A stretch of 37,604 bases of DNA from Candidatus Rokuibacteriota bacterium (GTDB taxonomy: Bacteria; Methylomirabilota; Methylomirabilia; Rokubacteriales; CSP1-6). The DNA lies in assembly GCA_003221515.1 (NCBI GenBank), contig QHSI01000033.1, positions 1 to 37,604 on the forward strand, written 5' to 3'. Positions 1 to 37,604 of this stretch are shown piece by piece. A program made the position numbers and the translations under genes. The notes under the pieces were generated by a model that was given only the letters and a program-made list of their open reading frames with translations, did not search any database and was not told where the DNA came from. Positions within the stretch are counted from its first letter, which is position 1. The number at the start of each line of letters is the position of its first letter.

Positions 1-1302
1 CTCGTGTATTCCACCTATCTCGGCGGGAGTTCGTTTGACGAGGGCTACGCCATCGCCGTGGACGCCGCCACCGGCAACGCCTACGTGACGGGGTACACCG
101 ATTCGCCCAGCTTTCCGACCACCCCGGGGGCCTTCCAGACCACCTTCAAGGGCGGCTCCGGCGACGCCTTCGTGACGCAGCTCAATCCCGAAGGCTCCGC
201 CCTCGTCTACTCCACCTACCTCGGCGGGACTGGGTCCGACACGGGCTTCGGCATTGCGCTGGGCGCCGGCGGAAACGCCTACGTGACGGGCGGCACCGAT
301 TCGACCAACTTTCCTACCACTGCGGGGGCCTTCACCTCGGGCGGCAACGGCGACGCCTTCGTGACGAAGCTCAATTCCGCCGGCGCGGGCCTCGTCTTCT
401 CCACCTACCTCGGCGGGACTGGGTTTGACGAGGGCCTCGCCATCGCGGTGGACACTAGCGGCAACGCGTACGTGACGGGCGACACCGACTCGACCGATTT
501 CCCGACCACCGCGGGGGCCTTCCCCTCGGGCGGCACCGGCAACGCCTTCGTGACGAAGCTCAGTTCAGCCGGCTCCCTCAGCTACTCCACCTACCTCGGC
601 GGGAATGGGTCCGACCAAGGCAACGGCATCGCGGTCGACACCTTCGGCAACGCCTACGTGACGGGCGTCACCGACTCGACCAACTTTCCTAGCACCGCGG
701 GGCCCTTCGGCACAGGCGGCGGCGGCGACGCCTTCGTGACGGCGCTCAATCCCACCGGCACCGCCCTCGTCTTCTTCACCTACCTCGGCGGGACCAATCT
801 TGACAGGGGCATGGGCATCTCGGTGGACGCCATGCCCAGTCCGAACGCCTACGTGGTGGGCATCACCAACTCGAACGACTTCCCGACGACGTCATTAGCC
901 TTCGATACGACGTTCAATGGCGGGTTCGACGACGCCTTCGTGGCGATGATCGCCAACATGGTGCCCGCGCCTCCCGGAGGCCAGGAGACGACGGGTCAAG
1001 TCAGCGGCGGCGGCTACATCAATGTGGGCACGAGCGGTGCGCAGGGGACCTTCGGCCTCGAGGCCCACCGCAAGACACTTGGCGGCCCTGTGCGCGGGAC
1101 GGTCGAATACCACAACCATCTAACGGGCGCCGACCTCCACGGCATCGTCAACTCGCTGTCAGTCAACCTGGAGCCCGGCATGAACGCGGACAAGTTCACG
1201 ATCAAATATTGCACGATCGCGGGTCCGCCAGCGAGCGGATGCACCACCGACGGCGCGCCGTCGAACAATGTCATCGTCGGCGGCAACCTACAAGTCCACT
1301 AA
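1..1302 (+). CDS. SBBP-repeat beta-propeller protein with post-COAP-1-like C-terminus, 5'-truncated
   Basis: The reading frame is already open at base 1, so the N-terminus, including any signal peptide, lies outside the window. What remains is five SBBP repeats of about 62-67 residues, each opening with (Y/F)STYLGG and containing GNAYVTG, (N/D)FPTT and DAFVT. SBBP repeats form seven-bladed-type propellers found in exported or surface proteins. After the last repeat the tail changes to a region with GQVSGGGYI near the start and GGNLQVH at the very end, resembling the post-COAP-1 domain. In that tail the family usually has a longer stretch before the EPGMNADKF segment; here it follows SLSVN directly, so a short in-frame deletion near 1170 is possible. 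The function is unknown; an extracellular structural or binding role is likely. A short exported protein follows on the same strand. Confidence 0.85.
   Translation, partial: LVYSTYLGGSSFDEGYAIAVDAATGNAYVTGYTDSPSFPTTPGAFQTTFKGGSGDAFVTQLNPEGSALVYSTYLGGTGSDTGFGIALGAGGNAYVTGGTDSTNFPTTAGAFTSGGNGDAFVTKLNSAGAGLVFSTYLGGTGFDEGLAIAVDTSGNAYVTGDTDSTDFPTTAGAFPSGGTGNAFVTKLSSAGSLSYSTYLGGNGSDQGNGIAVDTFGNAYVTGVTDSTNFPSTAGPFGTGGGGDAFVTALNPTGTALVFFTYLGGTNLDRGMGISVDAMPSPNAYVVGITNSNDFPTTSLAFDTTFNGGFDDAFVAMIANMVPAPPGGQETTGQVSGGGYINVGTSGAQGTFGLEAHRKTLGGPVRGTVEYHNHLTGADLHGIVNSLSVNLEPGMNADKFTIKYCTIAGPPASGCTTDGAPSNNVIVGGNLQVH
7..957 (+). repeat. Five tandem coding repeats (about 186-201 bp each)
   Basis: The SBBP repeats are also visible in the DNA. 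Units begin at about 7, 208, 397, 583 and 772 with near-identical starts such as tactccacctacctcggcg. Units two to four are the most alike. Such arrays can expand or contract by recombination and can be collapsed by short-read assembly, so the true copy number may be higher. Confidence 0.8.
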
Positions 1303-1321
1303 CAGTAAGGAGAAACACATC

Positions 1322-1792
1322 ATGAAGAGGACTCTTTCCCTCCTCGGGGTGACGGCGCTTCTCCTGCTCGGGATCGCGGCGCCGGCGGCCGGTCAGACGT
1401 GGGTCACCGGCACAGGTGCTGCCGTCCTTGCTCCCGGCTCCCAATACGGCGGGCTCGCGCTCAGCGGATTGAGATTCGGGAACGGCCTCGTCATCAACCG
1501 CGACGGCACGGCCAGCGGGGACTTCCAGACCAATCTCCTCGGCACGACCCCCTTGGGTGCCCGCAGAGAGATCACGGTCCAGGGCCTCGTGCAGACGGGC
1601 GCCCTCAACCAGGACGGTAGCGTGACCTTTCAAGGAACGAGCAGCGTCGACTTGGGCGACGGGCTGCCGCCCCTCAGCGGCGTGCCGTTCCGCGTTACCC
1701 TGGGCACGCTGGGCATACAGCTCGTGCTCGGGACGACGAGCCTGCCGCTGCAAGCGCTGAGCGTCGGGGGAATCAGCATCAGGCGGGAGTAA
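1322..1792 (+). CDS. Small exported hypothetical protein
   Basis: A 156-residue protein. The ATG at 1322 is chosen because it follows a good ribosome binding site (aaggag, about 1308-1313) and gives a clean signal peptide: MKR, then a hydrophobic core TLSLLGVTALLLLGIAAP and a cleavage site after AAGQ. The mature part is rich in Gly, Leu, Thr and Ser, looks like beta structure, and has no motif I recognise. It starts 19 bp after the SBBP gene on the same strand, so the two are probably co-transcribed and may act together outside the cytoplasm. A strong hairpin follows at once. An in-frame upstream ATG at 1268 would overlap the preceding gene and bury the signal peptide, so it is less likely. 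Confidence 0.7.
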   Translation: MKRTLSLLGVTALLLLGIAAPAAGQTWVTGTGAAVLAPGSQYGGLALSGLRFGNGLVINRDGTASGDFQTNLLGTTPLGARREITVQGLVQTGALNQDGSVTFQGTSSVDLGDGLPPLSGVPFRVTLGTLGIQLVLGTTSLPLQALSVGGISIRRE

Positions 1793-1799
1793 GCGACTG

Positions 1800-1829
1800 C
1801 CGTGGGGTCCTCGCGAGAGGGCCCCACGG
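1800..1829 (+). terminator. Strong hairpin after the exported protein gene
   Basis: CCGTGGGGTCCTC (1800-1812), loop GCGA, GAGGGCCCCACGG (1817-1829): a 13-bp stem with one T-G wobble and a 4-base loop, starting 8 bases after the stop codon at 1790-1792. No U-tract follows, as is common in very GC-rich genomes. It most likely ends transcription of the SBBP/exported-protein unit. It also makes a start at the GTG inside it (1802) unlikely for the next gene. Confidence 0.6.
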
Positions 1830-1846
1830 TCCGTTCGAGAGAGGGC

Positions 1847-2425
1847 GTGGGCAAGGCGAGCCGGAGGAAACGCGAGCGCGCGCGGGATCGGCCGCGTCAA
1901 GGGATCCAGGAGGCGCTGGCCGATCCAGGCGCTCCCGACGCCGGCGGTCAACGCCGTCCGGCGAGGCGTCTGGTCTGGACCGCGGCGCTCCTCACCGTGG
2001 CCGTCACCCTCGCGGTGTGGCTCCCGGTGCTCGGCAACGGGTTCGTCAACTGGGACGACCCGCTCTACACCATCGAGAACCGGCACATCCGCTCGTTCGC
2101 CTGGCCGTCGATCCGTTGGATGCTCGGGACCCAGGGTGGCTACTGGATGCCGATGACGTGGCTCACGCACGCGCTCGATTACCACCTGGGTCGGCTCGAT
2201 GTGCGCATCCACCACGCGACGAGCCTCGTCTTCCACGGCCTGAACACGCTCCTGGTCTTCTTCGTCTCGCTCGAGATCCTGCGTCTCGCGGGGATGGCGT
2301 CGCGCTCCACGCCCGGGTCGCTGACACGCCTGCGGGAGGTCGGGGCTGCGACACTCTCTGCGCTCCTCTTCGGTGTCCATCCCTTGCACGTGGAGACCGC
2401 GGCACGCTGCCCCTCCTGTTCCTGA
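1847..2425 (+). pseudogene. PMT-like membrane/TPR protein, N-terminal fragment
   Basis: The first half of a multi-membrane-span protein with C-terminal tetratricopeptide repeats. After a basic N-terminus there is a membrane segment (LVWTAALLTVAVTLAVWLPVL), then GFVNWDDPLY, MPMTWLTHALDYHLG, HHATSLVFHGLNTLLVF and LLFGVHPLHVETAA, the usual landmarks of this family. The family continues with a WVAERKD-type segment and further membrane spans; here the frame instead runs into a stop at 2423-2425. At about 2399-2404 the family resumes in another frame at TLPLLFLILDWWPL, so roughly 60-100 residues are missing and the frame is lost. Start: GTG 1847 is preferred over GTG 1802, which lies inside the 1800-1829 hairpin, but neither has a convincing ribosome site. 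Either a real pseudogene or an assembly deletion. Confidence 0.75.
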
Positions 2426-3768
2426 TCCTCGACTGGTGGCCGCTCGACCGGCTCCGCGGAAATCTCGTCCGCACTCTTGGCGAGAAGGCGCCGTTCTTCG
2501 CCGTCGCGGCGGTCTTCGCCGTGATCACCGTGCGCGCCCAGACGGGCGTGCAGGCCGTCATCAGCGTCGACGCGGTGCCGCTGGCGTTCCGGGTGATGAA
2601 CGCATGCCACTCGATCGTCTTCTACCTCTGGAAGATGCTCGTCCCCGTTTCGCTCGTGCCGTTCTACCCGATCGTTCACCCGGAGACGAGCGCGTGGACG
2701 CTACCCCACGTCGCCGCGGCGCTCCTGGTCCTGCTCGTCTCGATCGCCTGCTTCCGGTGGGGCGTCGGCAAGCGCGCCTATCTGTCGGCGGCCTGGCTCG
2801 GCTACCTCGTCATCCTCGCTCCCGTGCTGGGAATCGTGCAGGTGGGGAGCCAGGCGGCGGCGGACCGCTACACCTACTTCGCCAGCCTGAGCCCGTTCCT
2901 CCTCTTCTCCGCGGGGGTGGCGGCGCTCGCGTTTCCCACGGCGGCCGCCGCGCGCTCCTTCGGATTCGGGGGGTGGAGCGCCGTCGGCCTGTGCGGAGTG
3001 CTAGTCGCGGGGCTCGCGTATCTCACCGTCGGCCAGATCGCGATCTGGAAGGATTCGACCACAGTCTGGGAGCACGTGACACGCGCGTATCGCGACACCT
3101 CGCTGATCGCGCACACGAACCTCGCGAACGCCTATCGCCAGGCCGGACGCGTCGACGAGGCGCTCCGCGAGTACGATCGGGTGCTCGCGGTCACACGCCC
3201 GCATGCGGTCCCCCACGAAGGAAAGGGCCTGGCGCTACTCGACAAGGGGCGGGTCGACGAGGCGATCGTGGAGCTCGAGAAAGCCATCGCGCTCAATCCC
3301 CGGTCCGCGAAGACGTACCGGTACTTGTGGCTCGCCTACGACCGAAAGGGCCTGGCCGATGAGGCGCTGGCCGCCGCGCAGACGGCGGTGGCGGCCGATC
3401 CCGAGTTCGCCGAGGCGTACGGCAACCTCGGCATCCGGTACGGGCAGAGGGGCCGATTCGAGGACTCCGAGCGCGCCTTCGCGAAGGCTCTCGCGCTCGA
3501 GCCCGGCAATCTGCAGTATCTCGCCAACCTCGCCACGACCTACCAGCGTGCGGGAAAGCTCGACGAGGCCATCGACCTCTACCGCAAGACGCGAGCGCTC
3601 GACCCCCGCGCCCCGGTCTACGCGATCAATCTCGGGAACACCTATCTCCAGAAAGGCATGGTCCTCGAGGCCATCGCCGAGTTTCAGTGGGCGGTCGAGC
3701 TCCAGCCGACGAACCAGGTCGCGCAGCGAAAGCTCGCCGAGGCCCACGCGCGCCTCGGCAAGCGGTGA
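2401..3768 (+). pseudogene. PMT-like membrane/TPR protein, C-terminal fragment
   Basis: The second half of the broken gene, one frame over from the first. It begins with TLPLLFLILDWWPL, followed by about five membrane spans, the conserved QAAADRYTYF segment at about 2848-2880, and a last span (VGLCGVLVAGLAYLTVG). From about 3106 to the end there are some six tetratricopeptide repeats, with blocks such as AHTNLANAYRQAGRVDEAL, AYGNLGIRYGQRGRFEDSE and YAINLGNTYLQKG. Proteins of this layout are predicted inner-membrane glycosyltransferase-like proteins with a soluble TPR tail for protein contacts; their substrates are mostly unknown. No good start codon with a ribosome site is seen at the junction, so the fragment is probably not translated alone. 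If the deletion is an assembly error, both halves are one intact gene of about 700 residues. Confidence 0.75.
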
Positions 3769-3789
3769 GCGCAGCGGCGGCTCGGGGTT

Positions 3790-3810
3790 GGGAGGCCCTT
3801 CGAGGCCCCC
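3790..3810. terminator. Palindromic GC hairpin between convergent genes
   Basis: GGG-A-GGCC, loop CTTCGA, GGCC-CCC: a stem of 6-7 bp with one A/C mismatch, between the convergent ends at 3768 (+) and 3815 (-). It can act in both directions. Together with the preceding bases (ctcggggttgg) it resembles the inverted strand of the larger repeat units at 13026-13218, which share the core GGCCCTTCGAGGCCCC. I read it as a solo member of that interspersed family. Confidence 0.5.
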
Positions 3811-3814
3811 TTGT

Positions 3815-4669
3815 CTAGTGTCTGTACGAGTAGAAGCCGCGGCCGGTTTTGCGGCCGAGCTGGCCGGCCATCACCATTCGCTTGAGCAGCGGCGGCGGCG
3901 CGTAGCGGGGTTCGCGGAATTCCTCGAACATCACCTCGGCGACGTACAGCGCAGTGTCGAGGCCCACCAGATCGAGCAGGGTGAACGGTCCCATCGGATA
4001 GCCGCAGCCGAGCTTCATCGCCGCATCGATGTCCTCGAGCGACGCGAGCCCGCCCTCGTAGACACGGATCGCGTCGAGCAGGTAGGGCACGAGGAGACGG
4101 TTGACGATGAACGCGGTCGCGTCCTTGGTCTGTACCGGCGTCTTGCCCACCGCGCGCACCCACTCGGTGGCGGCCTGCACCGTGTCGTCGCCGCTCAGGA
4201 TCGTGCGCACGACCTCGACGAGCTTCATGAGCGGGACCGGGTTGAAGAAGTGCAGGCCGAGGACCTGGGCCGGCCGCCCGGTCGCCGCCGCCATCGCGGT
4301 GACGTTGCAGGACGACGTGTTCGACGCCAGGATCGCGTGCGGCGGGCAGATCTTGTCGAGTTTCGCGAAGGTCTCGTTCTTGAGGGCTTGATTCTCGGTC
4401 ATCGCCTCCACGACGAGGTCCGACGATTTCAAGTCCTCGAGGTGGGGCGTCCCGGCGATGCGTGCGAGCGTCGCGTCCTTGGTCTTCGCGTCGAGCCTGC
4501 CCTTCACCACGAGGCCCTCGAGCGTCTCGCCCAATCGCGCGAGCGCGCGCCGAACCAGCTCGTCGTTGGCCTCGACGAACAGGACCTGGAAGCCGGCCTG
4601 GGCCGCGACCTGGACGATGCCCGAGCCCATGAGCCCGCATCCGATGACGCCGACGTTCGTGATGGCCAT
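3815..4669 (-). CDS. 3-hydroxybutyryl-CoA / 3-hydroxyacyl-CoA dehydrogenase
   Basis: A 284-residue NAD(P)-dependent dehydrogenase that oxidises 3-hydroxyacyl-CoA to 3-ketoacyl-CoA, or the reverse, in the cytoplasm. Evidence: an N-terminal Rossmann fold with GVIGCGLMGSGI right after the start, AILASNTSSC, the catalytic-His segment GLHFFNPVPLMKLVEVV, and the C-terminal dimerisation domain with GYPMGPFTLLDLVGLD. The length matches the usual 280-290 residues. The start ATG at 4669 puts the Rossmann glycines at the N-terminus; the open frame upstream to 4780 is not homologous. It is the last gene of a minus-strand group with apt and a small exported protein, a mix that does not point to one pathway. 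Beta-oxidation, butanoyl-CoA metabolism or polyhydroxyalkanoate turnover are all possible. Confidence 0.9.
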   Translation of the reverse strand: MAITNVGVIGCGLMGSGIVQVAAQAGFQVLFVEANDELVRRALARLGETLEGLVVKGRLDAKTKDATLARIAGTPHLEDLKSSDLVVEAMTENQALKNETFAKLDKICPPHAILASNTSSCNVTAMAAATGRPAQVLGLHFFNPVPLMKLVEVVRTILSGDDTVQAATEWVRAVGKTPVQTKDATAFIVNRLLVPYLLDAIRVYEGGLASLEDIDAAMKLGCGYPMGPFTLLDLVGLDTALYVAEVMFEEFREPRYAPPPLLKRMVMAGQLGRKTGRGFYSYRH

Positions 4670-4719
4670 GCGATGCCCCGTTTCGCGAGAGACCGCCGGG
4701 ATGGCGGGATGTCGAGCGG

Positions 4720-5037
4720 TTACTTCCGGGCGCGACCCGGCAGCGGCGGCGGCTCGTAGTGCCCCGAACCGGGCGGGCACGGATTCCTCACGGTCATCGT
4801 CAGCGAGCCGTAGCGGACGGTGCCGTCGGCCTGAACCTCGCCCTCGGGACGGCGCGGCGCCGGCGCGGGTTCCTTCATGGCGCGGTCGAACGCCGCGTCG
4901 CGGGACTCGACGGAGGGCGCCAGGATGTTCAGGAGCATCGCGCCGCTGATCGGCGTCTTCGCCTCTTCGGCGGCGGCGGTGGCGACCGACGCGCCGGCGA
5001 CGGCGAGCACTCCCAGGAACGCGGCGAGTCTAGTCAT
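4720..5037 (-). CDS. Small exported hypothetical protein
   Basis: A 105-residue protein with a signal peptide (MTRLAAFLGVLAVAGASVATAAAEE, likely cut after TAAA). The mature part contains KTPISGAMLLNILAPSVESRDAAFDRAMKE, a proline-rich linker, and ends with VRNPCPPGSGHYEPPPLPGRARK. I do not recognise a family. Its start overlaps the 3' end of apt by 8 bases, so it is translationally coupled to apt. The single cysteine and proline-rich tail suggest a periplasmic or envelope protein, but nothing specific can be said. Confidence 0.65.
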   Translation of the reverse strand: MTRLAAFLGVLAVAGASVATAAAEEAKTPISGAMLLNILAPSVESRDAAFDRAMKEPAPAPRRPEGEVQADGTVRYGSLTMTVRNPCPPGSGHYEPPPLPGRARK

Positions 5038-5554
5038 AGACGATGAGTGAGTGCAGCGACTCGTCTTTCAGCTTATCGCGTCCGCGCAGAAATGCCAGCT
5101 CGATCATGAACGCCACCCCGACGACCGAGCCCCCGAGTTGACGGATCAGTCGCAAGGTCGCGGCCATCGTGCCGCCGGTCGCCAGCAGGTCGTCGACCGC
5201 GAGCACGCGCTGTCCGGCCTTGATCGCGTCCTCGTGAACGGCGAGCGCGTCGCGGCCGTACTCGAGCTCGTACTCGACTTCGATGGTCTTGCCGGGAAGC
5301 TTGCCGAGCTTTCGCACGGGCACGAAGCCGGCCTTCAGCTGGTGGGCGAGCGCTCCGCCGAAAATGAAGCCGCGCGATTCGATGCCGACCACCAGGTCGA
5401 CCCGCTCTTTCTGATAGCGACTCGCGATGGCGTCGATCACGTAGCGAAACGCGGGCCCGTCCTTGAGCAGCGTCGTGATGTCCTTGAAGAGGATCCCCTC
5501 TGTAGGGAAATCCTTGATGTCACGTATCTTCCCCTTCAGCTCGGCGATTTCCAT
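5030..5554 (-). CDS. apt: Adenine phosphoribosyltransferase
   Basis: A 174-residue cytoplasmic purine-salvage enzyme that turns adenine plus PRPP into AMP and pyrophosphate. Diagnostic stretches: IRDIKDFPTEGILFKDITTLL near the N-terminus, VGIESRGFIFGGALA, FVPVRKLGKLPG (flexible loop) and the PRPP-binding motif VLAVDDLLATGGT at about residues 117-129. Length and order match bacterial Apt exactly. The start ATG at 5554 leaves no room for a longer N-terminus. It heads the minus-strand group with the exported protein (8-bp overlap) and the acyl-CoA dehydrogenase. The intergenic region in front (5555-5783) is shared with the divergent orphan gene. Confidence 0.97.
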   Translation of the reverse strand: MEIAELKGKIRDIKDFPTEGILFKDITTLLKDGPAFRYVIDAIASRYQKERVDLVVGIESRGFIFGGALAHQLKAGFVPVRKLGKLPGKTIEVEYELEYGRDALAVHEDAIKAGQRVLAVDDLLATGGTMAATLRLIRQLGGSVVGVAFMIELAFLRGRDKLKDESLHSLIVYD

Positions 5555-5612
5555 CGCGCGTTATCTTACTGGCCGGATGCCGCGCCGCGCAAGCGCGCCA
5601 GAGTGTCCTAAA

Positions 5613-5632
5613 GGTGGCACTGGCGTGACACC
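5613..5632 (+). promoter_or_regulatory. Inverted repeat, candidate enhancer site for the 5732 promoter
   Basis: GGTGGCAC-TGGC-GTGACACC: 8-base arms with one mismatch around a 4-base spacer. Its centre lies about 135 bp upstream of the start expected from the sigma-54-like promoter at 5732-5747, the usual distance for a bacterial enhancer-binding protein. It also lies 60-80 bp upstream of apt on the other strand, so it could instead regulate apt. Confidence 0.4.
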
Positions 5633-5731
5633 TCGGAGTCCATATGTGTCCGAAAATCGACGGAGCGCCCTTCACCGCCCCATCACTCAACTTACGGATA
5701 AACATCGGCGGATGGGCCATTTGTCCCACCG

Positions 5732-5747
5732 TGGCACCCTACTTGCT
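5732..5747 (+). promoter_or_regulatory. Sigma-54 (-24/-12) promoter
   Basis: TGGCACCCTACTTGCT matches the consensus TGGCAC-N5-TTGCW with correct spacing; only the two bases after TGGCAC differ from the fuller consensus. Transcription would start near 5758, about 25 bases before the ATG at 5784 and ahead of the ribosome site at 5771-5777. It therefore looks dedicated to the orphan gene. Confidence 0.65.
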
Positions 5748-5783
5748 CGCCATCGAAGACAAGGTTTCTGGAGGAGGCCCGCG

Positions 5784-6137
5784 ATGTTGCTCCCGGAGCA
5801 GGTGCAGCGGCTGTTGGAGCGCGCTCTGGCAGAATTCGCCCCCGAGTGGCAAGTCGCCAGCGGGTGCACGGAGCTGAGCCTGAACAATGCCGATCACTGG
5901 GTCTCCGGCCTCGGGACGTTTGGTCTGGTCCTCCGAAATCGCCAGAGCAAAGCCGCGAAGATCCTCGGCTGGCGGAACGGGGACTTCATGAACGCGACCT
6001 ACCACCGCGGGATTTCCTATCGCGTGCTGGAGGCGTATGCCGACCGGATCACGGATCCGATCCGTCGTTATTTCGAAGAGGTCGGGCTGGTGCTTCCCGG
6101 GGTCATGCGGCCGCAGAAGGCCAGCGCGGCGAAATAG
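5784..6137 (+). CDS. Orphan hypothetical protein (117 aa)
   Basis: The ATG at 5784 follows a strong ribosome site (ggaggagg, about 5770-5777), so this start is preferred over upstream in-frame codons. The protein begins MLLPEQVQRLLERALAEF, has an aromatic-rich middle (NNADHWVSGLGTFGLVL, ILGWRNGDFMNATYHRG) and a helical C-terminal third (YRVLEAYADRITDPIRRYFEE). It has no signal peptide or membrane span, so it is probably cytoplasmic. I do not recognise a family. It stands alone on the plus strand between minus-strand operons, behind a sigma-54-type promoter, which suggests a regulated function such as motility, nitrogen or stress response. That is inference from the promoter only. Confidence 0.7.
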   Translation: MLLPEQVQRLLERALAEFAPEWQVASGCTELSLNNADHWVSGLGTFGLVLRNRQSKAAKILGWRNGDFMNATYHRGISYRVLEAYADRITDPIRRYFEEVGLVLPGVMRPQKASAAK

Positions 6138-6275
6138 GGAATCAGCTACGCCGGCCAGGTCGATCCTCGCCGCTTCCGCCCTAGAATAGTAGTCGCCTCG
6201 CCGGTCTCGCCGCTGCCGCGTTCGGACACATCATCGGATCACTCCGCGCCCCGTCGCGCGTCGGCGAACGACCCG

Positions 6276-7019
6276 TCACTCGAGCTGATCGATGGCGTCC
6301 GGCAGCTCTGCGAGACGTGGAATCGCGAGATCGGGGCGCTGAGCGCCGCGCGCTCGCACGCGAGACGACGTGACCTGGATGACGCGCATTCCGGCGGCGT
6401 GCGCGCCCTGCACGTCGAGAATCGGGTCGTCGCCGACGTGCACCGCGGTCCCCGGCTCGCCGCCGATCGCCCGCAACGTCAAGGCGAAGATCTCGGGCGA
6501 GGGTTTGCGGATGCCGACTTCGTCGGAGAAGGTCGCGCGCTTGAAGAAGCTGAGCAGTCGAAAGCGCTCGAGCACCTGACGGAGCGTGGCACCCGGCGTT
6601 CGCATGATGTTCGACACGATCGCCATCGTGTATCCGCCGCCGGCGAGCGCCTGCAGCGCGGCGAGGGCGCCGTTGTCGACCGCCGGCGGCACCAGGAGGA
6701 TCGGCCGTGAATAGGCGTCGATCAGCGCGGTCATGAGCGCCGACGGAACGCGACGCGGCAGGCCCGCGTCGACCGCCGCCAGAATCGCGCGGACATGGTC
6801 CTGGACCGGGACGTCCTTGGACGCGGACCAGATCCGGGCGAGGTAGGTTCCCGACTCGTCGTAGGCGCGATCGAGCGCGGCCGCCGTCACCGAGATGCCG
6901 GCGGACCCGAGCAGCGTCTCGAACTCCGACAGGCGCCGGTTCTTGTATCTATCGTCGCTGCCGGGGCCGTCGAAGAGCAGCGTGCCCCAGAAATCGAACG
7001 TGATGGTCTTGACCGGCAC
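6276..7019 (-). CDS. HAD-superfamily hydrolase (HAD-IA-like)
   Basis: A 247-residue haloacid-dehalogenase-fold protein. Motif I is FDFWGTLL at residues 8-15: the nucleophile Asp9 is present, but the second Asp of the usual DxD is Trp, as in a HAD-IA subgroup, so classical phosphatase activity is uncertain. Motif II is in AIVSNI, motif III near KRATFSDEVGIRKPSPEIF, motif IV is HVGDDPILDVQGAHAAGM. A helical cap lies between motifs I and II. The start is GTG 7019, 3 bases after the stop of the enoyl-CoA hydratase gene, so it is the last gene of the 8969-6276 operon. The substrate cannot be told from sequence. Confidence 0.85.
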   Translation of the reverse strand: MPVKTITFDFWGTLLFDGPGSDDRYKNRRLSEFETLLGSAGISVTAAALDRAYDESGTYLARIWSASKDVPVQDHVRAILAAVDAGLPRRVPSALMTALIDAYSRPILLVPPAVDNGALAALQALAGGGYTMAIVSNIMRTPGATLRQVLERFRLLSFFKRATFSDEVGIRKPSPEIFALTLRAIGGEPGTAVHVGDDPILDVQGAHAAGMRVIQVTSSRVRARGAQRPDLAIPRLAELPDAIDQLE

Positions 7020-7022
7020 GTG

Positions 7023-7790
7023 TCACCCCCCGAAGTTCGCGCGGCGTTTCTCGAGGTACGCCGTCATGCCCTCGCGCGGCTCGCCGGTCGCGCACGCGGC
7101 CGTGAAGGCGTTGATGCCGTAGCGCACCGCGGTCGGGAGATCGGTCTCGCGCCACCGGATGATCAGCTCCTTCTGGAGGCGGATCGCCTCCGGCCCGCTC
7201 GCGAGGATCGGCGCCGCCAGCTCCTCGACGGCCGCGGTCAATCCCTCGTCCGGCACGACGCGATTGACCAGGCCCCACTGGAGCGCCTGCGCCGCGGTCA
7301 CGGGCGCGCCGGTCAGCAACATCTCGGCGGCCCGCCCCGGGCCGATCATCGGCGGGAGCAGCGCCGCCTGGATCACCGACGGGACGCCGACGCGCACCTC
7401 GGGCAGGCCGAAGGTCGCGCTCGCCGCCGCCACACGCAGATCGCAGGCCAGCGCCAGCTCGAAGCCGGCGCCGAGGCACGGCCCGTTCACGGCGGCGATC
7501 ACCGGAAACGGCGCCTGGTGCACCGCGGCGATCGCATCGTGGAGCGCGGTGATCAGCTCTCGCCCGCGACTGGCGTCGAGCTCGCGGAGAATTCGGACGT
7601 CCATGCCGGCCGTGAACGCGCGGCCGTTGCCGACGACGGCCGCCAGGCGCACCGTGTGGTCGGTGGCCAGCGTCTCGAACGAGTCGCGCAGCGTGCGGAT
7701 GAGGGTGGGCTCGAGCAGGTTCAGCGGCGGGCGGTCGAGCGTGCACCAGACCGTCCCGCCCGCGCGACGGATCGTGAGCGGAGGCGGCAC
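7023..7790 (-). CDS. Enoyl-CoA hydratase/isomerase family protein
   Basis: A 255-residue crotonase-fold enzyme, acting on acyl-CoA thioesters in the cytoplasm. Seen: VVGNGRAFTAGMDVRIL (first oxyanion-hole segment), NGPCLGAGFELALACDLRVAA (second) and FGLPEVRVGVPSVI, which carries the Glu equivalent to the first catalytic Glu of classical hydratases. The second catalytic Glu of the hydratase motif is not evident, so isomerase, hydrolase or decarboxylase chemistry is also possible. It starts with GTG at 7790, sharing that G with the TAG stop of the rhodanese gene, which means translational coupling. The neighbours (alpha/beta hydrolase, rhodanese, HAD protein) suggest a small catabolic operon of unknown substrate. 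Confidence 0.9.
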   Translation of the reverse strand: MPPPLTIRRAGGTVWCTLDRPPLNLLEPTLIRTLRDSFETLATDHTVRLAAVVGNGRAFTAGMDVRILRELDASRGRELITALHDAIAAVHQAPFPVIAAVNGPCLGAGFELALACDLRVAAASATFGLPEVRVGVPSVIQAALLPPMIGPGRAAEMLLTGAPVTAAQALQWGLVNRVVPDEGLTAAVEELAAPILASGPEAIRLQKELIIRWRETDLPTAVRYGINAFTAACATGEPREGMTAYLEKRRANFGG

Positions 7791-8107
7791 TAGTACCGGC
7801 GCATCGCGGGATCGACCGTCCGGGCCCAGTGATCCAGTCCGCCAGCGAGGTTCTTGACGTTCTTGAAGCCGCGCTGGCGCAGGTAGTCGGCGACGGCGGC
7901 GCTGCGGACGCCCTGGTGGCAGTAGACGACGATCTCGTCGGCGGCGTTCAGCTCGTCCGTCCTGAGCTCGATCTCCTCGATGGGGATGTGCACCGCGTTG
8001 GTGAGCTTGCAGAGGCGCGTCTCCCAGTCCTGCCGCACGTCGAGCAGGAGCGGGCGGTCGTTGCCATCCAGACGCTTCTTCAGCTCTTGAGGTGTGATCT
8101 CGTTCAT
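7790..8107 (-). CDS. Single-domain rhodanese-like sulfurtransferase
   Basis: A 105-residue rhodanese domain, which carries sulfane sulfur as a persulfide on one Cys. Seen: PLLLDVRQDWE (the conserved DVR), AVHIPIEEI, and the active-site loop VVYCHQGVRS with Cys63, then LRQRGFKNVKNLAGGLDHW. The CHQGVR loop has the six-residue length typical of sulfur rather than arsenate or phosphate substrates. It lacks a signal peptide. It sits between the alpha/beta hydrolase (10-bp gap upstream) and the enoyl-CoA hydratase (1-base overlap). Confidence 0.93.
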   Translation of the reverse strand: MNEITPQELKKRLDGNDRPLLLDVRQDWETRLCKLTNAVHIPIEEIELRTDELNAADEIVVYCHQGVRSAAVADYLRQRGFKNVKNLAGGLDHWARTVDPAMRRY

Positions 8108-8117
8108 GGGGGCTCCG

Positions 8118-8969
8118 CTACCGGGGCGCCGGGCGCCCGACCAGAAAGTCCACGAGCCAGCCGTTCACGGCCTCGACGTGCTCGATCTGCGGGAAGTGCC
8201 CGCAGTCGTCGACCCAGCGGACCCTCGCGCGCACGAGCGTTTCGGCGACCTGCGCACAGTGCTCGGGCGAGACGATCCGATCCTGGCGGCCGTGGATCAG
8301 CAGCACCGGCAGATCGAGGGTGCCGAGCGCGCGGCAGTAGTCCTGCGCGTGCGTTTCGAAATCGACGCGCACGTCGCGAAGCGTCGCCAGATAGGCCGCG
8401 CGCGCCGACGGCTCGGTGCGGGCGGCGTAGCAGTAGTCGACGAAGAAGTCGATCTCCCCGCGGACGGGAACGTGGAAGCAGCGCGCGAGGGCGGCCTTGT
8501 AGACCCGGGCGCATCCGAGAAGCGACAGCGCCTCGCCCAGGCCGCGGACAGCCACGAGGCGATAGATCCACGACGGCCGGTAGCCGCATCCGGGAACCAC
8601 GCCGCCCACGAGCGCCAGACGCTCGACGCGCGAGGGGTGCGTGAGCGCATAGGTGACACTGACCGCGCCGCCGAGCGAGTGGCCGACCAGCGACGCTTGC
8701 GCGATGCTCATGCCGTCCATGAAGCCGCGCAGCGCCTCCGCGAAGTACCCGAGGCGGTAGCGCGCAGGCGGCTTGGCCGAGTCGCCGAAGCCGGGAAGGT
8801 CGAGGGAATAGACGGTCGCGCGGCTCGCCAGCGCCCCGACGTTGTGCCGCCAGGTTTCCGCAAATCCGCCGAGCCCGTGGACAAGAATGACAGCGGGGCC
8901 GCGACCTTCGACGACGTAGTGGAGACGAAGGCCATCGACCGACCCGCCGCGAAGCTGGATCTCCGCCAT
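8118..8969 (-). CDS. Alpha/beta-fold hydrolase
   Basis: A 283-residue hydrolase. Seen: VILVHGLGGFAETW (oxyanion HG), LDLPGFGDSAKP, nucleophile elbow VGHSLGGAVS, acid in LLIHGRQDRIV and the catalytic His in DDCGHFPQIE. The full triad is therefore present. The overall pattern is that of carboxylesterases and C-C bond hydrolases of the meta-cleavage type. It is the first gene of the minus-strand operon ending with the HAD protein; the upstream 49 bases (8970-9018) hold the only obvious room for its promoter. The substrate is unknown; together with the enoyl-CoA hydratase, aromatic or fatty-acid breakdown is plausible. Confidence 0.9.
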   Translation of the reverse strand: MAEIQLRGGSVDGLRLHYVVEGRGPAVILVHGLGGFAETWRHNVGALASRATVYSLDLPGFGDSAKPPARYRLGYFAEALRGFMDGMSIAQASLVGHSLGGAVSVTYALTHPSRVERLALVGGVVPGCGYRPSWIYRLVAVRGLGEALSLLGCARVYKAALARCFHVPVRGEIDFFVDYCYAARTEPSARAAYLATLRDVRVDFETHAQDYCRALGTLDLPVLLIHGRQDRIVSPEHCAQVAETLVRARVRWVDDCGHFPQIEHVEAVNGWLVDFLVGRPAPR

Positions 8970-9018
8970 GGGGCTTCGATTCTACCAGACCGGCCGCCTC
9001 GAGGATCCGGCCGGTCGG

Positions 9019-9969
9019 TCAGCCGAACAGGTCTCGGGTCTGGGGCTGGACGGGCGTCGGCTGGCCCAGGAGCCGCTTCATCATCAACGCGTTCTGGACC
9101 GGATAGTCGCGGTTGTTGTTGTTGAAGGAGATGAAGATCTCCTCGGCCTCCCGGCCGACGCCCTCGACTTCGGGCAGGAGCTCTCGCAGCTCCGCCTCCG
9201 TGTAGAGGTAGTCGTACTTCTCGCGCACCGAGGGCTGCGCGCCCTGAAGCTGACGGAGCCAGCCCTGGGCGTTGCGGCCGTGGAGCCGGAAGACCGCCGT
9301 GGGGGCGGTCGTCGTCGTCACGCGGGGTACCGCGTGGCCGGCCGGCCCGTCCACGATCACGTGGGCGAGCCGCGCGGCGGACAGCGCCCGCAAGGTCTCA
9401 TCGGTGTGCTCCGGCAGCCAGGAGCGGTGACGGAACTCGACGGCGATCGTCCAGCCGGGGAGCCGCTGGGGGAGCGAGGCGAGATAGTCGAGTCGGTCGG
9501 TATCGAAGTGCACCCACGGCGCCAGCTGGAAAAGAACGTAGCCGAGCTTGCTGGCCTCGGCGATCGGCCGGACCGCGTCGCGAAAGAGAGCGAACGCCCG
9601 ATCGAGAGCTTCCGGTGGAAAGCTGGTCGCGTCGACCTCGCCGCGGCGCGTGCGCGCGGGGTTCCGCGGCAGCAGCGCGGTGAGGTCGGCCGGGACGGTC
9701 TCCGCGCGAGGGTGGTGGCCAGTCAGGAGTGAGTAGGCCTTGACGTGAAAGACGAACTCGGGCGGCGTGCGCTCCACCCACCGGACCGTGTTCCGCACGT
9801 CGGGAATGGCATAGTACGAGCTGTTCACCTCCACCACGTCGAACACGCTCGCGTAGTGACGGAGCCGAGCCTCAGCGCTCATCGACTTCTTCGGGTAGAA
9901 CGCCCCAGTCTCGATGAGCGCGGGATCGGCCCAGGCGCAAATTCCGACGCGGACTCGCGTGCTGCACAC
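9019..9969 (-). CDS. DUF72 (YecE-like) protein
   Basis: A 316-residue protein of the DUF72 family, a TIM-barrel of unresolved function common in bacteria and archaea. Typical stretches are VRVGICAWADPALIETGAFYP near the N-terminus, FDVVEVNSSYYAIPD, FHVKAYSLLTGH, LGYVLFQLAPWVHFD, IAVEFRHRSWL and YDYLYTEAELREL. The length is slightly above the usual 240-300 because of an insertion around PRNPARTRRGEVDATSFPP. The GTG start at 9969 lies 3 bases after the stop of the nucleotide cyclase gene, so the two are co-transcribed, though no functional link is known. Confidence 0.9.
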   Translation of the reverse strand: MCSTRVRVGICAWADPALIETGAFYPKKSMSAEARLRHYASVFDVVEVNSSYYAIPDVRNTVRWVERTPPEFVFHVKAYSLLTGHHPRAETVPADLTALLPRNPARTRRGEVDATSFPPEALDRAFALFRDAVRPIAEASKLGYVLFQLAPWVHFDTDRLDYLASLPQRLPGWTIAVEFRHRSWLPEHTDETLRALSAARLAHVIVDGPAGHAVPRVTTTTAPTAVFRLHGRNAQGWLRQLQGAQPSVREKYDYLYTEAELRELLPEVEGVGREAEEIFISFNNNNRDYPVQNALMMKRLLGQPTPVQPQTRDLFG

Positions 9970-9972
9970 CCC

Positions 9973-11577
9973 TCAGACGATCTTCTCGTAGATTCCCGGC
10001 GGGATCACCCGATAGACGCGGATGGGCTGCGACACGTTCTTGAACGTTTTCTCGCCGAGGGACTCTAGAACAAAGTGGGCCCGGATGCGCTCGGAGGTCG
10101 TGGGACCGACGACGATCTCGCCGCCCTGGGCCGACCCCGCGAAGCGCGCGGCGATGTTCGTGGTCGGGCCGGTCGCCGTGAAGGTCCACCGCTGCCCGGC
10201 TCCGGTGCCGAGCTTGGTCGCGCCGACCAGGGCCTCGCCGGTGTTGATCCCCATGTGGAGCTGAATCGGCGGGAACATCCCGCCGTATTCCTCGTTGAGG
10301 ACGCCCGTGCGCTGCTGGATGGCGAAGGCCGCGCGGGTGGCGTTCAGCGCGTGGTCGGTGGCGCTCCGGTCGGACTGGAAGATGACCATCAAGCCGTCGC
10401 CGGCGGTCTCGTTCACGTCGCCGTGGTGATTCTGGATGATCTCGAGAAAGGTCGAGAAATACGTCTGCACGAGCTGGTTCAGCTTCCTCGCCTCCAGCTG
10501 TTCGGAGAGCTTCGTGTAGCCGGCGATGTCGAGGAACACCACCGAGACCTCGACGGTCTTCTTCTCCAGCTCTGTCGCGTTCGGGTTCTGCTCGAGCAGC
10601 CTCTTGACCGCGTCGGGGACGAACTTCGAGAGCTCGCCCTTGAGCTGCTCGAGGAGCTCGAGCCGCTGCCGCGACTCCTGGAGGTTCTGGAGCGCCGTCT
10701 CGAGCTCGCGGTTCTTGGCGGCCAGCTCCGAGTAGGCCTGGTTGAGCCGTGAGGTCATGTCGTTGAAGACGCCCCCCAGCTCACCGATCTCGTCCCGGGC
10801 CCCGGCCGGCGCCCGCGCCTCGAAGTCTCCGTCGCCCACCCGGCGCGCGACCGCCGAGAGCGCAACGATCGGCCTGACGATGACCGAGCGCATCGCGATC
10901 GTCAGGACGCCGGCGGCGCAGAGGATCGTGAGCACCGCGATCAGCATCTGGCGGTTACGGTGCCGTCTGACCTCGGCGAAGACGGGCTCCATCGAGGTCG
11001 CGACGCGCACCACCGCCCGCACTTGGTGGTCGCTGCCGTGGCAACCCTGGCACTTCTCCTGATTGAGGATCGGATAGTGGACCGTGAAGAGCGAGACGCC
11101 ATTTTGGACCTCGAGCGACTCCTGGGTCTTGAGCGTCTCCAGGGCCCGCGTGAACAGCGGACCGGACATGGCCGTCCCGGGCGCGCGCTGCATCTTGGCG
11201 ATGTTCTTCATGACTTCGTCGGCGAGGCCGGCCGTGCGGGCGACCTCTTTGGCTGTCGCCATGTCGGTGAACGCCTCGATCCCGTTGCGCCGGTAGATCG
11301 TCAGGTCCTCGAGCGTCGAGCTCTCGGCGGCCTTGGCGGTGCGCAGCTCCCGAAGCTCCTGGATCAGGCTGCGAGTGACGTCTGGGCGCTCCTGGAGCAT
11401 CGCCGCCTCGACGCTCGCGACCACAGCCTGGGTGAGGCGCCTCACCCCCTGCTTGTTCTGCTCGAGCAGCGCCGCCGACTCGCGCTGGATCGTAACGATC
11501 GTCGACACCCCGAAGCCGACGATCAGCACCGCCACGATCAGCAGGGTGATCTTGATCGCGAGCCGCGACCGGAACAT
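9973..11577 (-). CDS. Membrane nucleotide cyclase with periplasmic heme-c sensor and HAMP domain
   Basis: A 534-residue class III cyclase. Order: membrane span (about 9-30), periplasmic sensor (31-210), second span (211-230), HAMP (about 231-285), coiled coil (about 285-330), cyclase domain (about 345-525). The sensor carries one c-type heme site, CQGCH (Cys176, Cys179, His180), as in DUF3365/Tll0287-like heme sensors. In the cyclase domain the metal ligands are in FLDIAGYT (Asp350) and AGDGL (Asp394), and the transition-state pair is Asn474/Arg478 (TTNIAAR). The residue that is Lys in adenylate cyclases is Glu390 (NETAGD), as in guanylate cyclases; the partner position appears to be Thr. Product cAMP or cGMP is therefore open. 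It would couple a periplasmic redox or ligand signal to a cytoplasmic second messenger. It lies between the LLM remnant and the DUF72 gene. Confidence 0.9.
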   Translation of the reverse strand: MFRSRLAIKITLLIVAVLIVGFGVSTIVTIQRESAALLEQNKQGVRRLTQAVVASVEAAMLQERPDVTRSLIQELRELRTAKAAESSTLEDLTIYRRNGIEAFTDMATAKEVARTAGLADEVMKNIAKMQRAPGTAMSGPLFTRALETLKTQESLEVQNGVSLFTVHYPILNQEKCQGCHGSDHQVRAVVRVATSMEPVFAEVRRHRNRQMLIAVLTILCAAGVLTIAMRSVIVRPIVALSAVARRVGDGDFEARAPAGARDEIGELGGVFNDMTSRLNQAYSELAAKNRELETALQNLQESRQRLELLEQLKGELSKFVPDAVKRLLEQNPNATELEKKTVEVSVVFLDIAGYTKLSEQLEARKLNQLVQTYFSTFLEIIQNHHGDVNETAGDGLMVIFQSDRSATDHALNATRAAFAIQQRTGVLNEEYGGMFPPIQLHMGINTGEALVGATKLGTGAGQRWTFTATGPTTNIAARFAGSAQGGEIVVGPTTSERIRAHFVLESLGEKTFKNVSQPIRVYRVIPPGIYEKIV

Positions 11578-11583
11578 CGCAGC

Positions 11584-11826
11584 CTAGCGGCTGACCGCCG
11601 CGTACCCGTCCAGCAGCGGCAGAACCTGCTCCCGAGTGTCCGAGGGCACCGTGAACACCGCCCGGTCGACGCCGGCGCCGGCGAGCTGATCGACAGCGGC
11701 CCGGTCGGGCTTGTGGGTGTGCTCGGGCACCCACACCGACTCAAACCCACGCTCCTCCAGGGCCCGGGCGAGCTCGTGCGGAGGGATCGCGTAGTCGGTC
11801 GGGAACATCGAGATGCCGAAGTGCAT
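11584..11826 (-). pseudogene. LLM-class (luciferase-like) oxidoreductase with central deletion
   Basis: Only 80 residues. The first 34 (MHFGISMFPTDYAIPPHELA to VPEHTH) are the N-terminus of a flavin/F420-dependent luciferase-like monooxygenase. The rest (PDRAAVDQLAGAGVDRAVF, LPLLDGYAAV) matches the extreme C-terminus of the same family. Normal members have about 270-290 residues, so some 200 central residues, including the barrel and cofactor site, are missing, joined in frame at about 11705-11715. The start ATG 11826 has a good ribosome site (gggggag). It is followed after 6 bases by the cyclase gene, so translation through the remnant may still matter for the operon. It cannot be an active oxidoreductase; an assembly deletion is the alternative. 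Confidence 0.75.
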
Positions 11827-11884
11827 GGGCTCCCCCTCGCGGTGCGTGCCGGCATTATAGGCCCGGTGTAGAATCCGGAGCACG

Positions 11885-12127
11885 ATGCCCCGGCCCCAGG
11901 ACAGCTATGGCGAGTTCGAAGCCTCGAGCCTGTTCTGCCCCCGGTGCCGGCGCGCGACGCCTGCTCGCAAGAAGCTCCTGCTCGTGCTTCCGACCGGCAG
12001 CAAGTACGACTACGTCTGCGCCGAGTGCGGCACCGCCGTGGGCGCGAAGATGGACAACGATCCGACCGAATTCCGCCGAACGATCCCGCCGCCGGCCCCG
12101 CGGCGACTACCCCCGGACCAGCGGTAA
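11885..12127 (+). CDS. Small zinc-ribbon protein
   Basis: An 80-residue protein with two CxxC pairs, FCPRC (residues 18-21) and VCAEC (about 45-48), flanking a short hydrophobic strand (KLLLVLPTGSKYDY). This is a rubredoxin/zinc-ribbon knuckle layout likely to bind one zinc. The remainder is polar, ending in a Pro/Arg-rich tail. It is transcribed divergently from the LLM remnant. The 58-bp gap contains tagaat and tataggc stretches usable as -10 elements. Function unknown; no named family recognised. Confidence 0.7.
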   Translation: MPRPQDSYGEFEASSLFCPRCRRATPARKKLLLVLPTGSKYDYVCAECGTAVGAKMDNDPTEFRRTIPPPAPRRLPPDQR

Positions 12128-12267
12128 CTTCGCGCCACATCAGGACCTTCCCCCGGCCGTGAGACTCGACGACACCGCCGGTTGTGGATATCCGGAACGA
12201 GCCAACATCCTGTTGCGTAGCCCATCGGACTATGCAATACTCCTAGCACTTCGACGCTTTCTTCCCT

Positions 12268-12309
12268 CACGTAGCGGTAGCAATACAGCACGTAGCAGTA
12301 GCAATACAG
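12268..12309 (+). repeat. 21-bp tandem direct repeat upstream of the transglycosylase gene
   Basis: Two copies of cacgtagc(g/a)gtagcaatacag, at 12268-12288 and 12289-12309, identical at 20 of 21 positions. Each copy spans two helical turns, so a dimeric regulator could bind both on one DNA face. It lies in the 235-bp gene-free stretch 12128-12362, 54 bp before the ATG of the lytic transglycosylase gene. Nothing else is evident in that stretch. Two copies do not make a CRISPR. Confidence 0.7.
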
Positions 12310-12362
12310 TCAGGCCTTGGCAGTGAAACAGATCGTTGTAGTGAATCAGCTAAGGAGGGCTC

Positions 12363-13010
12363 ATGCGTAGGCTTAACGGAGTGCTCGCGAGCTTGACGTT
12401 GGTCGGCGCGATCGCCCTGGGCGGCGTCGTCCTGACGCGCCAGGTCCTGGCGGTTGCCGGTGAAGCCACCTCGGAGCGGTTGAATCGCGCGGTCCTCGGG
12501 TACATCGCGGACAAGAATCCCCAGGCGCCCATCAAAGCGTTCCAGGGCTTCCCCGAGGTCCTGTTCGCCGAGTCCGACCGCACCAGGATCGACCATTGCC
12601 TGGCGCTCGCTCAGGCCGAGGTCGAGTCCGAGTTCAAGCACGATGCGGTCGGCAGCGCTGGTGAAGTCGGGCTCTTCCAGACCCTGCCCTCGACAGCCGC
12701 GCTCTTCGAGTCCCGCGTGGGTCCGTTCAAGCGGCCGGTGCTCAAGGGCCAGCGGGACCTCGGTGACCTGGCCAACCCCGCGGTGAGCACCCACTTCGCG
12801 ATGGCCTATCTTCGCGACATCATGACCAGGAAGCCCAACATCAAGGACGCCCTCACCGAGTACAACGGCGGCCCGGCCGGGCGCCACCCGCATTACTACC
12901 GGATGGTGATGGGCACCTACGTCGAGATCCTGGCGCGCACCGAGCTGAAGTGCCGCTACCAGCCGGCGCCGAAACGGGCCCCGGTCCTCGCCCTGCTCGC
13001 TCGCGTTTAG
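12363..13010 (+). CDS. Exported lytic transglycosylase (SLT domain)
   Basis: A 215-residue cell-wall enzyme that cleaves peptidoglycan between MurNAc and GlcNAc. An N-terminal hydrophobic segment (LNGVLASLTLVGAIALGGVVL) acts as signal peptide or anchor. The catalytic domain shows ALAQAEVESEFKHDAVGSAGEVGLFQ, where the Glu of ESEF is the likely catalytic acid, then TEYNGGPAGRHPHYYRMVM, the usual end of SLT domains. The start ATG 12363 follows a strong ribosome site (aaggaggg). A 21-bp tandem repeat lies upstream and a perfect 8-bp GC hairpin directly after the stop. It stands alone, so it may serve wall turnover or the insertion of envelope machines. Confidence 0.88.
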   Translation: MRRLNGVLASLTLVGAIALGGVVLTRQVLAVAGEATSERLNRAVLGYIADKNPQAPIKAFQGFPEVLFAESDRTRIDHCLALAQAEVESEFKHDAVGSAGEVGLFQTLPSTAALFESRVGPFKRPVLKGQRDLGDLANPAVSTHFAMAYLRDIMTRKPNIKDALTEYNGGPAGRHPHYYRMVMGTYVEILARTELKCRYQPAPKRAPVLALLARV

Positions 13011-13023
13011 GCTTCAATCGGAT

Positions 13024-13045
13024 GGGGGGCCTCGAAGGGCCCCCC
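13024..13045 (+). terminator. Perfect 8-bp GC hairpin after the transglycosylase gene
   Basis: GGGGGGCC, loop TCGAAG, GGCCCCCC, beginning 14 bases after the stop codon. It is the leading end of the repeat array and probably works as a terminator in both directions between convergent genes. No U-tract follows. Confidence 0.55.
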
Positions 13046-13218
13046 AAGCCCCCCAACGCTCGGAGCGCCCCGGCGCAGCCGTAGCGCTCCTCGATGTTGC
13101 TCGGCGTCCCCGGGGCCTCGAAGGGCCCCCCAAGCCCCCCAACGCTCGGAGCGCCGCCCCGGCGCAGCCGTAGCGCTCCTCGATGTTGCTCGGCGTCCCC
13201 GGGGCCTCGAAGGGCCCC
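13026..13218. repeat. GC-rich palindromic repeat array (two full units plus a partial)
   Basis: Unit 1 is 13026-13111 (86 bp), unit 2 is 13112-13200 (89 bp), and 13201-13218 is the start of a third. Units 1 and 2 differ only by a 3-base gcc insertion. Each unit starts with the hairpin GGGGCCTCGAAGGGCCCC, continues with ccaagccccccaacgctcgg and ends gatgttgctcggcgtcccc. On the minus strand a unit is fully open in several frames. The core palindrome also occurs at 3790-3810, again between convergent genes, so this looks like an interspersed REP-like family. The array abuts the truncated end of the pterin dehydratase gene. Confidence 0.9.
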
Positions 13219-13428
13219 TAAGACGGACAGCGTGACCTCGTTGTAGTGGATCGTCACGTCGGGATGGTGGCCCGCGCGCTCGGCGACCCAGGCCACCCGG
13301 TTCACGAAAATCATCGCCTCCTTGAAGTCCTCGAAGCGATAGGTCCGTTCGATCGCCTGGCCGGATCGCTTCCAGCCCGGGGTCCGCGCGAGCTCGGCCG
13401 CCACTTCGCCGTCGGCCAGCGGGCTCAT
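13219..13428 (-). pseudogene. 4a-hydroxytetrahydrobiopterin dehydratase, 3' end replaced by repeat array
   Basis: The 70 recognisable residues run from MSPLADGEVA to YNEVTLSVL and include the signature FVNRVAWVAERAGHHPD, with the two active-site histidines. Normal pterin-4a-carbinolamine dehydratases have about 95-110 residues and end with a THDxGGLTxxD segment carrying the third active-site His. Here that end is missing: from 13218 on the frame enters the repeat array and stays open past 13000. The product, if made, would carry a long Gly/Arg-rich tail and lack the last catalytic His. The ATG at 13428 overlaps the stop of the HD-domain gene (ATGA), so it is the last gene of a three-gene operon. 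Confidence 0.8.
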
Positions 13429-13991
13429 CGGTCGAACCAGCGGCGGATCAGCGGGGACCAGTCTTCGAGCGATCGCGTCTTTTGGCCCACGATCTTCGCC
13501 TCGTCGTCCCATCGCCGCAGCGCGACCGCGTCGCGAACCCAGGGGTGCTCCGCGAACCGGGCGGCGTCGCCCGCCGACATGACACCACCCTGGAGCCGCA
13601 GCGTGTGGCGAGAGACGGCGGAGAGCCGCTCGAAGTACTCGGGCTCGGTGGCGCAGAGATAGCGCTTCGCATCGGCGTGCATCCGCACGGACCAGGCGAC
13701 GCGCTCGGGCACCCACGGTGCGATCAGCTCGGCGCCGACCTCGTGATGTCCGCGGGCGCCGGGGCCGACGTGCGTCGTCTCGGTCGTGTCGGACACGAGC
13801 GTCTGGTCGACCGCGTAGCGGCCCACGTCGTGGAGGAGACACGCGAGCTGAAGCTCCTCGTCGGCCCCGCCCTCCCGCGCCCGGTCGGCGCACTGCAGCG
13901 CGTGCTCGAGCTCGGAGACCGCCTCGCCGCCGTAGCGCCGCGCCGCGGAGCGCGCCATCGCGCCCAGCAGGCGGTCGGCCATCGTCGTCAT
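13425..13991 (-). CDS. PhnZ-like HD-domain diiron oxygenase
   Basis: A 188-residue HD-domain protein. It resembles PhnZ, the mixed-valent diiron oxygenase that cleaves 2-amino-1-hydroxyethylphosphonate. Seen: Tyr20 and Glu23 (RRYGGEA), matching the PhnZ lid pair; His30 (LEHALQ), His54-Asp55 (LLHDVG), His83 (GHHEVGAE) and His105 (RMHADAKRYL) as iron ligands; then LQGGVMS and LRRWDDEAK. The GHxxAKRYL and QGGxM blocks are typical of this oxygenase group rather than of phosphohydrolases. The start ATG 13991 overlaps the stop of the NHL gene by 4 bases (ATGA). The usual partner, a 2-oxoglutarate-dependent PhnY, is not in the window, so the substrate could be another phosphonate or an inositol- or trimethylamine-type compound. 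Confidence 0.8.
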   Translation of the reverse strand: MTTMADRLLGAMARSAARRYGGEAVSELEHALQCADRAREGGADEELQLACLLHDVGRYAVDQTLVSDTTETTHVGPGARGHHEVGAELIAPWVPERVAWSVRMHADAKRYLCATEPEYFERLSAVSRHTLRLQGGVMSAGDAARFAEHPWVRDAVALRRWDDEAKIVGQKTRSLEDWSPLIRRWFDR

Positions 13992-14911
13992 ACCTTCGCG
14001 AACTTCTGGAGCGACCGCAGCTCGCGCGGCGGGTTCATGTCCTTGCCGAGCGCCGTCCACGAGACTTCGGCCACGTACAGGTCGCCGCGCGTGTCCACGA
14101 CGCAGCCGTGCGGCGCGATGAACTCGCCGGGCTTGTCGCCCGCGAAGCGACCGCCGACCCGGCCCACCCGCTCGCCGTCGAGCTTGACGATCGACACCCG
14201 GGCGCCGAGATTCGCGACCTCGGCGTTCACCGCCAGCTGCGTGGGAAGCTCGCCGACGTAGAGGAGACCGCCGTGACGCCGGTCGGCGAAGAGCCCGCAG
14301 GGGCGGTGCAGGTTGTTGATCTGGGTGAGGTACTTACCCTGGCCGTCGAAGACCTGCACGCGATGGTTCTCACGGTCGGCGACGTACACCTGCCCTTCGG
14401 CGTCGGTTGCGATGTTGTGCGGCAGGTTGAAGCATCCCGGATCGGTGCCGGGCTCGCCCCACGAGAGCAGATGGCGGCCCGTGGGATCGTACTTGTGGAC
14501 GCGCGAGTTGCCGTAGCCGTCGGAGATGTACACGTCGCCGTTCTTCGGACACAGGGCGACGTGCGTCGGCCGGTTGAAGGGCTTGCCGCCCTGGAGCGTC
14601 GACGGCTTGTCGGGGTCGCCGATCGTCAGCAGCAGCTTCCCCTCGGGCGTGAACTGTCGAATCGTGTGGTGGAGGTCGTCGGTGAGCCAGAGCGTGCCGT
14701 CAGGCGCGACGGTGATGCCGTGGGCGCGGCGGAAGACGCCCTCACCCCACGAGCGGAGAAACGTTCCCTTGCGGTCGAAGACGATCACCGGGTGCTCGCC
14801 GCGATTGAACACGTAGACGTTGTCCTTCGCGTCCACGCCGACGCTGGTCGCTTCGATGAACGACCACCCCTCGGGGAGCTTGCCCCAGCCCTCGACCGCG
14901 CGGTAGTTCAT
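13988..14911 (-). CDS. NHL-repeat beta-propeller, peptidyl-amidating-lyase-like
   Basis: A 307-residue protein built from about six NHL repeats: repeated segments such as GVDAKDNVYVFNRGEHPVIV, GITVAPDGTLWLTDDLHHTI, NIATDAEGQVYVADRENHRV and GCVVDTRGDLYVAEVSW. The first resembles the peptidyl-alpha-hydroxyglycine amidating lyase family, a six-bladed propeller, but no signal peptide is present, so the protein is probably cytoplasmic and its role is open. The start ATG 14911 has a ribosome site (ggaggt) and begins MNYRAVEGWGKLP. It is the first gene of the operon with the PhnZ-like protein, and is divergent from the CoxL-like gene with only 41 bp between them. Confidence 0.85.
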   Translation of the reverse strand: MNYRAVEGWGKLPEGWSFIEATSVGVDAKDNVYVFNRGEHPVIVFDRKGTFLRSWGEGVFRRAHGITVAPDGTLWLTDDLHHTIRQFTPEGKLLLTIGDPDKPSTLQGGKPFNRPTHVALCPKNGDVYISDGYGNSRVHKYDPTGRHLLSWGEPGTDPGCFNLPHNIATDAEGQVYVADRENHRVQVFDGQGKYLTQINNLHRPCGLFADRRHGGLLYVGELPTQLAVNAEVANLGARVSIVKLDGERVGRVGGRFAGDKPGEFIAPHGCVVDTRGDLYVAEVSWTALGKDMNPPRELRSLQKFAKV

Positions 14912-14952
14912 GGATGGAACCTCCGGGTCCACGCCTATACTGCCACAACGCG

Positions 14953-17283
14953 ATGACCTCGCCCATCGGCCAGCCCGTCAGGCGCAAGGAAGATGGACGC
15001 CTGCTCACCGGCCGTGGCCGCTACGTGGCCGATCTCCAGCTGCCCGGCCTCCTGTACGCCGCGATCGTGCGCAGTCCGCATGCCCACGCGCGGGTCGAGC
15101 GCGTCGACGCGCGCCGCGCGCTCGCGCAGCCGGGCGTCGTGGCCGTCCTCACGATCGCCGAGCTACCGGAGTGCGCCGCGGCGGTGCCGCCGCTGGTGGC
15201 GTCGTCGCGGTTCCGCGCCTACGCCCAGCCCGCGCTTGCCGGCCCCGAAGTGCGCCACGCCGGCGAAGCGGTGGCGGTGGTGGTCGCCGACGACACCTAT
15301 CGCGCGGCGGACGCCGGCGAGGCCGTCGAAGTTCAGTACGCCGTCCTGCGCGCCACCGCCGGTGTGGCGGACGCGCAGGCGCCGGACGCGCCGCGCGTCT
15401 TCAGCGAGTGGCCCGACAACGTGGCCGGCCCCGCCGAGGGCGCCGTCGGTGATGTCGCCCGTGGCTTCGCTCAGGCCCATGAGGTCGTCGAGGCGCGCCT
15501 GAGCGTGCCACGCATCGCCGCGATGCCGATCGAGCCCCGCGGCGTGGTGGCCCAGCCCGACGCGCCGGACGGTCGTCTCACGGTGTGGTCGTCGACCCAG
15601 GTGCCGTTCGCGGTCCGCGCGGCGGTGGCCGCGGCGCTCGGGCTGGCCGAGGAGCAGGTGCGCGTCATCGCGCCGGACGTCGGCGGCGGCTTCGGCGCCA
15701 AGGGCCACGTGTATCCCGAGGATGTCCTGATTCCCGCGGTGGCTCGGCGCCTGGGCCGGCCGGTGAAGTGGATCGAGACGCGCCGTGAGCACTTCCTGGC
15801 GACGGCGCCCGATCGCGATCAGCACCATCACGCGCGGCTCGGCGTCGCCCGCGACGGCAGCGTCACCGCCATCGAGACGACGTTCACGCGCGACAGCGGC
15901 GCCTATCCCGTCATCGGGGACGTGATCGCGCTCAACTCGATCAATCATTTCCCGGGGCCGTACCGGGTCCCGAACGTGAAAGGCCGCGCGATCACCGTGG
16001 TGACCCACAAGACCTTCACCGCCGCCTATCGCGGCGCGGGCCGGCCGGAGATCGCGCTGGTGCTCGATCGCCTCCTCGATCGCGCGGCACGCCGCCTGGC
16101 CATGGATCCGGCGGAGCTGCGGCGCCGGAACTTGATCCGCCTCGACGAGATGCCGTACACGACAGGGCTGCGCTATCGCGACGGCGTACCGATCGTCTAC
16201 GACAAGGCGGACTACCGGGCGGCGTTCGACCGCCTGCTCGGGCTGTTCGGCTATGACCGGTGGCGCGACGAGCAGAAGGCGCGCCGGGCCGCGCCGCACC
16301 CGATCGGCATCGGTCTCTCGGCGTACGTCGAGGGCACCGGGATCGGCCCGTTCGAGGGCGCCGACGTCAGGATCGATCCGAGCGGGACGATCTATCTGCA
16401 CATCGGCGTCTCGTCGCAGGGGCAGGCGCACGAGACCACGCTGGCGCAGGTGTGCGCCGCCGAGCTCGGCGGCGACTACGAGCGCGTGGTCGTCGTGGGC
16501 GGGGACACGAGCGTCGTGGGCTTCGGCAACGGCACGATCGCGAGCCGCGTCGCGGCGGTGGCCGGCCCCGCGGTCGCGCGGTCCGCGCGTGAGGTGGCGC
16601 GCAAGGCGAAGCTGGTCGCGGGCGAGCTGCTCGAGTGCGCGCCGGCGGACATCGTGCTCGCCGGCGGCCGCGCGAGCGTCGTCGGAATGGCCGACCGCTT
16701 CGTCGAGCTCGGGGCGCTGGCGCGCGCATCGCTGCGGAGCCGCGCGCTGATCCGCCAGACGACCGAGCCGGGTCTGCACGCCTGCGCGTTCTTCCGGCCG
16801 GAGACGGTCACCTGGGCGTTCGGCGCGCACGCCTGCGCCGTCGAGGTGGACGTGGAGACCGGCGCCGTCCGGATCTTGCGCTACGCGGCCGTCCACGACT
16901 GCGGCCGGCCGCTCAACCCGATGATCGTGGAGGGCCAGCTCCACGGCGGGATCGCCCAGGGCATCGGCGCCGCGCTGGCCGAGGAGCTCATCTACGACGG
17001 CGACGGACAGCTGCTGACGGGAAGCCTCATGGAGTACGGCGTGCCGAAGGCCGATCAGGTGCCGTTCTTCGACGTCGTCCCGCTCGATTTTCCCTCGATG
17101 CGCAACGAGCTCGGCATCAAGGGCGTGGGCGAGAGCGGGATCATCTCACCGGTGCCGGCGATTGCGAACGCGGTCGAGGATGCGCTGGCCGACCGCGGTG
17201 TCGAAATTACCCGCGTCCCCCTCACCGCCGCCAGCGTGTGGGAGGCGCTGCGGGACGCGCGGCGGCCGTTGGGATCGGCCTGA
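14953..17283 (+). CDS. Xanthine dehydrogenase-family molybdopterin-binding subunit (CoxL-like, form II)
   Basis: A 776-residue large subunit of a molybdenum hydroxylase. It holds the molybdopterin-cytosine-dinucleotide site and oxidises a carbon centre of an unknown substrate. Seen: RKEDGRLLTGRGRYVADL at the N-terminus, VGGGFGAKGH, active-site motif AYRGAGRPE, YVEGTGIGPFEGA, and GIKGVGESGIISP with the catalytic Glu near the C-terminus. True aerobic CO dehydrogenases have AYXCSFR at the active site; here it is AYRGAGR, so CO is not the expected substrate. The FAD (CoxM) and 2Fe-2S (CoxS) subunits that normally sit beside it are absent here; they may be encoded elsewhere. The start ATG 14953 gives the standard N-terminus. 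Confidence 0.93.
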   Translation: MTSPIGQPVRRKEDGRLLTGRGRYVADLQLPGLLYAAIVRSPHAHARVERVDARRALAQPGVVAVLTIAELPECAAAVPPLVASSRFRAYAQPALAGPEVRHAGEAVAVVVADDTYRAADAGEAVEVQYAVLRATAGVADAQAPDAPRVFSEWPDNVAGPAEGAVGDVARGFAQAHEVVEARLSVPRIAAMPIEPRGVVAQPDAPDGRLTVWSSTQVPFAVRAAVAAALGLAEEQVRVIAPDVGGGFGAKGHVYPEDVLIPAVARRLGRPVKWIETRREHFLATAPDRDQHHHARLGVARDGSVTAIETTFTRDSGAYPVIGDVIALNSINHFPGPYRVPNVKGRAITVVTHKTFTAAYRGAGRPEIALVLDRLLDRAARRLAMDPAELRRRNLIRLDEMPYTTGLRYRDGVPIVYDKADYRAAFDRLLGLFGYDRWRDEQKARRAAPHPIGIGLSAYVEGTGIGPFEGADVRIDPSGTIYLHIGVSSQGQAHETTLAQVCAAELGGDYERVVVVGGDTSVVGFGNGTIASRVAAVAGPAVARSAREVARKAKLVAGELLECAPADIVLAGGRASVVGMADRFVELGALARASLRSRALIRQTTEPGLHACAFFRPETVTWAFGAHACAVEVDVETGAVRILRYAAVHDCGRPLNPMIVEGQLHGGIAQGIGAALAEELIYDGDGQLLTGSLMEYGVPKADQVPFFDVVPLDFPSMRNELGIKGVGESGIISPVPAIANAVEDALADRGVEITRVPLTAASVWEALRDARRPLGSA

Positions 17284-17328
17284 GCGCCCTTCCACCCTTC
17301 AGCGCCCACCGCCCGTATACCTTTCGAG

Positions 17329-17787
17329 ATGGACGAGCGCACGTTCGCTCGCGCAGCTGAGGATTACGCGGCCCGCCTCTACGCCGTGGCGTACCGGCTC
17401 CTCGGCAACCGCGCCGACGCCGAGGATGCGGTCCAGCGGGCCTTGCTGAAGGCGTTCGAGGCGAGGGCGTCGTATGCCCCGCGCTGGGCGCTGTCGACGT
17501 GGCTCTATCGGGTGCTCACGAACGTCTGCATCGACGAGCTCCGCCGGCGCCGCCACGTTCCACCCGAACCGCTTCCCCGCGGACGACCGGGAACGTCGGT
17601 GGAGCGCCTCGACCTCAGGCGGGCGCTCGAAACGGTGCCGCGCGAGGCGCGCGTGCTGCTCGCCCTCCATTACGTGAACGGCCTCGGGTACCGCGAGCTC
17701 GCGGCCATTCGAGGCATCAGCGTCAACACGGTCAAGAGCCAGCTCGCCCGAGGCAAGGCGATCCTCAGGCGAGCGCTGGAGGATTAG
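17329..17787 (+). CDS. ECF-type RNA polymerase sigma factor
   Basis: A 152-residue sigma-70-family factor. Region 2 is seen in AARLYAVAYRLLGNRADAEDAVQRALLKAF and WLYRVLTNVCIDELRRRR; region 4 with its helix-turn-helix is in VPREARVLLALHYVNGLGYRELAAIRGISVNTVKSQLARGKAILR (shown here only as landmarks VPREAR, YRELAA and TVKSQLARG). Regions 1 and 3 are absent, as in ECF factors. The ATG is 45 bases after the CoxL-like gene. The repair-protein gene starts 4 bases after its stop, where an anti-sigma factor gene would usually be, so the two are one unit. No clear ECF -35/-10 promoter is seen in the short gap before it. Confidence 0.9.
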   Translation: MDERTFARAAEDYAARLYAVAYRLLGNRADAEDAVQRALLKAFEARASYAPRWALSTWLYRVLTNVCIDELRRRRHVPPEPLPRGRPGTSVERLDLRRALETVPREARVLLALHYVNGLGYRELAAIRGISVNTVKSQLARGKAILRRALED

Positions 17788-17791
17788 CGTC

Positions 17792-18499
17792 ATGGATCGG
17801 ATCGACACGATGCTCGAAGAATTCTTCGCGCCCGAGGCTCCGCCCCGCTTGTCGGCCCGGCTCCTCGGCGCTCTCCGCACGAAGCGGGCCGTCCTGGACG
17901 CGCTGGCCGAGAAGTTCCGGATCGAGGCGACCGAGCGCGGCGTGTTCCGGCTGCAGCTCGGGCGCGGCAGTCACGGCGCCTCCGCGCGAGCCCGCGCTCA
18001 CGCCGAGCGCGCGCGTGAGGAGCTGCGCGAGTATTTCGCAGGTCGCCGGACGTTCTTCACGGTGGCGGTGGACCTGGCCGGCGTGGCCGAGTTCCAGGCC
18101 CGGGTGCTCGCCGAGGCCCGGCGCATCCCGTTCGGCGCGGTCGACTCGTACGCGGCCCTCGCGCGCCGCGTCGGCCATCCGCGCGCGGCCCGGGCCGTCG
18201 GCAACGCGCTGGGCGCCAATCCGGTGCCGGTGATCGTTCCCTGTCACCGCATCATCCGCGGTGACGGCACGTGGGGTCACTACGCGTTCGGCGGCGCGAT
18301 GAAGACGCAGCTCCTTCAGCTCGAGCGCACGACGCCCGTGCTCACGGGCTGCACGAGCACGCGGATCGTCTGCCGTCGCGGCTGCGTCCACGAGCAGCGG
18401 GTCGCCGAGGCGAACCGGATCGTGTTCGCCTCGGTCCGCGACGCCGAGAGCGTCGGCTACCGCCCGTGCCGGGTGTGCCGGCCCCCGCGGGCCGCGTGA
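17792..18499 (+). CDS. O6-methylguanine-DNA methyltransferase with C-terminal Ada-type zinc domain
   Basis: A 235-residue fusion. Residues 1-40 (MDRIDTMLEEFFAPEAPPRL...) are unassigned and could be a protein-contact region. Residues 41-180 form an MGMT: FQARVLAEARRIPFGAVDSY (DNA-binding wing), RAVGNALGANP, and the active site PVIVPCHRII with Cys151 as methyl acceptor. Residues 185-232 match the methyl-phosphotriester domain of Ada: Cys194-x3-Cys198 (VCRRGC) and Cys226-x2-Cys229 (RPCRVC), after the pattern FCRPSC...RPCKRC. In Ada this zinc domain is N-terminal, followed by an AraC-type helix-turn-helix and then MGMT; here the order is reversed and no AraC domain exists. It sits 4 bases behind an ECF sigma gene, suggesting the sigma factor replaces the transcription function of Ada. 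Confidence 0.88.
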   Translation: MDRIDTMLEEFFAPEAPPRLSARLLGALRTKRAVLDALAEKFRIEATERGVFRLQLGRGSHGASARARAHAERAREELREYFAGRRTFFTVAVDLAGVAEFQARVLAEARRIPFGAVDSYAALARRVGHPRAARAVGNALGANPVPVIVPCHRIIRGDGTWGHYAFGGAMKTQLLQLERTTPVLTGCTSTRIVCRRGCVHEQRVAEANRIVFASVRDAESVGYRPCRVCRPPRAA

Positions 18500-18570
18500 C
18501 CCGGCCGCCGCGCCGCGTGTAGCACGGGCCTCGCGCGGCGTGAGGCGCGGTGCGTGGTAGGATCGCGCCG

Positions 18571-19386
18571 ATGCGCGGATCTCTGCCGCTGATCGTCACG
18601 CTGTGGATCCTGAGCGGCGTCGCGCCGGCCGCCGCCCAGTTTCCGCTCTTCGACGCTCACATCCACTACAGCCGGCCCGACTGGGACGCCTACACGCCGG
18701 AGCGTGTGCTCTCGATCCTCGCCGCCGCAGGCGTGCGGCGCGCGATCGTATCGAGCACGCCGGACGACGGCACGCTGAAGCTCTACGAGAAGGCGCCGAA
18801 GGGCATCGTCCCCTTCCTCCGGCCGTATCGTACGCGTGACGACATGGGCAGCTGGCACAACGACCCCGGCGTGAAGGCTTACGTCGAGGAGCGGCTCAAG
18901 CGCGGGATCTACCGGGGAATCGGCGAGTTCCACCTTAGCGCGGCCGACGCGGGCGCGCCGGTCGTCAAGCGTGTGGCCGAGCTGGCGGCGGCCCGCGGTC
19001 TGTTCCTCCAGGCCCACGTGGACGACACCGCCATCGAGAAGCTGCTGACGCTCTATCCCGAGGTGAGGGTCTTGTGGGCGCACGCGGGCATGTCGGCCTC
19101 CGCGTCCACGGTGGGGCGGCTCCTCGAGCGCTATCCGAAGCTCTGGGTCGAGCTGGCGCTACGGACCGACGTGGCGCCCGGCGGCACGCTCGATCCTGAG
19201 TGGCAAACGGTCTTCGTGAAATATCCCGACCGCTTCATGGTGGGCACCGACACCTGGGCCACGTCTCGGTGGGAGATCGTCCGCGACTACCATCGCGACG
19301 TCCAGCGCTGGCTCGGCCAGCTCCCGCGCGAGGTCGCCGAAGCGATCGCCTGGAAGAACGGCGAGCGCCTCTTTCCCGCGCCCTAG
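18571..19386 (+). CDS. Exported amidohydrolase-family protein
   Basis: A 271-residue protein of the amidohydrolase-2/TatD-like metal hydrolase fold. The ATG at 18571 begins a signal peptide (MRGSLPLIVTLWILSGVAPAAAQ), so the protein is probably periplasmic. Metal and catalytic landmarks: DAHIHYSRPDW (HxH), AIVSSTPDDGT, IGEFHLS, QAHVDD, WAHAGMSAS and GTDTWA. Length fits a TIM-barrel of this type. Its substrate is not evident. It follows the sigma/repair pair after 71 bp of GC-rich sequence. Its stop (19384-19386) overlaps the stop of the PilB-like gene on the other strand, so the two convergent genes share their last bases and leave no room for a terminator. Confidence 0.85.
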   Translation: MRGSLPLIVTLWILSGVAPAAAQFPLFDAHIHYSRPDWDAYTPERVLSILAAAGVRRAIVSSTPDDGTLKLYEKAPKGIVPFLRPYRTRDDMGSWHNDPGVKAYVEERLKRGIYRGIGEFHLSAADAGAPVVKRVAELAAARGLFLQAHVDDTAIEKLLTLYPEVRVLWAHAGMSASASTVGRLLERYPKLWVELALRTDVAPGGTLDPEWQTVFVKYPDRFMVGTDTWATSRWEIVRDYHRDVQRWLGQLPREVAEAIAWKNGERLFPAP

Positions 19387-21593
19387 GCCGGGGACGTCCG
19401 CCGCTCCGCGCGCTTGGCGAGCGACCGCACGCGCGCGGCGAGTCGGCGCGGCTCGACCGGCTTGCTCATGTAGTCGTCGGCGCCCACGGCAAGGCCCTCC
19501 TCCTCTCGCTCCGGGCTCGTGTCCGAGGTCAACATCAAGATCGCCGCGCGCGCGGTCCTGGGATCGGCGCGCAGCGCCTGCACGAGCGCGATGCCGTCCA
19601 TTCCGGGCATGCTGCGGTCGGTGACGACCACGTCGGGCAGCTCCTGAAACGCCAGCGCGAGACCCTGGTTGCCGTCGGCGGCCACCGTCACCGTGAAGCC
19701 TTCGAGCTCCAGGTAGTACTTGACAACGGTGACGATGGTCGCACTGTCCTCGACCACGAGCACCTTCGCGTTCGCCGGCCCCGTCGGCGGCGTGGCCCGC
19801 TTCCCTGCGTCGGCGACCGCCGCGAGAGCGGCCGGCGCGGTCGTGGGAGCCGCCGGCACGGTCGCGACGCTGACGCGACTGGAGTCCGGCGGAACGACGC
19901 GTGCAAGCTCATCCAGCGTCGTGGCGCCGTGTGCGGCCTTGGCGATCCCATCCTCCATGAGCGTGCGCATGCCGGCGCGCTTTGCGGCCTCGCGCAGCTC
20001 GTCTTCGGATGCCCGCCGTGAGATCAGCTCGCGCAGCTCTTCGGTCACGTACATCAGCTCGTGGACGGCCAGCCGTCCGCGAAAGCCGCTGTCCCCGCAC
20101 GCCTTGCAGCCGGCGCCGGCCTTCCACGCGGCCCCGGCGGGCAAGCGGGCGGCGCCGCCGATTCGCTCGACGTCCTCGGCGGCGGGCGACACGGGCTTGG
20201 CGCAGGCGGTACAGGGTCGCCGCACGAGGCGCTGGGCGAGCACCCCGACGAGCGAGGAGGCGATCAAGAACGGCTCGACGCCGAGGTCGAAGAGCCGCGT
20301 GATCGTGCTGGCCGCGTCGTTGGCGTGAACGGTGCTCAACAGCAGGTGACCCGTCTGCGCCGCCTCGAGGGCGATGTTGGCGGTTTCCTGATCGCGGATC
20401 TCACCGACCAGCACGATGTTGGGATCCTGGCGCAGGATCGACCGAAGGCCGGACGCGAAGGTCACGCCCGCCCTTTGGTTGATCTGGACCTGATTGATGC
20501 CCGCGAGCTGATACTCGATCGGATCCTCGACCGTGATGATGTTCTTGGTCGACGACCGCAGCCAGCTCAGCGCGGCGTAGAGCGTGGTGGTCTTGCCGCT
20601 GCCGGTGGGCGCGGCGACGAGCAGCATCCCCTGCGGGCGCGACAGCAGCTCGCGCAACTTCTGGAGACAATCCGGCGACCCGATCAGCTTGGCCAGGTCG
20701 AGTTGGCGGCGGTCGGTGTCGAGCAGGCGCACGACGATCTTCTCGCCGAATTGCGTCGGCAGGCTCGAGAGCCGGAGGTCGATGCGCCGGTCGCCGAGGC
20801 GGAGCGTGCTACGCCCGTCCTGCGGCTTGCGGCGCTCCGCGATGTCCATGCTGGCGATGATCTTGAGACGGGAGATGATCGCGTTTTGCATGTCCCGCTG
20901 GATGCGCATCACGTCCTCCAGCAGCCCGTCGATCCGCCGGCGCACCAGCAGGTGGTTCTCCTGCGGCTCGATGTGCACATCGCTGGCCCCCACGCGTGCC
21001 GCATCGCTCAAGATCATGTTCACGACGCGGATCACCGGCGGCAGCGCGCCGCCCCGCCCCGGGTCGCCGTCGCTCGGCGCCTCCCATTCGACCTCGCCCG
21101 CGGGCGTCATCTCCTGGAAGAGGTCGAAGGTGTCATCGCCGGCGCTGCCGGTCACGGCACGCTCCAGCTTCGACCGGAGGGCGGTCTCCGACGCGACGAC
21201 CGCGACCACCCGCTTGCCGCTGCGGAACTCGACGTCCTGCAGCGTTCGGTAGTCGAGCGGATTGGCCATCGCCAGCCGGAGCGCCCCGCCCTCGATGCCG
21301 AGGGCCAAGACGAGCCGCTCGCGGGAGAAGTCGGCCGGGAGCAGCGACATCGTCGCGTCGCCGAGCCCGGAAACCGCGTCCGGTTCGAGGTAGCTCAGAC
21401 GCAGGCCGTCGGCGATCGTCGCGCACGCCTTTTCCTCGTCGGCCAGCCCCAACGACGACAAGATCCGGGGCAGCGTTCCGCCCTTCGCCGTCTGGATCTG
21501 GACGGCACGATCGAGCGAGGCCGCGTCGACGATGCCGCCGCGCACGAGCAGGTTCGCGATGATCCCGTGCTTGGTCTCGCCCTCTGTCTTCAT
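19383..21593 (-). CDS. PilB/GspE-type pilus or secretion ATPase fused to a receiver domain
   Basis: A 736-residue cytoplasmic motor ATPase. Residues 1-150 form an N-terminal GspE/MshE-type region (ILSSLGL, ANPLDYRTLQDVEF). The ATPase core has DVHIEP, Walker A PTGSGKTT (about 329-337), Asp box ITVEDPIEY, Walker B NIVLVGEIRD (about 392-401) and His box LLLSTVHAND. A tetracysteine zinc site follows (Cys461, Cys464, Cys496, Cys499). Unlike ordinary PilB (about 560-580 residues) it continues through an Ala/Pro-rich linker (about 580-608) into a complete REC domain: VLVVEDSA, phospho-acceptor Asp659 in VVVTDRSMPGMDG, Lys711 in MSKP. Phosphorylation could therefore gate the motor. ATG 21593 overlaps the response-regulator stop (ATGA). 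It is the last gene of the operon from 25508. Confidence 0.93.
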   Translation of the reverse strand: MKTEGETKHGIIANLLVRGGIVDAASLDRAVQIQTAKGGTLPRILSSLGLADEEKACATIADGLRLSYLEPDAVSGLGDATMSLLPADFSRERLVLALGIEGGALRLAMANPLDYRTLQDVEFRSGKRVVAVVASETALRSKLERAVTGSAGDDTFDLFQEMTPAGEVEWEAPSDGDPGRGGALPPVIRVVNMILSDAARVGASDVHIEPQENHLLVRRRIDGLLEDVMRIQRDMQNAIISRLKIIASMDIAERRKPQDGRSTLRLGDRRIDLRLSSLPTQFGEKIVVRLLDTDRRQLDLAKLIGSPDCLQKLRELLSRPQGMLLVAAPTGSGKTTTLYAALSWLRSSTKNIITVEDPIEYQLAGINQVQINQRAGVTFASGLRSILRQDPNIVLVGEIRDQETANIALEAAQTGHLLLSTVHANDAASTITRLFDLGVEPFLIASSLVGVLAQRLVRRPCTACAKPVSPAAEDVERIGGAARLPAGAAWKAGAGCKACGDSGFRGRLAVHELMYVTEELRELISRRASEDELREAAKRAGMRTLMEDGIAKAAHGATTLDELARVVPPDSSRVSVATVPAAPTTAPAALAAVADAGKRATPPTGPANAKVLVVEDSATIVTVVKYYLELEGFTVTVAADGNQGLALAFQELPDVVVTDRSMPGMDGIALVQALRADPRTARAAILMLTSDTSPEREEEGLAVGADDYMSKPVEPRRLAARVRSLAKRAERRTSPA

Positions 21594-22030
21594 GACGTCG
21601 TTCCCTCCGGTGGATACGATCCACCGCTCGTGCCCGGCTCCACCACGCGCGAGGCGCCCAGAACGCCGGTGATGTGGTTGGCCAGATCGTCGAGACGTAG
21701 ATCGGCCTTGACCAAATAGCCGACGGCGCCCAGCCGCGTCACCTCGTCGAGGTACTGCTCCCGGGGCGAGTTGGACACGACGAGAACGGGAATCTGCCGC
21801 GTCTCCTCGGTCTGCTTGAGCGCACGAAGCGCCTCGAGCCCGGACATTCTCGGCATGATGAGATCGAGCAGGATCAGGTTGGGGCGGTCGGCCAGCGCCC
21901 GCTGGACCCCGTCCGCGCCGTCGACGGCGGAGGTCACGCTGAAGCCGCGCGCGGTGAGGCCGATCTCGCACGCGCGCCGCAGAAACTGGTTGTCCTCGAT
22001 CACCAAGATCCGCGCGCCGCCGGTCGTCAC
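21590..22030 (-). CDS. Single-domain response regulator
   Basis: A 146-residue receiver domain protein: ILVIEDNQFLRRACEIGL (acidic pair), LILLDLIMPRMSGLEAL (phospho-acceptor Asp), VLVVSNS and GYLVKADLRLDDL (Lys). No DNA-binding or enzyme output domain follows; only a short Gly/Ser/Pro tail. Such proteins act by protein contact or as phosphate relays. The GTG at 22030 is chosen because it overlaps the HPt stop by 4 bases (GTGA) and begins just before the first strand of the domain. It sits between HPt and the PilB-REC fusion, so HPt could phosphorylate both this protein and the PilB receiver. Confidence 0.9.
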   Translation of the reverse strand: MTTGGARILVIEDNQFLRRACEIGLTARGFSVTSAVDGADGVQRALADRPNLILLDLIMPRMSGLEALRALKQTEETRQIPVLVVSNSPREQYLDEVTRLGAVGYLVKADLRLDDLANHITGVLGASRVVEPGTSGGSYPPEGTTS

Positions 22031-22425
22031 GCCGTCTCCGGCGCGATCGTCTTTCCCGGTGCGGGCGTCGTCAGCCGCGTTTCCACCCACTGAAAAACTC
22101 GCGCCATCTCCTTGTCGAACTGCTCGACGACGGGCCCGAGGCCCTCGAGCTGCGAGGAGCGGCCGCCGATCTCAAGCTGCTCGGCGAGCAGCGCCGTCGC
22201 CGGCGCGCCCAGCAGGCGCAGCGAGCCTTTGAGCGTGTGCGCCAGATCCATCACGTCGCCCGCGCGCCCCGCGCGGAAGGCGTCACGCAACGCGGTGACG
22301 TGGCCTCGCGCCTCCTGGAGAAACACGGCGAACAGCTCGCCAAGCAGCGCCTCGTCATCGCCGGCATACTCGCGGGCGGACTCGAGATCGATCGGGCACT
22401 CTCCGTCGACGTCCTGCTCAGCCAT
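22027..22425 (-). CDS. HPt (histidine phosphotransfer) protein
   Basis: A 132-residue four-helix phosphotransfer protein. The phospho-accepting His lies in DLAHTLKGSLRLLGA, the standard HxxKG motif, preceded by GDDEALLGELFAVFLQEARGH and followed by an amphipathic helix (LLAEQLEIGGRS). It lacks catalytic domains, so it shuttles phosphate from the receivers of the hybrid kinase to downstream receivers. ATG 22425 is 3 bases after the stop of the kinase gene; its own stop overlaps the response-regulator start by 4 bases. This tight packing supports one phosphorelay. Confidence 0.92.
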   Translation of the reverse strand: MAEQDVDGECPIDLESAREYAGDDEALLGELFAVFLQEARGHVTALRDAFRAGRAGDVMDLAHTLKGSLRLLGAPATALLAEQLEIGGRSSQLEGLGPVVEQFDKEMARVFQWVETRLTTPAPGKTIAPETA

Positions 22426-22428
22426 GTC

Positions 22429-24858
22429 TCATCCCTCGGGCCAGGCGGTCGTCGCCGGAGCCGCCTCGGGCTCGCGCAGGACCCAGCGGTCCAACATCTC
22501 GACGAGATCCCCCTGCTTGATTGGCTTGGTGAGAAACGCGTCCATCCCACTGGCGAGACAGCGCTCGCGATCCGCGTCCATGGCGCTCGCGGTCAGCGCG
22601 ATGATCGGCAGGTGGCGATCCGTGCCCGATTCGGCCTTGCGGATCGCCGCGGTGGCTTCGAATCCGTCCATCACCGGCATCCGGCAGTCCATGAGGACGG
22701 CGTCGTAGTGCTGGCGCGCCACCGCCTCGACGGCCTGGGCGCCGTTGTCCACGACGTCGACGTCATACGCGGCCTTCTTGAGCAATCGGACGATCACCAT
22801 CTTGTTCACCGTGTTGTCCTCGGCCGCCAGGATGCGACCGAGGCACGCGCGGGTGCTCTCCGCCTCCACCGCCGGCGCCGCGTGGGCGTCGGGATGTGCG
22901 GGCGTGAGGGTTGCGCCGACGACGGTGAGAAGGCTGTCGAGGAGTCTCCGCGTCCGAATGGGCTTCGGCAGGCACTCGGCGATCCCCACCTCGCGAGCCG
23001 CGGTGCCGATGCCGGGCTGGAGCCACGAGGTCAGGAGAATCATGGGCACCGGGGGCACGCTCGGATCGTTGCTGACGGCCCGGGCGACGTCGAGCCCGCT
23101 CATGTCGGGCATCTGCATGTCCAGGATGACCACGCGGTACGGGGCGGCGGTGTTCGCGGCGGAACGGATGCGGCCGAGCCCGGCCGGGCCGTTCTCCGTC
23201 TCGTCGACCAGCATGCCCCACGACTGCAGCTGCTCGCGGAGGATGCGCCGGTTGGTGCGGTTGTCGTCGATGACGAGGGCCCGGAGGCCGCGGAGAATCT
23301 CCGGCGAGTGCAGGGGCAAGGTCGGCAGGGCCTCGGCGGGCGCCATCCGAATGGTGAACCAGAACGTGCTGCCGACGCCGGCCTCGCTCTCCAGCCCGAT
23401 CTGGCCGCCCATCAGCTCGACGAGGCGTCGGCAGATCACGAGCCCGAGGCCCGTTCCCCCGAAGCGCCGCGTCGTCGACGTGTCGGCCTGGCTGAAGGCC
23501 TGGAACAGGCGGCCCTGCACGTTCGCCGGGATCCCGATTCCGGTGTCGCGGACCTCCACCCGGAGATCGAGCGAGTCGGTCTGCGTCGCCGCCACCGTCA
23601 CCGACGCGACGACCTCGCCGCGCTCGGTGAACTTGATGGCGTTGCCGATCAGGTTCGTGAGGACCTGACGGACGCGGCCGGGGTCGCCGCGCAGCGCTCC
23701 CGGCACCCCGGGATCCACCGCGCACAGCAGCTCCACTCCCTTGCTCTGCGCCCGCTCGGCCAGCAGCTCCACGACCTCCTGGAGCGCCAACCGCGGGTCG
23801 AAGTCGACGACCTCGAGCTCGAGGCGACCGGCCTCGATCTTCGAGAAGTCGAGGATGTCGTTGAGGATCGACAGCAGCGCGTTCGCCGAGTTCTGCACGG
23901 TCTCGACGAACTCGCGCTGCTCCGCCGACAGGTGCGTATCGAGCAGTAGCCCGCTCATGCCGAGGACGCCGTTCATCGGGGTGCGAATCTCGTGGCTCAT
24001 CATCGCCAGGAACTCGGACTTGGCGCGCGCGCCCCCCTCGGCCTGGGTCCGGGCCTCGCGCAGCTCGGTGTCGCGCGCCTGGATCTCGGTCAGCATCGCG
24101 TTGAAGCCGTCGACGAGGTCGCCGACCTCGTCGCCCGTGCGCCGCTCGGCTCGCAGCGTGTAGTCACCCTCGTGCCGCACGCGATCGGTCAACCGCGCGA
24201 GGTCGAGCAGCGGCCGGGCGAAGACGCGGGCCAGCACCAGCGACAGAACGACGCTCGCCAGGATCGCGCCTCCGATGACGCCCGCCGTCCGGAGCAACGT
24301 CCGCTTCGCCTCCGCGCGCTGGATGTCGACGGCCGCGTCGGCCGAGAGACGCGATTCATCGATGAGGAGCGCGAAGCTCTGGCTCACGCTCCGGTACTCC
24401 GTGTTGGCGACTTTCATGAACCAGCGCGACATGTGCGGCGCCATGGCCGATCGTTCGATCGCGCCGGTCACGCCGGCGGTGTAGGCCTGGAGCGCTTGGA
24501 CCAGGATCACGTGCAGGCGCAGCTCGTCGGCATCCAACGCATGCGCGGTGGGCAGGCCTTCGACGTCCGTTCGCACGATGCGGACCGCGTCGATCAGCGG
24601 CTGACCGAGCTCATACGTGCGCTCCTCGCCGAGGCCTTGCCCCGCCTCGACCAGCAGGTCGTAGATCGCCGCGTGCGTGCGCGAGAGCTGATCGGACAAC
24701 ACCGTCAAGCGATTGATCTTGGCCAGATCCTTCTCGGTGCGCTCGAGCAGACGGGACTGGGATCGCACGATCTCCAGGCCGGCCACCGAGAACAGCACCG
24801 CGAACAGGACGCAGATCCCCGGGAAGGCGAGGAACTTCGTCCGGATGCGCAGCTTCAT
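22429..24858 (-). CDS. Hybrid sensor histidine kinase with two receiver domains
   Basis: An 809-residue inner-membrane kinase. Order: membrane span (about 9-30), periplasmic helical sensor (31-190), second span (191-212), HAMP (213-265), HisKA with His289 in AMMSHEIRTPMNGVLG, HATPase_c (LTNLIGNAIKFTERG, GTGLGLVICRRLVELMGG), REC1 with ALVIDDNRTNRR and VVILDMQMPDMSG, and REC2 with ILAAEDNTVNK, VLMDCRMPVMDGFEAT and FLTKP. Both receivers keep the phospho-acceptor Asp. The sensor has no motif I can name. The start ATG 24858 overlaps the stop of the histidine-phosphatase gene (ATGA). The open frame extends far upstream but is not homologous there. Signal flow would be His289, receivers, HPt, then the regulator and PilB-REC. 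Confidence 0.93.
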   Translation of the reverse strand: MKLRIRTKFLAFPGICVLFAVLFSVAGLEIVRSQSRLLERTEKDLAKINRLTVLSDQLSRTHAAIYDLLVEAGQGLGEERTYELGQPLIDAVRIVRTDVEGLPTAHALDADELRLHVILVQALQAYTAGVTGAIERSAMAPHMSRWFMKVANTEYRSVSQSFALLIDESRLSADAAVDIQRAEAKRTLLRTAGVIGGAILASVVLSLVLARVFARPLLDLARLTDRVRHEGDYTLRAERRTGDEVGDLVDGFNAMLTEIQARDTELREARTQAEGGARAKSEFLAMMSHEIRTPMNGVLGMSGLLLDTHLSAEQREFVETVQNSANALLSILNDILDFSKIEAGRLELEVVDFDPRLALQEVVELLAERAQSKGVELLCAVDPGVPGALRGDPGRVRQVLTNLIGNAIKFTERGEVVASVTVAATQTDSLDLRVEVRDTGIGIPANVQGRLFQAFSQADTSTTRRFGGTGLGLVICRRLVELMGGQIGLESEAGVGSTFWFTIRMAPAEALPTLPLHSPEILRGLRALVIDDNRTNRRILREQLQSWGMLVDETENGPAGLGRIRSAANTAAPYRVVILDMQMPDMSGLDVARAVSNDPSVPPVPMILLTSWLQPGIGTAAREVGIAECLPKPIRTRRLLDSLLTVVGATLTPAHPDAHAAPAVEAESTRACLGRILAAEDNTVNKMVIVRLLKKAAYDVDVVDNGAQAVEAVARQHYDAVLMDCRMPVMDGFEATAAIRKAESGTDRHLPIIALTASAMDADRERCLASGMDAFLTKPIKQGDLVEMLDRWVLREPEAAPATTAWPEG

Positions 24859-25508
24859 CGCGCGGCCGCGGCCCCCGCGAAGCGCACCCATTCCTCGGCG
24901 GTCACGTCGCCGACGTAGACGAAGCCGCCGGCGCCCGGCCGGAACACGTGGGCGTCCCCTTCCTTCTTGGGCCACACGCCCGTGGCCTCCTTGAGGTTCG
25001 CGTTGTGGCCGACCAGGATGGTGTTGCTGTTGGCCGCCGGAGGCGTCGAGAGCATCTCGCGGAGCTTCTGACTCTGCCGCGCTCGCTCTTCCTTCTCGAT
25101 TCCGACCGCGAAATACAGCATCGGCGACACTTCGTGCCGCCCGAAGGCGAGCTGCGCGGTCTCGACCGTCCGGCAGTACGGGCTGGTGACGACCTTGTCG
25201 ACACGGATCCCCAGCGCCTTGACGGCCACGCCGATGTCGCGCGCCACCCGACGCCCGTCGCCGGAGAGGTTCCGCTGCGTCTCGCAACGCGCAAAGTCCG
25301 GCTTGTCGGTGTCGACCTGGGCCGCGTCCGTCGCGGCGTGGCGGAAGTAGACGACGTAGCCGCCCCCGCGCAGCGCTTCCGCGAGAGGTCGGCCGCGAAC
25401 GATCTGACCCGAGGGAGACTCTTGCCCCGAGACAGCCGACGATCCGAGGGCGATCACGAGACTCGAGACGAGGCAGAACAGGAGTGTCTTCGGCTCAATG
25501 CGACCCAT
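24855..25508 (-). CDS. Exported histidine-phosphatase-family protein
   Basis: A 217-residue protein of the branch-1 histidine phosphatase (phosphoglycerate-mutase-like) fold. The ATG at 25508 starts a signal peptide (KTLLFCLVSSLVIALGSSAVSG), so it acts outside the cytoplasm. The catalytic block is VVYFRHAATD, with the phospho-His and Arg of RHG but Ala in place of Gly, as in many exported members. The second Arg is in VVTSPYCRTVETA, and the second His in TILVGHNANL. Substrate unknown; it may dephosphorylate a periplasmic sugar or lipid phosphate. As first gene of the phosphorelay operon and 4-base overlapped with the kinase gene, it may make or remove the signal seen by the kinase. Confidence 0.88.
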   Translation of the reverse strand: MGRIEPKTLLFCLVSSLVIALGSSAVSGQESPSGQIVRGRPLAEALRGGGYVVYFRHAATDAAQVDTDKPDFARCETQRNLSGDGRRVARDIGVAVKALGIRVDKVVTSPYCRTVETAQLAFGRHEVSPMLYFAVGIEKEERARQSQKLREMLSTPPAANSNTILVGHNANLKEATGVWPKKEGDAHVFRPGAGGFVYVGDVTAEEWVRFAGAAAAR

Positions 25509-25569
25509 AGCGCCCCCACCCTTCAGCGAGATTCGGAGCGACAATCTGAGCGGGCATTAGTACCTATTA

Positions 25570-25585
25570 AGCAACTGTAGTGCCA
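25570..25585 (-). promoter_or_regulatory. Sigma-54 (-24/-12) promoter of the phosphorelay/PilB operon
   Basis: On the minus strand TGGCACTACAGTTGCT: exact TGGCAC, five bases, exact TTGCT. Transcription would begin near 25558, giving a leader of about 50 bases to the ATG at 25508. Type IV pilus genes are often sigma-54 dependent, which fits the PilB-like gene at the end of the operon. Confidence 0.75.
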
Positions 25586-25670
25586 GCGAAGGTCCAAGGT
25601 GATTTGTTCACGAAAACACCCGGATCAAGGACAGCGGAGCCCCGGAATCGCAGGCGTCCTGGGACGGATT

Positions 25671-25682
25671 GTCAGATCTGAC
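25671..25682. promoter_or_regulatory. Perfect palindrome, candidate enhancer-binding site
   Basis: GTCAGATCTGAC, a perfect 12-bp palindrome, centred about 118 bp upstream of the start expected from the sigma-54 promoter at 25570-25585. That is a normal distance for an activator of sigma-54 polymerase. It differs in sequence from the inverted repeat at 5613-5632, so a different activator would be needed. The rest of the 224-bp gap 25509-25732 shows nothing further. Confidence 0.45.
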
Positions 25683-25732
25683 GCGAAGCGCGACCAGCGT
25701 CTTACCGCACGGCGGGCAGAGTCTCTTCGGTC

Positions 25733-26146
25733 CTAGGCTCCACTCAGCAGGCGGCGATCGGAGTCGTAGCGGAGCCTGGCGAGGGCGTCGTTTCTATCCG
25801 CCCACAGCACCTCGTCGACTTCGTGGTCGTGCTCGCCGACCTTTTCGAGCGGTCGCATGAGGTACCAGTGGACCGTCTTCTTGATTTGCCGGCCGTCGCG
25901 CCGAAACCAGTAGGTCACCGGCTCCAGCTCACGCACGACCTCGCAGCGGTAGCCGGTCTCTTCGCGCACCTCGCGGAGCGCCGCGTCCGTGTTGGTCTCG
26001 CCGGACGCCAGCGCGCCCTTGGGCAGCGTCCACACGGGCTGGCCGCGCAGATCGCGGGCGCGGATCAGCAGGACGCGGCCCTGATCGTCGAGGACGAGGC
26101 CACCGGCGGAGAACTCGAATCGCACGCGGGGAGTGTCGCCGGGCAC
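25733..26146 (-). CDS. NUDIX hydrolase
   Basis: A 137-residue hydrolase of nucleoside-diphosphate-linked compounds. The Nudix box is complete: from GALASGE through ALREVREETG (GX5EX7REUXEEXGU). Preceding VWTLPKG is typical. The later part (VTYWFRRDGRQIKKTVHWYLM) resembles diadenosine polyphosphate or (deoxy)nucleoside triphosphate hydrolases of the MutT/Ap4A type. The start is GTG 26146 (VPGDTPRVRFEFSAGG). Divergent from the helicase gene with an 80-bp gap; it ends well before the phosphorelay promoter region. Confidence 0.92.
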   Translation of the reverse strand: MPGDTPRVRFEFSAGGLVLDDQGRVLLIRARDLRGQPVWTLPKGALASGETNTDAALREVREETGYRCEVVRELEPVTYWFRRDGRQIKKTVHWYLMRPLEKVGEHDHEVDEVLWADRNDALARLRYDSDRRLLSGA

Positions 26147-26226
26147 GATCTGATCATACCCACGTCGGCCCGCGTGATACCATTCCGAGCGGCTGCCCAG
26201 TTGCTGGCACCGAGGGCCATGCCCGC

Positions 26227-27891
26227 GTGACGGATCGCGTCGACCTGCTCGCGCATTTCCCGCCCGGCGTCGCGCCGCGCCCCCAGCAGGCCCGATTGCT
26301 CGCGGCCCTTGCCGATGCCATCGCGGAAGCGCTCGACGACCCGGCCGCGCCCCGCGTGTTCTTCGTCGAGGCTCCGCCGGGTGTGGGCAAGAGCCACGTC
26401 GCGATGACGCTGGCGCGCTGGAGCGGCGACGCCTATCTCCTCACGTCGCAGAAGCTGCTGCAGGACCAGTACGAGCGGGAGTTCGGCGACGATCTGCAGC
26501 TGGTGAAGGGGCGCGACAACTACGTGTGCGAGCGCTACGGCGAGGTGCCGGTGCCGACCTCGCGCGGCATGTGCCGGCGGCCGCGGGGGCCGCAGTGCCA
26601 GTGCCCGTACGCGCGGGCGAAGGCGGCCGCGCTGGCCGGCCCGATCTTCTGCACCAACACCTCGTACTTCGCCACGCTCCGTCACTGGCGCGCCGAGCAG
26701 CTCCGCAAGCGCCGCCTGCTGATCGTCGACGAGGCGCACAACCTGGAATCTCAGCTGGTCTCCGTCTTCACCGCCGCCTTCCCGCTCGAGCAGACCCGGG
26801 CGTGGTTCGGCGGACCGCTGCCGCGTCTGGGCGACGCCGACGAGTACCGCGCGCTCATGCGCGATCACCTGGAGCGGCTGGAAGGCCGGCTCGAGACGCT
26901 CGGCCGCGAGCTCGAGGCCCTGCGGCCCACCGGCGCCGCGGCCGAGAGCTTCTTGAGCATGCCGCCCTCGCGCGAGGAGCAGGCGCTAATGGCGGAGCAT
27001 GAGATCCTCGAGGCCGCGCTCGCGCGCATCCGCTTCTTCGTCGATGCGGAGGACCGCGAGTGGATCGTGCGCTACCCGCCCGACAGCGGCGCGACGCTCG
27101 AGCTGGTGCCACTCACCGTGACGTCGATGGCCCGTGAGCTGCTCAGCGAGTCGGCGGACCTCGTCGTGCTCTCGTCGGCGTACCTCGGTCACCGGAGCGC
27201 GCTCGCCGAGTGCTTCGGCCTCGCGGAGGCCACCGTGCGATCGTTGACGTCCGATTCGCCGTTCGCGCTGGCTCAGCGGCGGATCGACTACCGTCCGGTC
27301 GGGCGGCTCTCGGTGACCAGCCTTCCCCGGCTGGAGCCGGCGCTCTTCGACGCGGTCGCCGCGATCCTCGCGGAGCACCCGCGTGAGAAGGGGTTGATCC
27401 ACGCGCCGTCGTACGCCGCCGGGCGCCGCCTCGTCGCCGACCTAGCCGGCCGCGGGCCCGCGTTCTCGCGCCGGCTCATCTGGGTGGAGTCCGCCGAGGC
27501 CAAGACGCGGTCGCTGGATCAACACCGCGCCGCCGCGGCGCCCACCGTGCTGGTCTCGCCGTCGTTGCGGGAAGGGGTGGACCTCCCCGATGATTTCCTA
27601 CGCTTCCAGGTCGTGACGAAGATGCCGTACCCGGATCTCGGCGACCCGTGGACCGCGGCCCGCCGGTCGCGGGATCCACGATGGTATGCGCTCGAGACCG
27701 CGAAGGCGCTGGTGCAGGCCTACGGACGGTCCTGTCGCCACGCCGATGACCACGGAATCACGTACGTGCTCGACGGCCAGTTCGAGCGCTTCCTGACCCA
27801 CTATCGGCCGCTGCTGCCGCCCTGGTTCCTCGACGCAGCCCATTCCGCGCTGCGCGCGCGGCTTCCGGACGCGTCGAGCGAGTGGTGCTGA
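26227..27891 (+). CDS. XPD/DinG-like ATP-dependent DNA helicase with Fe-S site
   Basis: A 554-residue superfamily 2 helicase of the Rad3/XPD/DinG group. Motif I is APPGVGKS (about 49-56), motif II is VDEAHN, and the late motifs are in LVSPSLREGVDLPDD and QAYGRSCRHADDHG. Between motifs I and II lies a cysteine cluster (NYVCERYG, GMCRRP, QCQCPYARA, FCTNTSY) that fits the 4Fe-4S cluster of this family, so 5'-3' polarity is expected. It is shorter than E. coli DinG (about 716 residues). The start is GTG 26227: an ATG just upstream is closed by a stop after three codons. Probably a role in repair, removal of R-loops or replication restart. Confidence 0.9.
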   Translation: MTDRVDLLAHFPPGVAPRPQQARLLAALADAIAEALDDPAAPRVFFVEAPPGVGKSHVAMTLARWSGDAYLLTSQKLLQDQYEREFGDDLQLVKGRDNYVCERYGEVPVPTSRGMCRRPRGPQCQCPYARAKAAALAGPIFCTNTSYFATLRHWRAEQLRKRRLLIVDEAHNLESQLVSVFTAAFPLEQTRAWFGGPLPRLGDADEYRALMRDHLERLEGRLETLGRELEALRPTGAAAESFLSMPPSREEQALMAEHEILEAALARIRFFVDAEDREWIVRYPPDSGATLELVPLTVTSMARELLSESADLVVLSSAYLGHRSALAECFGLAEATVRSLTSDSPFALAQRRIDYRPVGRLSVTSLPRLEPALFDAVAAILAEHPREKGLIHAPSYAAGRRLVADLAGRGPAFSRRLIWVESAEAKTRSLDQHRAAAAPTVLVSPSLREGVDLPDDFLRFQVVTKMPYPDLGDPWTAARRSRDPRWYALETAKALVQAYGRSCRHADDHGITYVLDGQFERFLTHYRPLLPPWFLDAAHSALRARLPDASSEWC

Positions 27892-27896
27892 TCCAG

Positions 27897-27913
27897 TTCC
27901 GCAATTTTCGGAA
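27897..27913. terminator. Weak hairpin between convergent genes
   Basis: TTCCG, loop CAATTTT, CGGAA, 6 bases after the helicase stop codon and before the converging flavoprotein gene. The stem is only 5 bp, so its role as a terminator is uncertain. The 77-bp gap shows nothing else. Confidence 0.25.
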
Positions 27914-27968
27914 TCGCGTGTTTTGTCAGGAGTGGCAGACCGATTCTCGCGGCGTGGAGGGTATCTGA

Positions 27969-29450
27969 TCACCCCCGGTTCGCGGCGGCCGAGCGTCCGG
28001 CGATCCGGCCGAAGACGGCGCCGGCCATCAAGCCGGCCCCGCCCGGATAGTTGTGATAGAAGAGCCCGCCCACCAGCTCGCCCGCGGCGAAGAGCCCGGG
28101 AATCGGACGCTGCTCGCAATCGACGACCTGGCCCGTTGGCGTGATCCGCAGACCGCCGAACGTGAACGTGATACCCGTCGTGACGGCGAAGCCCACGTAG
28201 GGCGGCGTGTCGAGCGTCTGCGCCCAGTTGGACTTCGGCGGCGAGATCCCACGCGTGGCCTTGCCGTCCTTGATCGCGGGGTTGTACGGGGTGGGCTGCA
28301 CGGCCGCGTTGTAGGCGCGGATCGTGGCCACGAAACCGTCGACGTCGATCTCGAGCTTGCGCGCGAGCCCCTCCAGCGTCATGTCCTCCGCCTTCGTCAC
28401 CTCGCGGATCCGGTATTCCTCGCGGAGGAGGTCGATCACTTTCTGGTCGAAGATCTGAAACGCGGTGCGGCGCGGCTGGCCGATGACCGCGCGCCCGTAC
28501 TTCACATAGGTGTAGTTGCGGAAGTCGGCGCCCTCGTCGACGAAGCGCTCGCCTTTGAGATTCACGATGAGGCCGAGCGGGTACGAGTGCTTCTGGAAGT
28601 TGTCGCCGACCTTGCGGTCGCCGTGCCACGGCGCGTTCAGGTCCCACTGCACGGAGTGGCAACCGCTCCAGTGGCCCCACGGCAGCGCGCCGATGTCGAG
28701 CGCCATGCGGATCCCGTCGCCGGTGTTGTACGGGGTGCCGCGGACACGCGCCAGCTCCCAGTTGGGGCCGAGATACCGCGTGCGCATCTCCGTGTTGGCC
28801 TCGAAGCCGCCGGACGCCAGCACGACCGCGCGCGCGGGGATCGTCTCGGTGCCGGCGGCCGTCCGTACGACGAGGCCGGTGACGGCGCCGCGGTCGTCCG
28901 TCACGAGCCGCGTGGCCTTGGTGTCGAAGCGCACGTCGATGCCGTTCTTCGCCGCGGCCTGGTAGTGCATCTCGATGAGACCGGGGCCGCCGCCGACCGC
29001 TTCCAGCACGAGTCCGCCCCAGAAGCGGAACTTCCCGCCGACCTTGTAGGCCTGCCGGCCGAACATCGGGATCCAGCGGATGCCGCGATCGCGCATCCAG
29101 CGCACCGTCGGGAGCGACTCGCGCACCAGCTGCATCGCCATGTCGGGATCGGAGCACTCCTCGGTGACCCGCATGAGGTCGTCGTAGAACTGCTCCTCCG
29201 TGTACGGATCGACCTCCATCGAGGCCTTCTCCTCGTCGGAGAGGTCGCCGACCAGATCGCACAGCTCCTCGAAGCTCTTGAAGGCGAACCGGAAGCCACC
29301 AGCGGTGAAGAAGCCGTTGCCGCCGCGCCAGGCCTCGGGCGCCTTCTCGACGACGAGCACGCGCGCGCCCCCCTCGCGGGCCGAGAGCGCCGCGCACATG
29401 GCCGCGTTGCCACCACCGATCACGATCACGTCGTAGTTCGCGTTTGGCAC
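27969..29450 (-). CDS. FAD-dependent dehydrogenase, tricarballylate dehydrogenase (TcuA)-like
   Basis: A 493-residue flavoprotein of the fumarate reductase/succinate dehydrogenase flavoprotein family. Seen: N-terminal Rossmann VIVIGGGNAAMCAALSAREGG, RGGNGFFTAGGFRFA, ALASGGFEAN-type segment (VVLASGGFEANTEMR), and the C-terminal FAD-binding GLFAAGELVGGLFYHNYPGG. The NAAMCAALSA and RGGN pattern points to the TcuA branch, which oxidises tricarballylate to cis-aconitate. The partner TcuB (membrane Fe-S cytochrome) and a TcuC transporter are not in the window, so another 3-keto or dicarboxylate substrate is possible. The start is GTG 29450 with aggat upstream. A short frame with a better ribosome site lies 12 bases before it. 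Confidence 0.85.
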   Translation of the reverse strand: MPNANYDVIVIGGGNAAMCAALSAREGGARVLVVEKAPEAWRGGNGFFTAGGFRFAFKSFEELCDLVGDLSDEEKASMEVDPYTEEQFYDDLMRVTEECSDPDMAMQLVRESLPTVRWMRDRGIRWIPMFGRQAYKVGGKFRFWGGLVLEAVGGGPGLIEMHYQAAAKNGIDVRFDTKATRLVTDDRGAVTGLVVRTAAGTETIPARAVVLASGGFEANTEMRTRYLGPNWELARVRGTPYNTGDGIRMALDIGALPWGHWSGCHSVQWDLNAPWHGDRKVGDNFQKHSYPLGLIVNLKGERFVDEGADFRNYTYVKYGRAVIGQPRRTAFQIFDQKVIDLLREEYRIREVTKAEDMTLEGLARKLEIDVDGFVATIRAYNAAVQPTPYNPAIKDGKATRGISPPKSNWAQTLDTPPYVGFAVTTGITFTFGGLRITPTGQVVDCEQRPIPGLFAAGELVGGLFYHNYPGGAGLMAGAVFGRIAGRSAAANRG

Positions 29451-29461
29451 GTTCGTCTATC

Positions 29462-29515
29462 CTATGATTTCGCTGATCTGGATCTGGGGCGGGAAGTTCG
29501 TGTAGTTGGGACCAT
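29462..29515 (-). CDS. Possible 17-residue leader peptide before the TcuA-like gene
   Basis: The ATG at 29515 is preceded by a textbook ribosome site (gaggagg, spacing 5). The 17 codons (MVPTTRTSRPRSRSAKS) end with TAG at 29462, 11 bases before the GTG of the flavoprotein gene, out of frame with it. The peptide is basic and Ser/Arg-rich. It may be a translated leader coupling ribosomes to the downstream gene, or chance. The rest of 29451-29632 shows nothing else. Confidence 0.3.
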   Translation of the reverse strand: MVPTTRTSRPRSRSAKS

Positions 29516-29632
29516 GGTGACCTCCTCACCGGCCGGATGGATGCGCCAGCGGGGCTCAACGTATTCAAGCGCAACGTCCCTGTCAAGGAGGCAGCCGACA
29601 GGTGGCAGCCGCGGCGCCTGCTGGCCGCCGCG

Positions 29633-29875
29633 TCAGGCCGTCGCGCTGCGCGCTTGCTGCAGCATCTCGATCAGGACTGTGCGGCTCTCGGCCGCCGTCG
29701 TGAGGGGCCGCGGGAACGCGATGCGCACGGCGTGCAGCCGCTCGCCCTGTCGCAGCCGCAACCGGAAGCCCAGACGGTCCACCGCCACCATCGTGGCGGC
29801 GTCGGCGGGCTCGCCGGCGAAGTGCCGCGCGTAGGCGACCAGGGCATCGGCGTGGTCGCGGTTCATGTGGTCCAT
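29633..29875 (-). pseudogene. HugZ-like protein, C-terminal DUF2470 fragment
   Basis: Eighty residues beginning GIMDHMNRDHADALVAYARHF, the start of the DUF2470 domain found at the C-terminus of pyridoxamine-5'-phosphate-oxidase-like heme-utilisation (HugZ) proteins. The end (FPRPLTTAAESRTVLIEML) is the normal C-terminus. Upstream of the ATG the frame still reads DPLADAATG, the expected linker, for a few codons back to about 29905. There it meets the other fragment in a different frame. It overlaps the N-terminal fragment by 13 bases. Confidence 0.75.
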
Positions 29876-30339
29876 GATGCCGGTCGCGGCGTCGGCCAGT
29901 GGGTCCAGAAGCTAAAGTCGTCGAAGTCCACCCAGTAAGCGGCGCGCGCGTGACGGGCGAGGTACGCCTGCCGCGCCGGCGCGACGTCGTGGCCGTCCAG
30001 ACGGCGCGCCTCGCCCATCAACGTCAGCCGGCTGGCGGCGAGTGGATGGCCCGATTCGCCGGTGGGGTTCACCTGCGTGATGAGGAGGCTCGTGCGCGGA
30101 TCGGCCTGGAGGTTCTGGGTGTGCATCGCCATCGCGCTGATCAAGAGTATCGGCCGGCCGCTCTCGTCGAGCGCGTAGGTCATGACCGATCCGAACGGAT
30201 GGCCCCCATGGCGGCGCGAGATCGTCGCCAGCGCGCCGGTGCGCCCGAGATAGGCGAGCGTGCGCGCCCGCTCGGCGTAGGTCGGCTCGGGGACCGAGGG
30301 CGTGTCACTGGAGCGCGGCGGGCCGGCGTGGTGGCTCAC
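29863..30339 (-). pseudogene. HugZ-like FMN-binding split-barrel fragment, frameshifted
   Basis: A 158-residue frame holding the FMN-binding split barrel: ARTLAYLGRTGALATISRRHGGHPFGSVMTYALDE (landmarks GALATIS and GHPFGSV), LLISAMAMHTQNL, ADPRTSLLI, and YWVDFDDFSFW. In the family, FDDFSFY/W leads into a YYVGGFG segment, a linker and then DUF2470. Here that segment (roughly 35-40 residues) is missing at about 29904-29908, and the frame goes on as THWPTPRPASWTT and stops. The DUF2470 half follows in another frame. So this is one gene broken by a small internal deletion; without the YVGGFG strand the flavin site is likely incomplete. GTG 30339 is the assumed start. Confidence 0.78.
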
Positions 30340-30354
30340 CGCAGCGCGCTAGTG

Positions 30355-31518
30355 TCAGTCTTCGGCATCGCGCCCCCGTATCCTCTCTATGATTCGCAGA
30401 ATCGGGCGAGCGAGGTACAGTCGGCCCCACGCACGTCCTGTGATCTCGCTCAGCAACTTTAGCTTCTCGAGTCTGGAGACGACCTGGCGGGCGGTCGGGT
30501 TGGACACCTTCAGGAGCCTCTGAGCTCTGGCAACAGTCATGTACGGGTTTACCAGGAGAGCGTCAACGAGCTCGATCGCCTTCGGGGAGCCGACCAAGCG
30601 CCTCCGCCACCGCTCCCGTAGATCCATCAACTTACCCGCCTGTGAGACGGCATCGCGCGCAGTCTGCTCAACACCGGACAGAAAGAACCCAAGCCAGCCC
30701 TTCCAGGCGCCGTCGGTGCGGACGGCCTGGAGACTGTCGTAGTACTCGCGCCTATGCTGCTCGATGTACGCCGACAGATACAGAAGCGGTTGTGACAGCC
30801 GTCCGCGCTCGATGAGGAAGAGCGTGATCAGTAGGCGCCCTACGCGGCCGTTGCCGTCCAAGAATGGGTGAATCGTCTCGAACTGCTCGTGCACGAGCGC
30901 GCATTGCACGAGATCGGGTACGCGGTTTCTCTCGTGGAGAAACTGCTCCCACGCTCCGAGAACCTCCATCAGATGCTCTACGGGCGGAGGCACGTAGACG
31001 GCAGTCTCCAGCGTGCTGCCCGGGGCTCCGATCCAGTTCTGGGAGCGCCGGAACTCCCCCGGTGTGGCGTGTTCGCCGCGCACCCCCTTCATGAGTCGCG
31101 CGTGCAACTCACGGACTAGGCGGAGGGACAAGGGCAAGGTTCGCAGCCGCGTGACGCCGTATTGCAGCGCTGTCACGTAGTTTCGCACTTCCTGGACGTC
31201 GTCTGGGTCGCGAGGCGTCGAACCCGCAGCGACTTCATCGAGCAGCAGCTCGGCCAGGCTCGTCGTCGTGCCTTCAATCCGCGACGACAAGACAGCCTCT
31301 CGGCGGACATAGGGCGCGATGAGAAGGTGGGGATTGGGTAGGTGGCGGCCGAGACCCGAGAGCTCGCTCAGTGCCGCGTCAGCGCGCGAAAGGGCAAGGA
31401 CAAGTTCGTCGTCATAGGACAACTTCGGCGGCAGCGGCGCTGGGATGAACGCGTGATACCCTCCCCGCGCTCGGATCACCCGACCCGTCTCAGACGCTCG
31501 AAAGTCGGTCGGATTCAC
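30355..31518 (-). CDS. Fic-family protein (AMP transferase) with C-terminal winged helix
   Basis: A 387-residue Fic protein. The FIC motif HPFLDGNGRVGR (217-228) is complete, with the catalytic His217. An inhibitory-type motif SSRIEGT (Ser78 to Gly83, S/TxxxEG) precedes it, so this is an N-terminally self-inhibited class II enzyme. The C-terminal 70 residues (MTVARAQRLLKVSNPTARQVVSRLEKLKLL) form a winged helix-turn-helix, suggesting DNA binding or self-regulation. It transfers AMP from ATP to target proteins; targets unknown. The GTG at 31518 has gaggag upstream. The gene and its flanks are less GC-rich than neighbours, suggesting a later arrival. No antitoxin partner gene is seen. Confidence 0.92.
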   Translation of the reverse strand: MNPTDFRASETGRVIRARGGYHAFIPAPLPPKLSYDDELVLALSRADAALSELSGLGRHLPNPHLLIAPYVRREAVLSSRIEGTTTSLAELLLDEVAAGSTPRDPDDVQEVRNYVTALQYGVTRLRTLPLSLRLVRELHARLMKGVRGEHATPGEFRRSQNWIGAPGSTLETAVYVPPPVEHLMEVLGAWEQFLHERNRVPDLVQCALVHEQFETIHPFLDGNGRVGRLLITLFLIERGRLSQPLLYLSAYIEQHRREYYDSLQAVRTDGAWKGWLGFFLSGVEQTARDAVSQAGKLMDLRERWRRRLVGSPKAIELVDALLVNPYMTVARAQRLLKVSNPTARQVVSRLEKLKLLSEITGRAWGRLYLARPILRIIERIRGRDAED

Positions 31519-31584
31519 AGTGTCTCCTCGATCTTTGAACGTCCGATCTCACAGGCCTTTTAGCTTTTAAACATTTGCCGTAAT

Positions 31585-31624
31585 TCTTTCAAAGCCCTCG
31601 CCGCTTTGCAAGCAATCTTTCAAA
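31585..31624. promoter_or_regulatory. Direct repeats in the AT-rich gap upstream of the Fic gene
   Basis: TCTTTCAAA occurs at 31585-31593 and again at 31616-31624, 31 bp apart (three helical turns), in a gap (31519-31694) that is AT-rich for this genome and also contains tagcttttaaac. They lie 67-106 bp upstream of the Fic start and could be operator half-sites, perhaps for the Fic winged helix itself. Confidence 0.3.
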
Positions 31625-31694
31625 CCCCCGAGTTAAACGCCTGGCGCAGCCGTACTTCATCCAGCCGCGCGCACGGCGCCGTGGCCGCCCTTCA

Positions 31695-34658
31695 TCAGTC
31701 ACGCGTCGCGGTGTACGGGCAGATCTGGTTGTAGGCGCAGTGGCGGCAGGCGCCCCACGAGGGGGTCGGGTCGAACCGCCGGGCGCGAATGCCGGCGGCC
31801 GCCGCCTTGACCGCATGCATTGCCACCTCGAGATCGTCGGCGTTCGGCGTGTGGCGGCCGACGACGTTTGAGTCGATGAAGCGCAGCTCCAGGCGCTGGG
31901 GCAGGCTGCCGGTCATCTCCTGCCAGGCCAGCGCGTACATCTTGAGCTGGAGGCTGCCCGACACGCGGCGGTCGGCGTCCTTCTGGCGCGTGACCTCGGT
32001 TGTCTTGTAGTCGACGATCACCGCGCCCAGCAGGTCTTCGTCCACGCGGTCGTAGCGTCCGCGTACGCGATCGGGCCCGAGCGCGAAGCCGAATTCTTTT
32101 TCCACCCACGTCGGCTTGGTGCCCTCGGCCTCTTCGTGATTCCAGAAGCGCCGGAGCGCCTCGCGCCCGGCTGCTTTGCGCGCCTCTTCGTGCTCGCGGG
32201 TGAGGAAGCCTTCGGCCGGCTCGGTGCCGGGGCGATCGTGCACGATGTCCTCGCCGGCCCAGGCGCGCTCGTACACCGCCAGCAGATCGTCGAGCGGCGT
32301 GTAGTTCCCCACGACCCGCCGGCGCAGGTAGTACTCGACCACCTTGTGCATGACCGCGCCGTAGGCGACGGCGTGATGGCGGCGGATCGGGATGCGTCGG
32401 ACGTGCACGTTGAAGTACTTGAGCGGACACGTCTGGTAGTCGTCGATCTGCTTGTGGCTCAGATTCAGCTCGGCGTCCGGCGCCAGCGGCTGCAGCGCGG
32501 GGTCCTCGATCTCCGCCGGCGGCGCGTGGTGCTCGATCTCCTCGACCGGGCGCACGCGGAACGGCCGGCTGGCCTCGCGCGGCAGGTCGAGGGCCTCGAG
32601 CACGAACAGGCTCGTCTTACGCTGGCGGCTGCCGCCGTAATCGCCGGCGCTCGTGAGATAGAGCACGCGGCGCGCCCGCGTCATGCCGACGTAGAAGAGG
32701 CGGCGCTCCTCCTGCAAATGGAAGTCGCCGGTCGGCACCGCGTCCTTCATCAGGGCCACCGGCAGCTCCAGCGGATCGCGACGGCGGCGCAGCGGGAACT
32801 TCTCCTGCACCAGGTGCACCAGGAATACGACGGGAAACTCGAGCCCCTTGGCCTTGTGGATGGTGAGGACGCGCACGGCCGGGGTCTCGATCTCCGCCTC
32901 GGCGACCGCCGGGTCCTCGCCGGCCTCGATCAGCTCGTCCAGGTGCTTCACGAACTCCCGCACGTTGTCGTACCGGAGGGCGCGCGACGCCGACTTCACC
33001 CGATCGAAGAATTTCGCGATGTTCTTGCTCTCGGCGACGTCGCGGGCCGTCTCCTCGCGGTACATCCGGCCGAGCCACCCCGAGTCCTTGATGAACAGGT
33101 AGAGGAGCTCACCGGTCGGCATCTCGCGGCCGAGCTCCATGTAGCGCTCGAGATCGCGGACGAGGTGCTGGATGGCCGCGTGCCCCTCCTCGGTGATCTC
33201 GTTGCGAAGCTCGGGAATCGTCTCGGTCTTTCGGAAGACGTCGAACAGATAGACGTGCCGCCGGTCCGCGTGGGTCGAGCAGCGCGTGAGGTCGACGACC
33301 GGCACCTGATAGAGATCCGACGAGGCCAGATAGTGCAGGCTCACCGACTCGTCAGTGTGGACGAGCGCGCGCAGGAACGCGATCAGCAGCCTGATCTCGG
33401 GCCGGCCGTAGAGCCCGGAGTTCCCCGAGAACGTCCACGGGATGCCCTTGAGGTTGAGCGAGCGCAGGAACTGCTCGGCGTCGTCGTTGGAGCGGACCAG
33501 AATGGCCACGTCGTCGTACCGCCACTGGCCGCCGTCGACCTTCTCGCGGATCGCGTGGGCGACGGCGTCCGACTCCTGTGTGCCGGTCTCGTAGTGCAGG
33601 TGCGCGGGCGCCGGGCCCTCCGGCTCGTGCACGGCCACCAGGTGCTTGCTGATCCCGCTGCGCACTTCGAGACGGTCCGGGTTGTTGTTGACGATGAGCC
33701 GGTACGCGGCATCGAGGACCTTCTGGTGCGACCGGTAGTTCTCGGTGAGCACGACCTGGCGCGCCTCCGGATAGCGGTCCAGAAAAGCGAGCACGTTGGA
33801 GATGGCCGCCCCGCGCCACCGGTAGATCGCCTGGTCGTCGTCGCAGACACAGGCGACGTTGCCGTGCCGGGCGCCCAGCAGCTTCACCAGCTCGAACTGG
33901 GCGTGATTCGTATCCTGGAACTCGTCCACCATGACGTACTTGAAGCGGCGCTGCAGGTTGGCACGCACGTTGGCCCGCGCCCGCAAGAGCTTCATGACGA
34001 GCACGATCTGATCGCCGAAGTCGACACAGCCCTCGCGGGCCATCAGCTCCTGATACTTGGCGTAGGTGGCGGCCAGCTCGCGCTGCTCGGCGATGCGTTC
34101 GCGCGCTTCCTCGTAGTCGTCGGCCGTCGGCACCTCGGCCGCCACCTGCTCGACGTACGCCTGATACTCCTCGGGCGAGATGTCCTCGTCCTTGCAGCGG
34201 CTGATCAGCGTCATGATCGCGCGGATGTGCCGGGCCGGGTCGCCGAGCGGGCGGTAATGCACGAGCGGGAACTCGAACAGGCGGTCGCGGAAGAAGATCA
34301 CCTGCTCGGCGCGGTTGAGGACGCGGAAATCGGGCTGGAGCCCGATCTCGAGCGCGTGCTCGCGCAGGAGCCGGTCGCCGAACGCGTGGAACGTCGAGAT
34401 CTCGACGTCGGCGTAGCCATACTGCACCAGCGTATCGACGCGCTCCTCCATCTCGGCCGCGGCCTTGTCGGTGAAGGTGAGCGCGAGGATCTCTTCGGGA
34501 CGCGCCTTCTTCTGGGCGATGAGCCAGGCGATCCGCCGGGTGATGACCGTCGTCTTGCCGGTGCCGGCGCCGGCGACGATCAGCAGGGGGCCGGCGTCGT
34601 GCGTGACGGCCCGTCGCTGCTCGTCGTTCAGGCCGTCGAGGATCCGCTCACCCGCCAT
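31695..34658 (-). CDS. UvrD/PcrA-like helicase fused to a PD-(D/E)XK nuclease
   Basis: A 987-residue superfamily 1 helicase. Q-motif LNDEQRRAVTH, motif I VAGAGTGKTT (about 28-37), motif Ia ALTFTDKAAAEM, motif II MVDEFQDTN, motif III CDDDQAIYRWRGA, motif IV LTENYRS, motif V TIHKAKGLEFPVVF, motif VI YVGMTRARRVLYL. The last 270 residues are a RecB/Cas4-type nuclease: YGAVMHKVVEYY, VIVDYKTTE (catalytic Asp and Lys), SLQLKMYALAW, and four cysteines (CPLKYF, then GACRHCAYNQIC) that fit an AddB-like 4Fe-4S site. So one chain combines unwinding and nuclease activity for DNA double-strand break or replication repair. It begins with ATG 34658 and is separated from the PfkB gene by 45 bp. Confidence 0.93.
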   Translation of the reverse strand: MAGERILDGLNDEQRRAVTHDAGPLLIVAGAGTGKTTVITRRIAWLIAQKKARPEEILALTFTDKAAAEMEERVDTLVQYGYADVEISTFHAFGDRLLREHALEIGLQPDFRVLNRAEQVIFFRDRLFEFPLVHYRPLGDPARHIRAIMTLISRCKDEDISPEEYQAYVEQVAAEVPTADDYEEARERIAEQRELAATYAKYQELMAREGCVDFGDQIVLVMKLLRARANVRANLQRRFKYVMVDEFQDTNHAQFELVKLLGARHGNVACVCDDDQAIYRWRGAAISNVLAFLDRYPEARQVVLTENYRSHQKVLDAAYRLIVNNNPDRLEVRSGISKHLVAVHEPEGPAPAHLHYETGTQESDAVAHAIREKVDGGQWRYDDVAILVRSNDDAEQFLRSLNLKGIPWTFSGNSGLYGRPEIRLLIAFLRALVHTDESVSLHYLASSDLYQVPVVDLTRCSTHADRRHVYLFDVFRKTETIPELRNEITEEGHAAIQHLVRDLERYMELGREMPTGELLYLFIKDSGWLGRMYREETARDVAESKNIAKFFDRVKSASRALRYDNVREFVKHLDELIEAGEDPAVAEAEIETPAVRVLTIHKAKGLEFPVVFLVHLVQEKFPLRRRRDPLELPVALMKDAVPTGDFHLQEERRLFYVGMTRARRVLYLTSAGDYGGSRQRKTSLFVLEALDLPREASRPFRVRPVEEIEHHAPPAEIEDPALQPLAPDAELNLSHKQIDDYQTCPLKYFNVHVRRIPIRRHHAVAYGAVMHKVVEYYLRRRVVGNYTPLDDLLAVYERAWAGEDIVHDRPGTEPAEGFLTREHEEARKAAGREALRRFWNHEEAEGTKPTWVEKEFGFALGPDRVRGRYDRVDEDLLGAVIVDYKTTEVTRQKDADRRVSGSLQLKMYALAWQEMTGSLPQRLELRFIDSNVVGRHTPNADDLEVAMHAVKAAAAGIRARRFDPTPSWGACRHCAYNQICPYTATRD

Positions 34659-34703
34659 GCCGCCTCGACTATAACAGCAGGCGAGCGGAGAGCGGCGCGA
34701 ACG

Positions 34704-35648
34704 TCACCGCCGGACGTCGGGTCCGCCGGCCAGGAGGTCGGTGACGTCCGCTTCGCTGACCAGCGCGATGTCGCCCCACGTGGAGCACTTGAGCGCCCCG
34801 ACCGCCGTGCCCGCGTCGACCGCATCTTGCAGATCGCGTCCGCGCAGCATGGCCCAGAGAAAGCCGGCGGCGTAGGCATCGCCCGCTCCGATCGGGTCGA
34901 CGACCTGGACGGCAGGACGCACGCGCGGCCGGTACAGGCGTCCGCCGTCGAGCACGGTGGAGCCCTCCCCGCCTTGCTGGAGGCTGATCGTCGCCTTCGG
35001 AGCGAGACGGGCGAGCGCGTCGAGCGTGGGCTCGGGCGCGCCGGAGAGTCCGAACAGCGTCTGCGCTTCCGCTTGGCCGATGAAGAGGTAGCGAACGCGC
35101 GGCAGCACGGTCTCGAGAAACGCGCAAGCGTCGGCCGGTGACCAGAGGGTCGCGCGATAGTTGACGTCGAACGACACCGTGGCCGCCTCACGCAGCGCCC
35201 GCTCGACGAGGGCGCGGGCCGCGTCACCGAGCGCGGGCGTGATGCCGGTGAGGTGCACGAGCCGTGCGCTCCGAAGCGGCGCCCAGTCGACCTCGGCCGG
35301 CGTCAGCCGAGCGAACGCGGAGTCGCGGCGGTCGTAGAGCACTCGCACCGGACGCGGCGGCACGCCGTACTCGAGAAAGTAGGTCCCGACCCGCGTGTTC
35401 GGCGTCATGCGCACCAGCCCGCAGTCCACGCCGTGGGCGGTCAGCTCGCGCCGGATGCGCTCGCCCCACGGGTTGGCCGGGAGCGCGGAGATCCAGGCGG
35501 TCCTCAGGCCGAGCCGCGCGCACGCGGCGGCCACGTTGGCTTCGGCGCCGCCGATCTGGAGATCGAGCTGGTGGGCCGTCTCGAACCGGGCGGGTGACGG
35601 GATCGCGAGCCGGAGGAGGACCTCGCCCAGCGAGACGAGATCGTGCAT
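34704..35648 (-). CDS. PfkB-family sugar kinase, 2-keto-3-deoxygluconate kinase-like
   Basis: A 314-residue ribokinase-fold kinase. Seen: LVSLGEVLLRL at the start, IGGAEANVAAACARLG (first PfkB signature), YLFIGQAEAQTLFG and the catalytic VDPIGAGDAYAAGFL with the anion-hole Gly-Ala-Gly-Asp. The VSFDVNYRATLW segment is typical of 2-dehydro-3-deoxygluconate kinases, which phosphorylate KDG in Entner-Doudoroff type and uronate breakdown. No aldolase or dehydratase gene is nearby, so the exact substrate is uncertain. Its ATG (35646-35648) directly abuts the TAG stop of the next gene upstream (35649-35651), so the pair is co-transcribed. Confidence 0.9.
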   Translation of the reverse strand: MHDLVSLGEVLLRLAIPSPARFETAHQLDLQIGGAEANVAAACARLGLRTAWISALPANPWGERIRRELTAHGVDCGLVRMTPNTRVGTYFLEYGVPPRPVRVLYDRRDSAFARLTPAEVDWAPLRSARLVHLTGITPALGDAARALVERALREAATVSFDVNYRATLWSPADACAFLETVLPRVRYLFIGQAEAQTLFGLSGAPEPTLDALARLAPKATISLQQGGEGSTVLDGGRLYRPRVRPAVQVVDPIGAGDAYAAGFLWAMLRGRDLQDAVDAGTAVGALKCSTWGDIALVSEADVTDLLAGGPDVRR

Positions 35649-36455
35649 CTAGCCGGTCGCGATCCGGACTTGAACGGAGGTCCCCAGCATCATCGGCAGG
35701 CTCATGTTCTCGAGCCGGCGGGCGGTGTCGAACGTGATCTTCCCGGGTTGGTCTTGCTTGGCCCACGACGAAAAGCGCGTCAGGTCGATATGCGCCGTCG
35801 TCTTGCCCGTGGACGCGTCGGGCACGACCTTGAGCGTGAAGGGGGCGAGCTCGGCCTTGTAGTGCTGCTGGACATCGTCGGCGCCCTCGTTCTCCGGCCT
35901 CTTCCGGCGGACGATGCGCGTAAGGTACGTGCCGTCGGCCTGCGGCACCCACAGCTGGTCGGTATAGTTGAGCGTCGCGCTGAGCGTGTCGTCGACGTAC
36001 ATCCCCTCGGGAATCGGCACGACATCGTCGGCCACACGCAGCTTTCGGAGGAAGAACGTCTCGCCCTTGAAATGGTAGGCGACGCTACGTCGGGCGTAGT
36101 CGTAGGTGATGTCGGAGCGCGATTCCCGCCCCTTCACCGAGAAGAAGGAACGGGTCTGGAGCGGAGCCCATCGCCCCTGCCAGAGGGTGCCCCGAGACTC
36201 GACCCGGTTGGCGATCCCGTCCCCTTCCCCGACGATCGCGACCTCGTACTGGCCCGTGCCCCGGTCGACCGTCTCGGTCATCGTCCCCTCGAGCCGGTAC
36301 GTCAGCACGCCGTAAAGGATGCTGATGTCCGCGCCATATTTGGCTTTACGTGCGTCCGGCGCCGCGCCGGCCGGGCGGCCGCCGATGAGGGGGGCGAGGA
36401 TCAACGCCAGGGGGAGAGTGAGGAACTCGCGGCGACTCGGGACCTTCCTGGACAT
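35649..36455 (-). CDS. Exported DUF3108-like protein
   Basis: A 268-residue protein. The ATG at 36455 begins MSRKVPSRREFLTLPLALILAPLIGG: an N-terminal signal with SRREF, close to the twin-arginine pattern, and a cleavage site near AGA. The mature part is beta-rich (GVLTYRLEGTMTETVDRG, SFFSVKGRESRSDITYDYA, YHFKGETFFLRKL), resembling DUF3108 proteins, periplasmic proteins of unknown function linked to the envelope; this assignment is moderate. The frame stays open upstream but overlaps the divergent ketoacyl synthase gene and is ignored. The gap 36456-36588 must hold both divergent promoters; I see no clear elements there. Confidence 0.7.
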   Translation of the reverse strand: MSRKVPSRREFLTLPLALILAPLIGGRPAGAAPDARKAKYGADISILYGVLTYRLEGTMTETVDRGTGQYEVAIVGEGDGIANRVESRGTLWQGRWAPLQTRSFFSVKGRESRSDITYDYARRSVAYHFKGETFFLRKLRVADDVVPIPEGMYVDDTLSATLNYTDQLWVPQADGTYLTRIVRRKRPENEGADDVQQHYKAELAPFTLKVVPDASTGKTTAHIDLTRFSSWAKQDQPGKITFDTARRLENMSLPMMLGTSVQVRIATG

Positions 36456-36588
36456 GTCTCGGCAGTTCACATATTCTACCAGTCTCCCGACCTGCGAAAC
36501 TTGGTCGTTTGGCCGGGGACCTGGTAACGTAAGCACCGGCTTTGTTGGAAGAAACGCTGACCAGCGCCCCTCGGGAGAGGACCAACCG

Positions 36589-37604
36589 ATGAAGCGACAG
36601 CCGGTCATAACTGGGCTCGGCATTGTCTCTCCCATCGGGGTCGGTGTAGACAAGTTCTGGGCCTCCGCACTCGCCGGCCGGTCGGGCATCACTCACCCCA
36701 CGCTATTCGATGGTTCAAAGCTCCCGCCGGACTGCCGACTTGTCGGCGAAGTGCATGATTTTAACGCGCGCCAGTGGATGCCAGGAACGACGGCCAGGGT
36801 CGCTGGTCGTTTCAGCCAATTCGCGGTCGCCGCAGCGAAGATGGCGATCGCGGACAGTCAACTCAGTCTCGCGGGCAGATCCGCCAGTGAAGTCATGGTT
36901 TCCGTGGGCTCATCGATGAGCGGGTTGGTCGATGTGGAGCACTCAAACTTTCTTGCGTTTCTTCACGGGGAGGACATGCGCCCGTGGACGGTCCTCGAAT
37001 ACCCGGGGCATGCGGCTACAAGTCACGTTGCGATTAGCGTTGGCGCCCGCGGCCAGACGGATAGCCCAGCCACTGCATGCGTCGCTGGCCTCGACGCCAT
37101 CTCTTGGGCGGCGGAAAAGGTCGCCAATGCTCAAGCTAGCGCGGTGCTCGCCGGGGCGACCGAAACGCCGTTGTCTCCGGCATCCATGGAGGCCTTTCGC
37201 GCTCTAGGTGCATTGGCAACCTGGCAAGGCCCACCTGCAGAAGCGAGTCGGCCATTTGACAAGTTGCGGTGCGGGCTGGTTCTAGCAGAAGGAGCCGCAA
37301 TTCTCACTATTGAGGACGAAGAGGTTGCGCGCGCCCGCGGTGCAACCATCTACGCTCGGGTCCTTGGCTACGGCAGCGTCAACGAAGGCACGCACATGCG
37401 AAACGTCGATGCCACAGGGGAGTCGGCTGCTCGCGCGATGACGCTGGCGATCAACACAGCGGGGCTTACACCGCGCGATATTGACTACATCTGTGCTCAT
37501 GGCAACTCCCTCGTTGACTACGATGCCTCCGAAACGGCTGGCATCAAGCTCGCTTTCGAAGACCGCGCCTGGTCTCTGGCAATCTCGTCGATCAAGTCGA
37601 TGTG
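36589..37604 (+). CDS. Beta-ketoacyl synthase (FabF/KAS II-like), 3'-truncated
   Basis: The first 338 residues of a condensing enzyme; the frame is open to the window end. ATG 36589 follows ribosome site gggagagg. Seen: KRQPVITGLGIVSPIGVG at the N-terminus, the active-site Cys in DSPATACVAGLDAI, the first catalytic His in CAHGNSLVDYDASE, and SSIKSM, the start of the KSxxGH block with the catalytic Lys, at the edge. All but the last His are therefore present; the Cys rules out a chain-length-factor role. HGNSL replaces the usual HGTST, so it is a divergent KAS, perhaps of a secondary-metabolite or aryl-polyene-type pathway rather than housekeeping FabF. The codon third positions and base content are clearly less GC-rich than in preceding genes, hinting at transferred DNA. 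Confidence 0.88.
   Translation, partial: MKRQPVITGLGIVSPIGVGVDKFWASALAGRSGITHPTLFDGSKLPPDCRLVGEVHDFNARQWMPGTTARVAGRFSQFAVAAAKMAIADSQLSLAGRSASEVMVSVGSSMSGLVDVEHSNFLAFLHGEDMRPWTVLEYPGHAATSHVAISVGARGQTDSPATACVAGLDAISWAAEKVANAQASAVLAGATETPLSPASMEAFRALGALATWQGPPAEASRPFDKLRCGLVLAEGAAILTIEDEEVARARGATIYARVLGYGSVNEGTHMRNVDATGESAARAMTLAINTAGLTPRDIDYICAHGNSLVDYDASETAGIKLAFEDRAWSLAISSIKSM

Follow-up and report, generated by a model that had tools for sequence, protein, structure and literature searches.

Textbooks present the Ada response as the prime example of a repair enzyme that senses damage itself, the output being a DNA-binding activator. Many zinc anti-sigma (ZAS) factors, in turn, contain a zf-HC2 domain. 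In Ada, C38 is a residue that becomes methylated (PMC4437013). A 2022 review, in its passages on the ECF122 sigma factors, lists 6-O-methylguanine DNA methyltransferases (MGMTs) among their conserved neighbours and calls their control uncharacterised (PMC8999054). That mention was all that our literature search, which covered few subscription papers, returned on the arrangement analysed here; it found no description of the fusion protein or its control.

We analysed a 37,604-nucleotide stretch of a Candidatus Rokuibacteriota genome (contig QHSI01000033.1; hereafter the window), in which an ECF sigma factor gene and a repair gene form a two-gene unit on the forward strand. The first gene (17329-17787) encodes 152 amino acids with sigma regions 2 and 4. 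Pfam recognises only Sigma70_r2 (E = 2.4e-17) and r4_2 (E = 5.8e-14), with regions 1 and 3 absent as expected of an ECF factor, and the protein scores 89 bits against NCBIfam TIGR02937 (cut-off 42.9). After a gap of 4 bases (17788-17791) follows the gene for a 235-amino-acid protein (17792-18499). Here, the MGMT DNA-binding/active-site domain (PF01035; residues 100-179, positions 18089-18328, E = 1.8e-28), with the acceptor Cys151 in a VPCHR site (codon 18242-18244), precedes an Ada-type zinc domain (PF02805; residues 184-231, positions 18341-18484, E = 2.1e-07, above the cut-off). The cysteines of this zinc domain (Cys194, 198, 226 and 229) match in order, and with near-identical spacing, those of Ada, which we take to be numbered Cys38, 42, 69 and 72. 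Cys194 (18371-18373) is the expected acceptor of the phosphotriester methyl group. The Ada match begins at position 18 of the 65-position profile, indicating that the first part of the domain is missing, a truncation also seen in most relatives. Pfam scans found no AraC-type DNA-binding domain in the window protein or its relatives, ruling out an ordinary Ada or AdaA. The preliminary description of this DNA had noted the same inverted domain order, zinc cysteines, missing AraC-type domain and 4-base gap, and the open reading frames and Pfam matches bear it out on all four points.

We consider it probable that this operon provides an adaptive response to DNA alkylation that is built on a sigma factor, with the fusion protein (MGMT-AdaZn) as both sensor and anti-sigma factor. 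In this mechanism, the N-terminal part of the repair protein would hold the sigma factor inactive, by a short helical segment in the window's kind of pair (type A) and by a zinc anti-sigma domain in a second, distant kind found in the same genome (type B). The zinc-domain cysteine would take over the methyl group of a methylphosphotriester in DNA, like Cys38 of Ada, and the methylated zinc domain would free the sigma factor, which could then transcribe the operon to which it belongs and also alkB, where there is one. Restraint of the sigma factor is suggested by the type B domain and by the position of the gene, and zinc-domain methylation as the trigger by the analogy with Ada.

The preliminary description called for a check on the conservation of the pair, and its adjacency proved to be kept far beyond the genus. 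Orthologous pairs occur in named Rokubacteria genomes (loci L004-L012, 56-93% identity) as well as in numerous genomes related to that of the window. Defining an MGMT-AdaZn reading frame by PCH[RK] followed by C-x3-C-x(18-40)-C-x2-C, we found that 91 of 100 such frames in the fetched loci immediately follow an ECF sigma gene of the same strand, a count that includes overlapping loci and corresponds to 78 distinct sigma-linked proteins after removal of duplicates. By contrast, none of 62 MGMT reading frames that lack a C-terminal Ada domain has a sigma neighbour; this contrast is complete, in a comparison set that is not a random sample because it was drawn from MGMT searches. The nine MGMT-AdaZn frames without an upstream sigma gene include tandem second copies and duplicates (L013, L132, L134, L157, L158). 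L161 lies at a contig edge and retains a fragment of sigma region 4, no sigma gene is seen upstream of the interrupted frame in L166, and L180 has an MGMT-AdaZn gene without a sigma gene. Sigma-linked proteins are present in at least three phyla, namely Rokubacteria, Actinomycetota and the phylum of Centralia MAG 675 (the third phylum). Actinomycetota carriers of the architecture are found on a Rubrobacter radiotolerans plasmid (NZ_CP007516.1), in Nonomuraea and on a Streptomyces plasmid. Of 296 genomes sampled from the phylum of Micromonospora, 18 have near-complete matches, and about 50 of 301 genomes of the third phylum have the architecture.

All 78 sigma-linked proteins keep both PCHR and the Ada-type cysteine pattern. 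Because the pairing and these residues are conserved, we rule out chance neighbours. Pairwise distances of the sigma factors and of the MGMT cores correlate (r = 0.97 in type A, 0.74 in type B, 0.93 in Actinomycetota and 0.92 in the third phylum) and no permutation reached these values, a co-divergence that joint vertical descent can produce by itself. Type A lies nearer to the other phyla (sigma identity 30-31%) than to type B (20%). On a plasmid of Streptomyces sp. NBC_00503 (L128), the sigma gene, the fusion and a separate MGMT gene stand in a row beside metF and metH, the fusion being annotated only as an Ada metal-binding protein. Most same-genus relatives also have further strong Ada zinc-domain matches (E ~1e-28; L085-L094, L109, L110), possibly classical Ada or AdaA proteins; the window's genome has no match of that strength.

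The type B pair of the window's genome (G000:C93, locus L002) has a sigma factor with about 24% identity to that of the window over 72 residues. Its 321-amino-acid partner starts with a zinc motif (C8, H34, C38, C41), followed by a complete MGMT and then the Ada zinc domain. Of 95 genomes in the phylum, about half carry type B, complete or nearly so. All 13 type B members have the motif Cys plus HxxxCxxC, which none of the 65 other sigma-linked proteins has, and Pfam finds zf-HC2 in seven of eight type B members (best value 7.6e-07); motif and domain match together identify a zinc anti-sigma domain of the ZAS/zf-HC2 kind.

The window protein begins with a segment of about 35 residues (17792-17896) that we propose as its sigma-contact part. 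The segment (35-40 residues) is conserved in type A, and type A and other-phylum proteins alike begin with a short segment bearing an (A)P..L....(L/I)L motif. Profile comparison aligns the N-terminal segments of Actinomycetota and the third phylum with 98% probability, the start of the MGMT part included, and aligns those of type A and Actinomycetota weakly (26%). HxxxCxxC is absent from the window N-terminus, Pfam and profile comparison detect no anti-sigma homology in it, and zf-HC2 has no match among the members of the type A alignment (A1). We also considered a degenerate ZAS domain, which is unsupported (type A against type B, 0.3% profile probability). The AlphaFold model of the window protein is too poor for use (mean pLDDT 58.8); the two short helices that it places in the N-terminus, at pLDDT ~40, are unreliable.

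Nothing in the window type is recognised as an anti-sigma domain, which fits the main rival to the anti-sigma model, a co-activator role. Once methylated, the Ada zinc domain would bind to promoter DNA or RNA polymerase and would recruit or activate the sigma factor encoded next to it, much as methylated Ada acts on the housekeeping polymerase. Indeed, contacts of Ada with polymerase and with the sigma subunit of polymerase are reported (PMC4437013 and its references). However, the zf-HC2 domain of type B is characteristic of anti-sigma factors, and the gene order and overlap are those usual in sigma/anti-sigma pairs, so that we regard co-activation as rather unlikely.

Eight nucleotides upstream of the sigma start codon, the window contains a promoter-like element, TTCCACCC-N16-CGTATAC (17290-17320, forward strand). 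Type A sigma genes share this type A element, TTCCACCC-N16/17-CGTATA[AC], at a distance of a few bases upstream of the ATG, and the sequence on either side of it is not conserved. The window's copy is the sole strict match in the whole genome, where the reversed pattern has none, and no matches are expected in shuffles of the window. Across 39 genomes, the strict pattern has 17 matches (a single one in each of 15 genomes and two in G007) against one for the reversed control: 12 lie at the type A sigma operon, one before the MGMT gene of G018 and one before the alkB operon of G007. One of these 12, in G023, precedes a CBS-domain gene that is followed by the sigma gene. A relaxed pattern gave 14 matches in nine same-genus genomes (reversed controls, two), nine at the sigma operon, four before an operon for two DNA-repair dioxygenases, a PF09859 (Oxygenase-NA) protein and AlkB (PF13532), and one elsewhere. 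Among the sigma genes of other phyla, 24 of 47 have TG[AC]AAC-N16-GTGTT 1-20 nt before a start codon; in 8 of 12 genomes a stricter form has a single match, which lies at the operon, and as a spacing control the pattern with a spacer one base longer has no match in eight genomes. It is their conservation that points to a promoter role for these elements, and the type A element is likely the target of the adjacent sigma factor itself. Together, these observations define a conserved unit, an ECF sigma factor and a damage-accepting protein behind a conserved promoter-like element, with partial evidence for a regulon.

Type B has its own element, TTTCAC-N13-CGG[TG]GT[CT], at nearly all type B sigma loci read; the strict form matches 27 times in nine genomes and its reversed control not at all. 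The element is also found upstream of the gene for a small membrane protein that immediately follows the type B pair (L237-L263, same-genus genomes) and, for most of the nine genomes, upstream of a conserved gene bearing the motif ADISGFTxF (example sites of the element are G000:C53:59307 and G000:C93:44792). In single cases it stands before another ECF sigma gene and before a DinB-like gene. None of its conserved targets in the nine same-genus genomes is a known alkylation-repair gene.

G018 provides a natural loss, albeit a single case. In this genome, the type A element is followed immediately by an MGMT gene that descends from type A but lacks the adjacent sigma gene, the N-terminal segment and the Ada domain. 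The gene is split across two overlapping contig ends, and the join is therefore our reconstruction; since the element persists without an adjacent sigma gene, another sigma factor may read it. An amidohydrolase gene comes next, as it does downstream of the pair in the window (18550-19386, amidohydrolase family) and in several type A loci. The joint absence of sigma gene, N-terminus and Ada domain speaks against a reading in which the repair gene is merely a target within the sigma operon and the sigma factor is controlled by its expression or by an unlinked regulator. Some ECF sigma factors do have no linked anti-sigma factor, according to the review's treatment of such groups (PMC8999054). 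Yet here the linkage is confined to MGMTs with a C-terminal Ada domain, with none among the 62 others, and type B includes an anti-sigma domain, which leaves this reading quite improbable.

The search for a shared promoter motif upstream of repair genes, also suggested at the outset, was partly rewarded. The type A element found upstream of the pair precedes the Oxygenase-NA/AlkB operon in four relatives (G003, G005, G006 and G007); it is missing from the corresponding operons of G008 and G011, and no PF13532 gene occurs in the window's genome. The G011 (L223) and G008 (L224) operons have another upstream stretch in common, GCACCTCACGAACGGGGGAGCCGGGACGTTTACC. In the third phylum, three loci, L013, L162 and L183, have a gene for AlkA (AlkA_N and HhH-GPD domains) after the pair, with a second MGMT-AdaZn between pair and AlkA in L013. 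These alkB and alkA linkages, together with the PCHR site kept in 78 of 78 proteins, make it very unlikely that the zinc cysteines sense oxidants or electrophiles instead of DNA methylation, even though soluble zinc anti-sigma factors often respond to oxidative stress, as the review states in its account of them (PMC8999054).

The anti-sigma model is thus favoured by the sigma gene upstream of 91 of 100 fusions against none of 62 other MGMTs, by the zf-HC2 fusion, by near-unique elements at sigma genes in three phyla, by the alkB-operon element and AlkA linkage, by the acceptor cysteines in all 78 proteins and by the joint absence in G018. It is weakened by the G018 element without an adjacent sigma gene, by the alkB operons of G008 and G011, by the missing PF13532 gene in the window's genome and by type B targets that are not known repair genes. 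The sigma-based adaptive response put forward in the preliminary description accordingly gains from the conserved pair, the element before alkB and the N-terminal zf-HC2 of type B, and loses from a window N-terminus that shows no anti-sigma homology. We lean, by a narrow margin, toward its fullest form, in which the suicidal repair enzyme is itself the anti-sigma factor and a methyl group from DNA frees the sigma factor for repair genes, in at least three phyla, through two N-terminal contact modules and without Ada's DNA-binding activator. If true, a second output, a sigma factor, is wired to the same chemistry as in Ada; this would explain possible alkylation sensing in lineages that have the operon and suggest how those ECF sigma factors that are listed without known control might be regulated.

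Among described systems, ECF122 resembles the window pair, by description, in that its ECF sigma factor has an MGMT as a conserved neighbour and lacks a classical anti-sigma factor; the review's passages on it make no mention of an Ada domain, a zf-HC2 fusion, promoter elements or an alkB link (PMC8999054). Like the ZAS factors ChrR, RsrA and RshA, type B proteins combine an N-terminal zf-HC2 domain with a C-terminal sensor part, and their gene overlaps the 3' end of its own ECF sigma gene. Unlike in ZAS factors, a methyl acceptor from DNA repair forms the sensor part, and the window type lacks HxxxCxxC. With the E. coli Ada response (ada-alkB, alkA, aidB), the system shares an MGMT and an Ada zinc domain in a single protein, probable self-induction and links to alkB and alkA. 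Unlike in E. coli Ada, the Ada domain of the window protein is C-terminal and shortened and the AraC-type DNA-binding domain is absent. Instead, the apparent output is a dedicated ECF sigma factor.
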